A stretch of 64,000 bases of DNA. Source: Ignavibacteriales bacterium (GTDB lineage: Bacteria > Bacteroidota > Ignavibacteria > Ignavibacteriales > Ignavibacteriaceae). The notes under the pieces are model-generated. The model searched no databases and had not been told where the DNA came from. It worked only from the letters and a program-made list of their open reading frames with translations. This document shows, in pieces, positions 1-64,000 of this stretch. Location of the stretch: NCBI GenBank assembly GCA_015709675.1, contig CP054182.1, positions 2,025,448 through 2,089,447 on the forward strand, written 5' to 3'. The stretch's first letter is position 1, and the number at the start of each line of letters is the position of its first letter. The position numbers and the translations under genes are program-made.

Positions 1-1476
1 ACCAAGATGAGTTCTAATACTATTACGGTTGATGTAACCAAAGGAACGGGGAAGCCGAAGAAGGAAGAATCAACCGATGTGGATATGAATGAGATCGCGG
101 AGAATCTCTACATCCGGGCATTTGCTGATAAATCATCAGCTTACACCGGCGAGCAGGTGACTGTCACTTATAAGCTATATACACGCCTGAATATATCTAC
201 ACCGCAGATAACCAAACTGCCGAATTATCAGGGATTCTGGGCGGAGGAAATTGACATGCCGCAGGTTATCAACTTCAGCCGGGAGACTATTGATGGTGTT
301 GTTTACAATGTGGCAACGCTTAAAAAAGTTGCCCTTTTCCCGCAGCAGACGGGACAACTTTCGGTAACGCAGTATGAACTGAAAATACCAGTGGTCATAC
401 AGCGGAAAAGAAAGTCAAACGACCCGTGGGGAGATTTCTTTAATGATCCTTTCTTCCGGACAACGGAGACTATCGAATATACCGCCAAATCCAATGTGCT
501 GAAGATAGAGGCGAAAGAGCTTCCTCCTGCAGCATCCATCGTGAATTTCACCGGTGCAGTGGGGAGTTTTAAACTGCAAAGTAAGATTGATAAAAAGCAG
601 GTGAAACAGGGAGATCCGGTAAGGCTCACTTACACCCTGAGCGGAACAGGCAATATATCTCTGCTCACCCTGCCGGAGTTTGATCTGGGGAGCGGGATTG
701 AGAAATATGAGGATAAGTCGGATAACAGTATCAGCAGAGGCGGAGTGATCAGCGGAACCAAGACTGTTGAATATCTGCTGATTCCGCGCAATGCAGGTGA
801 GACGGTGATTCCGCCTCTGGCATTCAGTTATTTTAACACTACTGCAAAGAAATATGAAACCGTTGAAGCTGAAGGATTTACTATTGAAGTAACACCTAAC
901 GCAGATTTTGTTTCATCGCTTCCGGACAGAAGCAATAAAGGGGAAACTGATATCCGGTATATAAAGACCAGTTACACCAACGCGGAGATGAGCAAAGGCA
1001 GTCCGTTTGAAAGCCCCGTGTTCTGGGTTTTGTCATTACTGCCATTTATCGGATTTGGGGCGTTTGCGTATATATTCCGCAGAAAGCAGGAGATGCTTGC
1101 TGATCTTTCCGGTTACCGGGAGCTTCAGGCAAAGAAATTTGCCGCAAAACAGCTGAAACAGGCAAAAAAGCTCATGGAAGCGGGGAACAAGGAGGGCTTT
1201 TATCTTGAAATTTCTCGCGCGCTGCAGAAGTACCTTGAGAATAAACTCAGGATTGCCGCTGCTGACTTTTCCATCGAAACGGCTGAGGAACGGCTGAAAG
1301 CACTGCATCTTGAAGAAGATATTCTTCAGCGGCTGAAGGATACTTACAGCGGCATACAGTTTGTGCGCTTTGCACCGGCTTCAGGCGCGGGTGAGGCGAT
1401 GAGTTCGGTATTTGAGTCGGCTTCCGGACTGATAACCGGTCTTGAGAAAAGCATTGTAAAAGGGAGGAAGCGTTGA
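1..1476 (+). CDS. batD: BatD-like oxygen tolerance protein, 5'-truncated by the window edge
   Basis: The reading frame is open from base 1, so the protein starts upstream of the window; an internal ATG at position 7 is unlikely to be the start. The visible part has repeated beta-sandwich-like stretches typical of BatD. A single membrane segment follows at about residues 338-357, with an Arg/Lys-rich cytoplasmic edge. The helical C-terminal region (about 360-489) resembles BatD C-termini. BatD is a membrane-anchored periplasmic component of the Bat (aerotolerance) operon, which also encodes vWA proteins and a MoxR ATPase. It overlaps the downstream TPR/SH3 gene by 4 bases, as expected for batD-batE. 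The molecular role of Bat proteins is not settled. Family assignment is by recognition of overall style and neighbour; no catalytic motif exists to confirm it. Confidence 0.8.
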   Translation, partial: TKMSSNTITVDVTKGTGKPKKEESTDVDMNEIAENLYIRAFADKSSAYTGEQVTVTYKLYTRLNISTPQITKLPNYQGFWAEEIDMPQVINFSRETIDGVVYNVATLKKVALFPQQTGQLSVTQYELKIPVVIQRKRKSNDPWGDFFNDPFFRTTETIEYTAKSNVLKIEAKELPPAASIVNFTGAVGSFKLQSKIDKKQVKQGDPVRLTYTLSGTGNISLLTLPEFDLGSGIEKYEDKSDNSISRGGVISGTKTVEYLLIPRNAGETVIPPLAFSYFNTTAKKYETVEAEGFTIEVTPNADFVSSLPDRSNKGETDIRYIKTSYTNAEMSKGSPFESPVFWVLSLLPFIGFGAFAYIFRRKQEMLADLSGYRELQAKKFAAKQLKQAKKLMEAGNKEGFYLEISRALQKYLENKLRIAAADFSIETAEERLKALHLEEDILQRLKDTYSGIQFVRFAPASGAGEAMSSVFESASGLITGLEKSIVKGRKR

Positions 1477-2213
1477 GGTACGGACTGATACTCTTCCTTC
1501 TGATGAGCATAACGGTATATGCGGACACGCAGAAGCTTTTTTCGGAGGGGTGTGAACTATATAATCAGAAAAAGTATGAAGAGGCGCTTGAGCGTTTCGG
1601 GGAGATTGAATCCTCAGGTGATATATCCGCAGAACTGTTTTACAATATCGGCAATGCGCATTTCAGAAGGGGACGGCTTGGCTTTGCGATTGCTTATTAC
1701 GAAAAAGCAGCTGTTCTCAATCCGTCTGATGAAGATATCCGGCAGAATATTTTGTTTACCAGAAGTCTGGTGAAAGAAAAGCAGGAGGAGGTACCGGTGA
1801 TTGCTCCCCTTGAGTGGTGGATAAGTGCCGCCGGGATGCTGAGTTTTTCAGGATGGATGTATGTACTGGTTTTTCTTCTTTATCCTTTGTCACTTTTACT
1901 GATTTTACGATACTTTTACGGTAAAGGGGGAGTGGTTCATTTGTCCGCGGTAATTGCCATTCTGGTAATGATGTTTTTAGCGGCTAATCTTGCTTACACC
2001 CGGTCGGATTGGATTGATACTGTTAAGCACGGGGTGATTGTCCAGACTTCGGTTACCGTGCTTTCTTCCCCGGCTGAGGACGGAAATCAGGTTTTTAAGA
2101 CGGTCGAGGGGGTAAAAGTAAGGGTTGAGGATACGGTTGAGGAGTGGGTCAGGGTAAAAATGGCGGACGGAAGATCCGGATGGATCAAAAAAGAGCAAAT
2201 TATGGTTATTTGA
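1473..2213 (+). CDS. batE: BatE-like TPR and SH3-domain membrane protein
   Basis: 246 residues. There is a short N-terminal signal or anchor, then TPR-like helices at about 20-95, including the motif FYNIGNAHFRRGRLGFAIAY. Two membrane segments follow at about 114-148 and 154-174, then a bacterial SH3-like domain from about 187 to the end (GWIKKEQI near the C-terminus). This TPR-TM-TM-SH3 order is that of BatE-type proteins. The start is a TTG overlapping the batD stop (TTGA); the strong site GGGAGGAAG just upstream supports it. The overlap implies translational coupling with batD. It probably acts as a scaffold at the inner membrane; that role is inferred from TPR/SH3 content. Confidence 0.8.
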   Translation: MRYGLILFLLMSITVYADTQKLFSEGCELYNQKKYEEALERFGEIESSGDISAELFYNIGNAHFRRGRLGFAIAYYEKAAVLNPSDEDIRQNILFTRSLVKEKQEEVPVIAPLEWWISAAGMLSFSGWMYVLVFLLYPLSLLLILRYFYGKGGVVHLSAVIAILVMMFLAANLAYTRSDWIDTVKHGVIVQTSVTVLSSPAEDGNQVFKTVEGVKVRVEDTVEEWVRVKMADGRSGWIKKEQIMVI

Positions 2214-2261
2214 TAATTAGAAGATTTCTATTAACTTGAAGTATAAAAAGAAGGAGTTCCA

Positions 2262-2552
2262 ATGAAGAAAGTTCTGTTGTTTCTGTTCCTTTTTGTTGTT
2301 TCCGCCTCATTTACCCTGGATGCCGGTATTCAGGATAAAAAGGAGAAGCAGGAAAAAAAGGAGAATAAAGTATTTAACACTGTATGTCCTGTATCAGGCG
2401 AAGAAATTGAAGGTGATTATACCCATACCTATAAGGGTGTTACCTATGCAGTTTGCTGCAAACGCTGCCTGAAAAAGTTTGAAAAAGAGCCGGAAAAGTA
2501 TATCAAAAACCTCAGTGAAGACGGAAAAAAATTCAAAAAAGGAGATAAATAA
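2262..2552 (+). CDS. Secreted YHS-domain (metal-binding) protein
   Basis: 96 residues with a clear signal peptide (Lys-Lys, then a hydrophobic core to about residue 21). A Lys/Glu-rich linker follows, then a YHS-type domain at about 37-80. Its cysteines are in NTVCPVSGEEI and YAVCCKRCLKKF, with the typical ending FEKEPEKYI. YHS domains are small folds often found with heavy-metal transport or sensing proteins; the extra CC..C cluster suggests metal or thiol chemistry in the periplasm. An AAGGAG site precedes the ATG. The stop overlaps the next gene's start by one base (TAATG), so the two are likely co-expressed. The substrate metal cannot be told from sequence. Confidence 0.8.
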   Translation: MKKVLLFLFLFVVSASFTLDAGIQDKKEKQEKKENKVFNTVCPVSGEEIEGDYTHTYKGVTYAVCCKRCLKKFEKEPEKYIKNLSEDGKKFKKGDK

Positions 2553-2857
2553 TGAAAAAATCGCTTTTGTTCCTGTTCATGTTTGCAGTTGCTTTCACCC
2601 TGCAGGCGGACGAACCAAACAAGAAAACCAAGAAAGAGTCTGATGATAAATTCTGCGTTGTTCCTGAAGACGGAAATAACAACCAGACCTCTTTTGTTTT
2701 CACAAAGTCCGATGACTCAAAAAAATCTGAGTCCAAGAAGGATAAGAAAGAGATGAAGGATGGCGAAAGCTGTTCAACAGACAAAGAATCAAAGGAAAAA
2801 AGCTGCTGCTCTTCAGACAAGAAAAAGAGCGATAAAAAAGAAGATCCTAAAAAGTGA
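2552..2857 (+). CDS. Small secreted Lys/Ser/Cys-rich protein of unknown function
   Basis: 101 residues: a signal peptide to about residue 19, then a highly charged, probably disordered chain rich in Lys, Ser, Asp and Glu. It ends in a cysteine group (SCSTDKESKEKSCCSSDKKK). GGAGAT precedes the ATG, which overlaps the stop of the YHS gene by one base. A rho-independent terminator follows immediately, so this is the last gene of the unit. The Cys cluster plus the YHS neighbour suggest a periplasmic metal or thiol role, but I do not recognise a family. The signal peptide, coupling and terminator argue that it is a real gene despite its low complexity. Confidence 0.65.
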   Translation: MKKSLLFLFMFAVAFTLQADEPNKKTKKESDDKFCVVPEDGNNNQTSFVFTKSDDSKKSESKKDKKEMKDGESCSTDKESKEKSCCSSDKKKSDKKEDPKK

Positions 2858-2863
2858 TTTTAG

Positions 2864-2889
2864 AACCCCTCCAAGTGAGGGGTTTTTTA
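2864..2889 (+). terminator. Rho-independent terminator after the YHS unit
   Basis: An 8-bp stem AACCCCTC/GAGGGGTT with a 5-nt loop is followed by a T run, 7 bases after the stop codon of the Lys/Cys-rich gene. Confidence 0.85.
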
Positions 2890-2918
2890 TTTTAGTTTCT
2901 GGTTCCACTCGGCTTCCC

Positions 2919-3090
2919 CTCGGCTTCCCCTCGACTCCGCTCGGGGGCCAGCTCGGGGATTGGCTTGGAGAACGGCTCGGCTTCCCCTCGACTCCCCCTC
3001 GACTTCGCTCGGGGACCAGCTCGGGGACCGGCTCGGGCACCGAATTGAGGACCGGCTTGGGGACGGACTTGGGGAGAGGGCAAGGGCAGG
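2919..3090. repeat. GC-rich degenerate 12-bp tandem repeat (minisatellite)
   Basis: Units close to GGGGACCGGCTC run in tandem with a 12-bp period (from 2944 and again from 3010), alternating with blocks of the type CTCGGCTTCCCCTCGACTCC. One composite block, about 47 bp at 2919-2965, recurs with a 12-bp insertion at 2986-3043. The array is much richer in GC than its surroundings. Because 12 is a multiple of 3 it leaves long open frames on both strands, but these lack signals and look like repeat artefacts. From memory, TCGACTCCGCTCGG-type words are common in intergenic repeats of FCB bacteria. The rest of the gap up to 3319 shows nothing recognisable. Confidence 0.75.
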
Positions 3091-3319
3091 GTAAGTACTG
3101 TTAGGATTTTAAAGACATGAAAACGAATGGGGTCGTTTGGGAATATTGGGAAGTTGTAAGCAGTGGATAGAATGGCTACAATGGAAAAAGCATTCATGAA
3201 TTAAATAGGTATTGAGTAATCAGGGGATTGCTAATATTTCCTGGAAATTCTCGGGGGTGGGCAAAAATCCAGGTGAAATTGCGTAAATTTACGTTCAAAT
3301 AAGTAATTTTCAGGCGAAT

Positions 3320-4024
3320 TTGACTTACATAAAACTTACTCTCATCGGGCTTTACACCCTCTTCCTTTCGGTTGTGGCCCTGATATTCTCATTTGTTGAC
3401 CGTAGTTTTAAATCCTATTTCTGGACCTCCAAAATTTTTGCTAATGGTGTTCTGGGTATCTCTGGCGTAAAGCTTAAAGTGACCGGACTGGAAAATCTGG
3501 AGAAGGATAAAATCTATATTTATGTTTCCAATCACTCAAGTATGTTTGATATTCCTGCATTGCTGGCGGCATTCCCGGGCAGGGTGAGCATTATTTATAA
3601 GAAGGAGCTGAGCCGCATTCCGGTTTTTGGATGGCAGCTTAAGACCGGACCGTTTATCTCTATTGACCGGCAGAAAGCAGAAAGCGCAATGGGGAGTATT
3701 GACCGGGCAAAACAGACAATGATGAAGAATAAGTTTTCAGTGATTCTTTTTGCTGAAGGAACCAGAAGCAAAACCGGCGAAATTCAGCCGTTTAAGAGGG
3801 GAGCGTTTTATCTGGCTGCTAAGGTACGGTTTCCCATTGTGCCGGTGACCATCAACGGCGCTTCCAAACTGCTGCCTAAAGGAAAACTGACGATCAAGGG
3901 AGGAGAGATTCATGTCCACTTTTCTCAGCCGATTGTGTTTGATGAACTTAAAACCAAGAATGATGAGCTGAAGCTGATGGATGACGTCCGGAACGAAATT
4001 CTTAAAAATTATCAGGGATTCTGA
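3320..4024 (+). CDS. plsC: 1-acyl-sn-glycerol-3-phosphate acyltransferase (PlsC family)
   Basis: 234 residues. Transfers an acyl chain to lysophosphatidic acid at the inner membrane in phospholipid synthesis. Visible family marks are an N-terminal hydrophobic segment (about 5-27), the catalytic HX4D motif in NHSSMFD (about 71-77), the substrate motif FAEGTRS near 145-151, and a late VPVTINGA strand. Length is normal for the family. The start is taken as TTG at 3320; the upstream site is weak, so a few residues either way are possible. It is 2 bases from gatC and begins a same-strand cluster running to kdsB and beyond. Confidence 0.88.
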   Translation: MTYIKLTLIGLYTLFLSVVALIFSFVDRSFKSYFWTSKIFANGVLGISGVKLKVTGLENLEKDKIYIYVSNHSSMFDIPALLAAFPGRVSIIYKKELSRIPVFGWQLKTGPFISIDRQKAESAMGSIDRAKQTMMKNKFSVILFAEGTRSKTGEIQPFKRGAFYLAAKVRFPIVPVTINGASKLLPKGKLTIKGGEIHVHFSQPIVFDELKTKNDELKLMDDVRNEILKNYQGF

Positions 4025-4026
4025 CA

Positions 4027-4311
4027 ATGGCTGTTACGCTTGACGAAGTAAAAAAGATCGCGGAACTCGCCCGGCTGGATTTCACCGAAGAGGAATATAT
4101 ACGCTTCACCGGTGAAATGAACAGGATTCTCGAATATATGGATAAGCTGAATGAGCTTGATACCGCCGGAGTTGAACCAATGGCACATCCCGCGGGGGGA
4201 GTGAATTTTATGAGGGAAGATGAACTGAAACCCTCCTTAACCCCTGAAGAAGCATTAAAGAACGCACCGGCACGGGAAGATAATTTTTTCAGCGTTCCTA
4301 AAGTAATCTGA
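4027..4311 (+). CDS. gatC: Asp-tRNA(Asn)/Glu-tRNA(Gln) amidotransferase subunit C
   Basis: 94 residues, the usual length. The conserved GatC pattern is present: EVKKIAELARLDFTEEE at the N-terminus and an LNELDTAGVEPMAHP stretch in the middle. The late ARE.NFFSVPKVI tail is typical. GatC stabilises the GatA-GatB complex that converts misacylated Glu-tRNA(Gln) or Asp-tRNA(Asn). gatA and gatB are not in this window, so the genes are dispersed here, which is common. It begins 2 bases after plsC, so co-transcription is likely. Confidence 0.95.
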   Translation: MAVTLDEVKKIAELARLDFTEEEYIRFTGEMNRILEYMDKLNELDTAGVEPMAHPAGGVNFMREDELKPSLTPEEALKNAPAREDNFFSVPKVI

Positions 4312-4334
4312 ACACGGTTTTTGTAGGTCATTAG

Positions 4335-5084
4335 ATGATTGTTGGAATTATACCCGCCCGGCTCGGGTCAACACGGCTTCCGGGGAAACCTCTTGCAGAT
4401 ATCGGCGGAAAGCCGATGATTTACCATACCTATAACAGCGCTTCCGGCTCAAAACTGATTGACCGCCTGATTGTGGCTACTGATGATGAGGTGATATACA
4501 ATACCGTCACGGAATTTGGCGGAGAAGCAATTATGACCTCGTCGGATATTAAAACCGGTTCAGACCGTATTGCCGCGACGGTTCATCAGCTCCGTAATAT
4601 TGATATTGTGGTAAATATACAGGGGGATGAGCCGTTTATTCCCTGGAAGATGATTGACAAGGCCATTGAACCGCTTCTGTTTGATAAAACGGTGGAGGTT
4701 TCCACCCTGGTTAAGCGCATAACCGATCCTGCCGAGTATATATCACCCGATACCGTAAAGGCGGTGTTCGACTATTATAATTTTGCTCTTTATTTTTCCC
4801 GTTCCCCGCTGCCTTACGTCAGAGATACGGGAGACCCCTCCGAGATTGTAAAATATCACGCGGTATATAAGCATATCGGGCTGTATGTTTACCGCTATCA
4901 GGCACTCATGAAGTTTACCTCATGGCCTCAGACTGATCTTGAGAATCTTGAAAAGCTGGAACAGCTCAGAATGCTTGAGAAAGGGATGAAAATCAAGGTG
5001 GTGGAGACCGATGAGGAGAGCATCGCCGTTGATACGCTTGAGGACCTTAATCGGGTAAGAAAACTTTACGGATTTGAGGGATAA
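4335..5084 (+). CDS. kdsB: 3-deoxy-manno-octulosonate cytidylyltransferase (CMP-Kdo synthetase)
   Basis: 249 residues, standard length. Activates Kdo with CTP for attachment to lipid A, so the organism very likely makes LPS with Kdo. The nucleotide-binding start IPARLGSTRLPGKPL is at residues 5-19. DRLIVATDDE, VNIQGDEPFI and ALYFSRSPLPY are characteristic family segments. The product should be cytoplasmic. It is 23 bases from gatC and 5 bases from the next gene. No other Kdo or lipid A genes are in the window. Confidence 0.96.
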   Translation: MIVGIIPARLGSTRLPGKPLADIGGKPMIYHTYNSASGSKLIDRLIVATDDEVIYNTVTEFGGEAIMTSSDIKTGSDRIAATVHQLRNIDIVVNIQGDEPFIPWKMIDKAIEPLLFDKTVEVSTLVKRITDPAEYISPDTVKAVFDYYNFALYFSRSPLPYVRDTGDPSEIVKYHAVYKHIGLYVYRYQALMKFTSWPQTDLENLEKLEQLRMLEKGMKIKVVETDEESIAVDTLEDLNRVRKLYGFEG

Positions 5085-5089
5085 AGATT

Positions 5090-6049
5090 ATGCTGATGCC
5101 TCCCAGAATATCACTGGCATTTCTGCCGACACCGGTTCAGAAGATTACGTATAAAGATTATCCTCTGATCATAAAGAGGGATGACCTGACCGGAATGGAG
5201 ACAACCGGAAACAAAATCAGAAAACTGGAATATATCCTTGCTGATGCGTTAGCCCGAAAAGCCGAAATCATCTTTACCACAGGCGGGGAGCAATCCAACC
5301 ATGCCCGTGCCACCGTGGCAGCGTGCCGGTCACTCGGACTGGATGTAAAACTTTTCCTTTGGGGAGAGCCGAAAGAGGAAGTAACGGGTAATATATTTAT
5401 AGACCGTTTTCTCGGAGCAGATATCAGGTATCTGAGTTATGAAGAATTCCTCCGTTCGGAAGAGATCATGAAAGAAGAAGCCGAGAAACTGGCGGCGGAA
5501 GGCAAAAAAGTATATATTGTGCCTGAGGGGGGGTCTTCGTCTGAAGGCATTACCGGATATATACGATTCTGGGATGAACTGGAGTCACAGATGAATCTTG
5601 CCGGGCTTGATGAGGTGTATGTCGCGGCCGGCTCAGGGGGAACGGTATCTGGACTGCTGATTGGTGCCGCGCTGAAGGATATTCCGGTAAAGATTAACGC
5701 AGTTTCAGTTCTCTATGAGGCTTCTGTTCTTGAGAAAAAGGTAATGCATATTCTGGAAAGCTTTATTGCTGCTTACGCACCTGATATGAGGCTGCCGTTG
5801 CATCAGTTTGAGATTATCGGGGGGTACTCCGCGGAGGGATACAAGCAGATAAGCAATGAGAAAGTTACCGTCCTGAAAGATTTTGCCATGAAGACCGGCA
5901 TCATCCTTGATCCGGTTTACACTGGCAAGGCATTCTTCGCCTTGCAGGACAGGTGTATTAACGGCGGTGAAAAGAAAAATATCCTTTTCCTGCACACAGG
6001 GGGACTTTTTGGTGTTTTTGAGAAGAACCGTGAATATCTGCAGCTCTGA
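5090..6049 (+). CDS. PLP-dependent D-cysteine desulfhydrase / ACC deaminase family enzyme
   Basis: 319 residues, fold-type II PLP enzyme. The family signature TTGNKIRKLEY (about 37-47) contains the lysine expected to bind PLP. Further marks are FTTGGEQSNHARATVAACR, the phosphate-binding AAGSGGTVSGLL and the C-terminal FLHTGGLFG. This matches the D-cysteine desulfhydrase/1-aminocyclopropane-1-carboxylate deaminase group. In bacteria without ethylene biology the D-cysteine activity (pyruvate, sulfide, ammonia) is more likely, but the two cannot be separated by eye. GAGGG lies about 9 bases before the ATG; a second ATG at 5096 is possible. Confidence 0.88.
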   Translation: MLMPPRISLAFLPTPVQKITYKDYPLIIKRDDLTGMETTGNKIRKLEYILADALARKAEIIFTTGGEQSNHARATVAACRSLGLDVKLFLWGEPKEEVTGNIFIDRFLGADIRYLSYEEFLRSEEIMKEEAEKLAAEGKKVYIVPEGGSSSEGITGYIRFWDELESQMNLAGLDEVYVAAGSGGTVSGLLIGAALKDIPVKINAVSVLYEASVLEKKVMHILESFIAAYAPDMRLPLHQFEIIGGYSAEGYKQISNEKVTVLKDFAMKTGIILDPVYTGKAFFALQDRCINGGEKKNILFLHTGGLFGVFEKNREYLQL

Positions 6050-6089
6050 CGGACTTGGTAAACAGGCCGTCATTTGATATTTTAATAAG

Positions 6090-6530
6090 ATGGATTGTAT
6101 TTTTTGTAAAATAATTGACCGCAGTGCTCCGGCAGAAATCCTGTATGAAACGGATACAGTAATCAGTTTTCTTGACATCCTGCCGGTAAATCTCGGGCAT
6201 GCACTGGTGGTTCCCAAAGGCCACTATCGTGATTTAACAGAAGTACCGGCCGTAATACTGGGAGAACTATTCAGCACAGTGCAGCGGCTGAGCCCGGTTA
6301 TCACAGGTGCGGTGCAGGCTGAAGGATTTAACATAATCGGCAATAATGGCAGGGCAGCCGGTCAGACGGTATTTCACTGCCACATTCACATCATCCCCCG
6401 TTATCATGATGATAAAGGGCGGTTCAGAAGACCGCAGTTTTTACAGTACAATAACGGATCATTCAGAGAATACGGAAAGAATCTCCGCGAAAGCATTAAA
6501 AAGGAGTCATCTACATGGAAAGAAAAATAA
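6090..6530 (+). CDS. HIT-family nucleotide hydrolase
   Basis: 146 residues. The HIT motif HCHIHIIP is at about residues 96-103 and the N-terminal CIFCKIIDR is the usual opening of Hint-type proteins. These proteins hydrolyse AMP-amino acid conjugates or related dinucleotides; the physiological substrate is unknown. The C-terminal tail beyond residue 120 is somewhat longer than the minimal Hint fold. Its last 16 bases overlap the next gene, which has a good Shine-Dalgarno site inside this one, so coupling is likely. Confidence 0.92.
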
Positions 6531-6922
6531 GAGTAATTGTTGCAAAAGCAGGGCTGGACGGTCACGACCGGGGCGCAAAAGTGATTGCATCCGCGCTGCG
6601 CGACGCAGGCATGGAAGTTATATATACCGGACTGAGGCAGACTCCGGAAATGATTGTTGAGGCGGCAATTCAGGAAGATGTTGATGTGATAGGCATCAGC
6701 ATTCTTTCAGGCGCGCACATGACAATTTTCCCGAAGATCAGGCAGCTCATGAATGAAAAGGGGCTTACTGATGTTCTCCTGACCGGCGGCGGCATTATAC
6801 CTGATGATGATATAGCAGAACTTGAAAAACTTGGCGTCGGAAAGATATTTACTCCCGGCGCGCCTACACATGAAATATCCGCATATATAAAGGAATGGTG
6901 TTCAGTTAATCAGCGTTACTGA
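6515..6922 (+). CDS. Stand-alone B12-binding domain, methylmalonyl-CoA mutase small-subunit type
   Basis: 135 residues. The cobalamin-binding motif DxHxxG is in [12 protein letters not shown] (about 11-22); SILSGAHM and [11 protein letters not shown] supply the other conserved loops. The protein is a free B12-binding domain, as in enzymes whose mutase is split into a large catalytic subunit and a small cobalamin subunit. The catalytic subunit is not nearby, so the partner must be elsewhere; it could also be a B12 carrier or sensor. AAGGAG precedes the ATG, which lies inside the HIT gene. Confidence 0.88.
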
Positions 6923-6946
6923 TAAAGTAACAGAAAGGAGAATAAC

Positions 6947-9913
6947 ATGAGGGTGCTTTCTCTCATCGTTGTACTTTCAGCAGCTCTGTTCTCTCAGAGT
7001 CTCGTGCAAACCATACCTCTGCCCAGGTATGCTTATATGGATCAGGGTTACGGGCTGGTCTATCATGACGGAAAACTATGGATGTCTTCCGGATCAAGCT
7101 CGCCAACCACCAACCGGGGAAAGATTGTTTCACTCGATCTTAACGGTACGGTGCTAGATTCATTCAATATCAATTATCCCACAATTAACACGTCGCAGGG
7201 ACTGGCGTTTGACGGTACCAACTTCTGGTATGTTGAACGAAAGACAGCCCGGTGCGATCTTTTTAAAGTATCCCCGACCGGAACGGTACTTGACTCAATC
7301 CCCATTGCATCAGCGGGAGGCACTACCTCCTGGTATCTCGGCGGCGCTGCATGGGACGGCCAGGGATTGTGGGTATCACTTTACTCACCTGATGCATCAG
7401 CAGGATTATATAAAATTGATGTAACAGCCAAAACGATTCTTGATACCATACCGGTATTCGGACTTCAGCCGCAGGGTATTGCCGTAAGGGGCGATACACT
7501 TTTTTACGTGATGGATGGATTCCAGAATGATCCTGAAAAGATTTATGCCGTTGATCTTGCCACTGAAGATACGCTCTTTTCTTTCAGGGTACCTGAGCAG
7601 CCAGGTGTGAGACAGAATCCGCGCGGTCTTGCATGGGATGGCAGTCACCTCTGGCTGATGGCTGAGCCGGTAGGGGCCTCCACCGGCAGAGCATTGTTTA
7701 AGTATGATCTTGGCGGTACAGGTACGCCGGCAATTTCAGTGCTGACCGCTAATTTTAATTTTATGAATGTGCAAGTGGACTCAATAAAAAAAGTAACTGC
7801 AACGCTTAAAAACTTCGGCACGGCAAATCTTGTACTTGATTCCATAAGCATCAGCAATCCGGCATTTACCATAAGCATAACGCAGTGGCCGGTAACCATA
7901 AAACCGGACAGTTTCTATTATTTCGATATATTCTTCAAACCCTCGGCAGCAGTGAGTTACTCTGATTCGCTGCTCATCTACCACAATGATCCGAATTTTG
8001 CGTTCAGCAAGATTAAATTCACGGGTACCGGAGTATATACTGCCCCCTATATAACATTTAATCAGGACGCGTTTAATCTTGGCGCCAGAAGAGTAGGCAG
8101 CACTTCCTCATTTATGCTTACTATAAAAAACGACGGCTCCGCGCCTCTGGAGATTGATTCACTGCGGCTGCTTACTCCGGATTTCTATTTCGAAAAACAG
8201 CCGGGGCAGGTGAATATAGATTCGCTGAACTCCTGGACAGGACGTTTATGGTTTAAGCCAACGCAGTACAAAGATTACGCTGATACCATAATGGTTTACA
8301 GCAACGCATCAAACGGCGCTCTCAAGAAAATCATTCTCACAGCATCGGGAGCCCCGTTTGACTCCACGCTCGGTAATATCGTCTGGCAGGGTGTTGTGCC
8401 TGATAATCCAGGAACTAACTTTGATGACTACACTGCCAGGATGATAAAGAGGATAAAGGACATCAACGAAGATGGCGTGGATGATATCATTGTAACCACG
8501 GATAACTATTATGTGGTTGCATATAACGGGAACAGTTCCGTTACGGCAGATGTTCTCTGGACCTTCAGGACCAATCCCAATAACAACAATACCGGTAATG
8601 TTGATCAGTACGAAGCATTTCAGATTGCTGAAGATATAAACGGCGATGGTATTCAGGATGTGGTTGTCGGCACAGCCGGCGGCAATGAGTTTGTTTATGC
8701 GCTCAGCGGCCGGGACGGTTCAAAACTCTGGGAGTATGGAGACTCCATTAATTATTCAAACGGGGATATCATGGGAGTTGATGTAAAACGCGATGTTACC
8801 GGTGACGGAATTCCCGATGTTTACGTAAGCGCCAGCGGAAATGAAACTTCATTTGAAGGAAGATTTTCTGTCTATCTCCTCAACGGAGCGACCGGTGCAG
8901 AGATGTGGCGGATTGATCAGAGCGCAACCCGGAAACTGAAATATGGCATTGTGTCAACACAGGATGGCGGTGCTGTCGGCTCAAGAGTATCCGGCGGTAC
9001 TCCGGGTGAAATTATAGGATTTGATTCGCTTGGTAATGTCACCTGGGCTTACCCGACTATCTCAGGTCCATGGGGAATTGATGAGATAGAAAATATCGGG
9101 GGACTGCCCACAACTGATATTATTGCCGGCGATATTAACGGCAACGTCTATGCCATCAGCGGTGACGCAGGTGTTGAACTGTGGAAAACAAATATCGGCA
9201 ATGTGTTCATTGAAGATTTGTTTGTGGTGCCTGATATCAACGGCTCCGGTGTGGATGACATTATGATATCAGCGCTTACGCCAAACTTCTATGTGCTTGA
9301 AGGATCAACCGGTGCACAGATTGTCGCCACCCGTACCACCGGCAATAACCTTGGCGTCGGTCTTCTTGGTGATATGAATGCAGACAGTATTCCTGAATTC
9401 GGCGTAGCATCACTTGACGGAAAAGTATATATATATAACGGACGCGGCGGTGACCCCAATCCGCTGTTTACCTTTACCGCGGGAACCGGCAACAGCACCG
9501 CGCCGGAAACCGTCTGGAAGATGGGTGATCTTGACGGCAACGGCTCAAATGAGTTCGCCGTTGGTACCCGTGACGGCCGTGTATTTGCTTTCTCAGGCGG
9601 TACTGATGTGATTGTTGTATCTCTCAGATCGAACCATGAGATTCTTCCTGATGAGTTTTATCTGGCTCAGAACTATCCGAATCCGTTTAACCCGGAAACG
9701 AAGATTGGATTCAGAATACCGGTTGAAACCAAAGCATCACTCAAAATATACGATGTGCTTGGCAGGGAAGTCATGCAAATCTTTAACGAGCAGCTAAAGC
9801 CCGGATATTATGAGTATCTGCTTGATGCATCATCACTTGCAAGCGGAGTATATCTCTATTCACTCATTACTGATCAGCAGACCCTCACGCGCAAGATGAT
9901 AATGCTGAAATAA
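6947..9913 (+). CDS. Secreted FG-GAP-like repeat protein with T9SS sorting domain
   Basis: 988 residues. Signal peptide to about residue 20. An N-terminal beta-propeller-like part (about 20-265) resembles glutamine-cyclotransferase-like propellers. Two immunoglobulin-like choice-of-anchor-D (ASH-type) domains follow (about 268-470). Repeats of the FG-GAP/VCBS kind come next, each with a D-x-N/D-x-D-G-x-x-D calcium-type loop (DINEDGVDDI, DINGDGIQDV, DVTGDGIPDV, DLDGNGSNEF). A T9SS C-terminal domain starts at NYPNPFNPETKIGF (about 910) and ends KMIMLK. It should be exported across the outer membrane and attached or released. GAAAGGAG precedes the ATG. The ligand is unknown. Confidence 0.85.
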   Translation: MRVLSLIVVLSAALFSQSLVQTIPLPRYAYMDQGYGLVYHDGKLWMSSGSSSPTTNRGKIVSLDLNGTVLDSFNINYPTINTSQGLAFDGTNFWYVERKTARCDLFKVSPTGTVLDSIPIASAGGTTSWYLGGAAWDGQGLWVSLYSPDASAGLYKIDVTAKTILDTIPVFGLQPQGIAVRGDTLFYVMDGFQNDPEKIYAVDLATEDTLFSFRVPEQPGVRQNPRGLAWDGSHLWLMAEPVGASTGRALFKYDLGGTGTPAISVLTANFNFMNVQVDSIKKVTATLKNFGTANLVLDSISISNPAFTISITQWPVTIKPDSFYYFDIFFKPSAAVSYSDSLLIYHNDPNFAFSKIKFTGTGVYTAPYITFNQDAFNLGARRVGSTSSFMLTIKNDGSAPLEIDSLRLLTPDFYFEKQPGQVNIDSLNSWTGRLWFKPTQYKDYADTIMVYSNASNGALKKIILTASGAPFDSTLGNIVWQGVVPDNPGTNFDDYTARMIKRIKDINEDGVDDIIVTTDNYYVVAYNGNSSVTADVLWTFRTNPNNNNTGNVDQYEAFQIAEDINGDGIQDVVVGTAGGNEFVYALSGRDGSKLWEYGDSINYSNGDIMGVDVKRDVTGDGIPDVYVSASGNETSFEGRFSVYLLNGATGAEMWRIDQSATRKLKYGIVSTQDGGAVGSRVSGGTPGEIIGFDSLGNVTWAYPTISGPWGIDEIENIGGLPTTDIIAGDINGNVYAISGDAGVELWKTNIGNVFIEDLFVVPDINGSGVDDIMISALTPNFYVLEGSTGAQIVATRTTGNNLGVGLLGDMNADSIPEFGVASLDGKVYIYNGRGGDPNPLFTFTAGTGNSTAPETVWKMGDLDGNGSNEFAVGTRDGRVFAFSGGTDVIVVSLRSNHEILPDEFYLAQNYPNPFNPETKIGFRIPVETKASLKIYDVLGREVMQIFNEQLKPGYYEYLLDASSLASGVYLYSLITDQQTLTRKMIMLK

Positions 9914-9980
9914 TGAATAATGAAAAATTAAGAATGAATACTGTTTAGAACTTTTCACACTTAACTTGTATCTTTTAACT

Positions 9981-10015
9981 AAAAAAGCCCTGGTTAGCAG
10001 CCGGGGCTTTTTTTT
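9981..10015 (+). terminator. Rho-independent terminator after the T9SS FG-GAP gene
   Basis: Stem AGCCCTGG/CCGGGGCT with a 7-nt loop, preceded by A's and followed by a run of T's. It closes the cluster that begins at plsC. Confidence 0.85.
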
Positions 10016-10135
10016 GAAAAAGTTTCAAATTTGAATCTTCTGCTATGAATCCGGGCGATCACAGGCAACATTAGAGTGTTTGGCACAAAAAATGCAGGAT
10101 TTTTAGTTTATTCTCATTTTTGAAAAGGTGCTAAG

Positions 10136-11857
10136 ATGGCTAAAAAGTATGATCTTTTTACGGTTCCTGAGATTTCTTCTATTCAGGATATGCTTGTCAG
10201 GTCTGCCAGGGTGTATGGCAATAAAACCGCGCTGAAGGATCTGAATCCGACACCGGTTCCTGAAGTTTCTTATGAAGGACTTCTCAATTCGGTCCGCCAT
10301 TTTGGGGAAGGGTTGAGGTCACTGGGGATTCCTGAGAGGACTCACATTGCTCTCATCGGGGAAAACCGCACCCAGTGGGGAATTGCCTACCTGACCGCAA
10401 TGTGCTACAATTTCGTGATTGTCCCGATAGACCGGAATCTTTCTCCTAATGAGATTCTGAACATCCTTTATGAGTCAGACAGTGAAGCGGTTATTTTCTC
10501 TGAGATGTTTTACCAGCTTTTTTCTGATAAGGGAGAGTCCATAAAACGGCTAAAACACTTCATTTGCATGGATAAGGTACAGCCCGGAGATGGGTTCCTG
10601 AAAATGATGGATTTGATTGAAACCGGTTCCCGTGCATCTTCACACACGCTTCCTGCAATTAATGCGGATGATGTTGCTGAGATTATCTTTACTTCCGGCT
10701 CACTTGGCCGTGCAAAAGGGGTAATGCTTACACAGAAAAATCTGACCGCCAACCTTATGGCAATGACCAAGATGATTAACATCCGCAGTGAAGACAGGTT
10801 CCTTTCGGTGCTTCCGATTCATCATACCTATGAGTGCACATGCGGATTTCTCTGTCCGATGTATTGCGGCTCAACGGTATATTATGCACGTTCACTCAAA
10901 ACCGTGGTTGAAGATCTGCAGGCCTCGCAAGCCACAATTCTGCTTGCGGTTCCTCTATTGTACGATAAGATGTTTAAGAAAATCCACAAGGGTATTACAG
11001 AGGATAAAGTTAAAAGCAAGATTGTACCTCCGCTGATTAAAGTTGCCGGAGCATTGGAATCGGTTGGATGGAAATCAGCCCGCAAGAAAATATTTAAAGA
11101 GCTTCACGCCCGGTTTGGCGGAGCAGTTCGTCTCTTTATTGCGGGAGGGGCTGCACCTGATCCGGCAGTTGCAAAGGGGCTGCGGGAATTTGGCTTCCAC
11201 TTTGTGCAGGGATATGGCCTGACTGAAACAGCACCGATTCTTGCACTAAACCGTGAAGATGCATTCAAGGATGATGCAGCAGGTCTGCCACTGCCGGGAA
11301 TTCAGATAAAGATACACAATCCGGACGCGGACGGAGTCGGAGAGATATATGCACAGGGTCCGTCTGTGATGCCAGGTTACTACAAAAACGAAGCGATGAC
11401 CAAAGATACTTTTGACGGACCATGGTTCAAGACCGGTGATCTCGGATATATAGACCAAGACGGATTCCTGCATATAAGCGGAAGGAAGAAAAATGTTATC
11501 ATCTCAAAGAGCGGAAAAAATGTCTTCCCGGAAGAGATTGAGGATATACTGAAACGGAGCCCGTTTATCCTTGAGTCATTGGTTTATGGCGAAGAGGATG
11601 AAAAGCATGATGAGATTATTGCTGTGCAGATTGTCCCCGAAGCAGAAGCGCTGATCGAACTTGCAGAATCAAAGCAAACCTCCATAACGCCGGAGTTCAT
11701 TAATAAGGTGATCGGTGACGTGGTTAGGGAAGCGAACAAGGAACTCTCATCCTACAAACAGATCAGGAAGTTCTATATCCGTGAGAAAGAGTTCGAAAAA
11801 ACCACAACACAGAAGATTAAGCGTTACTTAGTGCAGTCAACCACACCCGCAGAGTAA
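10136..11857 (+). CDS. Long-chain acyl-CoA synthetase (AMP-forming)
   Basis: 573 residues, adenylate-forming superfamily. Activates fatty acids to acyl-CoA through acyl-AMP. Visible motifs: P-loop FTSGSLGRAKGVM near residues 183-195, YGLTETAP near 360, TGDLGYIDQDGFLHISGRKK near 430, and a C-terminal KTTTQKIKRYL with the lysine expected for catalysis. The P-loop differs from the usual TSGTTGxPKG (S-L for T-T and A for P), which may be tolerated. Length and the FPEEIEDIL segment match the FadD/FACL group. It stands alone between two terminators, so it is probably monocistronic. Confidence 0.9.
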   Translation: MAKKYDLFTVPEISSIQDMLVRSARVYGNKTALKDLNPTPVPEVSYEGLLNSVRHFGEGLRSLGIPERTHIALIGENRTQWGIAYLTAMCYNFVIVPIDRNLSPNEILNILYESDSEAVIFSEMFYQLFSDKGESIKRLKHFICMDKVQPGDGFLKMMDLIETGSRASSHTLPAINADDVAEIIFTSGSLGRAKGVMLTQKNLTANLMAMTKMINIRSEDRFLSVLPIHHTYECTCGFLCPMYCGSTVYYARSLKTVVEDLQASQATILLAVPLLYDKMFKKIHKGITEDKVKSKIVPPLIKVAGALESVGWKSARKKIFKELHARFGGAVRLFIAGGAAPDPAVAKGLREFGFHFVQGYGLTETAPILALNREDAFKDDAAGLPLPGIQIKIHNPDADGVGEIYAQGPSVMPGYYKNEAMTKDTFDGPWFKTGDLGYIDQDGFLHISGRKKNVIISKSGKNVFPEEIEDILKRSPFILESLVYGEEDEKHDEIIAVQIVPEAEALIELAESKQTSITPEFINKVIGDVVREANKELSSYKQIRKFYIREKEFEKTTTQKIKRYLVQSTTPAE

Positions 11858-11878
11858 ACAGCTTATTGAGCATAAATG

Positions 11879-11912
11879 AAAAGCCCGTCCAAAATTGAAC
11901 GGGCTTTTTTTT
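11879..11912 (+). terminator. Rho-independent terminator of the acyl-CoA synthetase gene
   Basis: Stem AAGCCCGTTC-like arms around a short A/T loop (GCCCGTCC ... GAACGGGC), then T8. Its sequence, including the loop edge, is nearly the same as terminators at 14.48 and 22.32 kb. Confidence 0.9.
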
Positions 11913-11937
11913 GTAATTTCGGTATGACAAAACTCTA

Positions 11938-11953
11938 GGGCACCTCTAAAAAC
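11938..11953 (+). repeat. IS left terminal inverted repeat
   Basis: GGGCACCTCTAAAAAC; exact reverse complement of the right end. TCTA lies directly outside at 11934-11937. Confidence 0.92.
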
Positions 11954-12025
11954 CTGGCAAATTTATGATATATATAGTTTGCTTAGAATGATTATATTGC
12001 ATGAACACTTCAAAAGGTATTTGTC

Positions 12026-13051
12026 ATGGCAAGGAAGCAATCACCAGGTTTATTTGACGAACAAAATCTTCGTGAATCCTTAAACAAGCCGAGCTTCATA
12101 CTTGTGAAGCTCAAGAAATCTATTCCGTGGGATTCTTTCAGAACCATGATAGAGAATGCAGTAAGGAAACCTGACCAGGGACAGGGTGGTCGCCCGGCTT
12201 TCGACTCAATACTGATGTTTAAGATTTTGATTTTGCAGAGAATTTATAATCTCTCAGATGAGAAAATGGAATTTGAAATCCTTGACAGAACAACATTTAA
12301 GGTTTTCTTAGATCTGGAGCTGGAAGATACGGTTCCGGATCAAAAGACCATTTGGCTGTTTCGTGAACAAATCACCCAATCCGGAATAGCTGATAAATTA
12401 TTCAATAAATTTGCCGGAATACTTTCAAGTGAAGGTATGATTGTCAAAGAGGGAGTTCTTGTTGACGCAACTCTGATTGAAGTACCCAAACAGAGGAATA
12501 CAAAAAAGGAAAATGATCAACTAAAAGAAGGTAAAATACCCGCTCCGTGGAAGAAAAACCCCAATATGCTGAGCCAGAAAGATACTGATGCCCGTTGGGT
12601 AACCAAAGGCGGTAAAGCATTTTACGGATATAAGAATAATGTCAAAGTCTGCAAGAAAACAAAACTGATTCTAAATTTTGAGGTTGATAGCGCCAATGAA
12701 CACGATAGTTAATTTGTTAAAAAATTGGTTGGTACCGATGACAAAGGGCAATGTCTCTATGCAGATGGTGGCTATGATGGTATGGCTATCCGTGAAATGT
12801 TGACACGTAAAGGAATAATTCCCATGATTAAAGATGCTGCAAGAAAGAATAAATTTCTCACGCCTAAACAAGAAAAGAGAAACAAACGAATCTCAAAAGT
12901 ACGGGCAAGAGTGGAACATGTCTTTGCGAGCATAAAACAGCGGACCAATGGATTAGTACTCCGATGCATTGGCTTAGTCAGAGCCAAAGCCATGATTGCC
13001 TTTCAAAATCTGACCTACAATATGGAGAGGTATGCTTTCCTGGTCAAATGA
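12026..13051 (+). pseudogene. IS5-type DDE transposase split by an in-frame TAA
   Basis: The frame runs from an ATG at 12026 to 13051 (341 codons) but carries a TAA at 12710-12712 (codon 229). Both parts are in the same frame, so this is a point nonsense change, not a frameshift. The N-terminal part has the IS5-type DUF772-like domain (GGRPAFDSILMFKILILQR) and the first catalytic Asp in LVDATLIEV (D147). The rest carries the second Asp in YADGGYDG (D247) and the Glu in RARVEHVFASIKQ (E297). Truncation at 229 removes two of the three catalytic residues. The other codons look intact, which suggests recent inactivation. Confidence 0.9.
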
Positions 13052-13189
13052 CCGGAGAAACAGGGGTAAAAAATTGATCGGAACATAAACCCGATCAAAA
13101 AAGTTGCGTATAAAAGCAGAACAACTAACTTTTTTAACTAAATTTTCGTAAAATCATATATATTGATGGGAAACAAGCTGGAATATATA

Positions 13190-13205
13190 GTTTTTAGAGG
13201 TGCCC
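13190..13205 (-). repeat. IS right terminal inverted repeat
   Basis: GTTTTTAGAGGTGCCC; exact reverse complement of the left end. TCTA follows at 13206-13209. Confidence 0.92.
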
Positions 13206-13297
13206 TCTAGAATAAGCAGGTTATTTTGCTATTGCAGTTTTGTAAAAACCCTGATTTTGATCTTAATTAAGGATTTTTAACTCTGAGAAATTTTCGA

Positions 13298-14476
13298 TTG
13301 AATATTCGTTCAGACCGGGCCGTTTATTCTCTGATTTTTTTCTTTGTCGCTGTCTTCTCTTCATGGACAGTATTGGAAAGATTTACGGGATATTACGGAA
13401 TAAGTCTGTATGCTGTCATTTCAGGTCTTCTTATTGGTTTTATTCCTCAATATTGGCAAACAATCCAAAAGATTAAACCCAGACTTGTTACTTTAGTTCC
13501 ATTTTTTGTGATCATAATACTGTCCTGTCTATTTCTCATTTTGAACCCGATCGCAAATAACAAAGACTATTTTGGCGGCAGCGATAGTGATGATGCGTTA
13601 AATCAGGCGGCAACGGCACTTCTTGAGGGGAAATATCCCTATAACGAACTTACTTATCTCGGAAATGCAATTACTCCAATGCCCGGTGCTGTACTTATTG
13701 CTGTTCCATTTGTTGCTGTCTTTGGAAATTCTGGTACTCAGAATCTGTTCTGGATCAGCGTATTTCTACTTTTCCTTTTCTTTCATTTCAACAAGAAGCA
13801 TCAGGCATCTGCATTAGGGGGATTATTGCTTCTGTCGCTTCCGCTGATACTCTATCAATTGGCAATTGGCTCTGATCATCTTGCAAATGCAATTTATGTA
13901 CTGCTGGCCTTTATTATGCTTGATAAATATTTGGGTAAAAATCAGTCCTTACTGTATGTAGTTGCATTATTAAATGTGGGGATTGCTCTTTCTTCCAGAG
14001 TAAACTTCACACTTTTATTTCCGTTATTCTTTTTTTATGGGGGATACAAGTACGGATGGAGAAGGTCACTATTCACCACAGGTATGAGCTTATTAGTATT
14101 TATTATTGTCACTCTGCCTTTTTATTTATATAACCCTGATGGATTTGCTCCACTGCATACCCGTTATAAACTTGACCGGTTTAATAACGTATTGCCTAAT
14201 GCTCAGTTGATTGTGCCTGCCGTCAGTCTGCTTACAGGTATTCTTGTTATTGTTTTGAAGAGAAAAATGATACTTTTAAATGATTTTCTACTTAGTTCAG
14301 CAATTGTACTTTTTATTCCAGTATTATCCGGTGTGATCTTAAGAAGCCTGCAGGAAAGTCACCCCTCATTGGGATATAGTTCTTACAGTACTTTTTTTAT
14401 ACCATTTGTTATCGTTTTGTTTCTGACTAAGTTTTTAGGAAGAGATGCTGAATATCAATCACGCCATACCCTATGA
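13298..14476 (+). CDS. Polytopic membrane protein, probable GT-C-type glycosyltransferase
   Basis: 392 residues with about ten hydrophobic segments. The first large loop after the second or third segment contains GGSDSDDALNQAATALLEGKYPYN, with acidic pairs followed by an aromatic. That resembles the acidic loop of GT-C enzymes that use polyprenyl-phosphate sugars (ArnT/PMT/GT87-like). No precise family can be named. The start is taken as TTG at 13298, which has no convincing ribosome site; the true start may be slightly downstream. The base composition is more AT-rich than its neighbours. It follows the IS element and ends at a terminator shared in style with two others. Confidence 0.6.
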   Translation: MNIRSDRAVYSLIFFFVAVFSSWTVLERFTGYYGISLYAVISGLLIGFIPQYWQTIQKIKPRLVTLVPFFVIIILSCLFLILNPIANNKDYFGGSDSDDALNQAATALLEGKYPYNELTYLGNAITPMPGAVLIAVPFVAVFGNSGTQNLFWISVFLLFLFFHFNKKHQASALGGLLLLSLPLILYQLAIGSDHLANAIYVLLAFIMLDKYLGKNQSLLYVVALLNVGIALSSRVNFTLLFPLFFFYGGYKYGWRRSLFTTGMSLLVFIIVTLPFYLYNPDGFAPLHTRYKLDRFNNVLPNAQLIVPAVSLLTGILVIVLKRKMILLNDFLLSSAIVLFIPVLSGVILRSLQESHPSLGYSSYSTFFIPFVIVLFLTKFLGRDAEYQSRHTL

Positions 14477-14480
14477 TAAC

Positions 14481-14516
14481 AAAAAGCCCGTCCATTTCTG
14501 AACGGGCTTTTTTGTT
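14481..14516 (+). terminator. Rho-independent terminator, possibly bidirectional
   Basis: GCCCGTCC ... GAACGGGC stem with A's before and T's after, 4 bases past the stop of the GT-C-like gene. The long minus-strand gene ends at 14541 just beyond, and the A-run on the other side gives T's on that strand, so it may serve both convergent genes. Confidence 0.88.
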
Positions 14517-14540
14517 GGAAGCAAGTACACTGCAGGAAAA

Positions 14541-17500
14541 TTACTTCATCAGAAGCATTTTTCTGACGAGCTGTTTTTTGCCGAAATTAAGCCGGGCGAA
14601 GTAAACACCGCTTGCATAACGGGATGCATTAAACTGCACTTTGTGAAGTTCACCTGCCTTCAGTTCTTTTCTGAGAAGCGTTTCAACCTGTTCCCCTAGA
14701 GCATTGTAAATACGCAGCTCAGTCAGCCCGTCCTTGGGAATGGTAAACTCCAGCGTGGTCTCCGGATTGAACGGATTTGGATAGTTTTGGTTCATCGAAA
14801 AAATCAGCGGAACTCCAAAAATCTCTGCCTCAACAGCAGAAGAATAATTTATACTCCCATCTGTATCAATTTGCTTGAGTCGGTAGCGGTATTTACCCTT
14901 CTCAAGGTTTTTATCACTATAAGTATACTTTTGAGGACTATTGCTATTGCCAAAACCAGGAATGAAGGTAACAGACTGCCAATGAGCAGGATTGAATTCA
15001 CCGGTAGTGCTGTTAGCTTTATTTCGCTGTACCTCAAATCCGTAATTGTTTACCTCTGTTACTGTGGTCCAAATCAGATCAACATTGTTGCTTTTTACTT
15101 TTGCGTTGAAGAGGTCTAATTCGACTGGCAGCGGAGCATCCCCCGGCAGAGCATCGGTAAACTCAGAAAAATGATTAAGCCCGCGAACGGTTATATACGG
15201 ATAACTATGCGTTAGAGATACTCCCGGAATTGAATCGGCTATGGTCCATGCTTCAGTAGAATCCTGTCTGATCAGAATTGTTCGGTAAGGAAACTGAAAA
15301 TCATCCGGCAGATTTGAAAGATCAAATGTCAGACTATATTGGAAACCGCCACCGGCCAGAGGTGACCCCTTCTCGAAAGCGCCGTCAGTCGTAATTCTCC
15401 AGTATTTATTTCCGTAACTCTGAATAGATTCCGGAATAAGACTTGGATAAAGCAGATTATGCAGAGACGCTTCAAGCTGAGTGGGACCATCGGTATGGTT
15501 CTCTTCAATATTCAGTGTTGCGCCGGTTTCACCAAGGATGAAGGTGCCGGTCTGGGCTTCTGCTACCAGGGGTTTATCGCTCAGATCCTCAAGGGCCGGT
15601 ATTAATCTACCTAAAGGCCCATGTATTGTATCCTCACCTGATATTGCAACCTGGCGGTAGTAATATACCCTTCCGACCTCAAGATCGGGAAGTTCGTGTC
15701 GTACGGTAACCAATCCCTGGCCGGGTTCAATCAGTTCAGGGTTAGTTGACAGAGCCGCCGATGAATCAAGATTGGGGAATGGCGCATAGAGGAAGTATGT
15801 GATACCGGGGGCATCATCCCCAGACTGAACTGTGGCAGTGGCAGTCATGGTTAAAACTTCATTAGTCAAATCATTTAATATGTCAGATGGTCTGAAATCC
15901 ATTCCTGCTGCCACAGATTTCATTCTTCCTTCTTCCACAAGTCTGGATGCTTTTAAGTGCCCGGGATTATCATAACTCAGCGTAATTCCTGATTTTCCTG
16001 CAAGCAGTGAGAAAGCTAATGCACCCCATTTGGTGAAAGGATTTGCATAAAAGAAAAGTCCGCTATTCATACCAGAAATCTGCACATGATGGAATTCATT
16101 TTGCAGTTCAATCGTAAACCTGAATGAACGGTAATCCTGATGAAGTTCCAAGGGATGATAGAATAATCCTGCCATTTTGCTTAATGGAATGGTAAACTTT
16201 CTCCAGACGAAATCAGTGTGAGATCCTATATCAAACCATTCCGTGGCATGAGCATCCCGTATAAAATTGGGCTGCAGTCCACGCCAGAGCATACCTTCAT
16301 CATATCCTCCTGAAGTATATCTCAGGCGTGCTTTGGTCGGAATGCCCCGGGCATTTACCCTGAAAAAAATTCGGTACTGAGTTTTTATTAAATCTCCCCA
16401 GCCATATTCTTTGATGGGGTTATTAAAAACGTAACCGGCCGATGTTCTCCAGTTTATTTCTCCGTCATGGTTTCTGCCAATGGGTACATAGCCGCTGGTT
16501 ACAGCGACGGGGGGCTTTGGTTTGAGAGTTCTGAATGATTTCACTTCGCTATATACTACTCCGCTGTCATTTTCCGCCCTTACGCGGTAATAATATATCT
16601 GATCAGGCAGAAGCCATTCAGCAGTATGGGTTAAAAGAACATTCTGAGCATTGATATCTGAAACCGTCTTCCATCCGGTCCAGGCCATCTGATTGAACTC
16701 AGGGTTGTTGGCCCATTCAAAATTATATCCTGTAACAAACTGGTTCGGTGTAATTCTTACATTTAACTGAGCGGAATTTACTTTAATATGGCTTGCACCG
16801 GAATTAGAGACACCGGGTTTGGAAACAGTTTCAAAGGTCTCCTCGGCGGTGTAAAAAGTGCGGTCAGCAGATACAACCCGGAGGCGGAAATAATTGAGTG
16901 TTGAGTTGATCCCAGTCATCCGGTAGGTGACAGGAACAGGAGTATTTCCCCCGAGTATTGTCTGTTCCGCCTGAGAGTGAGTGTAGTTACCCGGAGTGGT
17001 GCCATATTCAAACCTGTAGGTGACTTGAACTCCCTTAGGATTAATAGTTCCGTTAAATGTTGCTGATGTGCGAACAACATTGGCGGCAGGGGAAATGGTT
17101 AACTGCGGGGTGACAAGTTTATATTTCCTGTTAAAGTAATTTTCAACGCTGCGCTGTTCCTGATTGTTCAGTGAACGGTCGTAGATGAGTACTTCAAGGA
17201 TATTACCCTGATAATAATGTGATGAAGCAGGATTGCCGCCAAGAGCAGCCCCGGGGAATTCCGTAAGGTACTGATTTTCAAGCAGGGAAGAGCTGGATAC
17301 ATAATCGTGCCGGATCTGTTTTTCTGCATTCTTAAACATTGAAAGAGTAGTTTTATTAATGGTAAAAGATGCAGCAGCAGTCATATCAGCACCATTGAGC
17401 TGGGAATATCTCATAGTCGAGTTATTGCTATATCCCGCAACAATAGCCCGGTTGCTCTGAGTACCCGTGCCGCCAAGAAAATAATTATCAGCTTTATCAG

Positions 17501-19889
17501 AGGTGCGGGACTCAAGTATATATATTGTATAGTCCTTGCCGTTAAGGAAAGCGGAACCGAAACTGAGCAAATCATTACTGCCGTCAAAAGTGAGCGCTTT
17601 TCTCTGACCGACATCACCGGCAAATGTTATTAGATTTACCACAGGCCGGGCATCTTCGGCGGACTGATTTGCATCACGGTTATTGAGGGAGTAGTCACGC
17701 CAGGAACTTAATGACACCCCCGGACTTCCTGCTGATTCAGCTTTGTACCATACTGCGGGACCATCAGGGAAAGGAAATTGTGCTTTTATTTCACCGGAAT
17801 CAGTTATTCCGGTTTCATTCATAATCACGCGTATCCGGTAATAAACCGGCTGATAAAGGGGGAATGTGTGATTATGGGTAATTAAAATTGCCTGTGTCCC
17901 GGTATATGGCTGGGCTGGGGAAAGATTAGCAGTAGTAAGCAGTGAATCCGGGCTGTTGCCGTAATCAATATATACCTGATTAATTGCTCCTCCGTTAGGA
18001 TTTATCACTCCGCGGAGCTGGGTGCTGTTTGCAGTTACTAACTGCGGCTCAAGCGTTGTAGCAAGAGGTGTTGAGTTTTTTGTGATGAATGACCCCGTTT
18101 GACTGGTAGTTGAACCAATCACACTGGTCGCAATTACACGATAGTAATATCTTGTTACCGGTAGCAAATCGCGGATAGGTATGCGGCTGGCAAGAAAATT
18201 TGACCTGATATTTGTTGTATCATAGGCATCAGTCCAGGGACCCGATTCGGAAAGGGAAATCTGTACTTTGAATGAAGTTGGCTTTCTGTTCCAGTTAACC
18301 TTAAAAGAAGTTTCGGCCTCAAAAGCAGTCACAGCATTTGCGCTGATCAGTTCAACGGTGGGGGGAACGCCGCTCATTGCATCAACCACATTAGAATAAA
18401 CTTCCTGCGGAGAAAAATTATTTAGCGCACCTGTCCTGAAATAGTATCTTTTATTGTAGGCAAATCCGGTGATATGCCTTCCGAACAGAACAGGATTGGG
18501 TTTGTGTTGAATTTCTGCAGGCAGTCCGAATTCAGTCCACGGACCTTCCGCGCTTTCTGCATAGTAGAACTTGACTGAAGCCCCTCCGCCGAGATCGGAA
18601 GCATTTGTCACGATTCTCCCCTGAACATGGAATCCGGTAAGATCATCATCCAGAACCGGAGTAAAGAGCGTCATCACCGGAGGACCGGCAGTATAAAAAC
18701 CCTTCAGATCACTGAAAGCTACTCCGGTATTGGTATTTGCTTTCAGACGGAGCATATAAAATGTTGAGGGGGAGAGATTTGAAAGCAAAAGCTGTACCAC
18801 GCGTTGTGTATCTGTTGCGGGAACATCTGTGGTTACATTTGTATAAAAGTTAGCCCCTCCGTCTGATGAGTATTGCAGTTCAACAAACTGATTAAGTCCG
18901 CGCGGTTTAATGGTGCAGAGTATATAAGCTCCGCTGTTGGTAACCCCGAAGGATGAATCAATGGTCATCTCCGCGAAATTAACGTTGATTCCCTCCACTG
19001 ACCGGTCAGATCTCATAGCGCCATTGCGTATTTCGGCTGTGTATATATTCTGTTCATAACTGTATGTTAAAGCCCCCTCTGGTTCCTGAAACCGGAAATC
19101 GCATATATAATTTACATCATTCACAGCCTCTACAGCTATTGCGGGATCAAAGTTTTCCGTATATCGCAGAACTTTAGAGACACGGAAATTCTCAATTTTT
19201 CCATTAAATTGATTCGGGTTCGGAAGAGCATACAATGATGCTCCCAGATATGTGTGCATGCCGTAATCTGTCGATTGATCTCTGCTTTCATAACCGTTCA
19301 ATAAATAGCGCTGAATAGTACCCGAAGCAACCATAACTCCATTAACGAAATATTTCATTATCCCCGGTCTGTGATGGCCGCTGGGTAAAAATCCACCCGG
19401 GTAATCAATAGTTATTGCAACATGAGTCCATTGATTTATCGGAAGCGGGTTAGCACTGGTGATAGGATTGACCGGATAGGGATCGCCTGCAAGTACTCCG
19501 GTAATTCTTGAACCAGTAATGCCAATACCAGGGTAATCGAATCCTGTTTCAAGTGCAATATAATTCCTTGCCTCATGTTCATTCCCATAGCCAAGATAAA
19601 AAACTTCAGACGGATTTGTTCCAAACCAGAGTACCCATGCTTCAATTGTTCGGGTTAAAGTACCGGATCCTGGCTCACAAATATCTCCCCAAAGACTTGT
19701 ATAGTTGCCGTTAGTGACGCGAGGATTGATTTTCACCCCCTGCCCCATGTTATTCGGATTGGTAAAAAGTATGGTTTTTTCATACCAGGTAATGGGAAGC
19801 TGAGCAGACAGTTTCACCGAAAACAGTATGATTATAAACAATACCCGCAAGGGGGTAGTGCAGCAGTTACCGATAGCCCGGAAACTCAT
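14541..19889 (-). CDS. Giant secreted LamG/fibronectin-like surface protein with T9SS sorting domain
   Basis: 1782 residues. Signal segment at about residues 12-31 (LFIIILFSVKLSAQ). A concanavalin/LamG-like domain follows (about 40-270; TRTIEAWVLWFGTNP). Then come many fibronectin-III-like beta modules with recurring Y-Y-R-x-R/V-x-A segments, and a second LamG-like domain near 735-930 (AVWYKAESAG, YNRKYKLVTPQ). More FN3-like units follow. A T9SS C-terminal domain begins at NYPNPFNPETTLEF (about 1695). The ATG at 19889 has AGGAG 8 bases upstream; a TTG two codons earlier does not fit that spacing. A cell-surface adhesin or matrix role is inferred from domain content. It is flanked by two GT-C-like genes. 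Confidence 0.85.
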   Translation of the reverse strand: MSFRAIGNCCTTPLRVLFIIILFSVKLSAQLPITWYEKTILFTNPNNMGQGVKINPRVTNGNYTSLWGDICEPGSGTLTRTIEAWVLWFGTNPSEVFYLGYGNEHEARNYIALETGFDYPGIGITGSRITGVLAGDPYPVNPITSANPLPINQWTHVAITIDYPGGFLPSGHHRPGIMKYFVNGVMVASGTIQRYLLNGYESRDQSTDYGMHTYLGASLYALPNPNQFNGKIENFRVSKVLRYTENFDPAIAVEAVNDVNYICDFRFQEPEGALTYSYEQNIYTAEIRNGAMRSDRSVEGINVNFAEMTIDSSFGVTNSGAYILCTIKPRGLNQFVELQYSSDGGANFYTNVTTDVPATDTQRVVQLLLSNLSPSTFYMLRLKANTNTGVAFSDLKGFYTAGPPVMTLFTPVLDDDLTGFHVQGRIVTNASDLGGGASVKFYYAESAEGPWTEFGLPAEIQHKPNPVLFGRHITGFAYNKRYYFRTGALNNFSPQEVYSNVVDAMSGVPPTVELISANAVTAFEAETSFKVNWNRKPTSFKVQISLSESGPWTDAYDTTNIRSNFLASRIPIRDLLPVTRYYYRVIATSVIGSTTSQTGSFITKNSTPLATTLEPQLVTANSTQLRGVINPNGGAINQVYIDYGNSPDSLLTTANLSPAQPYTGTQAILITHNHTFPLYQPVYYRIRVIMNETGITDSGEIKAQFPFPDGPAVWYKAESAGSPGVSLSSWRDYSLNNRDANQSAEDARPVVNLITFAGDVGQRKALTFDGSNDLLSFGSAFLNGKDYTIYILESRTSDKADNYFLGGTGTQSNRAIVAGYSNNSTMRYSQLNGADMTAAASFTINKTTLSMFKNAEKQIRHDYVSSSSLLENQYLTEFPGAALGGNPASSHYYQGNILEVLIYDRSLNNQEQRSVENYFNRKYKLVTPQLTISPAANVVRTSATFNGTINPKGVQVTYRFEYGTTPGNYTHSQAEQTILGGNTPVPVTYRMTGINSTLNYFRLRVVSADRTFYTAEETFETVSKPGVSNSGASHIKVNSAQLNVRITPNQFVTGYNFEWANNPEFNQMAWTGWKTVSDINAQNVLLTHTAEWLLPDQIYYYRVRAENDSGVVYSEVKSFRTLKPKPPVAVTSGYVPIGRNHDGEINWRTSAGYVFNNPIKEYGWGDLIKTQYRIFFRVNARGIPTKARLRYTSGGYDEGMLWRGLQPNFIRDAHATEWFDIGSHTDFVWRKFTIPLSKMAGLFYHPLELHQDYRSFRFTIELQNEFHHVQISGMNSGLFFYANPFTKWGALAFSLLAGKSGITLSYDNPGHLKASRLVEEGRMKSVAAGMDFRPSDILNDLTNEVLTMTATATVQSGDDAPGITYFLYAPFPNLDSSAALSTNPELIEPGQGLVTVRHELPDLEVGRVYYYRQVAISGEDTIHGPLGRLIPALEDLSDKPLVAEAQTGTFILGETGATLNIEENHTDGPTQLEASLHNLLYPSLIPESIQSYGNKYWRITTDGAFEKGSPLAGGGFQYSLTFDLSNLPDDFQFPYRTILIRQDSTEAWTIADSIPGVSLTHSYPYITVRGLNHFSEFTDALPGDAPLPVELDLFNAKVKSNNVDLIWTTVTEVNNYGFEVQRNKANSTTGEFNPAHWQSVTFIPGFGNSNSPQKYTYSDKNLEKGKYRYRLKQIDTDGSINYSSAVEAEIFGVPLIFSMNQNYPNPFNPETTLEFTIPKDGLTELRIYNALGEQVETLLRKELKAGELHKVQFNASRYASGVYFARLNFGKKQLVRKMLLMK

Positions 19890-20180
19890 GTACAAGACTC
19901 CTGTTGTTATGTTTTATACACACGAAAAATTTGCGGGGAGCAAATTATAATGAAAATTTTGCTTCAATTTGGAGAGCAAGATAAAAAAGTGGGGGAAAAG
20001 GGCAAAGCAGAACCGGCTTTATCCTTTAATTTTCTCTATTTTCACCGATGAATTGCGATTCGGGTCGCATACAAATCGGAAGTAAGTTTTTATCAATATC
20101 CAAAATAAATTATCATCCGATGATATTCATCTGTTTGAAAATTCTGATAATTTTCGTGAGCAAAATGCAAGGAAAAGAAG

Positions 20181-20783
20181 ATGGATATTGTTCAGGGTGA
20201 TTTCATAAACGGCTCAGCAGTTGTTTATAAAAAAGAAGATGGTGCACTGGTAGCCGGGCTTCAGTTTGAAGATGGAAGCTACCGGTGGTTTTATGACCGT
20301 AAACTTTCCCGCTTTACGTGCGACCGTGCTATTCTGAGCGACGGAGTATGTATTGTCTATATTAACCGTCTAGGGGAAATAATTACCCCCATGGATTTTT
20401 TAGCCGCTGATGAATTTTCTGAAGACCGTGCCTTTGCCACTGACGGCATGTCAACCTATTTATTGGATACAGATGGGATGATCATCAGGGAGTGGGATGA
20501 GCCGTTTGTGACCAGTTTATTTAAAAACGGAACTGCTCTTCTCCAGCGGATGACCGAAGACGGAAACTCTGCAGAGGAAGCTCTGGTGGACAAATACGGA
20601 AATATCATTGCGGGATTTGCACCAAAACGAAACCTTCAGTCACCGCTTGACATTATGATTGATGAGCAGCCCGATGAGTGGCATGAGGGAATACAGCACT
20701 TCTACTCAGGTGAAGGATTCGGCGTAAGGGACCGTTTCGGGAATGAGCTGATAAGCGACCGGGGGTGGGAGGATATTTTTTAG
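20181..20783 (+). CDS. WG-repeat-like protein of unknown function
   Basis: 200 residues, no signal peptide or membrane segment. The sequence is built of short beta units with D-G/N-x-x-I turns (DGMIIREWDE, DKYGNIIAGF, DRFGNELI), like bacterial WG-repeat (KWG) proteins, though the W-G signature is weak. AAGGAAAAGAAG precedes the ATG. The 285-base region upstream is shared with the divergent giant surface gene and shows no clear regulatory element. Its last 4 bases overlap the convergent GT-C-like gene. The function is unknown. Confidence 0.6.
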   Translation: MDIVQGDFINGSAVVYKKEDGALVAGLQFEDGSYRWFYDRKLSRFTCDRAILSDGVCIVYINRLGEIITPMDFLAADEFSEDRAFATDGMSTYLLDTDGMIIREWDEPFVTSLFKNGTALLQRMTEDGNSAEEALVDKYGNIIAGFAPKRNLQSPLDIMIDEQPDEWHEGIQHFYSGEGFGVRDRFGNELISDRGWEDIF

Positions 20784-21997
20784 GGGGCAGGACTGAGTGT
20801 TCTTCTGTGATACCAGGTTCTGGCAGCAGATACAGCAAGTAATATCATTAACGGTTCAAGCGGCACAATGAACCGGTAACCGGAGAAGTAAATCGTATGG
20901 ATAACAGTTATGGTTACCGCGAGTGCAGAAATATAACTAAAAAAACAAAGTTGCATACCTCCTTTGATAATCCATTTCTTTACCAGAATCAGGTAAGCCA
21001 TATAAATCCAGGAGTCAAAAAGCAAAAAACGGACTCCGAAAAGAATTCTGAGCAGCCGGTTGTTTGGTTCAAAAGAGTAAGGGCCCCAAAGTTCATATAA
21101 AGCTGATATACGCTGTAAGAGAAACTCAGCAGGGTGTTCCAATGCAAACGTCATGTAGGTCGTGAGCGGGCTGATAAATGCTTCAGGAGCAAAGTTGCTC
21201 AGATTATGATTTACTTTTGGACTATAGCCATTTATTGCAATCAGCAGGTTGTATGACTGGTTTATTGGAAAGGCGGTTATCTTTATCAGATCTAACCCAA
21301 AAAATAGTGCCGAGATTAATGCTGCACCGGACACATAGCGTAAAAAATGTCTCCTTTGTATAACAAATACCACGATTGCAGTTAAAAAAATTGCCGGAAG
21401 ATATACCGTCCGGAGTTGTGCCGCTAACGCCAAAAGCATTCCGGCATAAGTATAATTTCTTTTGAGAAGAAGGTAAACCGAGGTTGTCAGAAGAAAAGTT
21501 GTAACACTTTCGGTAAGAACATAACTGGTAAATAAGACCTGAGTTGGATAAAATACGAAAACAAAAAGGGAAAGGATTGCAAATTTATGCGCGGACATTT
21601 CACTTGTCTCATCTTCGGATGATCGGAAAAGCAAATGACCTGTTTTGTACAATATGACTCCGGTAAAAAGCTGTACAAGAAGGTTAATTACAAGAAGAGC
21701 AAAGTAGAGGTGTGTTTTGCCTGTTATGGTTAAAATGCCAGATATAAGCAGGGGATATCCATTTGGAAAGACCGGGAAAGGTGCCCCATTAAGAATAGCT
21801 TCTGCCTGAGCGATATACACAAATGAGTCTGCGGTTGTTCGCGTTGGCCAGAAGCCGAGGAACATTATCCGGATGAAAACCACAAGAGAAATCAGGTAAT
21901 AAAAAGATTCTTTCCTGTTCAGGAAGTCCAGGATTCCGGATAGAAACCTGGTTACTCTGTTGTTCGGAATTCCGGGTATCGGCTTGTGCTGCTGCAT
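20780..21997 (-). CDS. Polytopic membrane protein, probable GT-C glycosyltransferase (ArnT/PMT-like)
   Basis: 405 residues with about ten membrane segments. The first loop reads FWPTRTTADSFVYIAQAEAI, matching the loop position where GT-C enzymes place an acidic residue before an aromatic. The NGYPLLISG segment and the late GYRFIVPLEPLMILL segment are also typical of the dolichyl-phosphate mannosyltransferase-like superfamily. A polyprenyl-phosphate sugar donor and a lipid or protein acceptor are expected but unknown. Its codon and base composition is AT-rich like the gene at 13298. No strong ribosome site is visible before the ATG. Confidence 0.65.
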   Translation of the reverse strand: MQQHKPIPGIPNNRVTRFLSGILDFLNRKESFYYLISLVVFIRIMFLGFWPTRTTADSFVYIAQAEAILNGAPFPVFPNGYPLLISGILTITGKTHLYFALLVINLLVQLFTGVILYKTGHLLFRSSEDETSEMSAHKFAILSLFVFVFYPTQVLFTSYVLTESVTTFLLTTSVYLLLKRNYTYAGMLLALAAQLRTVYLPAIFLTAIVVFVIQRRHFLRYVSGAALISALFFGLDLIKITAFPINQSYNLLIAINGYSPKVNHNLSNFAPEAFISPLTTYMTFALEHPAEFLLQRISALYELWGPYSFEPNNRLLRILFGVRFLLFDSWIYMAYLILVKKWIIKGGMQLCFFSYISALAVTITVIHTIYFSGYRFIVPLEPLMILLAVSAARTWYHRRTLSPAP

Positions 21998-22311
21998 TTA
22001 TAAGAATTTGATTCCTAATCCTAAAGTTAGCATTAGGGTGCTGAATTTCCAATGAGCACTTTATTGGCTTTTTGTACCTCTCAGGAGAATATCAGTTTAC
22101 AGTCTCTAACAACTAAAATTCTGCCCAAATTCGACTTTGAGAGGGATTTATCCTAAAACAGTCCCCTAATACCGAATTTAGCAATGATACACATATTTGG
22201 AGGAATTTATGTACCAGGTTGGTTATGAATACATGATTACAACACTGGCATAATCAATGTAAAATCGATTAGGTGCTTTAAAATATAATATATATAAATA
22301 CCACATTGTTA
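21998..22311. other. Gene-free AT-rich stretch
   Basis: About 310 bases between the GT-C-like gene start and the RRM-gene terminator. A 14-codon frame at 22209 has a GGAGG site but no other support. No RNA gene or known regulatory element is seen; a promoter for the minus-strand GT-C gene must lie here. Confidence 0.4.
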
Positions 22312-22347
22312 AATAAAAAAAGCCCGTCCATTACTGAGCGGGCTTTT
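22312..22347 (-). terminator. Rho-independent terminator of the RRM gene
   Basis: On the minus strand GCCCGCTC ... GGACGGGC is followed by T7. The stem and loop nearly match the terminators at 11.88 and 14.48 kb. Confidence 0.88.
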
Positions 22348-22370
22348 GAAATAACGTCTGTTAAAACAGC

Positions 22371-22715
22371 TTACCAGCGATTGCCGAAGCCACGGTTTCC
22401 GCCGCCGCTTCCGCCACGACCGCCGCCGTAACCGCCACGGTTTCCGCCGCCACCGCCGCCCTTACGGTCGTTGGTCTTCGGACGTGCTTCGTTAACAACA
22501 AGTTTCTTGCCTTTAACGTCTTTGGTGTTCAAGCTGTTCATAGCCTTCTGAGCTTCAGCAAGACCCGGCATTTCAACAAAGCCGAAACCTTTTGATTCGC
22601 CAGAGAACATGTCCTTGATAACTTTAACACTTCTGACAGCACCGAATTCGGTGAAGAGATTCTGTAAATCCTCTTCGGTCACGTCTTTTGCTAAATTTCC
22701 GACAAAAATATTCAT
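22371..22715 (-). CDS. RNA-binding protein with one RRM and a Gly-rich tail
   Basis: 114 residues. One RNA recognition motif, with RNP2 as IFVGNL (3-8) and RNP1 as KGFGFVEM (about 42-49), then a Gly/Arg/Asn-rich tail (about 85-114). This is the arrangement of the small bacterial RRM proteins known from cyanobacteria and FCB bacteria. These bind single-stranded RNA and are often cold- or stress-linked; that is family knowledge, not seen here. AAAGGATC lies before the ATG. A long A/T-rich leader upstream and the terminator at 22312 make it a single-gene unit. Confidence 0.94.
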   Translation of the reverse strand: MNIFVGNLAKDVTEEDLQNLFTEFGAVRSVKVIKDMFSGESKGFGFVEMPGLAEAQKAMNSLNTKDVKGKKLVVNEARPKTNDRKGGGGGGNRGGYGGGRGGSGGGNRGFGNRW

Positions 22716-22948
22716 GATAATAGATCCTTTTAGATTAAGTGATTGAGATTACATTCAGCAAAAGTTTAGATTAAAGAGAACTTCGCTAAAAAACAGTATT
22801 TGGAAATAAAAGTCAGAAGTAGTATGTGAAGATTCCGTAAGCAGGGAATGCATCAAAAAGGTCTATTAATTATCCGGGAAGGAAAAAATTAAAGCCGCAA
22901 CTGTAGCTGCTTTTATGAAAGAAAATCCGTTGAAGGATTTCCATTTTC

Positions 22949-23006
22949 CGGGGCCGACCAGACTTCCCGAAACTTCGGGACAACCTCCTGTGTGAAAGGT
23001 GACCGT
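22949..23006 (-). pseudogene. Partial tRNA-Asp-like 3' remnant
   Basis: On the minus strand this reads CACACAGGAGGTTG, then a perfect hairpin TCCCGAAGTTTCGGGA, then AGTCTGGTCGGCCCCG. The real tRNA-Asp 35 bases upstream has CACGCAGGAGGTCG, a normal T arm, and CTCGTCGGCCCCG. So the 3' half (anticodon arm and acceptor 3' strand) is copied, with the T arm replaced by a stem-loop. There is no matching 5' half, so it is not a functional tRNA. A decayed duplication or an integration scar would explain it. Confidence 0.6.
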
Positions 23007-23039
23007 GAAGTAATGAAAAATCTTATCGGATCCGTTAAG

Positions 23040-23113
23040 CGGGGCCGACGAGACTCGAACTCGCGACCTCCTGCGTGACAGGCAGGCGTTCTAACCAACT
23101 GAACTACGACCCC
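23040..23113 (-). tRNA. tRNA-Asp (GTC)
   Basis: Cloverleaf on the minus strand. The acceptor GGGGTCG pairs with CGGCCCC. The D arm contains AGTTCAGTTGGTTAGAACG. The anticodon arm is CCTGC-CTGTCAC-GCAGG with anticodon GTC. The T arm GCGAG-TTCGAGT-CTCGT is intact. The discriminator base is G, as expected for Asp. CCA is not encoded. Confidence 0.97.
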
Positions 23114-23228
23114 GTAGAAAAACAAATTTAATAAGAGCGTGTCAGAGAATTTTCTCATACAGAACCAAAATTTACAGCTTTTTTATTTTTCACACAACAA
23201 AAAAGTTAAATTTTGATAAAAACCGTGA

Positions 23229-24329
23229 TTAATCTCCGAATCCGATACCGATTTGCCGGGCGGTAAGGAGCGTTTGGGAGTCCGGCTGAACCAGCTTCTG
23301 ACGGGAGATAGCATCCTCAATGAGAACGTTTTTGATCTCATTTCCTTTGAGAGCGACCATTCTTCCGAACTTCTTTTTGAGTGCCAGCTGAATAGCATAT
23401 GCGCCGAACTTGGTTGAAAGAATACGGTCGTAGGGAGTTGGGCTTCCTCCGCGCTGGGTATGTCCCAAAATGGTTACCCTTGTTTCACGACCGGTGTTTT
23501 CTTCTATTTTTTGAGCAACTACTTCACCGATGCCGCCGAGCTGTTTGGGATCGTGTCTTCTGATATCCGTGCCCTTGAGTACCATGGCGCCATCCTTTTC
23601 CCGGGCTCCTTCTGCAACGCAGACCAGTGAAAAACGCTTTCCGGATAGTTCACGCTCTTTTATTTTCTGATAAATCTTTTCGTAAGTGAAAGGAATTTCA
23701 GGAATCAGAATAATATCCGCACCGCCGGCAAGTCCTCCATTCAGGGCTATCCAGCCTGCGTATCTCCCCATCACTTCCACCACGATTACTCTGTGGTGAG
23801 AGGAGGCAGTGGTATGAAGCCGGTCAAGCGCCATAGATACAACATACACAGCCGAATCATGACCGAACGTGAGGTCGGTTGCTTCAAGGTCGTTATCAAT
23901 CGTTTTTGGGACTCCCACGATATTCAGCCCCATTTTGCTGAGCTTATTACAGATGTGCATAGTACCATCTCCGCCTATTCCTATCAGGCAGTCAAGTTTC
24001 CACGCATGATAATGTTTTACGGCTGCTTCCGAGCGGTCATGGATGGAAATGACTCCGTTGGAGTCAGCTATTGGCCAGTGAAACGGGTCGCCCTTGTTCG
24101 AAGAACCGAGAATAGTACCGCCGATAGCGAGAATTCCGGATACGTCTGAGTTGCTCAGTTCCCGCGCTTTTCCCTCAACAAGACCTTCAAAACCGTCAAT
24201 GATTCCGATAACCGTGATGCCGTTATCCAGCGCTGATTTTGTTACCCCTCTGATTACTGCGTTAAGTCCGGGGCAGTCACCGCCTCCGGTTAAAATACCT
24301 ATCCTGGTGATCTTTTTATTAGGTTTCAT
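23229..24329 (-). CDS. pfkA: 6-phosphofructokinase, ATP-type mixed group
   Basis: 366 residues from the ATG at 24329, which has GAAGGAAAG upstream; a TTG ten codons earlier lacks such a site. Phosphorylates fructose 6-phosphate in glycolysis. Motifs: GGGDCPGLNAVIRG (N-terminal nucleotide loop), GGDGT near 118-122, and PKTIDNDL near 138. The Gly in GGDG favours ATP over pyrophosphate as donor, while the Lys in PKTIDND is typical of group III enzymes, which include both ATP and PPi users. Length fits that group. It follows the T9SS/peptidase cluster on the same strand with a 138-base gap. Confidence 0.95.
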   Translation of the reverse strand: MKPNKKITRIGILTGGGDCPGLNAVIRGVTKSALDNGITVIGIIDGFEGLVEGKARELSNSDVSGILAIGGTILGSSNKGDPFHWPIADSNGVISIHDRSEAAVKHYHAWKLDCLIGIGGDGTMHICNKLSKMGLNIVGVPKTIDNDLEATDLTFGHDSAVYVVSMALDRLHTTASSHHRVIVVEVMGRYAGWIALNGGLAGGADIILIPEIPFTYEKIYQKIKERELSGKRFSLVCVAEGAREKDGAMVLKGTDIRRHDPKQLGGIGEVVAQKIEENTGRETRVTILGHTQRGGSPTPYDRILSTKFGAYAIQLALKKKFGRMVALKGNEIKNVLIEDAISRQKLVQPDSQTLLTARQIGIGFGD

Positions 24330-24467
24330 CTTTCCTTCTTCATATCCACAAAAATTCAAGCCCCAAAAATACTAAAACAGGGGGGAAACCTGAAGAAGAA
24401 TTATTCAGTTTTTTTATTTCCAGTTCTTAACTAATTTCACCGGTATTTCCCGGGAAAAGGAGACTCA

Positions 24468-25577
24468 TTATTTCATCAACGTCAGTTTGAGTGAGGCTCT
24501 GTAGCCTTCTCCCTCAAGCCGGAGTATATATATGCCGGAAGCCAGACCCTGAAGCCGTATAACTTCCTGATGAGTGCCCTGCGCATAGATCCTCTGACCG
24601 ATATCGGATATATATTCACCTGAGGATGAAAAGAGCCGGAGAGAATAACTGCCGGCACGGCTCAGAGTGAAGCGTACGGTGGTCTCCGGATTGAACGGAT
24701 TAGGGAAATTTTGCAGAAGTTCAAATCCTGAAGGTTTGTCTCCGGTATGCTCCTCAACTCCCGTTACGATAATCTCCGGGATTGAAGTAATTTTTACTCC
24801 GGGAAGTGTAAAAGACGGCAGATTAAAAATTGAAAGATCAATGCCAGATGTCGGGATATGAGACTGTACAATCCATTTTTCCGGAGCAAACCAGATACTG
24901 TCTCTTATGGTAAGAATACCAACAGGAAGCACAAACGGGGGAACTCCGAGCAGGTAACTAAGCACAAAGGAGTTAACAAAACGCTTGGTCTGGAAGGTGC
25001 CGATTTCGGTAACCAGCTGAGCGTCTGCAATTCTTCTTCCGCGCAGTTCAAACCGCATCGGAAGGGTAATGGTATCAATGGTTATGGTTGTATCATACTG
25101 AAAATAGGTGTAGGTGGAGTTCACCGTATTATTAAACCGGTAGGCATTATACCATCCGTCAAAGGAAGCAAGCCGGCTGAGAAGTGAACCGATTCCGGTT
25201 CCCAGGATTGAATCGATACCGGTGGTGTCAATAGCTCCGAGCAAAGAAGTGAGCCCTGAAAATGATATATATGTTCTTCCGTTATTGCCGTCAAGATTGA
25301 TATAACTTGTGTCAGTATAGGGCTGAAAGGGGACAGTCTCAAACAAGCCGTTTTTGCTGAGTACCACATTAGCAGCCAGCCCCTGATGGGTTGATGCCAC
25401 TGCAAAGGAATCAATCCTGTATGTTGAAAGAGAATCCTGGGGATTGTTCAGAGTATCAACCGGTGTGGTTTTGAAATACCATTTTTGCCCTGGGGCTGAA
25501 GGAAAATAGAGCGATGCCTGAGCGTGCAGAATCGTCTGGGTTAATAAAATCGTAACAATAATGAGAAGGTTTTTCAT
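24468..25577 (-). CDS. Secreted beta-rich protein with T9SS sorting domain
   Basis: 369 residues. Signal peptide to about 19 (TQTILHAQA). The beta-rich central region shows no recognised catalytic motif. A T9SS C-terminal domain begins at NFPNPFNPETTVRF (about 288) and ends with LKLTLMK. Its start is 3 bases after the stop of the upstream lipoprotein gene, so the pair is co-transcribed. The function is unknown; the C-terminal domain indicates outer-membrane export. Confidence 0.82.
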   Translation of the reverse strand: MKNLLIIVTILLTQTILHAQASLYFPSAPGQKWYFKTTPVDTLNNPQDSLSTYRIDSFAVASTHQGLAANVVLSKNGLFETVPFQPYTDTSYINLDGNNGRTYISFSGLTSLLGAIDTTGIDSILGTGIGSLLSRLASFDGWYNAYRFNNTVNSTYTYFQYDTTITIDTITLPMRFELRGRRIADAQLVTEIGTFQTKRFVNSFVLSYLLGVPPFVLPVGILTIRDSIWFAPEKWIVQSHIPTSGIDLSIFNLPSFTLPGVKITSIPEIIVTGVEEHTGDKPSGFELLQNFPNPFNPETTVRFTLSRAGSYSLRLFSSSGEYISDIGQRIYAQGTHQEVIRLQGLASGIYILRLEGEGYRASLKLTLMK

Positions 25578-25579
25578 AA

Positions 25580-25996
25580 TCAGTTTGCTGCCATTAATTT
25601 GATATTTACATTTCCGGTAAAGTTCCTGAACTGCATTTCAATCCGGTCAATATTTGCATTGTCAATAACCCGCCTCACTGTTGCACGGTTATTATCAAGA
25701 ATCTCAGTATACTGAAGTGACCCGAAAGGGTTATAGAGATTCACGGTAAGCGTTCCCCGTATATAATTTGAGTTGCTTATGTTAAGTATCGTCATTGATG
25801 AGTTAAGCCAGACGCTGTCAGAAACGTTCAGGTTCAGGTTTGCAGCATCAACGCGGAGGGAATACGACCGGTAATAGTTGTCCTTAACCGGTGTATTCAG
25901 CATACCCACGTTATCGCCCGGGGGAATAATTCCCTCTCTGCATCCTGCCAGGAGCAGGGCAGCCAGAGCAATGATTGTGCTGAACTTTCTGAACAT
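25580..25996 (-). CDS. Small lipoprotein of unknown function
   Basis: 138 residues with a lipobox LLLAGC (Cys at about 19), then a beta-rich chain (NLNLNVSDSVWLNSS, RGTLTVNLYNPFG). It lies between the M1 peptidase gene (5 bases upstream) and a T9SS protein gene (3 bases downstream), so it belongs to the same operon. No family recognised; an envelope partner of the downstream T9SS protein is a guess. Confidence 0.75.
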   Translation of the reverse strand: MFRKFSTIIALAALLLAGCREGIIPPGDNVGMLNTPVKDNYYRSYSLRVDAANLNLNVSDSVWLNSSMTILNISNSNYIRGTLTVNLYNPFGSLQYTEILDNNRATVRRVIDNANIDRIEMQFRNFTGNVNIKLMAAN

Positions 25997-26001
25997 GATA
26001 C

Positions 26002-28458
26002 TTATTTTTTACTATTTCTAAGTTTCTCAAGAGCTTTTCCGACCGGCTCTTTTACGACGATTCTTCTTTCATTAGCCAGCAGGGAACTGATCTCATCCGC
26101 CATTGCGGTTATACCAAGCTCCGCTGCTACATTTGCGGCTTTTATCCTTGTGCGAAAATAAGGATTTTTCAGCCCTTCAGATATGATGCGTTTCACTTTT
26201 TCAGGATGCTTTTGATAATGCCTGGAAGCCCAGTCCAGAACTGTAATATCACCAAGATGCATATCTCCTGTAGCTATATTGTAATCGAGCGCTTTTACGG
26301 CGATATCAAAGAGCTCATCCTGCTCATAACCGGCCAGACCGCGGAATACACCTGAACGGACTGCGTCCAGATGGGAAACATTAAGTGCGTAACTTTTCAG
26401 AATCTGGTAATTGTCGTCAAATTTCAGTTTGCCGTAAGTTTCCAGAAGGCCTCCAAGAACATAGTGATTACATTCAGTGCTGAGCTTGTTTTTCAGCAGT
26501 CGCTGAACTTCCTCCCGCGCATCTGCAGGAGTCATTACTGCACCAAATGCACCGATGGCTTTTGCTGCCGCTTCTCTCACTCTGCCGTCCAGGTCATCTA
26601 GTCCGGAATAGAGAGCCCTGAGGGAGTAGATATTGTTAATTTTATCCAGTGAGAGAACAATTTCTTTCTTTACGAGAAAATTTGTCTCATTTTTAAGGGC
26701 GTAAGCAAGGGACGCTGTGCCCCTGTTATCAAATTTGTGCAGTTGCGATGCTGCATAAAGGCGGGCAGAGGCATCATCGGAATAAAGGAGGATATATACC
26801 AGTTCATCAAAACTATAGGATACTTCATACGTGCACAGTATTGCGGAATGTGAATTAAATGTTACCGCATCCGGTTTCAGTTTTGAAGGGATTTCAAATG
26901 AGGCAGAAGCCCCTTTTATATTCAGGGTAAATGGAAATGAACCTTCAGCGGTGAGAACTTCGCCAGGGAGGTTCATCACAAAGAATTGCTCAGAGGAACC
27001 AAACGAAGGGGTCTGATTCACCTTAATGCTGATCTTGCCTGTTGTTTCATTATAGGTATAGCTGATATTCAGTTCCGGATAACCGCTGCCATAGACCCAC
27101 TGATCAAAGAATTTGTCCCAGTCAACATGAGAAACTTCCGGGAGTGCATCCTTGAACTGATCACTCACCACTGAGCCGTCACGGTATTTCTGTGTATAAT
27201 CAGCAACGGCTTTATTATATTCATCCCTGCCGAGTTCATAACGGATCATATTCAGCACAGAAGCTCCCTTATCATACGCAACACCTCCGTTCAGATCGAC
27301 GGGAATTTTTGCTTTTTTTGTGCTGTCATCGGCGGTTTTAATGTTGCCGAGCCACTGGTTAATATAATCACGCTGATTGCCAATGTGGGAGGCAATATAT
27401 CCATCATAACCGAAATACTCTTCTTCCCAGAGTGTTGTGTAGTAGGTGGCAAAGCCCTCATTCAGCCAGATATGATTCCAGTCGCGGCAGGTTACCAGAT
27501 CTCCGAACCACTGATGCACCAGTTCATGCGCAATCAGGCCGTCCGCGGAATAGTTTGGTTTAACGCAGTTATCATGATTAATTCTTCTGTTGAGAGTTGT
27601 AGCGGTGATATTTTCCATCCCTCCCCACTCGAAGTCCTGCACGGGTATCTGCGCATAACGCTTGTAGGGATAAGGAAGCAGCAGGCGGTTGTAAAAGCGG
27701 AGCATATGTGCGGTCCTGCCATATATATAAGAGGCGTTATCCTGATCCCAGTCCGGAGGGAAAAAATGTTCCAGACGGGTATTTTCCAATTCTTCCGTGA
27801 TGACTGAATACTCCCCGACAATCACTGAAGTGAGATAGTTGGAGTAAGGTTTGTCCATTTTCCAGTGCCAGGTCATGCTGCCATTATTATCTTTTACCGT
27901 ATCCTGCAGAATACCGTTGGAACTGGTTCTGAAATTCTGCGGAACAGTCAGAAAGATTTCTGAAGTCAGTTTGTCATCGGGGAGATCATAAGCCGGATAC
28001 CAGAAACGGTTGTTGTTGGACTGTCCCTGAGTCCAGATCTGATAGGGCATGGTGTGGAATTCTGCCGTAGGGGAGAAAAAATACATGCCTCTCTCCGGGA
28101 GTGATATATACTCAATTGCAAGGGTGAGCGTATCCTGAGTGCTGTATTTTTTGTCAAGGGTTATGCTAAGAATTTCACCGTCTGACGAAAAAGTAAGCTT
28201 TTTTTTACCGAGCGTAACAGAACGGACGTCAGTGGTTTTACTGTGAAGGCGGAGAAGAGAAAAATTATTCTTAAGAGGCGTGAAGGTAAATTCAGACTTT
28301 CCGTTCACCTGTTTTTTTTCAAAATCAAATGAGAGGCGAAGGGTGATGTGAATCTGGTCATAATCCCTTGTGGTATGATCCAGTTTTGAGGAACTGGCGG
28401 ATGCCAGGCCTGAAAGGGTGAATAACATCAAAAGAATAATGCCGGGAAACTTCAACAA
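26002..28458 (-). CDS. Secreted M1-family metallo-aminopeptidase with C-terminal HEAT-like repeats
   Basis: 818 residues. Signal peptide to about 21. The catalytic core has WGGMENITATTLN (substrate motif, near 278) and HELVHQWFGD (zinc HEXXH, near 310), then the third ligand in WLNEGFATYYT. From about residue 560 to the end there are HEAT/armadillo-like helical repeats (GRVREAAAKAIGAFG, RTRIKAANVAAELG). Expected action is release of N-terminal residues from peptides in the periplasm or outside. The start overlaps the DUF4286 gene by 7 bases. The family also contains leukotriene-A4-hydrolase-like members; HEAT-like tails occur in other FCB homologues. Confidence 0.93.
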   Translation of the reverse strand: MLKFPGIILLMLFTLSGLASASSSKLDHTTRDYDQIHITLRLSFDFEKKQVNGKSEFTFTPLKNNFSLLRLHSKTTDVRSVTLGKKKLTFSSDGEILSITLDKKYSTQDTLTLAIEYISLPERGMYFFSPTAEFHTMPYQIWTQGQSNNNRFWYPAYDLPDDKLTSEIFLTVPQNFRTSSNGILQDTVKDNNGSMTWHWKMDKPYSNYLTSVIVGEYSVITEELENTRLEHFFPPDWDQDNASYIYGRTAHMLRFYNRLLLPYPYKRYAQIPVQDFEWGGMENITATTLNRRINHDNCVKPNYSADGLIAHELVHQWFGDLVTCRDWNHIWLNEGFATYYTTLWEEEYFGYDGYIASHIGNQRDYINQWLGNIKTADDSTKKAKIPVDLNGGVAYDKGASVLNMIRYELGRDEYNKAVADYTQKYRDGSVVSDQFKDALPEVSHVDWDKFFDQWVYGSGYPELNISYTYNETTGKISIKVNQTPSFGSSEQFFVMNLPGEVLTAEGSFPFTLNIKGASASFEIPSKLKPDAVTFNSHSAILCTYEVSYSFDELVYILLYSDDASARLYAASQLHKFDNRGTASLAYALKNETNFLVKKEIVLSLDKINNIYSLRALYSGLDDLDGRVREAAAKAIGAFGAVMTPADAREEVQRLLKNKLSTECNHYVLGGLLETYGKLKFDDNYQILKSYALNVSHLDAVRSGVFRGLAGYEQDELFDIAVKALDYNIATGDMHLGDITVLDWASRHYQKHPEKVKRIISEGLKNPYFRTRIKAANVAAELGITAMADEISSLLANERRIVVKEPVGKALEKLRNSKK

Positions 28459-28769
28459 TCCTCCGTATACACTTGTTGTAAAATAGTTCTTTGTACTTTT
28501 GTTATTTCGGGAAAATTCCTTTTAAAATCATCTCTGAGAGCAGGGGCATAACTGCTGAAATACCTTTGCAGAACTGTCTCATCAGGGCAGACATAATCAG
28601 CCCGGTATTTCATATCAGCAGAACCTGAGTCTGCAATTTCTCTCATTAGCCGGGCGGAAAGAAAACACCCGGTCTGCAGAATCTGAGGTATTAGCACACG
28701 CTTCATCCATTCCGTCCACTGCTGCGCTAAAGCAGCGGGCACCTCTGTTGTGACGGAGTAAATGATCAT
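28452..28769 (-). CDS. DUF4286-family small protein
   Basis: 105 residues from the ATG at 28769; a TTG just upstream (28772) is an alternative. The segment IIYSVTTEVPAALAQQWTEWM and the middle YRADYVCPDETVLQRYFSSYAPALR match the DUF4286 family of small alpha/beta proteins, probably a ferredoxin-like fold. The function is unknown. It is squeezed between the transporter gene (3-6 bases) and the M1 peptidase gene (overlap), so it is translated as part of this operon. Confidence 0.8.
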   Translation of the reverse strand: MIIYSVTTEVPAALAQQWTEWMKRVLIPQILQTGCFLSARLMREIADSGSADMKYRADYVCPDETVLQRYFSSYAPALRDDFKRNFPEITKVQRTILQQVYTEDC

Positions 28770-28775
28770 CAATTG

Positions 28776-30290
28776 CTATTTTGGCAAAGCCCAGCCCGGT
28801 AAGGTACTGAGATCGATGTCAAAGATGATGATTCCAAGAAAGTATACAAAGATAGTAATTAACAGCGAAGCAAAAAGGTTCAAAAATGCCCCCGCTTTTG
28901 CCATTTCCGGGATTGTCACCCTGCCTGAGCCAAAAATGACTGAATTTGGCGGAGTAGCTGCCGGAAGCATAAAAGCCATTGATGCTGAAAGAGTTCCTGT
29001 AATCATCAGAAGAAGGGGATTAATTCCTGCCGCAACGGAGAAAGCTGCCAGTATGGGGAGAACCATTTCGGTAGTTGCCGTATTTGAGGTAAGTTCTGTT
29101 AGCATGGAAATTGCCACAGCAATTACAAAAGTAATCAGAAGTGGATGAAGCCCTCCGATACCGCTTAACTGGCTGCCGATATGGGTTGATAATCCGGAAA
29201 TAACAAATCCTTTTGCGAGTGCAAATCCGCCGCCGAAAAGCAGAATAATATCCCAGGGAACTTTACGGAATACATCCCCTCCGAGAATCCTTTCCCCATT
29301 GTTACGGGCCGGAATGATAAAGAGAAGCAGTGCGGTAAATATTGCAACCGTGCCGTCATTAAAAAAGGCAGATTTCGGAAAGATACCAGACCACCCCGGC
29401 AGGATGAAGAAGCCGAGATTAAGATCTGCACGGGTCATCCATAAGATTGCGGTTGCCAAGAATACTATTCCAACCGCTTTTTCTTCAAAAGCAGCCCGGC
29501 CGAGTTTATGCAATTCCTCTTTAATCTGTGATTTTCCGATTGTGGCTGATCTCCCGACTTTGAAGAGAATTCTTGTCAGCATAAACCAGGTAAATGTCAG
29601 CAGAATAACAGCAATCGGAAACGCAAGAAGAAACCAGTTGCCAAAATTAACCTCGGGCGCTTCAGGAAAGATAATCGAAAGAATTCTCGTAAAGGAGATA
29701 TTTGGGGGAGTTCCGATCAGGGTCGCCGTTCCTCCGATAGATGCGGAGTAAGCAATTCCCAGCAATAAAGGGAGAGCAAAGGCTTTTGTATTATCCCCGC
29801 CGGTTAACTCCTCCTGTTTGCTGATGATGGAAAGTCCTATTGGCAGCATCATAACGGCTGTCGCCGTATTGGACATCCACATGGAAAGGAATGCAGTGGC
29901 AAGCATGAAACCAAGTATCAGACCGCTTGGTTTTGATCCAACAACAGAGATGATGCTGAGGGCTATACGCCGGTGAAGATTCCATCGCTCCATGGCAAGT
30001 GCTATCATGAAGCCGCCAAGATAGAGGAAGATGGTTGAGTTGATATAGGATTCTGCGGTTTTATCGCCGCTGTCGATACCGAAAATGGGAAAGAGCACTA
30101 CTGGAAAAAGGGAGGTGACTGCCAGTGGGAGTGCTTCAGTAATCCAGAGAATAGCCATCAGAGAGGCAACTGCCCCCATTGCATTTATGTGCTGCCCTTC
30201 GTTCCCCTCCGGAAGGAAATAGTACATAAATACAGAGACTGCGGCAGCCGAAATAATGCTGAGGGTTTTCTTTGTATGATTCCTGGTCAA
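28776..30290 (-). CDS. DASS/SLC13-family dicarboxylate or anion:sodium symporter
   Basis: 504 residues, about twelve hydrophobic segments. Two SNT signatures are visible: MSNTATAVMMLPIG in the first half and TSNTATTEMVLPIL in the second, which are the substrate/sodium-binding hairpins of the DASS family. The substrate (succinate, citrate, sulfate) cannot be assigned. The start is taken as TTG at 30290; no good ribosome site is seen, so it is uncertain by several residues. It is the first gene of the minus-strand operon that runs through the M1 peptidase. Confidence 0.92.
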   Translation of the reverse strand: MTRNHTKKTLSIISAAAVSVFMYYFLPEGNEGQHINAMGAVASLMAILWITEALPLAVTSLFPVVLFPIFGIDSGDKTAESYINSTIFLYLGGFMIALAMERWNLHRRIALSIISVVGSKPSGLILGFMLATAFLSMWMSNTATAVMMLPIGLSIISKQEELTGGDNTKAFALPLLLGIAYSASIGGTATLIGTPPNISFTRILSIIFPEAPEVNFGNWFLLAFPIAVILLTFTWFMLTRILFKVGRSATIGKSQIKEELHKLGRAAFEEKAVGIVFLATAILWMTRADLNLGFFILPGWSGIFPKSAFFNDGTVAIFTALLLFIIPARNNGERILGGDVFRKVPWDIILLFGGGFALAKGFVISGLSTHIGSQLSGIGGLHPLLITFVIAVAISMLTELTSNTATTEMVLPILAAFSVAAGINPLLLMITGTLSASMAFMLPAATPPNSVIFGSGRVTIPEMAKAGAFLNLFASLLITIFVYFLGIIIFDIDLSTLPGWALPK

Positions 30291-30443
30291 TAATATTCAC
30301 TAAAATTTGAAACAAACAGTAAAATAAGATTTTCTTAAATTAAATCTGATAAATATTTCTTGTTTAAGAGTACCGTATGGCCGGATAAGCGATGGTACAA
30401 TGACGCGAATGAGAAAACCCGAAATAGTTTATGAGGAGCGAAA

Positions 30444-30974
30444 ATGAAAAATATATCGGAAATGAAGATTCTGATGTTTGTAGATGATGTGTATGAGGAT
30501 CTGGAATTGTGGTATCCTAAACTGCGTATGGAGGAAGCCGGGGCAAAAGTTTCAGTAGCAGGCCCTGATGTTTCAAAGGTATATAGCGGTAAACATGGTT
30601 ATCCCTGCAAGGCAGATATCGCGATCAGCAAGCTGAATTCTCATGATTTTGATGCCCTGATAATCCCCGGAGGATTTGCTCCTGACAAACTTCGCCGCGA
30701 TCCCAGGATTCTGCAGGTCACCTATGAAATGTTCAGTCAGGGTAAACTGGTGGCGCACATCTGTCATGCGGGCTGGATACCTATTTCAGCCAAAATCATG
30801 AAAGGATTCCGCTGTACCTCAACTCCGGGAATCAAGGATGATCTAATTAATGCCGGGGCGGAATGGATAGACGCACCGGTTGTGGTTGATAGGAATATGA
30901 TTTCCTCCCGCAGGCCTGATGATCTGCCTAAATTCTGCGAAGCTATTATTACTTATTTAACCAGCAATGATTAA
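30444..30974 (+). CDS. DJ-1/PfpI-family protein (class I glutamine amidotransferase-like)
   Basis: 176 residues. The nucleophile elbow is VAHICHAGWIPISA, with Cys at about residue 107 and His beside it. The conserved DALIIPGGFAPDKLRRDP and the late RRPDDLPKFCEAI complete the PfpI pattern. Members have been described as proteases, deglycases or chaperones; the true reaction is disputed. GAGGAG precedes the ATG. It overlaps the next gene by 8 bases. Confidence 0.92.
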   Translation: MKNISEMKILMFVDDVYEDLELWYPKLRMEEAGAKVSVAGPDVSKVYSGKHGYPCKADIAISKLNSHDFDALIIPGGFAPDKLRRDPRILQVTYEMFSQGKLVAHICHAGWIPISAKIMKGFRCTSTPGIKDDLINAGAEWIDAPVVVDRNMISSRRPDDLPKFCEAIITYLTSND

Positions 30975-32481
30975 AAAATTGATGAAAAACCATAGATATA
31001 TATTCCTGTACATATTACTCATTACAGCTCTGATAAGCAGCGGCTGTTCTGAAGATCATGGTCACAATTCAGACCCGATTGATGCAAACAATAACGGATT
31101 TGAGAGCCGGGCGGTTGCTGAAGTTTTTGTAACAAACTGTGCCTTAAGCGGGTGCCACGCGGGGGCTTCACCACAGGGGGGGATATCGTTTGAGACTTAT
31201 GATAAAATGATTGCCGGTTCTCAGGGGAGGGATACAACCTCCGGCGGGGGGCACGGCCACGGAAAGCGGCTTGGTATATATCAGGGTGAGGGGGTTTATG
31301 GCGGTGAAGCGGTGGTGCCGTTCAGCCCTGAGGAGAGTCTGGTTTACCGTCTGATTACCGGCAATGTTGCTGATTCTACAAGGCACATGCCCTATAACAA
31401 GAACCCCCTCTCTGAAACACAGATTCAGACTGTGCGCAACTGGATACTGAACGGTGCGAGGAATCATCACCGGGAGGTGCCGTTTTCAAATCCTTCGGTC
31501 AGGGCGTATATATGCAGCCAGGGGAGCAATCAGATTTATGTTATTGATGGTGATAAAAAAATGATCTCCCGTGTTGTTGAACTGGGATCCGGAACGCAGA
31601 TTGCTCCGCATAACGTCAAAGTTTTCGGCGATTATTATTACGTAACGCAGATCCGGGCCGGTAAACTGGTTAAATACCGTATTGCGGATAATTCAGTTGC
31701 TGCGGAACTGACCGGGCTGGATGTCCCCGGAATGGTTGAACTTTCTTCTGACGGATCGAAAGCATTTGTATCAAAATCATCAACCGCTTCGGGTTCTTAT
31801 AACAGCATTTACGTTATTAATACTGCAACCATGCAACTTGTTAATGAACTTGCCATACCGGTTTCAGGCATACCGCACGGCATTGCACTTAATTCTGATG
31901 CCACTAAACTGTATGTAGCAAACATGACAAAGGACAGGATAACGGTTCTGAACACTGCAACGGGTGATCCGGTAATTGATGACATTGTGATGTCTTCCGG
32001 AACGGCAACGGTCCATGAACCGATGCATATCTATGTTTCGCCGGATGATAAGTATCTGTATGTCTCTTGCCGGAAATCTGACAAACTTCTTGTTTATGAT
32101 GCTGGTACTGGTAGTCTTCTGAAGGATATACAGTTTAACTCCCACCCGATGCAGATATCCATTATGCCAAACGGAAGCCGGCTATATGTAAATCTGATGC
32201 ACTCAGCTCAGATTGCAGTTATAAACTTCAGCGGAACAGACTGGTCTGTGTCACAGTATATAACCTATCCGAATTTCAGCATGCTGTATGGTTCCGCACT
32301 CAGCGCGGACGGGAAATATCTTTTTGTGACCAGCTGTAATGAGATGAACGCCTATAAGCCGAGGTACGCAGTTAAAGGACGCAATCAGCCGTCAAATCTT
32401 GGAATCATAGAAACAGCTACAAATGAGGTGGTCAGAGTTCTTGATCTTGGTTCATACGCAACAGGAATAGCAGCGAGATAA
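30967..32481 (+). CDS. Lipoprotein with a cytochrome-like CX4CH domain and a YVTN-type beta-propeller
   Basis: 504 residues. Lipobox SSGC at about 27. The N-terminal domain (about 45-165) has NCALSGCHAG, a C-X4-C-H haem-type motif, and later a Met-containing HMPYNKNPLS segment, as in planctomycete-type cytochrome domains. The rest (about 175-504) is a seven-bladed YVTN-like propeller with recurring SPDDKYLYVSCR- and SDGKYLFVTS-like strands. It is probably an outer-envelope electron-transfer or substrate-binding protein. Haem attachment through CX4CH instead of CXXCH is uncertain. It overlaps the DJ-1 gene. Confidence 0.8.
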   Translation: MIKKLMKNHRYIFLYILLITALISSGCSEDHGHNSDPIDANNNGFESRAVAEVFVTNCALSGCHAGASPQGGISFETYDKMIAGSQGRDTTSGGGHGHGKRLGIYQGEGVYGGEAVVPFSPEESLVYRLITGNVADSTRHMPYNKNPLSETQIQTVRNWILNGARNHHREVPFSNPSVRAYICSQGSNQIYVIDGDKKMISRVVELGSGTQIAPHNVKVFGDYYYVTQIRAGKLVKYRIADNSVAAELTGLDVPGMVELSSDGSKAFVSKSSTASGSYNSIYVINTATMQLVNELAIPVSGIPHGIALNSDATKLYVANMTKDRITVLNTATGDPVIDDIVMSSGTATVHEPMHIYVSPDDKYLYVSCRKSDKLLVYDAGTGSLLKDIQFNSHPMQISIMPNGSRLYVNLMHSAQIAVINFSGTDWSVSQYITYPNFSMLYGSALSADGKYLFVTSCNEMNAYKPRYAVKGRNQPSNLGIIETATNEVVRVLDLGSYATGIAAR

Positions 32482-32486
32482 CAATC

Positions 32487-32972
32487 ATGAGTAAAAAAAG
32501 AATTGCATTATATCCCGGAACATTTGACCCGGTAACCATGGGGCATATAGACATTATTAAGCGTGCCTGTATGCTCTTTGACGGTGTGAGAGTGACAGTG
32601 GCGATTAATCCTTCAAAAAATCCGATGTTCAGTATTGAAGAGCGGATGCATTTTCTGCGAGAGAGTGTAAAAGAGATCGGAAATATTGAGGTAGATTCTT
32701 TCACCGGTCTGGTGGTCGATCTTGCCCGTAATACCGGAGCCGTTGCCATCATCCGTGGACTCAGGGCAGTGAGTGATTTTGAATATGAATTCCAGATGGC
32801 GCTGATGAACCGGAAACTTGCGGAGGATATCACCACCGTCTTCCTGATGCCGCATGAAAAATATACCTATCTGAATTCATCCATCATCCGGTCGCTCGCG
32901 CAGTTTAACGCTGATGTGGCAGAGTTTGTGCCTCCGGTGGTGGCAGAGGCGCTGAAAGCAAAGAGCAGGTAG
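32487..32972 (+). CDS. coaD: Phosphopantetheine adenylyltransferase
   Basis: 161 residues, standard length. Joins ATP to 4'-phosphopantetheine in coenzyme A synthesis. Motifs: YPGTFDPVTMGHIDIIKRA at the N-terminus, with the nucleotidyltransferase GH pair, IIRGLRAVSDFEYEFQMA, and the C-terminal YLNSSIIRSLAQF, a variant of the usual ISSTxVR signature. Five bases separate it from the lipoprotein gene; no strong ribosome site is seen. Confidence 0.97.
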   Translation: MSKKRIALYPGTFDPVTMGHIDIIKRACMLFDGVRVTVAINPSKNPMFSIEERMHFLRESVKEIGNIEVDSFTGLVVDLARNTGAVAIIRGLRAVSDFEYEFQMALMNRKLAEDITTVFLMPHEKYTYLNSSIIRSLAQFNADVAEFVPPVVAEALKAKSR

Positions 32973-33326
32973 GAGGTTGTAGTTTGTAATACAGGGGGAG
33001 ATAAAAAGAATTGCGGATCAGTGGTTTAATATGAGGCAGCGATGCGGCTAATCATTTTTTTTGGCTTCCTATAGACAGGTAACCGCATTGTTACTCAAAA
33101 ATGAGTTCTTTTGGTGATGTAAATAATAACCTGCAAATCCGCGGCTTTTTGAATCATTTGTTGCTGGTTCTGTCTTAAAAGAACGCTGCAACACAGTTCA
33201 TATGTTCATTTCATTGTGTTTCAATTAACGGGTCACCGCTTAACTGCATATGAATTGAAGTTCAGGTTATTTGGAATTCATGCCCGATCGGGGTAAATGA
33301 AATTCTTACTTCAAGCCTGATAATTC
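32973..33326. other. Gene-free stretch between coaD and the aminotransferase gene
   Basis: About 350 bases between convergent genes. It contains a hyphenated palindrome at 33274-33305 with the perfect core CCCGATCGGG (33283-33292) flanked by GAATTCAT and ATGAAATTC arms. No T-run follows, so it is not a plain terminator. Nothing else is recognised. Confidence 0.5.
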
Positions 33327-34517
33327 CTATACCAATTTTGCGACTGCGGCTTTGATTCTTCTGACGGCATCTTCAAGCTGTGCCATAGAGGTGGCATAGG
33401 AAAAGCGTATATATCCGTCTGAACCGAACGGGGAGCCGGCTACCGCCGCAATGCGGGCTTCTTCAAGGAGGAACATGGAGAAATCCATGGAGTCCTTAAT
33501 CACTTTGCCGTTAAAAGATTTTCCAAAGAAAGACTTTATTCCCGGAAAGAGGTAAAAAGCTCCTTCGGGTTTGTAGCAGGTAAATCCGGGGATTTTGGTT
33601 ATTTCATCGTAGAGATAATTTCTTCTCTTCTCAAACTCGACACGCATCTTTTCAACTTCGGACTGGTCACCGAGCAGCGCTTCTATGGTAGCATACTGGC
33701 TGATTGCGGAAGGACCTGATGTGCTGTTGCTCTGGATTTTATCCATTGCCTGAATCACTTCTTTGGGTCCCGCGGTATATCCTATTCTCCAGCCGGTCAT
33801 TGCGTAGGATTTTGAGACTCCGTTGACCAGTATAATCTGTGACTTCAGGTCAGGAGCCACAGCCGGGAAACTGACAAATTTAAAGTCATCAAACACCAGC
33901 TTTTCGTAGATTTCATCGGAGAGGACATAGAAGTTATGTTTTTTCACCACATCAGCGATTGATTTCAGCCATTTCTCATCAAACGATCCTCCGGTCGGGT
34001 TGGAAGGATTACAGAGTATGAGCATTCTGGTTTTTGGGGTTATCACCGCTTCAAGTTCTTCAGCAGTAATGCGGAATCCGTTTTCTTCTTTGGTCTGAGG
34101 GAAGACACATACCCCGCCTGACAAGGATACCATGTCAGGATAAGAGACCCAATATGGGGCGGGAATGATTACCTCATCACCTTCGTTAACTGTTGCCATT
34201 ACTGCATTAAAGATACTCTGTTTGCAGCCGCTTGAAACAATGATTTCAGAAGGATCATAATCCAGCCCGTTTTCATTTTTCAGTTTGGTGCTGATGGCTT
34301 TACGAAGTTCCATAGTGCCGGGATTAAGAGTATACCTTGTATGCCCCTCAGCCAGTCCCCGCACGGCAGCATCTTTCACATTCTGCGGTGTTGGGAAGTC
34401 AGGTTCACCAAGACTCAGGTCAATAACGTCAATACCCTGTGCCTTCAGTTCTTTTGCCTTGCCGGCAACTTTCATGGTGGGTGATACCTGGATTTTACTG
34501 GCTCTTTTCGAAATCAC
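33327..34517 (-). CDS. aspC: Class I pyridoxal-phosphate aminotransferase (aspartate aminotransferase type)
   Basis: 396 residues. The PLP lysine is in SKSYAMTGWRIGY (about residue 235); CNPSNPTGG and the late GYIRFSYATS (substrate carboxylate-binding Arg) are the expected landmarks. It matches the bacterial I-gamma aspartate aminotransferases; some of these also act on prephenate, so that side activity is possible. The GTG start has AAGGAAAA in front. It ends in a long gap, and typA lies 41 bases upstream on the same strand. Confidence 0.93.
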   Translation of the reverse strand: MISKRASKIQVSPTMKVAGKAKELKAQGIDVIDLSLGEPDFPTPQNVKDAAVRGLAEGHTRYTLNPGTMELRKAISTKLKNENGLDYDPSEIIVSSGCKQSIFNAVMATVNEGDEVIIPAPYWVSYPDMVSLSGGVCVFPQTKEENGFRITAEELEAVITPKTRMLILCNPSNPTGGSFDEKWLKSIADVVKKHNFYVLSDEIYEKLVFDDFKFVSFPAVAPDLKSQIILVNGVSKSYAMTGWRIGYTAGPKEVIQAMDKIQSNSTSGPSAISQYATIEALLGDQSEVEKMRVEFEKRRNYLYDEITKIPGFTCYKPEGAFYLFPGIKSFFGKSFNGKVIKDSMDFSMFLLEEARIAAVAGSPFGSDGYIRFSYATSMAQLEDAVRRIKAAVAKLV

Positions 34518-34558
34518 GGCGTTTTCCTTTTTGTATATACGGTTACGTGAAATTTATT

Positions 34559-36400
34559 TTATAACTGCTGAAGTTCTTCAGCACGTTTCTGGCTGAGTCT
34601 GGCATTTTTCTTGTCCATCTCAGTCAGATAGCGTTTCCTGATTCTTATATTCTGCGGAGTAATCTCAACGAATTCATCATCGGTAATCCACTCAATTGCC
34701 TGTTCAAGGGTTAACTGGCGCGGCGGTTCAATGCGGATTGCCTCATCAGCACCGGATGCACGCATATTGGTAAGCTGCTTGGTTTTGCAGACATTTACCT
34801 TCATATCGTTTTCACGGCTGTTTTCTCCGATGACCATTCCTTCATATACCCGGATGCCCGGTTCAATAAAAAATACTGTCCGCTCCTGCAATTTAAACAT
34901 TGCATAAGCAGAAGCAATACCTTCTTCCTGGCTGACCAGTGCTCCGCGCAGGCGCTGCTGAATTTCTCCTCTGAAGGGCTCATAGCCATGGAAATTGTGA
35001 TGCAAAATTCCGGTACCGCGTGTATCAGTCATAAATTCCGAACGGTATCCGATAAGTCCGCGGGCAGGAACCACAAATTCGATTCTGGTATTATCCTGCA
35101 ATGTAATCATGTTCTTCATTTCCCCTTTTCGCTTTCCGAGTTTTTCTATAACGATTCCAACAAACTCTTCCGGCACGTCAATAATCACATGTTCAACCGG
35201 TTCGCAGATCACATCACTGATTTTCTTGAGGATAACTTCCGGTTTGCTCACCATCAGCTCGAATCCTTCACGGCGCATATTCTCAAGCAGGATACCGAGG
35301 TGCAGTTCACCTCTTCCGCTTACTTTAAAGACATCGGCAGATTCGGTAATTTCCACACGAAGCCCGACGTTAGTTTTTAGTTCTTTTGAAAGACGTTCGC
35401 CGAGATTACGTGTCGTAACGAATTTACCCTCCTGTCCTGCAAAAGGGGAGTTATTTACAATAAAATTCATTGATATACGCGGCTCTTCGATGGCAACAGA
35501 GGGAAGCGCCTCTGGTTTAAGGGGACTGGCAAGGGTATCACCGATATCAATATCTTCCATACCTGCTACTGCAACGATATCGCCCGCAAATGCTTCAGTG
35601 GTTTCCACGCGCTTAATGTTATCATATACATAAAGTTTGGTAATCCGCACTTTTTGCTGGCTGCCTTCCCGAGGTATCAGAATTGTGTCATCACCAACTT
35701 TCACTTTGCCATAGTGAAGTTTTCCGATACCGATTCTTCCCAGATAATCATTATAATCAATTGCCGAAATAAGCATTCTGAATGGTTCGGATTCCTCAAC
35801 CAGAGGAGCAGGAATCTTTTCAAGGATGATATCAAGCAAGGGAATAAGATTCTCTGACGGATCAGTCAGGTTAAGTTTTGCAATGCCCTGTTTCGCAATG
35901 GCATAGACAAAGGGGAAATCTAGCTGCTCATCATTAGCGCCAAGTGAAACGAAAAGGTCAAAAACTTCATTCAGAACTTCATCAGGGCGGGCATCATGAC
36001 GGTCAATTTTATTAATGACCACAATCGGCTTGAGACCAAGATCGAGTGATTTCTTTAACACAAATTTTGTCTGAGGCAGCGGGCCTTCTGCAGCATCAAC
36101 CAGAAGCAGAACACCGTCAACCATTTTGAGGGTACGCTCTACCTCACCGCCAAAATCTGCGTGTCCCGGGGTATCAACTATGTTAATTTTAAAATCTTTA
36201 TAATGCACACTGAGGTTTTTGGCAAGGATGGTAATTCCGCGTTCCTTTTCAATATCGTTTGAATCCATAATCCTTTTTTCAACCTGCTGGTTTTCCCTGA
36301 AGGCGCCGGTCTGTTTAAGGATATGGTCAACCAGTGTGGTTTTGCCATGGTCAACGTGGGCGATGATTGCAATGTTTCTTATCTTGTTTTTATGACTCAC
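34559..36400 (-). CDS. typA: GTP-binding ribosome-associated protein BipA/TypA
   Basis: 613 residues, the family's usual length. Translational GTPase: P-loop [11 protein letters not shown] (about 15-25), [16 protein letters not shown]; then a beta barrel (about 205-300) and the C-terminal ribosome-binding domains. BipA helps 50S assembly and growth at low temperature or under stress (family knowledge). The GTG start is consistent with the conserved N-terminus [16 protein letters not shown]. It is 76 bases downstream of ychF on the same strand. Confidence 0.97.
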
Positions 36401-36476
36401 TCTGAGCTTTCTTCGTTTCTAATTAAATCTTTGTATATATATGCCGGGATCTTTTCATCGGTGCTGTATGCGTTTA

Positions 36477-37553
36477 TCAGCCGCTGTGACGGATATTGAG
36501 GATGTCTCCATCCTTTACAATGTATTCTTTGCCTTCAAGGCGCCAGACTCCGGCCTCCTTGCATTTTGCGAAAGTCTGGAATTTAAGAAGGTCTTCATAA
36601 TGAACCACTTCCGCGCGGATAAACTTTGCGTAAAAATCTGTATGGATAACTCCTGCCGCATCCTGCGCGGTGTCGTTTACCTTAATGGTCCAGGCACGGC
36701 ACTCATCCTCACCCACGGTAAAGAATGACTGCAGCCCCAGCAGTTCATAAGAACGGCGGATGATTCTGGAAAGCGCTGACTCGGTAATGCCCATATCTTC
36801 CATGAATACGGAAGCTTCTTCTTCAGATAAATTTGCCAGTTCAAGTTCAAACTGGGCGAAGAAGGGGATAACAATCAACTGGGATTTTTCGAACCGGGTG
36901 TTTATTGATGCAACCAGTTCATCGGCTTTGTCTTTGGAGTTTTCATCAAGGTTTAGTCCGATGATTAATGGCTTAATGGTAAGAAACTGATACCCTGAGA
37001 TTACTTTCCTTTCATTCTCATCCAGTTCAAGAAGGCGGAGAGGCACTTCATTGGAGATATGATCCATCAGTTTTTTGAAGACCGGAAGCTCACGGACAAG
37101 CTGATCGCTTTTTGATTTCTGAACATCCTTCTCAATTTTCTGGAGGCGGTTTTCTATCATCGCCATGTCATTCAGAAGAAATTCAGTTTCAAGGAATTCG
37201 ATATCCCTGACCGGGTCAATAGAGTCTTCCGGATGAGGAACCGCGTCATTCTGAAACTGGCGCACCACATGAAGCAGTGCATCGTTATTCTTTACTTTAT
37301 TCAGGAAGTCGGAAGTGATCTTCACTTTTCCGGTATCTGCAACCTGAAGACCGGGGATGTCAATGAACTCAAGAATAGCGTTCACTTTTTTCTGGGGATT
37401 AAACATCTCCGTCAGGAGATCAAGCCGTTTATCAGGGACGCGAACTACGCCTCTTGAGCCGTCTGCCTTCGGCGTATCGGTTACCTGTCCGGTTAGTGTC
37501 TGAAAAAGGGTGGTCTTTCCGCTGTTTTGGAGTCCTACTATACCTATCTGCAT
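36477..37553 (-). CDS. ychF: Redox-regulated ATPase/GTPase YchF (OLA1 family)
   Basis: 358 residues. OBG-family P-loop GIVGLQNSGKTTLFQTL at the N-terminus, DIPGLQVADTGK for G3, and the unusual G4 LNLDEN (N-x-x-E in place of NKxD), which in YchF goes with ATP preference. The C-terminal TGS domain ends with VKDGDILNIRHSG. It binds the ribosome and is linked to stress and redox control (family knowledge). There is no Shine-Dalgarno site in the few bases before the ATG. typA follows. Confidence 0.96.
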   Translation of the reverse strand: MQIGIVGLQNSGKTTLFQTLTGQVTDTPKADGSRGVVRVPDKRLDLLTEMFNPQKKVNAILEFIDIPGLQVADTGKVKITSDFLNKVKNNDALLHVVRQFQNDAVPHPEDSIDPVRDIEFLETEFLLNDMAMIENRLQKIEKDVQKSKSDQLVRELPVFKKLMDHISNEVPLRLLELDENERKVISGYQFLTIKPLIIGLNLDENSKDKADELVASINTRFEKSQLIVIPFFAQFELELANLSEEEASVFMEDMGITESALSRIIRRSYELLGLQSFFTVGEDECRAWTIKVNDTAQDAAGVIHTDFYAKFIRAEVVHYEDLLKFQTFAKCKEAGVWRLEGKEYIVKDGDILNIRHSG

Positions 37554-37882
37554 CGCACGAAAAAAAATTTAAAACACAAATTTACGAAAAAAAGGGCTCA
37601 GAATCTATTGAAAACCCCGGCTTACACCCCTGAAGATGAAGCAATAACAGTAATTTAACATAGGAGAAACCGGATATGGTACAGTTAAAATCCGGCGTGA
37701 AGGGATATAATCTTCAACTGCGGCTGCAAGTCAGGCAGACCGGATAATTAATCATCAGTATAGAACTTTTTCTTAAAATAAGCGTACTAAACAGCAGTAA
37801 ATGCTTCATTTTCACAATATTTTTATGTTAATTTGCATAAAGCATCTTCAGGCAAATTAGGACTAAATTCCGGAGTTACAGT
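37554..37882. other. Divergent intergenic region between ychF and glgC
   Basis: About 330 bases. It should contain both divergent promoters. A possible 23-codon frame at 37676-37747 has AGGAGA 9 bases upstream, and a CCGGAT/ATCCGG inverted repeat overlaps its start. Neither is strong enough to call as a gene or operator. Confidence 0.4.
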
Positions 37883-39124
37883 ATGATATTTCCAGGTTCC
37901 GCGATCCTCAGAGACACTATTACCATGATCCTTGCCGGAGGGCAGGGGGAAAGGCTTTATCCGTTAACCGCCTACAGAAGTAAGCCGGCCGTGCCGTTCG
38001 GCGGCAAATACCGCATCATTGACTTCGCCCTTTCCAATTGTCTGAACTCCGGACTGAGGAGGATTTATATCCTGGTTCAGTATAAGTCAGACTCACTTAA
38101 TCAGCATATCTATGAGGCCTGGAGCATTTTTAACCCGGAACTGGGTGAATTTGTCTTTACCGTACCACCGCAGAGAAAAATCAACGGTGACTGGTATCTC
38201 GGCACCGCGAACGCAATTTACCAGAACATGAACCTCTTTTCATCTGACCGGAAGTGTAAATGGGTCCTGCTCCTCAGCGGTGACCATATATACAAAATGG
38301 ACTATCTGAAAATGCTGCAGAACCATATTGACCGCAAGGCTGATCTTTCCCTTGCAAGTATAAATGTTCCCGTGGATGAAGCCAGCCGGTTCGGCATTGT
38401 AGGCATTGATCCTAATAATAAGGTAAGTGAGTTTATTGAGAAACCGGAAAATCCCCCCGAAGATCCGAACAACCCGGGGCAGTCTCTGGTGAATATGGGC
38501 ATATATATCTTTAACACTAGTGTACTGAGGGACGTGCTGAACGATATGGTATCCAAGAAAATCAAGAATCATGATTTTGGCCAGGATGTAATCCCATACA
38601 TGATTAAAAACGGCATGGATGTGTATGCCTATAACTTCGTGGATGAAAACAAGAAGACGAAGCCCTACTGGAAGGATATCGGGACCATTGAATCCTATTA
38701 TGATGCCACCATGGATCTGATATCGGTTGTTCCAGAATTCAACTTGTATGATTATGACTGGCCGATACGCACGTATCAGAATCAGTATCCTCCGGCAAAA
38801 ACCGTGTCACACGAAGGAGACAGAATAGGCCGTACACTCAACTCGATGCTGTGCGACGGAACTGTTGTATCAGGCGGTCTGGTTGAGCGCTCAATTATTG
38901 GTGCCAATGTGAGAGTGAACTCCTACTCATATATAACCGATTCCATCATCATGAACAGCTGCAATATTGGCCGCCGTGTTAAAATACGCCGTGCCATCAT
39001 TGATAAGAATGTAGTGATTCCGGAAGGAACCGAAATTGGTTTTGATCCGGTAGAAGACCGGAAGAAATTTACTGTGTCCGAATCCGGAATTGTGGTTATA
39101 CCCAAGAACTACGTATTCAGGTAA
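37883..39124 (+). CDS. glgC: Glucose-1-phosphate adenylyltransferase
   Basis: 413 residues. Makes ADP-glucose for glycogen synthesis. The N-terminal signature ILAGGQGERLYPLTAYRSKPAVPFGG (nucleotide loop and regulatory Arg/Lys) is complete, followed by LLSGDHIYKMDY, VSEFIEKPENPP and NMGIYIFNT. The C-terminal left-handed beta-helix (about 300-400) is typical. GGAG is 8 bases before the ATG. Other glycogen genes are not in the window, so the enzyme stands apart from them. uvrC follows after 14 bases. Confidence 0.96.
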   Translation: MIFPGSAILRDTITMILAGGQGERLYPLTAYRSKPAVPFGGKYRIIDFALSNCLNSGLRRIYILVQYKSDSLNQHIYEAWSIFNPELGEFVFTVPPQRKINGDWYLGTANAIYQNMNLFSSDRKCKWVLLLSGDHIYKMDYLKMLQNHIDRKADLSLASINVPVDEASRFGIVGIDPNNKVSEFIEKPENPPEDPNNPGQSLVNMGIYIFNTSVLRDVLNDMVSKKIKNHDFGQDVIPYMIKNGMDVYAYNFVDENKKTKPYWKDIGTIESYYDATMDLISVVPEFNLYDYDWPIRTYQNQYPPAKTVSHEGDRIGRTLNSMLCDGTVVSGGLVERSIIGANVRVNSYSYITDSIIMNSCNIGRRVKIRRAIIDKNVVIPEGTEIGFDPVEDRKKFTVSESGIVVIPKNYVFR

Positions 39125-39138
39125 AACAGCCGGCGGGC

Positions 39139-41031
39139 ATGCATCCGGATCTTCAGACAAAGCTTGAGAATCTTCCTGATAACCCGGGTGTCTATCAGTT
39201 TTTTGACGAGGCAGGCAAGTACCTTTATATAGGCAAGGCGAAAAACCTTAAGAACCGGGTACGCTCCTATTTCCAGAAGGGGGATCACTCCGTGAGGATC
39301 GGGCTGATGGTGAAGAAAATTCACGATCTGCAGTTAGTGATCACTGATTCTGAAATTGAGGCGCTGGTCCTTGAAAACAATTTCATAAAGCAGTATAAGC
39401 CCCGCTATAACATCCTGCTGAAGGATGACAAATCATTCCCGTATATACGCATTACCAACGAACTATTTCCGAGGATATTTCCCACCCGCCGGATAATCCG
39501 CGACGGATCCAGGTATTACGGACCGTATACGGAAGTCCGTGCGATGCGTTCGGCACTAAGGATGATAACTCAGGTGTTCAGGATACGGAGCTGCAGGCTT
39601 CAGATAGATGAACAGAGCATAGAAAAAAAGAAGTTTAAGGTTTGTCTGGATTATCATATCAAGAAGTGCGACGGTCCCTGCGAAGGACTAATCTCATCTG
39701 CTGATTATAAAAAGATGGCAGATCAGGTTGGCAAGCTCCTCTCAGGCAAGACTTCCGATCTGATAAAAGAACTGAAGCAGGAAATGAATGCTGCAGCGGC
39801 AGATCTCCGGTTTGAGTTTGCTGCTGAGATCAGGGATAAAATAGACAAACTTGAAACCATTTCAGAAAAGCAGAAAATCATCAGCAGCGATGAGGAGGAC
39901 AGGGATGTAATAGGAGTTGCATTTGAGGGGAAAGATGCAACATGCACCATCTTTAATCTCCGAGGCGGTAAACTGATAGGTAAAAAACAGCTGCGTCTTT
40001 CCATAAGTGATGACAGCACTGAAGCGGATATCTATGCATCGGTGATAAAGCAGTTTTACGCAGAAATGGTTGAGATACCTGATGAAATACTGCTTGCTGC
40101 AGAACCGCCGGAGACTGAACTGATCCTTGAATGGCTCAGAAAAAAAGCTGAGAAAAAAGTAACATTTCATTATCCGAAGCGGGGAGATCTCAGTTCGCTG
40201 CTTAAGCTCTGCAAAGAAAATGCTCTTCTGCAGCTCAAGGATATTCAGCTGCAGAGAATGAAGAAAGAGGGGAATCTTCCTTATCCGGTCAAAGCGTTAC
40301 AGCGGGATCTCCGGCTGAAACATCTGCCACGCAAGATTGAGTGTTTTGATATCTCTAACCTTCAGGGGACTGACACTGTTGCGAGCATGGTGGTCTTTTC
40401 TGACGGTAAGCCAAAGAAAAGTCTTTACAGGAAATTTATAATCCGCAGTACTGAAGGGGAGCCTGATGATTTTGCTAGTATGTTTGAAGTAATAAGCCGG
40501 CGGTATAAACGTTTGAAAGAAGAAGGGGGTAAACTTCCGGATTTAATTATGGTTGACGGAGGCAAAGGGCAGCTTTCAAGTGCTGTGCAGGCACTGAACA
40601 AACTGGGGTATGAGAATTATGCAATTATCGGACTTGCAAAGCGGCTTGAGGAGGTTTTCTTCCCCGGACAGTCTGAACCGGAAAACATTCCCAAAGTATC
40701 ATCCGGGCTTAAACTGCTGCAGCAGGTCAGGGATGAAGCGCACCGTTTTGCAATCACTTTCCATCGTGAGCGCAGGAGCAAAAGAACATTTACCTCGGAA
40801 CTGAATGAAATTAAAGGAATCGGGGATGTTGTTGCCGCAAAACTGCTCACCCATTTTGGAAGCATCAGGGCAATAAGAACTGCCGGAATGGATACCCTTA
40901 CGCCGGTTGTCGGGGAAAAGAGGGCCAACCTGATTGTCCGCTATTATAATGAGCATCCTGAACTGCTTGCTGAGGATGAATCAGAGCAGCCGGATGAAAC
41001 GGGGTTGGCTGAACTTCCTCCCGGAGAGTAA
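39139..41031 (+). CDS. uvrC: Excinuclease ABC subunit C
   Basis: 630 residues. Nucleotide excision repair nuclease. GIY-YIG domain at the N-terminus (GVYQFFDEAGKYLYIGKAKN, about 15-34), a UvrB-binding UVR motif near 205-235 (ELKQEMNAAAADLRFEFAA), and an RNase-H-like C-terminal nuclease (CFDISNLQGTDTVASMVVF). The C-terminal helix-hairpin-helix LNEIKGIGDVVAAKLLTHFG is also intact. All expected catalytic regions are present. It is part of a short run glgC-uvrC-lipoprotein-sixA. Confidence 0.97.
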   Translation: MHPDLQTKLENLPDNPGVYQFFDEAGKYLYIGKAKNLKNRVRSYFQKGDHSVRIGLMVKKIHDLQLVITDSEIEALVLENNFIKQYKPRYNILLKDDKSFPYIRITNELFPRIFPTRRIIRDGSRYYGPYTEVRAMRSALRMITQVFRIRSCRLQIDEQSIEKKKFKVCLDYHIKKCDGPCEGLISSADYKKMADQVGKLLSGKTSDLIKELKQEMNAAAADLRFEFAAEIRDKIDKLETISEKQKIISSDEEDRDVIGVAFEGKDATCTIFNLRGGKLIGKKQLRLSISDDSTEADIYASVIKQFYAEMVEIPDEILLAAEPPETELILEWLRKKAEKKVTFHYPKRGDLSSLLKLCKENALLQLKDIQLQRMKKEGNLPYPVKALQRDLRLKHLPRKIECFDISNLQGTDTVASMVVFSDGKPKKSLYRKFIIRSTEGEPDDFASMFEVISRRYKRLKEEGGKLPDLIMVDGGKGQLSSAVQALNKLGYENYAIIGLAKRLEEVFFPGQSEPENIPKVSSGLKLLQQVRDEAHRFAITFHRERRSKRTFTSELNEIKGIGDVVAAKLLTHFGSIRAIRTAGMDTLTPVVGEKRANLIVRYYNEHPELLAEDESEQPDETGLAELPPGE

Positions 41032-41057
41032 GCCAAAAAAGTGATATATTTTATTTT

Positions 41058-42278
41058 GTGTTTATTTACAATTTCACTGATTTGCTGAACAAACTGAGTT
41101 TAGGCGTAACTGCCCTTATTTTTATAACTGTGGCTGCTTTCAGCGGCTGCACCACCGAATCGGATGTAAAACCCTTCACGGGAAATGATCTGTTTAAGCT
41201 TGTTGAATCAGCTGTCGCGGGAAACGAAGCGGTAAATGCCCGGCTTGGAGAGCTCTTTGACTACTCCCTTCCTCTTCCTGGGCAGTGGAATACCTTTTAT
41301 CTGGACAGCATCACCGCCAAAAACCGTCTGAAGTTCTATTACCTCCTGCTCGAAAACCCCAATCCGGTATATAACAGATTCGCGGTTTATGACAGTCTGG
41401 GGCATCTCTATCTTATGGATAAATCGCTTAATGGCAATCTTTCGGTTTTTACCGGTCAGCTTGATTCGATCCCCTACTTCCGGGTAACGGAAAGTTTCAG
41501 GACAAAGGATACCATTATTGTCCGTAGGCTTAATTTATATACGTATCATTATACCACCTATTCTCTGGCTTTCAGATCGTTCACCTATTATAAAGAAAAC
41601 AATGTTGAACGGGAGCAGTATATAGAGTCCATTTCGCTTAAAACTATCAGCACAAAATTCCGTACTGAGCCGAATTCCGATTTTACTCCGGAGGGGGAAA
41701 TCTTTACCTATGATTCCGGCACCGAAACCTATCAGGGGAAATACCGGTATTTTGATTCGATGGTAGTACAGCGGATTAACACGTTCAAGGGTAAGGTTAG
41801 CGACCGGCAGATTTATGATAAAAATACGGCTCTCCGCTCAACAGGGTGGATGTCAGCCGAGGACTCAGCGAAGCTCTTTAAGAAACCGCCTGAGCAGCCA
41901 AAGGGTTTTTCGATATTTGTGCCTGAGGGATGGAAGATCCGCAGGGATATCTTTATTACTGCCTATATAAAGCAGCCCAAGCAAGGAACGATGTATATCA
42001 ATGACAGCCAGGCGGCAAGTTTCTCTGTGATAGAGCTTGCCATTGATGACTCAGCGGAAAATCATCTGAGCCATAGTCTTGAAATACGGGTAGAAAAGCC
42101 ATTCCCCGTCCGTATGACGGAAATGATGGTGGTTAAGAGGCTGCATATGCAGTTTTTTGAGGTGCTTTGCTCGGACAAGCGTTACCTGATCATCTTTGAA
42201 GCGCCGGCATTTTCCTATGAAAAGCACAAGGATATATACGAAGCTATTATCAATTCTTTCGGAGTGAACTGTTCATGA
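41058..42278 (+). CDS. Lipoprotein of unknown function
   Basis: 406 residues. N-terminal hydrophobic segment and lipobox-like AFSGC (Cys at about 32), then a soluble, mostly beta chain with no recognised catalytic motif. A TonB-box or repeat structure is not evident. The start is taken as GTG at 41058; a TTG a few codons inside is possible. It is 26 bases after uvrC and overlaps sixA by 4 bases (ATGA). An envelope role is inferred only from the lipobox. Confidence 0.75.
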   Translation: MFIYNFTDLLNKLSLGVTALIFITVAAFSGCTTESDVKPFTGNDLFKLVESAVAGNEAVNARLGELFDYSLPLPGQWNTFYLDSITAKNRLKFYYLLLENPNPVYNRFAVYDSLGHLYLMDKSLNGNLSVFTGQLDSIPYFRVTESFRTKDTIIVRRLNLYTYHYTTYSLAFRSFTYYKENNVEREQYIESISLKTISTKFRTEPNSDFTPEGEIFTYDSGTETYQGKYRYFDSMVVQRINTFKGKVSDRQIYDKNTALRSTGWMSAEDSAKLFKKPPEQPKGFSIFVPEGWKIRRDIFITAYIKQPKQGTMYINDSQAASFSVIELAIDDSAENHLSHSLEIRVEKPFPVRMTEMMVVKRLHMQFFEVLCSDKRYLIIFEAPAFSYEKHKDIYEAIINSFGVNCS

Positions 42279-42754
42279 ATGTATATTTAATAAGGCACGG
42301 AGAAGCTGAATCCGGAGGATATTCCGTGTCTGATTTTGAGCGCCGGCTCACCCCCCACGGCAGGAAGGTGGTTAAAAAGGCGGCTGAATACTGGAAAAAA
42401 ATTATACCCGTACCGGAACTGATTGTCTCCTCCCCTCTGCTGCGGGCAAAAGAGACGGCTGAGATTGTCCACAGCGTTTTTGGGGTGAAAGCGGAAATAA
42501 CCTTCGACCGGCTTCTTGCCGGGAATCTGGATACTGACAGCGTCTGTGAAATGATTAATATGACAGGAGTTAATTCAGTCATGCTCTTCGGGCATGAGCC
42601 GGATATGTCTCACCATGTTTCGAATATGACTTCTCTGGGGCATCTGCATGTTGAATTCAAAAAGGCAATGATTGCCAGGATTTCATTCACATCCAGGGCT
42701 GCAAAAGGGCGGGGAGTGCTGGAATATATGATTCCCGCTAAGATTTTTGAATAA
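42275..42754 (+). CDS. sixA: Phosphohistidine phosphatase SixA
   Basis: 159 residues, the size of SixA. The N-terminal catalytic motif LIRHGEAESGG carries the RHG histidine, with VSSPLLRAKETAEIV and the second histidine in LFGHEPDMS. SixA removes phosphate from phosphohistidine on phosphotransfer proteins; in this organism the target is unknown. The start overlaps the lipoprotein gene by 4 bases. The SRP RNA gene lies convergent 5 bases beyond the stop. Confidence 0.92.
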   Translation: MNVYLIRHGEAESGGYSVSDFERRLTPHGRKVVKKAAEYWKKIIPVPELIVSSPLLRAKETAEIVHSVFGVKAEITFDRLLAGNLDTDSVCEMINMTGVNSVMLFGHEPDMSHHVSNMTSLGHLHVEFKKAMIARISFTSRAAKGRGVLEYMIPAKIFE

Positions 42755-42759
42755 AAAAA

Positions 42760-42845
42760 GGGTAGACACTTACCCGGACGGAATACTGACCGTTGCTGCC
42801 TTCCGGCCCTGGCGGGGTTGGGTACCCGCCCGTCAAGTGCTACCC
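42760..42845 (-). ncRNA. ffs: Signal recognition particle RNA, small bacterial type
   Basis: On the minus strand the 5' GGGTAGCACTTGACGGG pairs with the 3' end near CCCGGGTAAGTGTCTACCC, forming the long SRP hairpin. The conserved domain IV tip CAGGGCCGGAAGGCAGCAA is exact. Length is about 86 nt. A T-run follows on the minus strand, acting as terminator. It forms with Ffh the particle for co-translational membrane targeting. Confidence 0.97.
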
Positions 42846-43461
42846 AAAAAAATTGAGATTTCAAATATAGGGAAAAGAGGGGAGAGATGCGATGGATAAA
42901 TTGAGCGGGAAGTAACTTATTTGATTTCTTTTACAAGTCAGTTCTGCTGTTGTAATTGCATTCTGGGATATCCATTTGGGGAAAAATGAAATTCACCTCT
43001 GAAGCTTCTAAAATTATAAAACTATTCATTACTTTTACGCGGTAAGGGGAGGTTCTTCGGCCGTACATTTTTCCAGTATCTATTTAAATACGGATTCGGT
43101 TGTTAACATTATCTTGATTGCAGCCTATCTGCCTAGCTGAAATTTCTCCTGAGTTGAAGAGTACGAATTTATTCTTTATGACGCAGATGCATTAAGAAAT
43201 CCCGGCTTCGCCGGTATCGTAGTTTTAAAGAACAGTTGTTCATCAGGAGTTTGTAATGATTGCTGATTAATTATTACTCTTAAAGTCATCCGTAATTCCA
43301 CAGTTTTTTTTACATAGTCTGCCGGTGTCTGAATATTTTTTCTTCAGCAATATGGCTAATTGAAATGCAGTATATATAAAAAATTCATTGGGCGTTTTAC
43401 CTACCGGAGTGACCACAGAGATTTATATACACCGCAGCCATTAGAAGTATCATCCTGGGTT

Positions 43462-43509
43462 GGTTAAGAAAAGGGTTAATAAACCGGTTAATATAAGGAT
43501 TAATAAAAC
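43462..43509 (+). repeat. Four 12-bp iteron-like direct repeats
   Basis: Units start at 43462, 43474, 43486 and 43498 with exact 12-bp spacing: GGTTAAGAAAAG, GGTTAATAAACC, GGTTAATATAAG, GATTAATAAAAC. The core GGTTAAT is conserved. Such phased repeats usually bind a protein. They lie 570 bases upstream of the AAA ATPase gene. Confidence 0.75.
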
Positions 43510-43723
43510 CAGGGCTTTGAAGAGACAATCAATCCTTCTTCTTGATACTCATTATACCGAAACTTCTAATAAAAATAAATCAATAGGAAATTCCTTTGGT
43601 TAACTTAAGATGATGCGTATATTTTCTGTGCCCGGGAAGCGTAACCATCTGATTTATTATAACGGAGAAATTCAGATCAATCTGCTGTCATCCATACTGA
43701 TGCGGCAATTGATAAAAAAGGCC

Positions 43724-43757
43724 GCCCCGCGGAGTGATAAACCGCGGGGCATTTTTT
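43724..43757 (+). terminator. Orphan rho-independent terminator in the gene-free island
   Basis: Perfect 9-bp stem GCCCCGCGG/CCGCGGGGC, 9-nt loop, then A and T6. No gene ends just before it, so it may end a small RNA or a decayed gene. Confidence 0.8.
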
Positions 43758-44079
43758 ACCGATTTTTGTTATTAATTATTATAAAAATATTTATATTATT
43801 AACGGAAAATGAATATTCAATCTGATTTATTATACCGGATTTTCGGGATTTTAGGGTATAATAATTTCATGGAATTACAGGCCTCCTGTCAGAGCTGAAG
43901 GTTTATTGTGAACAGATTATTGGTAAGGGATGATTGGCGGTTCCTGTTTTATTTTCCGGTATGATCAGAGTTTTGCAATCAAATAAGCAGCTCGTATTTC
44001 TTTGGTGATTTTTGGTATCCGTTTCATGCGGATATGAGGGTTGAAATGCGCGGTGGAAACGTAAACATTTTTATAGTTA

Positions 44080-45564
44080 ATGGGAGAGAAACCGGTGAAT
44101 TATTTTCACAGGGTCAGCGAAATACAGGATCTGGAAGAAAAGTGTGGTTCCGGGAATGGTTCATCGAAATTCATTCTGGTTGAAGGGAATAAACACACAG
44201 GGAAAACTACGCTTGTTTCAAAGTTTCTGGAGTCCAGAGGGGGAATTTACATTAAAATTACTCAGACTCCTTCACATCTTCAGCTCAGAGAAATTTCTTC
44301 AAGACTAAAGCAATATGTGAACGGCGAGGGTTATATTCCCGAACTGGTAAGCTGGGATGAGTTTTTTACCTGTCTGTTTCAGCTATCAAAAAACAAACCT
44401 CTATGTGCAGGGCTGGACGAAATTCACAATCTTGAACAGATTAACCCTGGTATTTTAACCCGTCTGAAAAAACTCTGGCAAAAGGATGCACAACACTCCC
44501 AACTTAACCTGATTGGGGTGACGCTGCCCGTCTGCCGTCAGGAGGGGGGACAGCTTAAAAGTGTTAGTGTGTTGAATGATCTGTTTCACGGAGTTGTGAA
44601 AGTTGGTGAACTCAGTTTTACCGAAGTCTGCCGTTATGCACTTTCAGAGGATGAAAGAGCTGATTTCATCATGCTCAGAAACGTTTATATTTGTTTTGGA
44701 GGGCTTCCCCGTATTTATCACTATCTTTCTCAGGAAAAGCTCTGGAGCAGATCATTTGATTCAGTGCTCGGAAGTCTGATGCGAATGCAGTTCAGTCCGC
44801 TCGCTCCTGTAATAGAAACCCTGACTCACTCCATTCCCGAAAAAGGAAATACAGTTTATAATTCAGTGCTGCAGTCTCTGGCACATGAGTATGCAACCGT
44901 AAGCAGCATAGGGCACCTGATCGGTATTCCTGCCACAAGTGTAATAAAATACCTGACCATTCTTGAAAAAAAGAAAGAAATAATCCGGAGGATTGTTCCG
45001 CTATCAACTCCGGAGCCGGAAAAGTCCCGGTATGGCAGATATATATTCCGGAACAATTTTCCCCCCTTCTGGTACCGCTTTAAGGAGCGGAGCAGCGGTA
45101 TAAATGACCCCGCTGGGTATGAGACAGGAATAGCGGCACTTATACCGGAGGTGGAAGAGTATATCCGCAGCCGTTACTCCAGATTTGCATGCGGTTTGCT
45201 GCTTTCCGGCGAGGCGGATGAGTTTTTTGCTGCATGCAGGGGGCCAGAGGATACTGAAGCAGGTCCGGTCTGGAACCGTTTTATTTATTTTGAAACAGCT
45301 CTTTATAACCGGAAACGCCATGAGATTAAAATCATCCATTTTGCCGGGGAAAATGATGATTTTAGCACACTGGTAAGCCACGTAAAGAGAATCCGCGATC
45401 ATTTTGGAATGAAAAAAGCGGAATTGCATGTCTTTATTCCGGAAGCGAATCAAAAAGAATTAAAATTTCTGATACCTTATGAAGAACTGAAAATTCATAC
45501 CGGCTTCCCCGATGAGCTGATATTTAACCGCAGCGCAAAGGAATTGCAATTGGTCTCTGATTAA
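44080..45564 (+). CDS. Archaeal-type AAA ATPase with DUF234-like C-terminus
   Basis: 494 residues. Walker A GNKHTGKTT at about 36-44, Walker B LCAGLDEIHN at about 108-117, sensor-like LIGVTLP near 147. After the ATPase core comes a winged-helix segment (YATVSSIGHLIGIPATSVIKYL, about 270-291), then a DUF234-like C-terminal region (FRNNFPPFWYRF and onward). These ATPases are common in archaea and in patchily distributed bacterial loci; their role is mostly unknown. The ATG at 44080 has no ribosome site; a GTG at 44095 follows GGGAGAG with good spacing and may be the true start. It follows the AT-rich island and precedes an orphan gene by 25 bases. Confidence 0.82.
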   Translation: MGEKPVNYFHRVSEIQDLEEKCGSGNGSSKFILVEGNKHTGKTTLVSKFLESRGGIYIKITQTPSHLQLREISSRLKQYVNGEGYIPELVSWDEFFTCLFQLSKNKPLCAGLDEIHNLEQINPGILTRLKKLWQKDAQHSQLNLIGVTLPVCRQEGGQLKSVSVLNDLFHGVVKVGELSFTEVCRYALSEDERADFIMLRNVYICFGGLPRIYHYLSQEKLWSRSFDSVLGSLMRMQFSPLAPVIETLTHSIPEKGNTVYNSVLQSLAHEYATVSSIGHLIGIPATSVIKYLTILEKKKEIIRRIVPLSTPEPEKSRYGRYIFRNNFPPFWYRFKERSSGINDPAGYETGIAALIPEVEEYIRSRYSRFACGLLLSGEADEFFAACRGPEDTEAGPVWNRFIYFETALYNRKRHEIKIIHFAGENDDFSTLVSHVKRIRDHFGMKKAELHVFIPEANQKELKFLIPYEELKIHTGFPDELIFNRSAKELQLVSD

Positions 45565-45589
45565 ATACAAAAACAGACAGGAAAAAGAT

Positions 45590-45976
45590 ATGATAGTATC
45601 TCAGGAATTGCATTTTGTCCGGGACGGAAATCCTGTATATACAACATATAACAGCAGGAAGCTAAAAGGATATTTACTCGAAAGAGGTGAGGTAGACCGT
45701 CATGGTCTGAGGCTGCATTTTGAATGGTACTGCTTCCGGTTCCACCTGACTGTAGAAGTTCAGCCTCCGCCGGAGGGTTATACATATAGCAGGCTCATGT
45801 ACCGGCATAATGATATCTCTGCACATAATTATTGCAGAACAGGAGTAACCGGGACAAAAGTCCTGTATGGAAGCCAGTTTCATCTGATTCAGAGCAGATT
45901 CTGGCTGCCGAGGATATTTTCAATTTTATCCAATCCCGATAAATTCAGAGCTGTATATAGTTCAGCAAAAACTTAG
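45590..45976 (+). CDS. Orphan 128-residue protein
   Basis: Not recognised. It is rich in aromatics and histidine (HFEWYCFRFHLTVEVQPPPEG), with no signal peptide or membrane segment and an Arg/Lys-balanced charge. AGGAAAAAG lies before the ATG, and the gene follows the AAA ATPase by 25 bases, so both are probably one unit ending at the terminator at 46035. A small partner or target of the ATPase is possible but unproven. Confidence 0.55.
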   Translation: MIVSQELHFVRDGNPVYTTYNSRKLKGYLLERGEVDRHGLRLHFEWYCFRFHLTVEVQPPPEGYTYSRLMYRHNDISAHNYCRTGVTGTKVLYGSQFHLIQSRFWLPRIFSILSNPDKFRAVYSSAKT

Positions 45977-45996
45977 AGTATTATCTTCTATTACCA

Positions 45997-46023
45997 CTGA
46001 CTGGATTTGAACCATCCAGTCAG
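45997..46023 (+). other. Strong stem-loop before the terminator
   Basis: Perfect 9-bp stem CTGACTGGA/TCCAGTCAG with a 9-nt loop, between the orphan gene stop and the terminator. It has no T-run of its own, so it may be a 3' RNA-stability or regulatory element. Confidence 0.6.
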
Positions 46024-46034
46024 ATCCACGGTAG

Positions 46035-46069
46035 GCCCCGCAACCTCTCTATGGCGGGGCTTTTTTTTT
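46035..46069 (+). terminator. Rho-independent terminator of the AAA ATPase unit
   Basis: Stem GCCCCGC/GCGGGGC with a 12-nt loop and T9. Confidence 0.88.
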
Positions 46070-46223
46070 GAATGGAGGATGCAGAATGGTAAGCCACTAT
46101 TGAACTATTCTAACAGATGATGTTGTACCCACTTTTTTCTCTCTATCAATCACCTTAAAATTATCAAATTATTGACCTCAGTGGAAGTCTATTCACATTA
46201 ATCACTAAAAACCAGGCATGAAC

Positions 46224-46254
46224 GCCTCCGGAATGAGAAGGTAACTCCGGAGGC
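46224..46254. other. 9-bp stem-loop downstream of the UDP-xylose synthase gene
   Basis: GCCTCCGGA/TCCGGAGGC perfect inverted repeat with a 13-nt loop, 30 bases past the minus-strand gene end. There is no strong T-run on either strand; it may be a weak terminator or a 3' protective hairpin. Confidence 0.5.
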
Positions 46255-46284
46255 TGTTGAAATCTTTTCGGATTTAAGACACCT

Positions 46285-47232
46285 TTAGCTGTGTAACGCG
46301 GCGCCTTTGAAGTAATCCAGTGCTTTGATCAGGCCTTCATTCCTGCTTACTTTCGGCTCCCAGTTAAGCAGGGTTTTTGCTCTGGTGATATCAGGCTGTC
46401 TTACCTTTGGATCATCCACCGGTAAGTCTAGAAAAGTAAGTTTGCTCTTTGATCCGGTGAGCCGTACCACTTCTTCAGCAAATTCTCTTATGGTAATTTC
46501 CTCAGGGTTGCCGATGTTCACCGGGTCTGATGTATCGGACATCAGAAGTTTGAAGATGCCGTCAACCAGGTCGGATACATAACAGAAACTGCGGGTTTGT
46601 GAGCCGTCGCCAAAAACGGTAATATCTTCACCTTTGAGTGCCTGTGAAATGAATGCCGGCAGTGCGCGTCCGTCATTAAGCCGCATTCTTGGTCCGAAGG
46701 TATTAAATATTCGTACGATTCTTGTTTCAACACCGTGAAAACGGTGGTAAGCCATGGTAATAGCTTCAGCAAAACGTTTGGCTTCATCATACACACCGCG
46801 GGGGCCGATCGGGTTTACGTTGCCCCAATAGTCTTCCGTTTGCGGATGAATTTCCGGATCACCGTATATCTCTGATGTTGAGGCAAGAAGGAAGCGGGCT
46901 TTTTTTTCTTTTGCCAGTCCAAGTGCCTTGTGAGTACCGAGAGAACCTACTTTAAGCGTCTGAATAGGCATCTGCAGATAATCAATAGGGCTTGCCGGTG
47001 AGGCGAAGTGAAGGACATAATCCACATTGCCGGGGACGTGAATAAAATTTGTTACATCATGCTTGATAAAACTAAAGTGGTCATTCCCGAAAAGATGTGA
47101 TATATTATCAACTGATCCGGTGAGAAGATTATCAATACAGACTACATCAATTCCGTTTTCAAGCATTTTTTCACAGAGATGTGAACCAAGAAATCCTGCT
47201 CCGCCGGTAATGACTGCGCGTTTATTACTCAT
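46285..47232 (-). CDS. UDP-glucuronate decarboxylase (UDP-xylose synthase)
   Basis: 315 residues, short-chain epimerase family. NAD loop [15 protein letters not shown] at the N-terminus. The active-site tyrosine motif YxxxK is in [12 protein letters not shown], with S/T in STSEIYG. Segments [19 protein letters not shown] and [10 protein letters not shown] are typical of UXS enzymes, which turn UDP-glucuronate into UDP-xylose. The UDP-glucose dehydrogenase gene nearby makes its substrate. AAGGAG precedes the ATG; rmlB lies 17 bases upstream on the same strand. Confidence 0.92.
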
Positions 47233-47249
47233 TTAAAAACTCCTTATGT

Positions 47250-48308
47250 TTATAATTTGCCCAGCCGTTCAAGCTGGTATTTATTGGAAAGAACTGCCGT
47301 GCACCAGTTGTTATTATTAAGATACCACTCTACGGTAGTTCTTATGCCAGTTTCGAATGTATATGCGGGTGAGAATCCAAGTTCGCGTCTGATCTTTGAA
47401 GCATCTATTGCATAGCGTTTGTCATGCCCCGGACGGTCAGTCACAAAAGTAATCAGTTCACGATAACTCTTCCCGGCCAGCGGCTTCATCTCATCAAGCA
47501 AATCGCAGATAGCATGAACAATTTCCAGATTAGTCTTTTCATTATTGCCGCCGATATTATAAGTCTCGCCTGGTTTTCCTTTCTCAAGCACACTCAGCAG
47601 CGCACGTGCATGATCATCCACAAAAAGCCAGTCACGGATATTATCTCCCTTGCCGTACAATGGAATTGATTTATGTTTCAGGGCGTTCAGGATAATGACG
47701 GGAATAAGTTTTTCAGGATACTGATAAGGACCGTAATTGTTTGAACAATTGGTTATAAGCACCGGAAGTCCGTACGTATGATACCAGGCATTCACCAGAT
47801 GATCAGATGAGGCCTTGCTGGCGGAATAGGGGGAACGGGGATCATACGGAGTCTCTTCGGTGAAATATCCCGTATCTCCCAGAGAACCATATACTTCATC
47901 AGTAGAAACATGAAGAAAGCGAAACAGATCTTTATCTTCCGGAGAAAGCATCTTGAAGTAGTCATATGCCTCGCTCAGCAATATAAAAGTGCCATTGATA
48001 TTGGTTTGAATGAATGCATCAGGCCCGTCAATGGAACGGTCCACATGAGATTCTGCGGCGAGGTTCATTATATATCGGGGAGAATACATAGAAAATACTT
48101 TTCTTACGGCTTCCCTGTCACAAATATCCGCCTGAATAAATGTATATCCAGGATGGTCTTCGATATCAATAAGTGATTCAGGATTGCCGGAATAGGTCAG
48201 TTTGTCAATATTTACCACAGAATAGTCTGTATAATTAATAATTCTGCGGATAAGGTTTGAGCCGATAAATCCGGAACCTCCCGTCACGAGTATGGTCTTT
48301 TGGTTCAT
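47250..48308 (-). CDS. rfbB: dTDP-glucose 4,6-dehydratase
   Basis: 352 residues from the ATG at 48308; an upstream GTG at 48314 is an alternative. Motifs: [15 protein letters not shown] for [43 protein letters not shown] (catalytic YxxxK), and [14 protein letters not shown]. Makes dTDP-4-keto-6-deoxyglucose for rhamnose or other deoxy sugars. RfbA, RfbC and RfbD are not in the window, so the final sugar is open. It is the first gene of the minus-strand pair and divergent from the UDP-glucose dehydrogenase gene. Confidence 0.95.
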
Positions 48309-48671
48309 GTTCACTTTCAGATTAATAAAATATCTGAGGACAAAATTAGAGGGTTGTTTAGGGCAGGCACCGCAATCTCAGATAAGCGGAACAAAATTTC
48401 CTCCGAGCGGGCATAAGTAACAGTGAAAAATTCTGTACTGTTTATGGGGATAAAATGACGGGAATACTGAATCCGGTGAGCGGTAAATAGAGGGGGTCAG
48501 CTAATATGTATTAAAATAACAAGCGGAAAATCATCCTGACCAGATTTTGGAAGCCCTCTATACCGGACAAGCAGGATTTTGATCCGTCTGTCGGATTGAA
48601 AACTTTATCAGCGGGTTATCTCCTTACAATTGCAGCATAAATTTTTTTCAATATAAAACGGAACAAACATC
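48309..48671. other. Divergent promoter region between rfbB and the UDP-glucose dehydrogenase gene
   Basis: About 360 bases. It must contain the promoters of both nucleotide-sugar units. No riboswitch-like fold or terminator is recognised. Confidence 0.4.
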
Positions 48672-50015
48672 ATGAAAATCACCGTAGTCGGAACCGGATA
48701 TGTAGGACTGGTTACCGGTACCTGCTTTGCCGAAATGGGTAATCAGGTACACTGCATCGAAAAAAACCCACAGAAATTAGATCAGCTGCAAAATGCACAA
48801 GTACCAATTTTTGAGCCGGGACTTGAAGGACTCTTTTTTAGAAATATTGCACAAAAACGCCTTACCTTTTCCAATGATCTTAAACAAGGCATTGAAGAGG
48901 GAGAGGTTATCTTTCTCTGTCTGCCCACACCTCCGCAGGAAGACGGCTCGGCAGATCTTCAGCACGTATATAAAGTAGCTGATCAGATCGGAGGCATTCT
49001 TAAGACCTCTGACAAAAAGGATTTTAAGATTATTGTAAATAAAAGCACTGTACCGGTAGGAACGGCAAGGAAGGTAGATTCAATCATCGCAAAACATGGG
49101 GCTGATAATTTTGCGGTTGTATCAAATCCTGAATTTCTGAGAGAAGGTTTTGCTGTGGAAGATTTTATGAAACCGGACAGAATTGTCATCGGTTCGGATG
49201 ATCCTGATGCTCTGGCAAAGATGAAAAAGCTGTATGAGCCTTTTGTAAGGCAGGGGAATCCGATTATTGAAATGGACCCGGAAAGTTCAGAAGTAACCAA
49301 GTATGCAGCTAACTCCTATCTGGCCATGCGTATTACGTTCATGAATCAGCTAGCTAACTTCTGTGAAAGTGTGGATGCAAATGTTGATCTTGTACGAAAA
49401 GGGATGGGTACCGATTCCCGGATAGGTAAGCGTTTTCTGTTCCCAGGAATAGGATATGGCGGCTCCTGCTTCCCGAAAGATGTGAAAGCACTTATCCAGA
49501 CAAGTAAATCAACCGAATCAGAACTTAGTCTGCTTGCAATGGTGGATTATATAAACGATGAACAGAAAAAGGTGCTGGTTCACAAAGTGAAAAATTATTT
49601 TAAGAACTCCCTAAAAGGAAAGAAGTTTGCCGTGTGGGGACTCGCATTCAAGCCAAATACCGATGATATGCGTGAGGCACCCTCAATTACCATTATCAAC
49701 AGTCTTCTTGAAGAAGGAGCAGCAGTTACTGCCTATGATCCGGTTGCCATGGAGAAGGCAAAGGATGTTTTTGGAAACCGTATCTCCTACGCGGAGAATG
49801 ATTATGCCGCGTGTGAAAATGCAGACGCTCTGCTCATCCTGACCGAATGGAATGAATTCAGAAATCCTTCGTTTGAAAAACTGGAGAGTCTGCTCACCAC
49901 AAAAGTGATTTTTGACGGAAGGAATCTCTTTGAAAGTACAGAAGTTGCCAGGGCAGGATTTGATTATATCTCTATCGGGCGTACTCCTGTATTAACAAGT
50001 AATAATCATAAATAA
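48672..50015 (+). CDS. UDP-glucose 6-dehydrogenase
   Basis: 447 residues. Oxidises UDP-glucose to UDP-glucuronate with NAD. GTGYVGLVTGTCFAEMG gives the NAD loop; NKSTVPVGT and NPEFLREGFAVEDF are conserved; the catalytic cysteine is in GYGGSCFPKDVKAL (about 262). The late LAFKPNTDDMREAPS is typical. It supplies the UDP-xylose synthase encoded divergently. The UDP-glucuronate could also enter the polysaccharide directly. Confidence 0.96.
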   Translation: MKITVVGTGYVGLVTGTCFAEMGNQVHCIEKNPQKLDQLQNAQVPIFEPGLEGLFFRNIAQKRLTFSNDLKQGIEEGEVIFLCLPTPPQEDGSADLQHVYKVADQIGGILKTSDKKDFKIIVNKSTVPVGTARKVDSIIAKHGADNFAVVSNPEFLREGFAVEDFMKPDRIVIGSDDPDALAKMKKLYEPFVRQGNPIIEMDPESSEVTKYAANSYLAMRITFMNQLANFCESVDANVDLVRKGMGTDSRIGKRFLFPGIGYGGSCFPKDVKALIQTSKSTESELSLLAMVDYINDEQKKVLVHKVKNYFKNSLKGKKFAVWGLAFKPNTDDMREAPSITIINSLLEEGAAVTAYDPVAMEKAKDVFGNRISYAENDYAACENADALLILTEWNEFRNPSFEKLESLLTTKVIFDGRNLFESTEVARAGFDYISIGRTPVLTSNNHK

Positions 50016-50037
50016 AAACCCGTTTTTCGCAAAGATG

Positions 50038-50086
50038 CCGCAAATGCTACAACCTTGTTTTAATTCCACGATGTTTGCATTTGCGG
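50038..50086. other. 10-bp inverted repeat after the UDP-glucose dehydrogenase gene
   Basis: CCGCAAATGC and its exact complement GCATTTGCGG are separated by 29 bases. It lies between two convergent genes and has no T-run. The arms could pair in RNA or form a protein site. The remaining gap to 50278 holds nothing recognised. Confidence 0.5.
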
Positions 50087-50278
50087 TGTTTCGGGGAAGA
50101 AAATGTAACAGGTTGGTAATGCCGGTTTTGCAGGGATAGTTCGCGCGCTGTCCCTTCCGGGCGGTGTGAGACGAAGTAATTGTAAAAATTATTCGTATAT
50201 AAAAATATTATGTTGCTATTGCTCCGCGTTTTGCATTCGCGGAGCGAATTTATACTTCACACTTCATTGTTAAACAAC

Positions 50279-51040
50279 CTATTCCCCGCCGTATATTTCA
50301 CGGATTTTTGAATAGTATCTTCGGCTTATTTCAAAAGGTTCTGTGATGCCTTTTAATTTAACCCGGTAACTGCGCTGAAACCACTTCTCCACTTTTTCGA
50401 TTCCCTCAATATTAATGAGGGTTGCCCGGTGAATCCGGATAAAACTGGTTTGCGGTACCATATCTTCCCATTCTTTAAGAGAAAGAGATGAGATAATCTT
50501 CTCGCCGTTGGTGAGAAAGACTTTCGTATACTTGTCTTCAGCAGTTACACAGATGATGGTCCCGATTTTTACAAATTTGGGATTCCCCTTGTCCTTTAAC
50601 ATCACAAATTCATTAGGGTTGTGTTCTTTGACCGGCAGTTTTTGGGGTACGGCTGCTTTCATGCTCATCAGCTTTTCCCGTTTTTCCATCTGGGTTATTA
50701 TAGCTGAGCGAAGTTCCTCCATGTTAACCGGCTTCATCAGGTAGTCATCGGCGCCAAGTTCCATTCCCTTCCTGATATTTTCCCGCTCATGCATAGAAGT
50801 AAGAAAGATGAATGGAATAGTGGCTGTTGTATCCTCCTTCCCCAGTTCCTTTTTTAACTGATAGCCGTCAAGTTTAGGCATCATAACATCACAGATGATA
50901 AGGTCGGGGAGGACTCTTTTTGCCAGAGCAAGTCCCTCTGCTCCGTCGGGAGCGGTAATTACAGCGTATTGTTCAAGTTCCAGGAAAGTCCGGAGCATAT
51001 CACGGATAACGCGCTCGTCTTCAATTACAAGAATAGTCAA
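50279..51040 (-). CDS. LytTR-family response regulator
   Basis: 253 residues. CheY-like receiver at about 1-120 with the phospho-acceptor Asp51 in IICDVMMPKLDGYQL, acidic pair ED near residue 7, and conserved K in YLMKPVN. From about 150 to 250 there is a LytTR DNA-binding domain (ITAEDKYTKVFLTNGEKII, FIRIHRATLINI). The start is TTG with AGGA upstream. Its sensor kinase is not in the window. It is divergent from the receiver-PP2C gene and could control the locus. Confidence 0.92.
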   Translation of the reverse strand: MTILVIEDERVIRDMLRTFLELEQYAVITAPDGAEGLALAKRVLPDLIICDVMMPKLDGYQLKKELGKEDTTATIPFIFLTSMHERENIRKGMELGADDYLMKPVNMEELRSAIITQMEKREKLMSMKAAVPQKLPVKEHNPNEFVMLKDKGNPKFVKIGTIICVTAEDKYTKVFLTNGEKIISSLSLKEWEDMVPQTSFIRIHRATLINIEGIEKVEKWFQRSYRVKLKGITEPFEISRRYYSKIREIYGGE

Positions 51041-51246
51041 GCTATAAATCCTGATTTAGTTTGTGAAAAATACCTAAAAGCGGGGACTTCAGGAAGAGAA
51101 CCTTTTCGTAATATGGCAGGAAAAGTTTGTTTTCCGAAGTTCCCGTCCGGTTAAAAAAAAGTACCGCTTATCGTTACCGGGTTTACCAGGCATTGGGTAT
51201 GCGGTATCATTGCAGCAGTAAATTTTATCATTAAATAATCAGAGCT

Positions 51247-52362
51247 ATGAAAGCATTTCTCGTGGATGATGACACCCGGCTGCTGCAGATGCTGCAGATG
51301 CAGCTTGAACTGCACGGGTTTCAATGTAAAACCACTTCAGATTCCGTAACGGCTGCCCGGACAGCAGAATCATTTAATCCCGACATTATCATATCCGATC
51401 TGCAGATGCCGGAAGTTGACGGCTTTTTATTCAGGAAGCAGGTTATGGATAATCCGCGGCTGCGGGAGATACCCTTTATCTTTCTCACTTCAAATGACGA
51501 GGAGGAGAACCTGCTTGAGGGCTATAATCTGGAAATAAACGATTATATCCAGAAGACAACCAGTCCGCGTTTGCTGATTAAAAAAATTGAGACCGTACTT
51601 CAGAACCGGACACTTTTAAAGCAATCGGCAAAACAGGAACTTAAAAAAGCCGCTTCACTGGTTTCACATCAGCCTGAGGAACAGCAGCAGATCGCTGATA
51701 ATTTTACCGTAAGCATCATATGCAGACCATTTGCAGACACACCCGGGGGCGATTTCGTGGAAAAGATAGACCTTATCTCCGGGCAGACACTCTATATCAT
51801 TGCTGATGTTATGGGTAAGGAATGGGAGGCGTGGTTTCACTCATTTCCGTTTAAGAGCCACATCAAAGCAGCAGTTTCAGAACAGCAGCAGAAGGGGGGA
51901 GCGTTTGATGCCGCTGCGGTGCTTGATTCTCTTAACAGAATAATTACCAGTGACGGGCTGCTTGCCAATTATTCGATAGCAATTACGCTGCTTGTGGTTG
52001 ATCTGCATCAGTCTTCTGTGCAGATAGCAGGAGCCGGAAGTCTTCCGCTGTTCTGGATCAGACAGAATGGTATGGTTGAGGAAGTTGATCCCATCGAAGC
52101 AGCCCCGGGTTTCAGCCGTAAGACTGTATATACTTCCCGGGTTGTCTTTCCTGAGAAGGGGGAACGGCTGCTTGCCTTTACGGACGGTATCATCGAGTCG
52201 GCAGGGAATAACAGCCTTAATCTTTACCAGGAACTAAAGAATCTGCTTGCGGAGCATCCCGGTTATGAAAGTCTTGAGTGGCTTGAGAAGGAAATTAAAA
52301 GCCAGGCTGGATTTGAAGCTAGTGATGATGTCACCCTCCTTGAAATAAGAAGAAATTATTAA
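51247..52362 (+). CDS. Response regulator with PP2C-type (RsbU/SpoIIE) phosphatase output
   Basis: 371 residues. Receiver at about 1-120 with phospho-acceptor Asp51 in IISDLQMPEVDG; a linker; then a PP2C-type serine phosphatase (about 150-371). Metal-binding landmarks are all present: GGDF, ADVMG, FTDGIIES and SDDVTLLE. Phosphorylation of the receiver would be expected to switch the phosphatase. The likely target is the STAS protein two genes downstream. It starts the forward polysaccharide gene string, with only 11 bases to the next gene. Confidence 0.92.
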   Translation: MKAFLVDDDTRLLQMLQMQLELHGFQCKTTSDSVTAARTAESFNPDIIISDLQMPEVDGFLFRKQVMDNPRLREIPFIFLTSNDEEENLLEGYNLEINDYIQKTTSPRLLIKKIETVLQNRTLLKQSAKQELKKAASLVSHQPEEQQQIADNFTVSIICRPFADTPGGDFVEKIDLISGQTLYIIADVMGKEWEAWFHSFPFKSHIKAAVSEQQQKGGAFDAAAVLDSLNRIITSDGLLANYSIAITLLVVDLHQSSVQIAGAGSLPLFWIRQNGMVEEVDPIEAAPGFSRKTVYTSRVVFPEKGERLLAFTDGIIESAGNNSLNLYQELKNLLAEHPGYESLEWLEKEIKSQAGFEASDDVTLLEIRRNY

Positions 52363-52373
52363 ACGGTATTTCT

Positions 52374-53786
52374 ATGTTGTATGAAATTATTTTCTGGTCA
52401 GTCTTTTTTGTAATTGTATATACCTATGCGGGTTATGCACTTGCCGCGGTGATTATTGCAAAGATTCCCCTCTTCAGAAAAAGCTTTTTCCTTCCCCGGA
52501 ACAGGAGAGAATCAGTTGTCTCACAAGAGAATCCATACGAACCAAAGGTAACACTTATTATTTCCGCGTTTGCTGAGAGCAGAGAAATTATCAGGGAGAA
52601 AATCAGAAATACTTTTGCGCTGAATTATCCTAAGGAAAAACTCGAAATCTACTTTGCGATTGCGCTTGATAAGCGGGGTGATACCGATGAAACGCTTGAT
52701 GAGTATTTCCGTTATTTTATGGAAAGCGGAGTCTCCACCGGGCTGAAAAGCAAGACCGAAGAACTGCTGAGCAGGTTCACAATTCTTGATGCAGAGGGCA
52801 AACCGGATATTGAAGCCCTCAACAGAATTATAGCATTGCTCGAATCGGTTGAGGCAGATACTACTCAGATTGATCTCGATTATAAAAAGCAGCTTGAGGA
52901 TATGGCAGCCGGGAGAGATTTACGCTGGTTTGTCACCAAAGATGTTGAGCGGAAAGGGAAGATTTCTCAGGTGAACCGCACCGTTAAAAAAGCCTCAGGA
53001 GAGATTCTTGTCTTTTCTGATGCAAACTCAATGTTCAACAGCGATTCGATTAAAAATCTGGTCAGACATTTTGCTGATTCACAGGTGGGGTGTGTTGCCG
53101 GCGAAAAGAGGATCAGGAAAAATGAGAATTCATCCAGCGGTGAGGGGGAGGGCTTTTACTGGAAATATGAATCATTCCTGAAAAAAATTGACTCACAGAT
53201 TTACAGCACTATGGGTGCTGCGGGAGAGATTTACGCAGTCAGGCGAAATCTGATGGAACGCGGGGTTCCTGAGAATGCCATAATCGAAGATTTTGTCCTC
53301 TCCATGAAACTGGTTGAGGATGGTTACCGCATTGTTTATGAACCGGAAGCATACGCTGAAGAAGATCCGACGGTCACAATAACGGATGAATACAAAAGAA
53401 GAGCGAGAATTTCGGCAGGAGGTTTTCAGTCTATCGTTTTGCTCAGAAAACTGCTTAACCTGTTCAGTTACCGGATGGCTTCTTTTCAGTACATCAGCCA
53501 CCGGGTGCTTCGCTGGGCCGTGGTTCCCTTTCTGCTGCCGGTTATCTTCATTTTGAACCTCTTTCTGCTTGACAATCCGGTTTATCTGGTGCTGATGGTC
53601 TTACAAGTAATTTTCTATCTGCTCGGTGCCGGGGGGTATGTGCTTGAGAAACGGCACAAAAAAATCAGGATATTCAACATAGTCTACATGTTTCTCATGA
53701 TGAACTTTTCCGCATACGCAGGTCTGAAAAGATTTCTAAGCGGTAAACAGTCAACGCTCTGGGAGAAGGCAGCAAGGGTTTCCTGA
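52374..53786 (+). CDS. GT2-type membrane glycosyltransferase with a helical insertion
   Basis: 470 residues. One N-terminal and three C-terminal hydrophobic segments. The GT2 core begins at KVTLIISAFAE (about 58). Acidic motifs follow in FSDANSMF (D-A-N, about 216) and the ED pair in IIEDFVLSMKL, with RRARIS in place of the QxxRW motif. About 85-90 residues (roughly 99-185) of helical, acidic sequence are inserted between the first nucleotide strand and VTKDVERKGKISQVN. The product of the sugar transfer is unknown; the C-terminal helices place it in the membrane. Confidence 0.85.
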   Translation: MLYEIIFWSVFFVIVYTYAGYALAAVIIAKIPLFRKSFFLPRNRRESVVSQENPYEPKVTLIISAFAESREIIREKIRNTFALNYPKEKLEIYFAIALDKRGDTDETLDEYFRYFMESGVSTGLKSKTEELLSRFTILDAEGKPDIEALNRIIALLESVEADTTQIDLDYKKQLEDMAAGRDLRWFVTKDVERKGKISQVNRTVKKASGEILVFSDANSMFNSDSIKNLVRHFADSQVGCVAGEKRIRKNENSSSGEGEGFYWKYESFLKKIDSQIYSTMGAAGEIYAVRRNLMERGVPENAIIEDFVLSMKLVEDGYRIVYEPEAYAEEDPTVTITDEYKRRARISAGGFQSIVLLRKLLNLFSYRMASFQYISHRVLRWAVVPFLLPVIFILNLFLLDNPVYLVLMVLQVIFYLLGAGGYVLEKRHKKIRIFNIVYMFLMMNFSAYAGLKRFLSGKQSTLWEKAARVS

Positions 53787-53926
53787 AGCGGCATTGGGCT
53801 ATCATGCAGCGGGTTACAGATGTCTGACCGTTCAGGAGAAATAATGTACCGATTGTCGGCTATTGCCTGTTAACGCTCTCCCTGACCACTAAGTTTGATA
53901 CATAAATTAAAAATAAAAGGAAAAAA

Positions 53927-54265
53927 ATGAATCTCGAAATCAAAACTGAAAAAAACATCACTGTTATCGCTCTCGGAAGTGAAAGGGCGACCATCACTGA
54001 TGCACCAAAATTCAAAGCTGCTCTTGTTGAACTGATTGATAAGCAGGGAGTCAATAAAATTGTTGTTGAACTCAAAGGGGTGGAATTCATTGACAGTACC
54101 TTTCTCAGTTCACTGGTAACAGGGCTGAAACTGGTGTCTGAGAAGAAAGGGGATCTTAAAGTATCTCACCTGGAACCGCCGGTGCGCGTCATGTTTGAAC
54201 TCACCCGTTTATATAAGGTGATTGAAGTATTCGGCAATACCGCTGAAGCAGTAGATAGTTTCTAA
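53927..54265 (+). CDS. STAS-domain protein (anti-sigma-factor-antagonist type)
   Basis: 112 residues. SpoIIAA/RsbV-like fold with the phosphorylatable Ser57 in the motif VEFIDSTFLSSLV. Such proteins switch partners depending on phosphorylation of this serine. The receiver-PP2C gene two genes upstream is the natural phosphatase; no RsbW-like kinase is in the window. AAAGGA precedes the ATG. The 140-base leader contains a 9-codon frame with AGGAG at 53844-53873, which could be a leader peptide but is unsupported. Confidence 0.9.
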   Translation: MNLEIKTEKNITVIALGSERATITDAPKFKAALVELIDKQGVNKIVVELKGVEFIDSTFLSSLVTGLKLVSEKKGDLKVSHLEPPVRVMFELTRLYKVIEVFGNTAEAVDSF

Positions 54266-54287
54266 GCAAAGAAAGCAGAGCAGTTCC

Positions 54288-56093
54288 ATGAAAGCGATGA
54301 TATTATCAGCAGGAGTCGGCAGCAGGCTGTATCCTCTTACCGATAAACTTCCCAAACCGATGCTTCCGCTGGCAAATAAACCGGCACTTGAATATCTGGT
54401 TGACCTTTGCGCAAACAACGGTATTAAGGATATCAGGATGAATCTCCACTATCTTCCCGAAGCAATTGATACTTACTTTCATGACGGAAAGAAGTGGGGG
54501 GTAAATATATCCTATTCGCTTGAAAAAAAGCTGCTTGGTACAGCAGGCGCAGTTAAGAGATCTGAACGGTTTCTTGATGATACATTTGTGGTTCTCAGCG
54601 GAGACGGTTTTACCAATATGAACCTTGCTGAGATGCTGAACTTTCATAAGTCATCAGGCGCAAAGGTAACCATTGCGGTAAAAAAAGTGGATGATCCCTC
54701 GAAATTTGGTGTAGTAGTTACGGAACATGACGGAAAGATACTTGCATTCCAGGAAAAACCCAAAAAGGAAGAGGCAAAATCCGATACCGTGAATCTGGGA
54801 ATATATATCATTGAGCCGGAAATCCTGTCGCTTATTGAGAAGAATGTGCCGTATGATTTTGGTTATCAGCTTTTCCCTAAAATTCTTGAAATGAAAATTC
54901 CGTTTTATGCTTATCAGACAGAAGCATACTGGACGGATATCGGCGATATTCAGGAGTACCGGAATCTTAATCTTGATCTGGTTTCAAACAGAATATCAGG
55001 AAGCGAAATAACTTCAGGTGCTGAGAGAAATTTAGTACTCGGAGAAGGAACAAGAATCGGCTCAAATCTGGCGAAAAAAATCAGCGGACCGGCTATTATC
55101 GGAAAAAATTGCAAAATTGATGAGGATGTAACCATTACCGGCCCTGTGGTTATTGGTGATAATGTAATAATCGAATCAGGCAGCGTTATTTCTGAAAGTG
55201 TCATACTTTCTAATACTCACATTGGCAGAAATGTAAACCTTGACAAAAGTGTTACGAGCGAAAATTATACGATGAATATTCCTCACAATTTTGGTATGGT
55301 GGTTGATGATGAGAAAGTTCTGAAGCAGACAGAAACAGAAACAGCAGGTGAACGTTTCTCAAGAATACTGATTAATCTTTTTGACAGATCCGTGGCTTTG
55401 GCTGCACTCACAGCACTTACGCCCCTGTTCCTGATTGTCGCTCTTTTGATAAAACTTGATTCCAGGGGACCGGTTTTTTACCGTTCAAAGCGTGTAGTAT
55501 CGCCACAGATGAAAAGAACCGGCAGGAACTGGTATTTCTTCAGAGGAGAAAAAGCCCTCGGTTATACCGTTTTCCGCACTATGTATACTGACGCTGATAA
55601 AAGAATCGGTAATCTGAAGAATAAGTATGAAAACGGACCATTTATAAAAATTGAAGATGACCCCCGCGTAACAAGAGTAGGAAAATTCCTCAGAAAAACC
55701 TCGATTGACGAGCTGCCGTTGTTTATCAACGTACTGAAAGGAGACATGAGTCTGGTTGGTATTTGGGCGCTTCCGGTTTATGAAGCTGAATCACTGCTGA
55801 ACAACGGTCTCAAAATATTTGCCGGTGAAGAGGAACTTGATTTCTCTGAACTAGCTCAGGTGCGCTTTAGCGGAAGAGCCGGACTTGCCGGTTACTGGCA
55901 GTCACGCGGCAGATCACAGCTTACTTCAGAAGAACGTGCACTCCATGACAGCTATCAGGCGGCACAATACCTGTACGGAAAAAAATATAAAAAATCACTC
56001 GGAAAGTATTCACAGCATACTACCATTGGCGGTTATTTTACCCTGATTAAAGAAACTTTTCTGTCAGTGGTTAAACGGACAGGTGCTATCTGA
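54288..56093 (+). CDS. Fusion of NDP-sugar pyrophosphorylase and polyprenyl-phosphate sugar transferase
   Basis: 601 residues. Residues 1-230: nucleotidyltransferase with GVGSRLYPLTDKLPKPMLPL and VVLSGDGFTN. About 240-335: left-handed beta-helix of hexapeptide repeats. About 355-395: a hydrophobic segment; then about 395-600: a bacterial sugar transferase of the WcaJ/WbaP type (RVTRVGKFLRKTSIDELPLF, NVLKGDMSLVG). The first half makes an activated sugar; the second transfers a sugar phosphate to undecaprenyl phosphate, starting the repeat unit. No stop or frame break separates the halves, so this is a genuine fusion. Confidence 0.9.
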   Translation: MKAMILSAGVGSRLYPLTDKLPKPMLPLANKPALEYLVDLCANNGIKDIRMNLHYLPEAIDTYFHDGKKWGVNISYSLEKKLLGTAGAVKRSERFLDDTFVVLSGDGFTNMNLAEMLNFHKSSGAKVTIAVKKVDDPSKFGVVVTEHDGKILAFQEKPKKEEAKSDTVNLGIYIIEPEILSLIEKNVPYDFGYQLFPKILEMKIPFYAYQTEAYWTDIGDIQEYRNLNLDLVSNRISGSEITSGAERNLVLGEGTRIGSNLAKKISGPAIIGKNCKIDEDVTITGPVVIGDNVIIESGSVISESVILSNTHIGRNVNLDKSVTSENYTMNIPHNFGMVVDDEKVLKQTETETAGERFSRILINLFDRSVALAALTALTPLFLIVALLIKLDSRGPVFYRSKRVVSPQMKRTGRNWYFFRGEKALGYTVFRTMYTDADKRIGNLKNKYENGPFIKIEDDPRVTRVGKFLRKTSIDELPLFINVLKGDMSLVGIWALPVYEAESLLNNGLKIFAGEEELDFSELAQVRFSGRAGLAGYWQSRGRSQLTSEERALHDSYQAAQYLYGKKYKKSLGKYSQHTTIGGYFTLIKETFLSVVKRTGAI

Positions 56094-56095
56094 TC

Positions 56096-56764
56096 ATGAT
56101 ACAGGTGCTGGTGCTCTTTATGTTTTTTCTTCCGGGTTTTATTGATGCGCAGCAGGTATTTGATAAATACCGTGATAATGAAACGGTTCTGATCGCTAAA
56201 CTGGTGGAAGCCGCGCAGAGGAATAATCCCCAGATTTCTGTATATGCAAACAGAATTGAACTCGCCCGCGAAAACAATACGCAGGCGAAATGGAGCTGGT
56301 TTAATAACGTTAATCTTTCATATCAGTATGTCCCCAATTATGGCGGTGCTGAGCAGTCATCCGGACTGCCAAAATTCGGACTCGGGCTCTCGGTGAATCT
56401 TGGAAATATACTTTCAACCCCGAGCCGGATTACCCAGACGGAAAGTGAAATCGCCATTGCAGAAGCAGACTATAAAACCAATCAGCAGTATCTGAAAGCA
56501 GAAACTATCAGGAGGTATGCCAACTTTAAAAGAGCAACTGAACTGCTCAAAACCCGCGATCAGGCAGTGAACGATTCAGAATCTACCATGCTTCTGGTAA
56601 AGCATCGCTTTGAGCAGGGGGAAGCCACTCTGGAGGATTATAACCGGGCGCTGAGAGCATATACCGATAACAAAGAACGGAAGATCGAAAGCATGGGGGA
56701 TATTCTCGCCCATAAATACAGTCTTGAAGAAATTATTGGAATATCCCTTGAGGAACTGGAATAA
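56096..56764 (+). CDS. Half-size TolC/OEP-like outer-membrane protein
   Basis: 222 residues. Signal peptide to about 18 (FFLPGFIDA). The rest follows one TolC repeat: a long helix (about 35-62), a beta pair (VNLSYQYVPN, FGLGLSVNLGN), and a long coiled helix (about 107-215). TolC/OEP proteins normally hold two such repeats in about 400-450 residues; only one is present. It would need higher oligomerisation to make a pore. It overlaps the Wzc-like gene start by one base (TAATG), so it likely serves polysaccharide export. Confidence 0.75.
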   Translation: MIQVLVLFMFFLPGFIDAQQVFDKYRDNETVLIAKLVEAAQRNNPQISVYANRIELARENNTQAKWSWFNNVNLSYQYVPNYGGAEQSSGLPKFGLGLSVNLGNILSTPSRITQTESEIAIAEADYKTNQQYLKAETIRRYANFKRATELLKTRDQAVNDSESTMLLVKHRFEQGEATLEDYNRALRAYTDNKERKIESMGDILAHKYSLEEIIGISLEELE

Positions 56765-59049
56765 TGGATCTGATTCGTTTCATTAAAGTCCTGCTTAAAC
56801 GGAAAAAACTGCTGGTGATCATACCCCTTATCGGAATGGCAGCAGCATTTCTCCTTACCATGAAAGGCGCGGAGGTATATAAATCAGAAACAATGCTTTC
56901 CGCAGGTATTATTGATGACACAAGAATCTCACTTGAAGAAAATGTGGTTGAAAAAACCTCATCGTTTGTGACAGCTACCAAGTTCAGCAATCTGATACAG
57001 ATGATTAAATCGAAATCAGTAATAGATCTGGTTTCCTATCAGTTGTTGTTGCACGATCTTACAGCGGATCAGCCCTTCAGAAAGTTCAGCAAAGAATCCG
57101 CATTTCTATTAAAAAGCGGTACTGATGAAATGATTCAGGTTCTTGAAGAAAGAAAAATTTCGTTTCAGCCAGGTCCCTTTACCGAAGAAACAGATAGAAA
57201 TATCCGCCGGCTCATTGCCGCTCAGAAATACAGCTTTGAAGAAATCAGCAAAAAACTGAAAGTTGAGCGGGTTGGGGAGAGTGACTTTATTAAAATGACC
57301 TTTGAGTCGGAGAATCCATATTTATCAGCGTTTATTCTTAACACGCTGACTCAGACTTTTATGGGGTATTACAAGACCATAATGGGGGAAAAGACAACCG
57401 AATCAGTGGATTTTTTCTCGAAACTGGCAGAGGAGAAAAAACGGGAACTGAATGAACTGGTGCAGAGGCTCAAAGAGTTTAAAATGGATAATAAGATTGT
57501 GAATCTGTATGAGCAGACAAAGTCCATTGTGAACCAGATCAGCTCACTTGAAATTATACGTGAAAATGAAGTCAAGAAGATACCATCTCTCACCAAAGCC
57601 CTTAATGACATTAATAAAAAATTCACGCCGGAAGAACGGAAATATATTGAAGCGGAGTATTCCAGGAATTCACGCATTATAAGTGAAATTAAGGAAAAGA
57701 TTAACAGTCTAAGCGCACGCGTGATTGAGAGCGGATATACAGATAAAGCAGCACAGGATTCGGTTGCACAGCTAAGAAGCCGTCTTGCCTCACTGGTAAC
57801 CACCATGTCAGACAATCTGGTGCTGAATCCAAATGCAAGTATGCAGAATCTGGTTGAAAGAAAACTTGAGTACGAAATTGAGCTTGCCATTGCTAACGAA
57901 AATGTAAAGTCAAATGACCGCGAATTAGGACGTTTACAGACCATTGTTCAGTCATTTGCCCCTTCTGAAGCGACCATTTCCGGGATTGAACGGGAAATAA
58001 GCGTTGCTGCAGAATCGTATCTTGTTATCCTGAATAAGCTGAACGTTGCCAAATTTGCCGTGCAGGATATGGGAAAAAGTATTCAGCAGACAGAAATTGC
58101 ACTTCCCGCGGAAAAACCGGAGCCAAATAAAAAGCTGCTGCTGATTATTCTGATGGGTGTTATCAGTTTTGTCCTTACGGTTGTCGCGATTTTTGTTCTT
58201 GAGTATATAGACCTTACCATTCAGTCACCGGGCAGGTTTGTGAGGTTCTCCGGACTCACAACTATCGGAGATATAAATCAGCTTTACACCAAAACGGTGA
58301 ACATCAAGGAGATTTTTAACGGTGCATCATCTGACCCCAGTCTGATCTATTTCAAAAATGCACTGAAGAATCTCAGATACAATGTTTCCAATCTCCTTTC
58401 ACAAGGGAAAATCTTTCTGGTAACAGGAACATCACAAAAAACCGGTAAGTCATTCATAGTTTCCGTACTTGCGTATGCAATCAGTTTAACCGGTAAGAAA
58501 GTTCTTATCATAGATGCTAACTTCCGGAACAATAGTCTGAGTATGCAGTTTAGCTCTGAAAACGGTGCTGAAGAACTGATGTCAGGACGGGGGGATCTAT
58601 TTGCAAGAATTAAACAGAGCAGTGTTGCAGGAGTGGAGAGCATTGGTACAGATATTCGAAATCAGTCTCCGGGAGAACTTATTGATGAGGAAGGATTCAG
58701 AAAAAATCTTCAGGAATTATCCTCTCAGTATGATGTAATTCTGATTGAAGCACCTTCAATGAACTCAGATACTGATGCTAAGGAATTATTCAGTTTTGCA
58801 GACCATATACTGATGGTATTTTCAGCCAGGGGAATACTTGAACCGGCTGACAAACGCAGCATTGATTTTGTGAAGAAGTCTGGCAAATCCTTTTCGGCAA
58901 TACTGAACAGAATTGAATATGAAAACCTGGAAGAGCTGCAGGGTGAAATGGCAAAACAGCGCTCAGCGTTCCGTTCATATATCAAGAAACTGATTAAGAG
59001 AAACCTTGAAGGGAAAAAAGATAAAGCCAGCGAAATGAGGATGGGCTGA
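56764..59049 (+). CDS. Wzc-like polysaccharide copolymerase with degenerate BY-kinase domain
   Basis: 761 residues. Wzz-like N-terminal transmembrane segment (about 15-32), a long coiled-coil periplasmic part (about 215-440), a second membrane segment (about 458-476), then a Walker-type ATPase region. Walker A is GTSQKTGKSF (about 554). Walker A' reads IIDANFRNN, with Asn where the usual DxD has Asp. Walker B-like is VILIEAPSM in place of the usual IDTPP. The C-terminal tail has no tyrosine cluster. It probably controls chain length, with weak or no kinase activity. Confidence 0.88.
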   Translation: MDLIRFIKVLLKRKKLLVIIPLIGMAAAFLLTMKGAEVYKSETMLSAGIIDDTRISLEENVVEKTSSFVTATKFSNLIQMIKSKSVIDLVSYQLLLHDLTADQPFRKFSKESAFLLKSGTDEMIQVLEERKISFQPGPFTEETDRNIRRLIAAQKYSFEEISKKLKVERVGESDFIKMTFESENPYLSAFILNTLTQTFMGYYKTIMGEKTTESVDFFSKLAEEKKRELNELVQRLKEFKMDNKIVNLYEQTKSIVNQISSLEIIRENEVKKIPSLTKALNDINKKFTPEERKYIEAEYSRNSRIISEIKEKINSLSARVIESGYTDKAAQDSVAQLRSRLASLVTTMSDNLVLNPNASMQNLVERKLEYEIELAIANENVKSNDRELGRLQTIVQSFAPSEATISGIEREISVAAESYLVILNKLNVAKFAVQDMGKSIQQTEIALPAEKPEPNKKLLLIILMGVISFVLTVVAIFVLEYIDLTIQSPGRFVRFSGLTTIGDINQLYTKTVNIKEIFNGASSDPSLIYFKNALKNLRYNVSNLLSQGKIFLVTGTSQKTGKSFIVSVLAYAISLTGKKVLIIDANFRNNSLSMQFSSENGAEELMSGRGDLFARIKQSSVAGVESIGTDIRNQSPGELIDEEGFRKNLQELSSQYDVILIEAPSMNSDTDAKELFSFADHILMVFSARGILEPADKRSIDFVKKSGKSFSAILNRIEYENLEELQGEMAKQRSAFRSYIKKLIKRNLEGKKDKASEMRMG

Positions 59050-59051
59050 AA

Positions 59052-60254
59052 ATGGAATTCATAATGGATATTTTTACCTTTCTGCTTTTTGCGCTGCTGA
59101 TTTTTCCGCTTATGACGGTGCTGATGCATCTCCTGCTGAAAAAACGCGGAAAAAAGGAGTATCATTCTGCTGATGGCAATCATGACTTTGCCGTTATTGT
59201 AACTGCATATAAAAATTTCAGTGTTACACTGGCATCAATAGAGTCATTAATTAGGCAGAATTATCCTTCAGAGAAGTATTTTGTTTATGTGGTTGCTGAC
59301 GGGTGTGAGGATATTACTGAGGTTTCATCAGACCGTGTGGCTGTGCTTAAACCTGAAGAGCAGTTAAACTCAAAAGTACGTTCCATGCTTTTTGCAATTG
59401 ACCGCTTTAAGAGAAAGCATGATTACATAATAGTAATAGATGCAGATAATGTCGCGGCCCCGGATTACCTTGAACAGATGAACCGGTTTACCCGACAGGG
59501 ATATACTGCTGTGCAGGGCAAAAGAACCCACAAGAATCTTGATACTGCTTATGCCGGACTTGATGCTGCAGGTGAAATCTATTATAACTATACCCAGCGG
59601 ACGGTTCCGTATCAGCTTGGTTCTTCAGCAGCAATTTCCGGATCAGCAATGGCAATTAAAGCCTCAGTGTATGAGAACCTCCTGCGTGAAATAAGCAGCC
59701 AGAGCGGTGTGATACTTGCAGAGGACAAAATGCTGCAGAACTACCTTGCAAAGGAAGATTTTGTTACCGCTTTTGCGGAAAATGCCCTGGTTTTTGATGA
59801 AAAGATTTCGAAAGGGGTACAGACACAGAGGCAGCGGACACGATGGTTAAAATCCTATTTTGATAATCTGAAAACAGCCTTCGGAATTGCAGTGCTCGGC
59901 CTGAAAAAAAGAAGTTTTAATCAGGTGTTTTTCGGTATAATGACAGCCTATCCTCCGATTATCATAATGATTCTTTTCTCCGCAGTTATAGTTTTATTAA
60001 ATCTTCTCTTTGCTCCGGGTGGAATATTACTTATCGCTGCCGGCTGGATATTGTTTGTTTTTTGCTTTCTGTTTGTTCTTCTGATTAATCATGCCCGTAA
60101 AGAAATATGGAAATCACTTTTTTCAATTCCTCTCTTTGCTTTCCGGCAGGTAATGGCTCTGCTCAATCTGAAAAAATCTAAAACTGATTTTCTTGCAACG
60201 GAGCATACGAAAAACAGGTCTGTTGATGATATACTGAAAGAGATGAAACGATGA
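59052..60254 (+). CDS. GT2 glycosyltransferase
   Basis: 400 residues. All classical GT2 marks are visible: FAVIVTAYKN start, VVADGCED, VIDADNVAAPD (DxD), AEDKMLQNYL (ED) and QRQRTRWLKSY (QxxRW). One N-terminal and three C-terminal hydrophobic segments place it at the membrane. An alternative ATG is 12 bases inside. It is 2 bases after the Wzc-like gene and overlaps the next gene by 4 bases. Sugar specificity is unknown. Confidence 0.9.
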   Translation: MEFIMDIFTFLLFALLIFPLMTVLMHLLLKKRGKKEYHSADGNHDFAVIVTAYKNFSVTLASIESLIRQNYPSEKYFVYVVADGCEDITEVSSDRVAVLKPEEQLNSKVRSMLFAIDRFKRKHDYIIVIDADNVAAPDYLEQMNRFTRQGYTAVQGKRTHKNLDTAYAGLDAAGEIYYNYTQRTVPYQLGSSAAISGSAMAIKASVYENLLREISSQSGVILAEDKMLQNYLAKEDFVTAFAENALVFDEKISKGVQTQRQRTRWLKSYFDNLKTAFGIAVLGLKKRSFNQVFFGIMTAYPPIIIMILFSAVIVLLNLLFAPGGILLIAAGWILFVFCFLFVLLINHARKEIWKSLFSIPLFAFRQVMALLNLKKSKTDFLATEHTKNRSVDDILKEMKR

Positions 60255-61372
60255 AACCACTGAGAGTACTCCACACCATCAGACAGGGATCCGTCGGAGG
60301 CGGAGAGACTTATCTCTATAATCTGGTAAAAAGTCTTGATCGCAGCCGTTTTGAACCGGTTGTGCTGAGTTTTACCGAAGGGGAGATGGTTGACCGACTG
60401 AGGTCACAGGGGATTACAACCCACGTGATTTATACAGAAAAGCCCTTCGCTGTTCATCTCTATACCAAGGTAAAAAAGCTTATCATTGATGAAAAGATTG
60501 ACTTTGTGCATATTCATGGTACCCGTGCAGCAACCAATACACTGATCCCGGCCCGAATGGCGGGAGTACCTGCAATATATACCGTACACGGATGGTCGTT
60601 CCATACTGGCAATAATAAGCTGGTGACCTGGTCGAGGATTCTTTCGGAAAAGTTTATTACACGGTTTGCTGATCAGACTGTCTGCGGTTCGGAAGCTGAC
60701 CTTACAGAGGGGAGAAAACATTGTCCGGCGGGCAGATATAATCTGATACACAACAGTATTGACTCCAACAGCTTTAATCCGGAAGTGGTGACCTCTTCAT
60801 TCAGGGAAGAGAACGGATACTCATCAGGAGATTTTATCGTGTCATTTATAGCACGCATGACGTTTCAGAAAGATCCGCAGACCTTTATCAGGGCTATACC
60901 GCTTGTGCTGAAATCAGTTCCGGATGCAAAATTCCTCATGGTGGGTGATGGTGAATTAAAAGAAGAGGCCATGGCGCTTGCAGTGGAACTGAAAATTGAG
61001 CAGAATATCAGATTCCTTCCTTTTTCAAAAAATGTGAAGGAAGTCCTTAAAGCAGTTGATGTGTTTGTTCTTCCCTCATTGTGGGAAGTAATACCTCTTG
61101 CGTTACTGGAAGCAATGGCGATGAAAAAACTCTGCATCGGAACTGATATACCCGGCACAACCGAAGCATTAAAGGACGGCGTGAACGGATTTTTATTTAA
61201 GACGGGCAATGAAAAAGAGCTTGCTGAAAAAATGCTGGCGGCCTATGCAGTAAGGGACAGCAGAGAACTGCTTACTTCATCGGCACGAAAAACAGTTACA
61301 GAACATTTTGATCTGAAGCAGCTTGTGAGAAAAAATCAGGCGCTTTACGCAAAACTTCTCTCGCAGGCATAA
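60251..61372 (+). CDS. GT4 glycosyltransferase
   Basis: 373 residues. GT-B fold, GT4 type: glycine-rich QGSVGGGETYLYNL at the N-terminus, HIHGTRAATNTLIPARMAG, FIARMTFQKDPQT, and EVIPLALLEAMAMKKLCIG, the E-x7-E region that binds the nucleotide sugar. The retaining mechanism is family knowledge. The start overlaps the upstream GT2 stop (ATGA); its end overlaps the flippase gene start (TAATG). Confidence 0.92.
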   Translation: MKPLRVLHTIRQGSVGGGETYLYNLVKSLDRSRFEPVVLSFTEGEMVDRLRSQGITTHVIYTEKPFAVHLYTKVKKLIIDEKIDFVHIHGTRAATNTLIPARMAGVPAIYTVHGWSFHTGNNKLVTWSRILSEKFITRFADQTVCGSEADLTEGRKHCPAGRYNLIHNSIDSNSFNPEVVTSSFREENGYSSGDFIVSFIARMTFQKDPQTFIRAIPLVLKSVPDAKFLMVGDGELKEEAMALAVELKIEQNIRFLPFSKNVKEVLKAVDVFVLPSLWEVIPLALLEAMAMKKLCIGTDIPGTTEALKDGVNGFLFKTGNEKELAEKMLAAYAVRDSRELLTSSARKTVTEHFDLKQLVRKNQALYAKLLSQA

Positions 61373-62715
61373 TGGCCGATAAAAATTACTGGCTGCGTTC
61401 AGGCACTTATACTCTCCTGCAGCGTCTGTTTACTGTTCTCTTCGGTTTTGGCTCCTTTGCTATACTGGTGAGGTATCTGAGCAAAGATGACTTTGGAATC
61501 TATGCTCTTTTTATATCAGTATCCTCGCTGATAGAAGTAGCACGTATCGGGCTGATACAGAATGCACTCATTAAATTCCTTTCCTCGGCAAAAGATGAGG
61601 ACTATAAGGAAATCATCAGTTCCTCTTTCTTTCTGAATATACTGGTTACGGTCATTCTTGTCGCGGTTCTTGTAATCGCGGCTCCCTTTCTGGGAACACT
61701 CTGGAATTCTGAAAAAATTGTTCCGCTTTTCTATCTCTACACCATCACAACTGTCATACTTATTTTCTTCCATCAGTTTAACTACCTGCAGCAGGCGAAT
61801 CTTGACTTCCGCGGATTTTTCTTCAGCAACTTTGCGCGCCACGGTTCATTTTTTCTGATGGTGATTGCTGAGGTATATTTTATAAAACCTGATGCCGATC
61901 TTAACCGTCTGGTTATCTATCTGAGTGTGGGGGCGGTACTGGGAACGCTGACCTCCTTCGGTTTTGGAAAAAAATATCTCCGCATGGCCGGATATATAAG
62001 CCGTGAATGGGTAAAAAGACTTTTCCAGTATGGCAAATATGTTTTTGGCACTAATATTAGCACCATGCTTTTTACGAGCATTGATCAGTTTATGCTTGGT
62101 ACCATGCTTCCGACTTCTTCAGTGGCGGTATTTAATACAGCAAACCGGGTTAATAATCTTATTGATGTACCGGTTTCATCTGTGGCGGCAATAGTTTTTC
62201 CGCAGAGCGCAAAACGCGCATCGGAAGAGGGACATGATACCGCGGCCCGGCTTTATGAAAAATCGGTTGGTGTTCTGGTTGCCATTCTGCTGCCGGCTCT
62301 TTTCTTTATGTTCCTCCTCGCTGACTGGGTGATTATTATCATCGCCGGGAGTGCTTATCTGGAATCTGCTCCGATCTTGCGGGTAATCCTTATTACGGCA
62401 TTTTTTCAGCCGTTTGTCAGGCAGTTCGGCACCATTATGGATTCCGTGGGCAGGCCAAAGACGAATTTTTATCTTATTATGATTATTTCCCTGCTTAATG
62501 TTGCGTCGAACTATATTTTCATAAAAGCATTCGGCACCATCGGGGCAGCTCTGGGGACACTGGTTACTATGGCTCTTTTTACCGTAATCGCACAGATTTT
62601 ACTTAAGAAGTATCTGCAGGTACGGCTTATTTCGGTATTTGCCCAAATCCCTGAAACCTACATGGAGGTCTTTCGCATCGGGGCTCAGGCCATGGCGAAA
62701 ATAAAAAAACGCTGA
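61372..62715 (+). CDS. Wzx-type polysaccharide flippase (MOP superfamily)
   Basis: 447 residues with about twelve hydrophobic segments. The N-terminal TYTLLQRLFTVLFGFGSFAI and the middle YGKYVFGTNISTMLFTSIDQ resemble the polysaccharide-biosynthesis O-unit flippases. It would move undecaprenyl-linked repeat units across the inner membrane. It overlaps the GT4 gene by one base. No Wzy polymerase is visible in the window; it may follow the last gene. Confidence 0.9.
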   Translation: MADKNYWLRSGTYTLLQRLFTVLFGFGSFAILVRYLSKDDFGIYALFISVSSLIEVARIGLIQNALIKFLSSAKDEDYKEIISSSFFLNILVTVILVAVLVIAAPFLGTLWNSEKIVPLFYLYTITTVILIFFHQFNYLQQANLDFRGFFFSNFARHGSFFLMVIAEVYFIKPDADLNRLVIYLSVGAVLGTLTSFGFGKKYLRMAGYISREWVKRLFQYGKYVFGTNISTMLFTSIDQFMLGTMLPTSSVAVFNTANRVNNLIDVPVSSVAAIVFPQSAKRASEEGHDTAARLYEKSVGVLVAILLPALFFMFLLADWVIIIIAGSAYLESAPILRVILITAFFQPFVRQFGTIMDSVGRPKTNFYLIMIISLLNVASNYIFIKAFGTIGAALGTLVTMALFTVIAQILLKKYLQVRLISVFAQIPETYMEVFRIGAQAMAKIKKR

Positions 62716-62722
62716 CCCTGAG

Positions 62723-62799
62723 CCCGGAATTTCCGGGTTACCTTTCATCCGGAAATTTGATCCGTTTGTCGGGACTTCGGGGGAGACGGGAGGCCCGAA
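62723..62799. other. Hairpins between the flippase and glycosyltransferase genes
   Basis: A near-perfect palindrome CCCGGAATTTCCGGG (62723-62737) and a second stem TTCGGG/CCCGAA (62776-62781 with 62794-62799). The word ACTTCGGG also occurs in the hairpin of the tRNA-Asp remnant at 22.97 kb. This may be a dispersed repeat or an intra-operon processing site; no T-run follows. Confidence 0.5.
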
Positions 62800-62834
62800 A
62801 GGTAAATTTTGTGCATAAAATTAGAAATTTAAGC

Positions 62835-64000
62835 ATGAAAAACAGAGATATCATTATTGTCGGTTTGCAGGATTGGGATACACCGATCGGCAGCAATTGT
62901 AAAAATATTGCGCTGGAATTCGCCCGGGACAATCGTGTGCTCTATGTCAATTACCCACTTGATATGATCACTTTTCTCAGGGAAAAAAGCAATCCGAACA
63001 TCAGGAAAAGAATAGATGCTATCACTTCCCGTAAAGCGCAAATCAGGGAAGTGCAGAAAAATCTCTGGAGTTTTTATCCCGCCAATCTTATCAGTTCCAT
63101 AAACTGGATTGCATCCCCCTCTCTTTTTAACTACCTGAATAAACGAAATAACAGATCCTTTGCAAAGGAAATAAAAAGAGCGGCAAAGATGCTTGGCTTT
63201 TCCAATTACATTCTTTTTAATGATAATGATATCTTCCGCAGTTTTTATCTGAAGGAAGAGCTTCAGCCGGATATGTCGGTTTATTATATACGCGATTATC
63301 TTCTTTCCGTTCCCTACTGGCAGAAACATGGCGCCCGCCTTGAGCCGGAACTGATTCAGAAATCGGATGTGGTTGTTACCAATTCCGTATATCTGAGAAA
63401 TTATGCTGCCCGATACAACAGCAATTCCCACTATGTAGGTCAGGGATGTGAAACCGATCTTTTTGATCCGGAAAAACAGTATCCGGTGCCTGAAGAACTG
63501 AAGTCAGTTAGAAAACCTGTCGTGGGTTATATTGGCATGCTTGCCTCGCTGCGTCTGGATATACAGCTTCTGATCTCGCTCGCCGAGAAGATGCCGGATA
63601 TATCATTTGTGTTTGTCGGGCCGGAGGACAATGATTTTGCTTCAAGCCGCCTGCACAACATCAGCAATGTGCACTTCCTTGGCTCAAGGGAAGTAAGCCG
63701 TCTGCCGGAATATGTTGCCCATTTTGATGTTTGCATCAATCCGCAGATTGTAAATGATGTAACGATAGGAAATTATCCCCGCAAGGTTGATGAATATCTG
63801 GCAATGGGAAAGCCGGTTGTTGCAACAAGAACCGAAGCAATGGAAGTCTTTAATGACCATACATATCTTGCTCTGGGAGCAGATGATTATGCTGAAAAAA
63901 TCACCCGTGCACTGCAGGAAAACTCAGAAGCACTGAAGAAACAGCGCAGCCAGTTTACCAGAGAGCACACCTGGGAAAACAGCGTTGCGGCTATATATAA
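62835..64000 (+). CDS. Glycosyltransferase (GT-B type), 3'-truncated by the window edge
   Basis: At least 388 codons, open to the last base. Landmarks are VVGYIGMLASLRLDIQLL, FVFVGPEDND and YPRKVDEYLAMGKPVVATRT, which give the donor-binding half of a GT-B enzyme (TuaH-like group). The acceptor is unknown. An in-frame GTG at 62811 with GAAAGG upstream is an alternative start to the ATG at 62835. It is the eighth gene after the STAS-coding region begins and shows that the locus continues to the right. Confidence 0.85.
   Translation, partial: MKNRDIIIVGLQDWDTPIGSNCKNIALEFARDNRVLYVNYPLDMITFLREKSNPNIRKRIDAITSRKAQIREVQKNLWSFYPANLISSINWIASPSLFNYLNKRNNRSFAKEIKRAAKMLGFSNYILFNDNDIFRSFYLKEELQPDMSVYYIRDYLLSVPYWQKHGARLEPELIQKSDVVVTNSVYLRNYAARYNSNSHYVGQGCETDLFDPEKQYPVPEELKSVRKPVVGYIGMLASLRLDIQLLISLAEKMPDISFVFVGPEDNDFASSRLHNISNVHFLGSREVSRLPEYVAHFDVCINPQIVNDVTIGNYPRKVDEYLAMGKPVVATRTEAMEVFNDHTYLALGADDYAEKITRALQENSEALKKQRSQFTREHTWENSVAAIY

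Follow-up and report, generated by a model that had tools for sequence, protein, structure and literature searches.

Which step of polysaccharide synthesis, if any, is governed by a receiver-phosphatase and a STAS protein that are encoded in the polysaccharide operon itself? This question is raised by a 64,000-nucleotide stretch of an Ignavibacteriales bacterium genome (contig CP054182.1, positions 2,025,448 to 2,089,447; here called the window), which belongs to a single-contig genome of 4.21 Mb and was compared with relatives from the Ignavibacteria. An earlier note on this DNA had claimed three genes at 51247-54265 at the head of a polysaccharide operon. All three are found there in the list of open reading frames, and Pfam and NCBIfam profiles confirm that a receiver-PP2C phosphatase, a PgaC-like family 2 glycosyltransferase (GT2), and a single-domain STAS protein lead the operon.

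The first gene (51247..52362, plus strand; Pfam, alignment, and tree) encodes a SpoIIE-type phosphatase of 371 amino acids with a single receiver. Pfam recognizes a Response_reg domain at residues 4-115 (E 3.5e-20), a SpoIIE/PP2C domain at residues 179-369 (E 1.5e-22), and no kinase or GHKL domain. The receiver residues D7/D8, D51, and K103 can be read directly off the sequence, and the PP2C domain is complete, as had been claimed, with the metal-binding acidic residues intact (an alignment with eight homologues shows no change at GGD169, D187, D313, and D360/D361). Of 80 genomes in the family, 69 encode a full-length member of this phosphatase subfamily (best E-value below 1e-50), with the neighboring genes read in part of them. 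A role in phage defense, for which the sole basis was a weak SduA match across part of the receiver, was rejected.

The GT2 gene follows (52374..53786, plus strand; 470 amino acids), and its product matches Glyco_trans_2_3 in Pfam (E 7.5e-16); the closest NCBIfam family is PgaC/IcaA, with a score far under the cut-off, and identity to the operon relatives is 48-54%. The third gene (53927..54265, plus strand) encodes a STAS protein of 112 amino acids that matches Pfam STAS (E 3.9e-13) and clears the TIGR00377 cut-off for anti-sigma factor antagonists. Its putative phosphorylation site, Ser57 in the IDST motif, lies at the phospho-serine position according to the alignment, is invariant across nine STAS proteins, and is aligned with what we take to be Ser58 of SpoIIAA. 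The branching of the STAS tree does not settle whether the window protein falls within the operon group. The gap between GT2 and STAS (53787-53926) measures 140 bases in the window versus about 30 in two relatives of the same family (G053 and G009) and could possibly hold a separate promoter; none was recognized there. Across the window, sigma54-like promoter sites are unsupported (22 matches with <=2 mismatches versus 29.8 expected), and sigma70-like sites occur at chance level.

Downstream, on the same strand, the operon continues with a fusion of a sugar-1-phosphate nucleotidyltransferase (hexapeptide repeats) to a PglC-type sugar-phosphate transferase (54288..56093; Pfam), an outer-membrane efflux-type protein and a Wzz/BY-kinase-like protein (56096..59049; Pfam and NCBIfam, with identical order in relatives), and more glycosyltransferases with a flippase-like protein (59052..63998), the final gene of which exits the window. 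The Wzz/BY-kinase-like protein (56764-59049) has no evident C-terminal tyrosine cluster. A receiver-LytTR regulator (50279..51040, minus strand; Pfam) is encoded divergently next to the operon and is at most a candidate link to the switch.

We examined how constant this layout is by a GT2-anchored survey of 391 genomes of the class together with a scan of named genomes. The order of receiver(s)-PP2C, GT2, and STAS recurs in Ignavibacteria, and the proposal is thus not refuted by a lack of conservation. With an RsbW-like gene of about 190 amino acids between STAS and the fusion, the order is found in 11 other genomes, and without that gene it is found in two, the window genome and G406, both of which have a single receiver. 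Within the same family, G053 and G009 share the full order, from receiver-PP2C, GT2, STAS, the ~190-amino-acid gene, and the fusion to the outer-membrane efflux-type protein, Wzz, a glycosyltransferase, a GT4, the flippase, and a final glycosyltransferase, which, apart from the ~190-amino-acid gene, matches the window order to its end; the phosphatase of G053 carries two receivers and that of G009 one. Two further operons of this family were covered in part (G054) or are split across two contigs (G008). The first five genes recur in this order in seven genomes of a second family (G195, G231, G262, G270, G162, G134, and G258, the last with a contig that begins within GT2, so that the position of its phosphatase gene lies outside the data). 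Named example genomes are UBA6667, MAG_55, UTCHB1, SZAS-86, and UBA9002. In six genomes of a third family, the order is histidine kinase, response regulator, sigma54 response regulator, GT2, STAS, fusion, and REC-REC-PP2C, with no RsbW-like gene; it is complete in G130, G120, G090, and G100, the contig of G139 begins at GT2, and that of G110 covers only STAS, the fusion, and REC-REC-PP2C.

A search anchored on the fusion found 19 loci in 18 of the 391 genomes, of which 18 loci were testable (one is cut by a contig end, and the STAS gene of G054 came from a separate search). In 18 of 18, STAS adjoins the fusion or is separated from it by the RsbW-like gene only, and it keeps this place where the RsbW-like gene is absent or the phosphatase gene has moved. 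STAS also adjoins GT2 at nearly all loci. These observations support the view that the trio is kept together as part of the polysaccharide operon, and they point to a STAS target among the neighboring synthesis enzymes; gene adjacency is in itself no proof of contact. Among 72 loci with distant GT2 matches in other groups (L155-L226), a STAS or RsbW-like gene lies nearby only at L157-L159, which are from Ignavibacteria.

The earlier note described the switch as kinase-less. This holds for the operon and for the window, from which a kinase is absent, but not as the basic design, since most relatives with the same order have an RsbW/SpoIIAB-fold gene immediately downstream of STAS. The window STAS gene stops at 54265 and the fusion begins at 54288, and the RsbW-like gene is thus cleanly absent from the site of 22 bases (54266..54287) at which the gene maps place it in 11 relatives. 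The ~190-amino-acid proteins match HATPase_c_2 weakly and under the cut-off (E about 0.002). When they are aligned to the window genome's three canonical kinases, Glu and Asn of the N-box are retained but Asp of the G1 box is not; a long insert precedes the G2 region (ATP-lid insert), and [ED]H[FY]G[LIM] stands in place of the glycine-rich G2 motif. An AlphaFold2 model of a relative's protein (mean pLDDT 87.7) has as its 20 top PDB matches 18 SpoIIAB, RsbW, or anti-SigF chains and two Leptospira LvrC chains. As judged from this model, these proteins form a divergent RsbW/SpoIIAB-fold family, which, having lost the G1 Asp, may be no kinase even where it is encoded.

Members of this family were found in 16 genomes in a class-wide search (taken to cover the same 391 genomes), with none listed for G406 or the third family, and pairs of STAS and RsbW-like genes occur in other genomes of the window's bacterial family as well. 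G009 has two such genes (L099:3448-4002 and L143:1249-1863), of which the operon copy is fast-evolving and the orphan copy groups with the operon copy of G008. In a distant Bacteroidota family (f33), an RsbW-like relative is present in 24 of 101 genomes, and all 19 loci read there (L310 and L331-L348) hold a trio of receiver-PP2C, STAS, and RsbW-like genes beside two divergent GT2 genes; the wider link to GT2 is weaker because GT2 genes of that class often occur with no trio beside them.

If the operon has no kinase gene, where might STAS be rephosphorylated from? A search for an RsbW-like kinase elsewhere in the genome, as the earlier note had proposed, found three canonical ones and one STAS-(RsbW-like) fusion. 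Our top candidate is an orphan RsbW (3133222-3133629; L110:9223-9630) that has no adjoining STAS gene and to which 11 of 12 relatives, all but G139, have a best-matching canonical RsbW-like protein, with 31-55% identity for the best copy in each. In the window genome, it is followed by a gene for a malate-dehydrogenase-like protein of 321 amino acids (a name based on sequence rather than on a profile match), and in six relatives the matching gene has a neighbor of 321-322 amino acids. The second candidate is the STAS-(RsbW-like) fusion of 309 amino acids (922184-923113; L138:8184-9113, minus strand), the one member of the RsbW-like family in the window genome. This fusion is not supported as the relocated operon gene, since G032, from the same genus, shares it and the two fusions group with the RsbW-like copies of G008 and the G009 orphan only at 86/87.

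The best explanation, to which we give a probability of roughly one in two, is a reduced, signal-controlled STAS switch inside the polysaccharide operon. A histidine kinase would phosphorylate Asp51 of the receiver and so change PP2C activity; the phosphatase would strip the phosphate from Ser57 of STAS; and STAS, most likely in its unphosphorylated form, would act on a synthesis enzyme encoded close by, with the nucleotidyltransferase-PglC fusion and GT2 as candidates, and thereby set polysaccharide output. Rephosphorylation would depend on a kinase from another locus of the genome. Most relatives have a dedicated RsbW/SpoIIAB-fold gene inside the operon. We infer every biochemical step of this scheme, as well as the kinase and the target. 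That STAS is kept beside the fusion even without the RsbW-like gene suggests that it does more than antagonize the RsbW-like protein. In a tentative, more specific version, STAS might reversibly bind and directly regulate the fusion or the GT2, so that a two-component signal would control glycan initiation or elongation post-translationally, and the RsbW-like family, where present, might be a non-canonical kinase or a capture protein.

Anti-sigma factors are frequent targets of STAS proteins. The main rival, which we consider possible but doubtful, is a classical transcriptional partner switch in which STAS, by competing for an anti-sigma factor of the RsbW type (encoded in trans here and within the operon of relatives), releases a sigma factor, while its position among the operon genes serves only co-expression or feedback. 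The RsbW/SpoIIAB fold of the relatives' partner and the presence of canonical RsbW-like proteins in all 12 relatives tested speak for such a switch, as does the precedent of HsbA and CrsA, which control sigma factors by partner switching, HsbA with several partners (PMC6482189). However, no sigma-factor gene lies in the operons read, STAS stays beside the fusion where the RsbW-like gene is lost, and the operon STAS subfamily is distinct in the STAS tree from the genome's RsbV-like STAS proteins (100/99).

The switch might, alternatively, be decaying in the window lineage, with the phosphatase under relaxed selection once the RsbW-like gene was lost and STAS constitutively unphosphorylated. This lineage has lost both the RsbW-like gene and one receiver domain (two is the number in most operon relatives), and its phosphatase evolves unusually fast. 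Its PP2C domain shares a mean of 28.7% identity with dual-receiver copies, where GT2 reaches 53%, a ratio of 0.54 that compares with 0.76-0.86 in dual-receiver operons, 0.69 in G406, and 0.70 in G009, and the window copy is the longest branch of the PP2C tree, where, as the tool warned, long branches are unsurely placed. Accelerated divergence of this kind could be decay, yet the reading frame and the catalytic residues are intact, and the phosphatases of the third family diverge slowly without any member of the RsbW-like family, which leaves decay an unlikely explanation. Under the favored reading of a STAS switch, the missing RsbW-like gene, the missing receiver, and the fast phosphatase together suggest a switch that is undergoing simplification or rewiring here. 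The genome is indeed so rich in such genes (11 STAS and 14 SpoIIE-type PP2C domains) that a STAS gene near a PP2C gene is unremarkable alone, but the order, which carries the finding, is repeated in three families of the class, and this makes placement of the regulatory genes in the operon by chance, with no functional link, very improbable.

The logic of partner switching is already known; what appears to be new is the way the genes are arranged, along with the divergent RsbW-like family and the fixed neighborhood of STAS and fusion; we found no description of this arrangement, or of an anti-anti-sigma protein with exopolysaccharide genes in Ignavibacteria, in the open-access literature, an absence that is weak evidence. 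Our survey also brings in a divergent family of RsbW/SpoIIAB fold that accompanies receiver-PP2C and STAS genes in distinct Bacteroidota groups, and operons with and without the RsbW-like protein offer a natural comparison. The gene order names candidate targets, the fusion and the GT2, whereas the target of the SypA type of STAS protein is recorded as unknown (PMC8256260). With STAS fixed beside the fusion even though the phosphatase gene changes position and the kinase-like gene is present in some operons and missing from others, the question of the target becomes testable by simple binding assays.

Among known systems, the syp locus of Vibrio fischeri likewise encodes a receiver and PP2C with a single-domain STAS protein in a polysaccharide locus. 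The comparison drawn by the earlier note is apt, as the third family has a histidine kinase, a sigma54 response regulator, STAS, and REC-REC-PP2C within its polysaccharide cluster (compare SypF, SypG, SypA, and SypE), although the window operon has no counterpart of SypF or SypG. A family-wide set of the same four genes, parallel to sypF/G/A/E, lies outside polysaccharide clusters in the window genome (L108:8277-13186; genome 1122277-1127186). In the PP2C tree, the third-family copies join this set (100/100), and the polysaccharide-operon copies stand apart from it. SypE controls polysaccharide production below transcription, via SypA (PMC12369376), and SypA acts unphosphorylated (PMC8256260). 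SypE, however, has its own N-terminal kinase domain (PMC3610818), whereas in the Ignavibacteria the PP2C domain comes with one or two receivers and the RsbW-like part, in relatives, is a separate gene.

Pseudomonas HsbR/HsbA and Shewanella CrsR/CrsA also pair a receiver-PP2C with a STAS partner and control biofilm or stress, but HsbR and CrsR end in a C-terminal kinase/anti-sigma domain, which the window protein lacks, and their description holds no membership in a polysaccharide operon (PMC6482189). The hmp system of Nostoc (HmpU/HmpV/HmpW) ties a partner switch to motility and polysaccharide; its STAS protein is thought to be active when dephosphorylated, with an unknown target, and Anabaena all4160 combines STAS and glycosyltransferase in one fusion (PMC8256260). 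In contrast to the window operon, hmp encodes its own kinase, HmpW. The same three kinds of part make up RsbU/RsbV/RsbW and SpoIIE/SpoIIAA/SpoIIAB of Bacillus, to whose SpoIIAB/RsbW chains the model of the relatives' protein is best matched; that protein differs by its missing G1 Asp and its ATP-lid insert. The Ignavibacteria operons differ in having no sigma factor and in a phosphatase that bears receiver domains, and the window retains the intact PP2C and the STAS serine, with no cognate kinase gene alongside. The window system probably resembles Syp and Rsb partner switching in how it works, but it does not belong to the Syp system.
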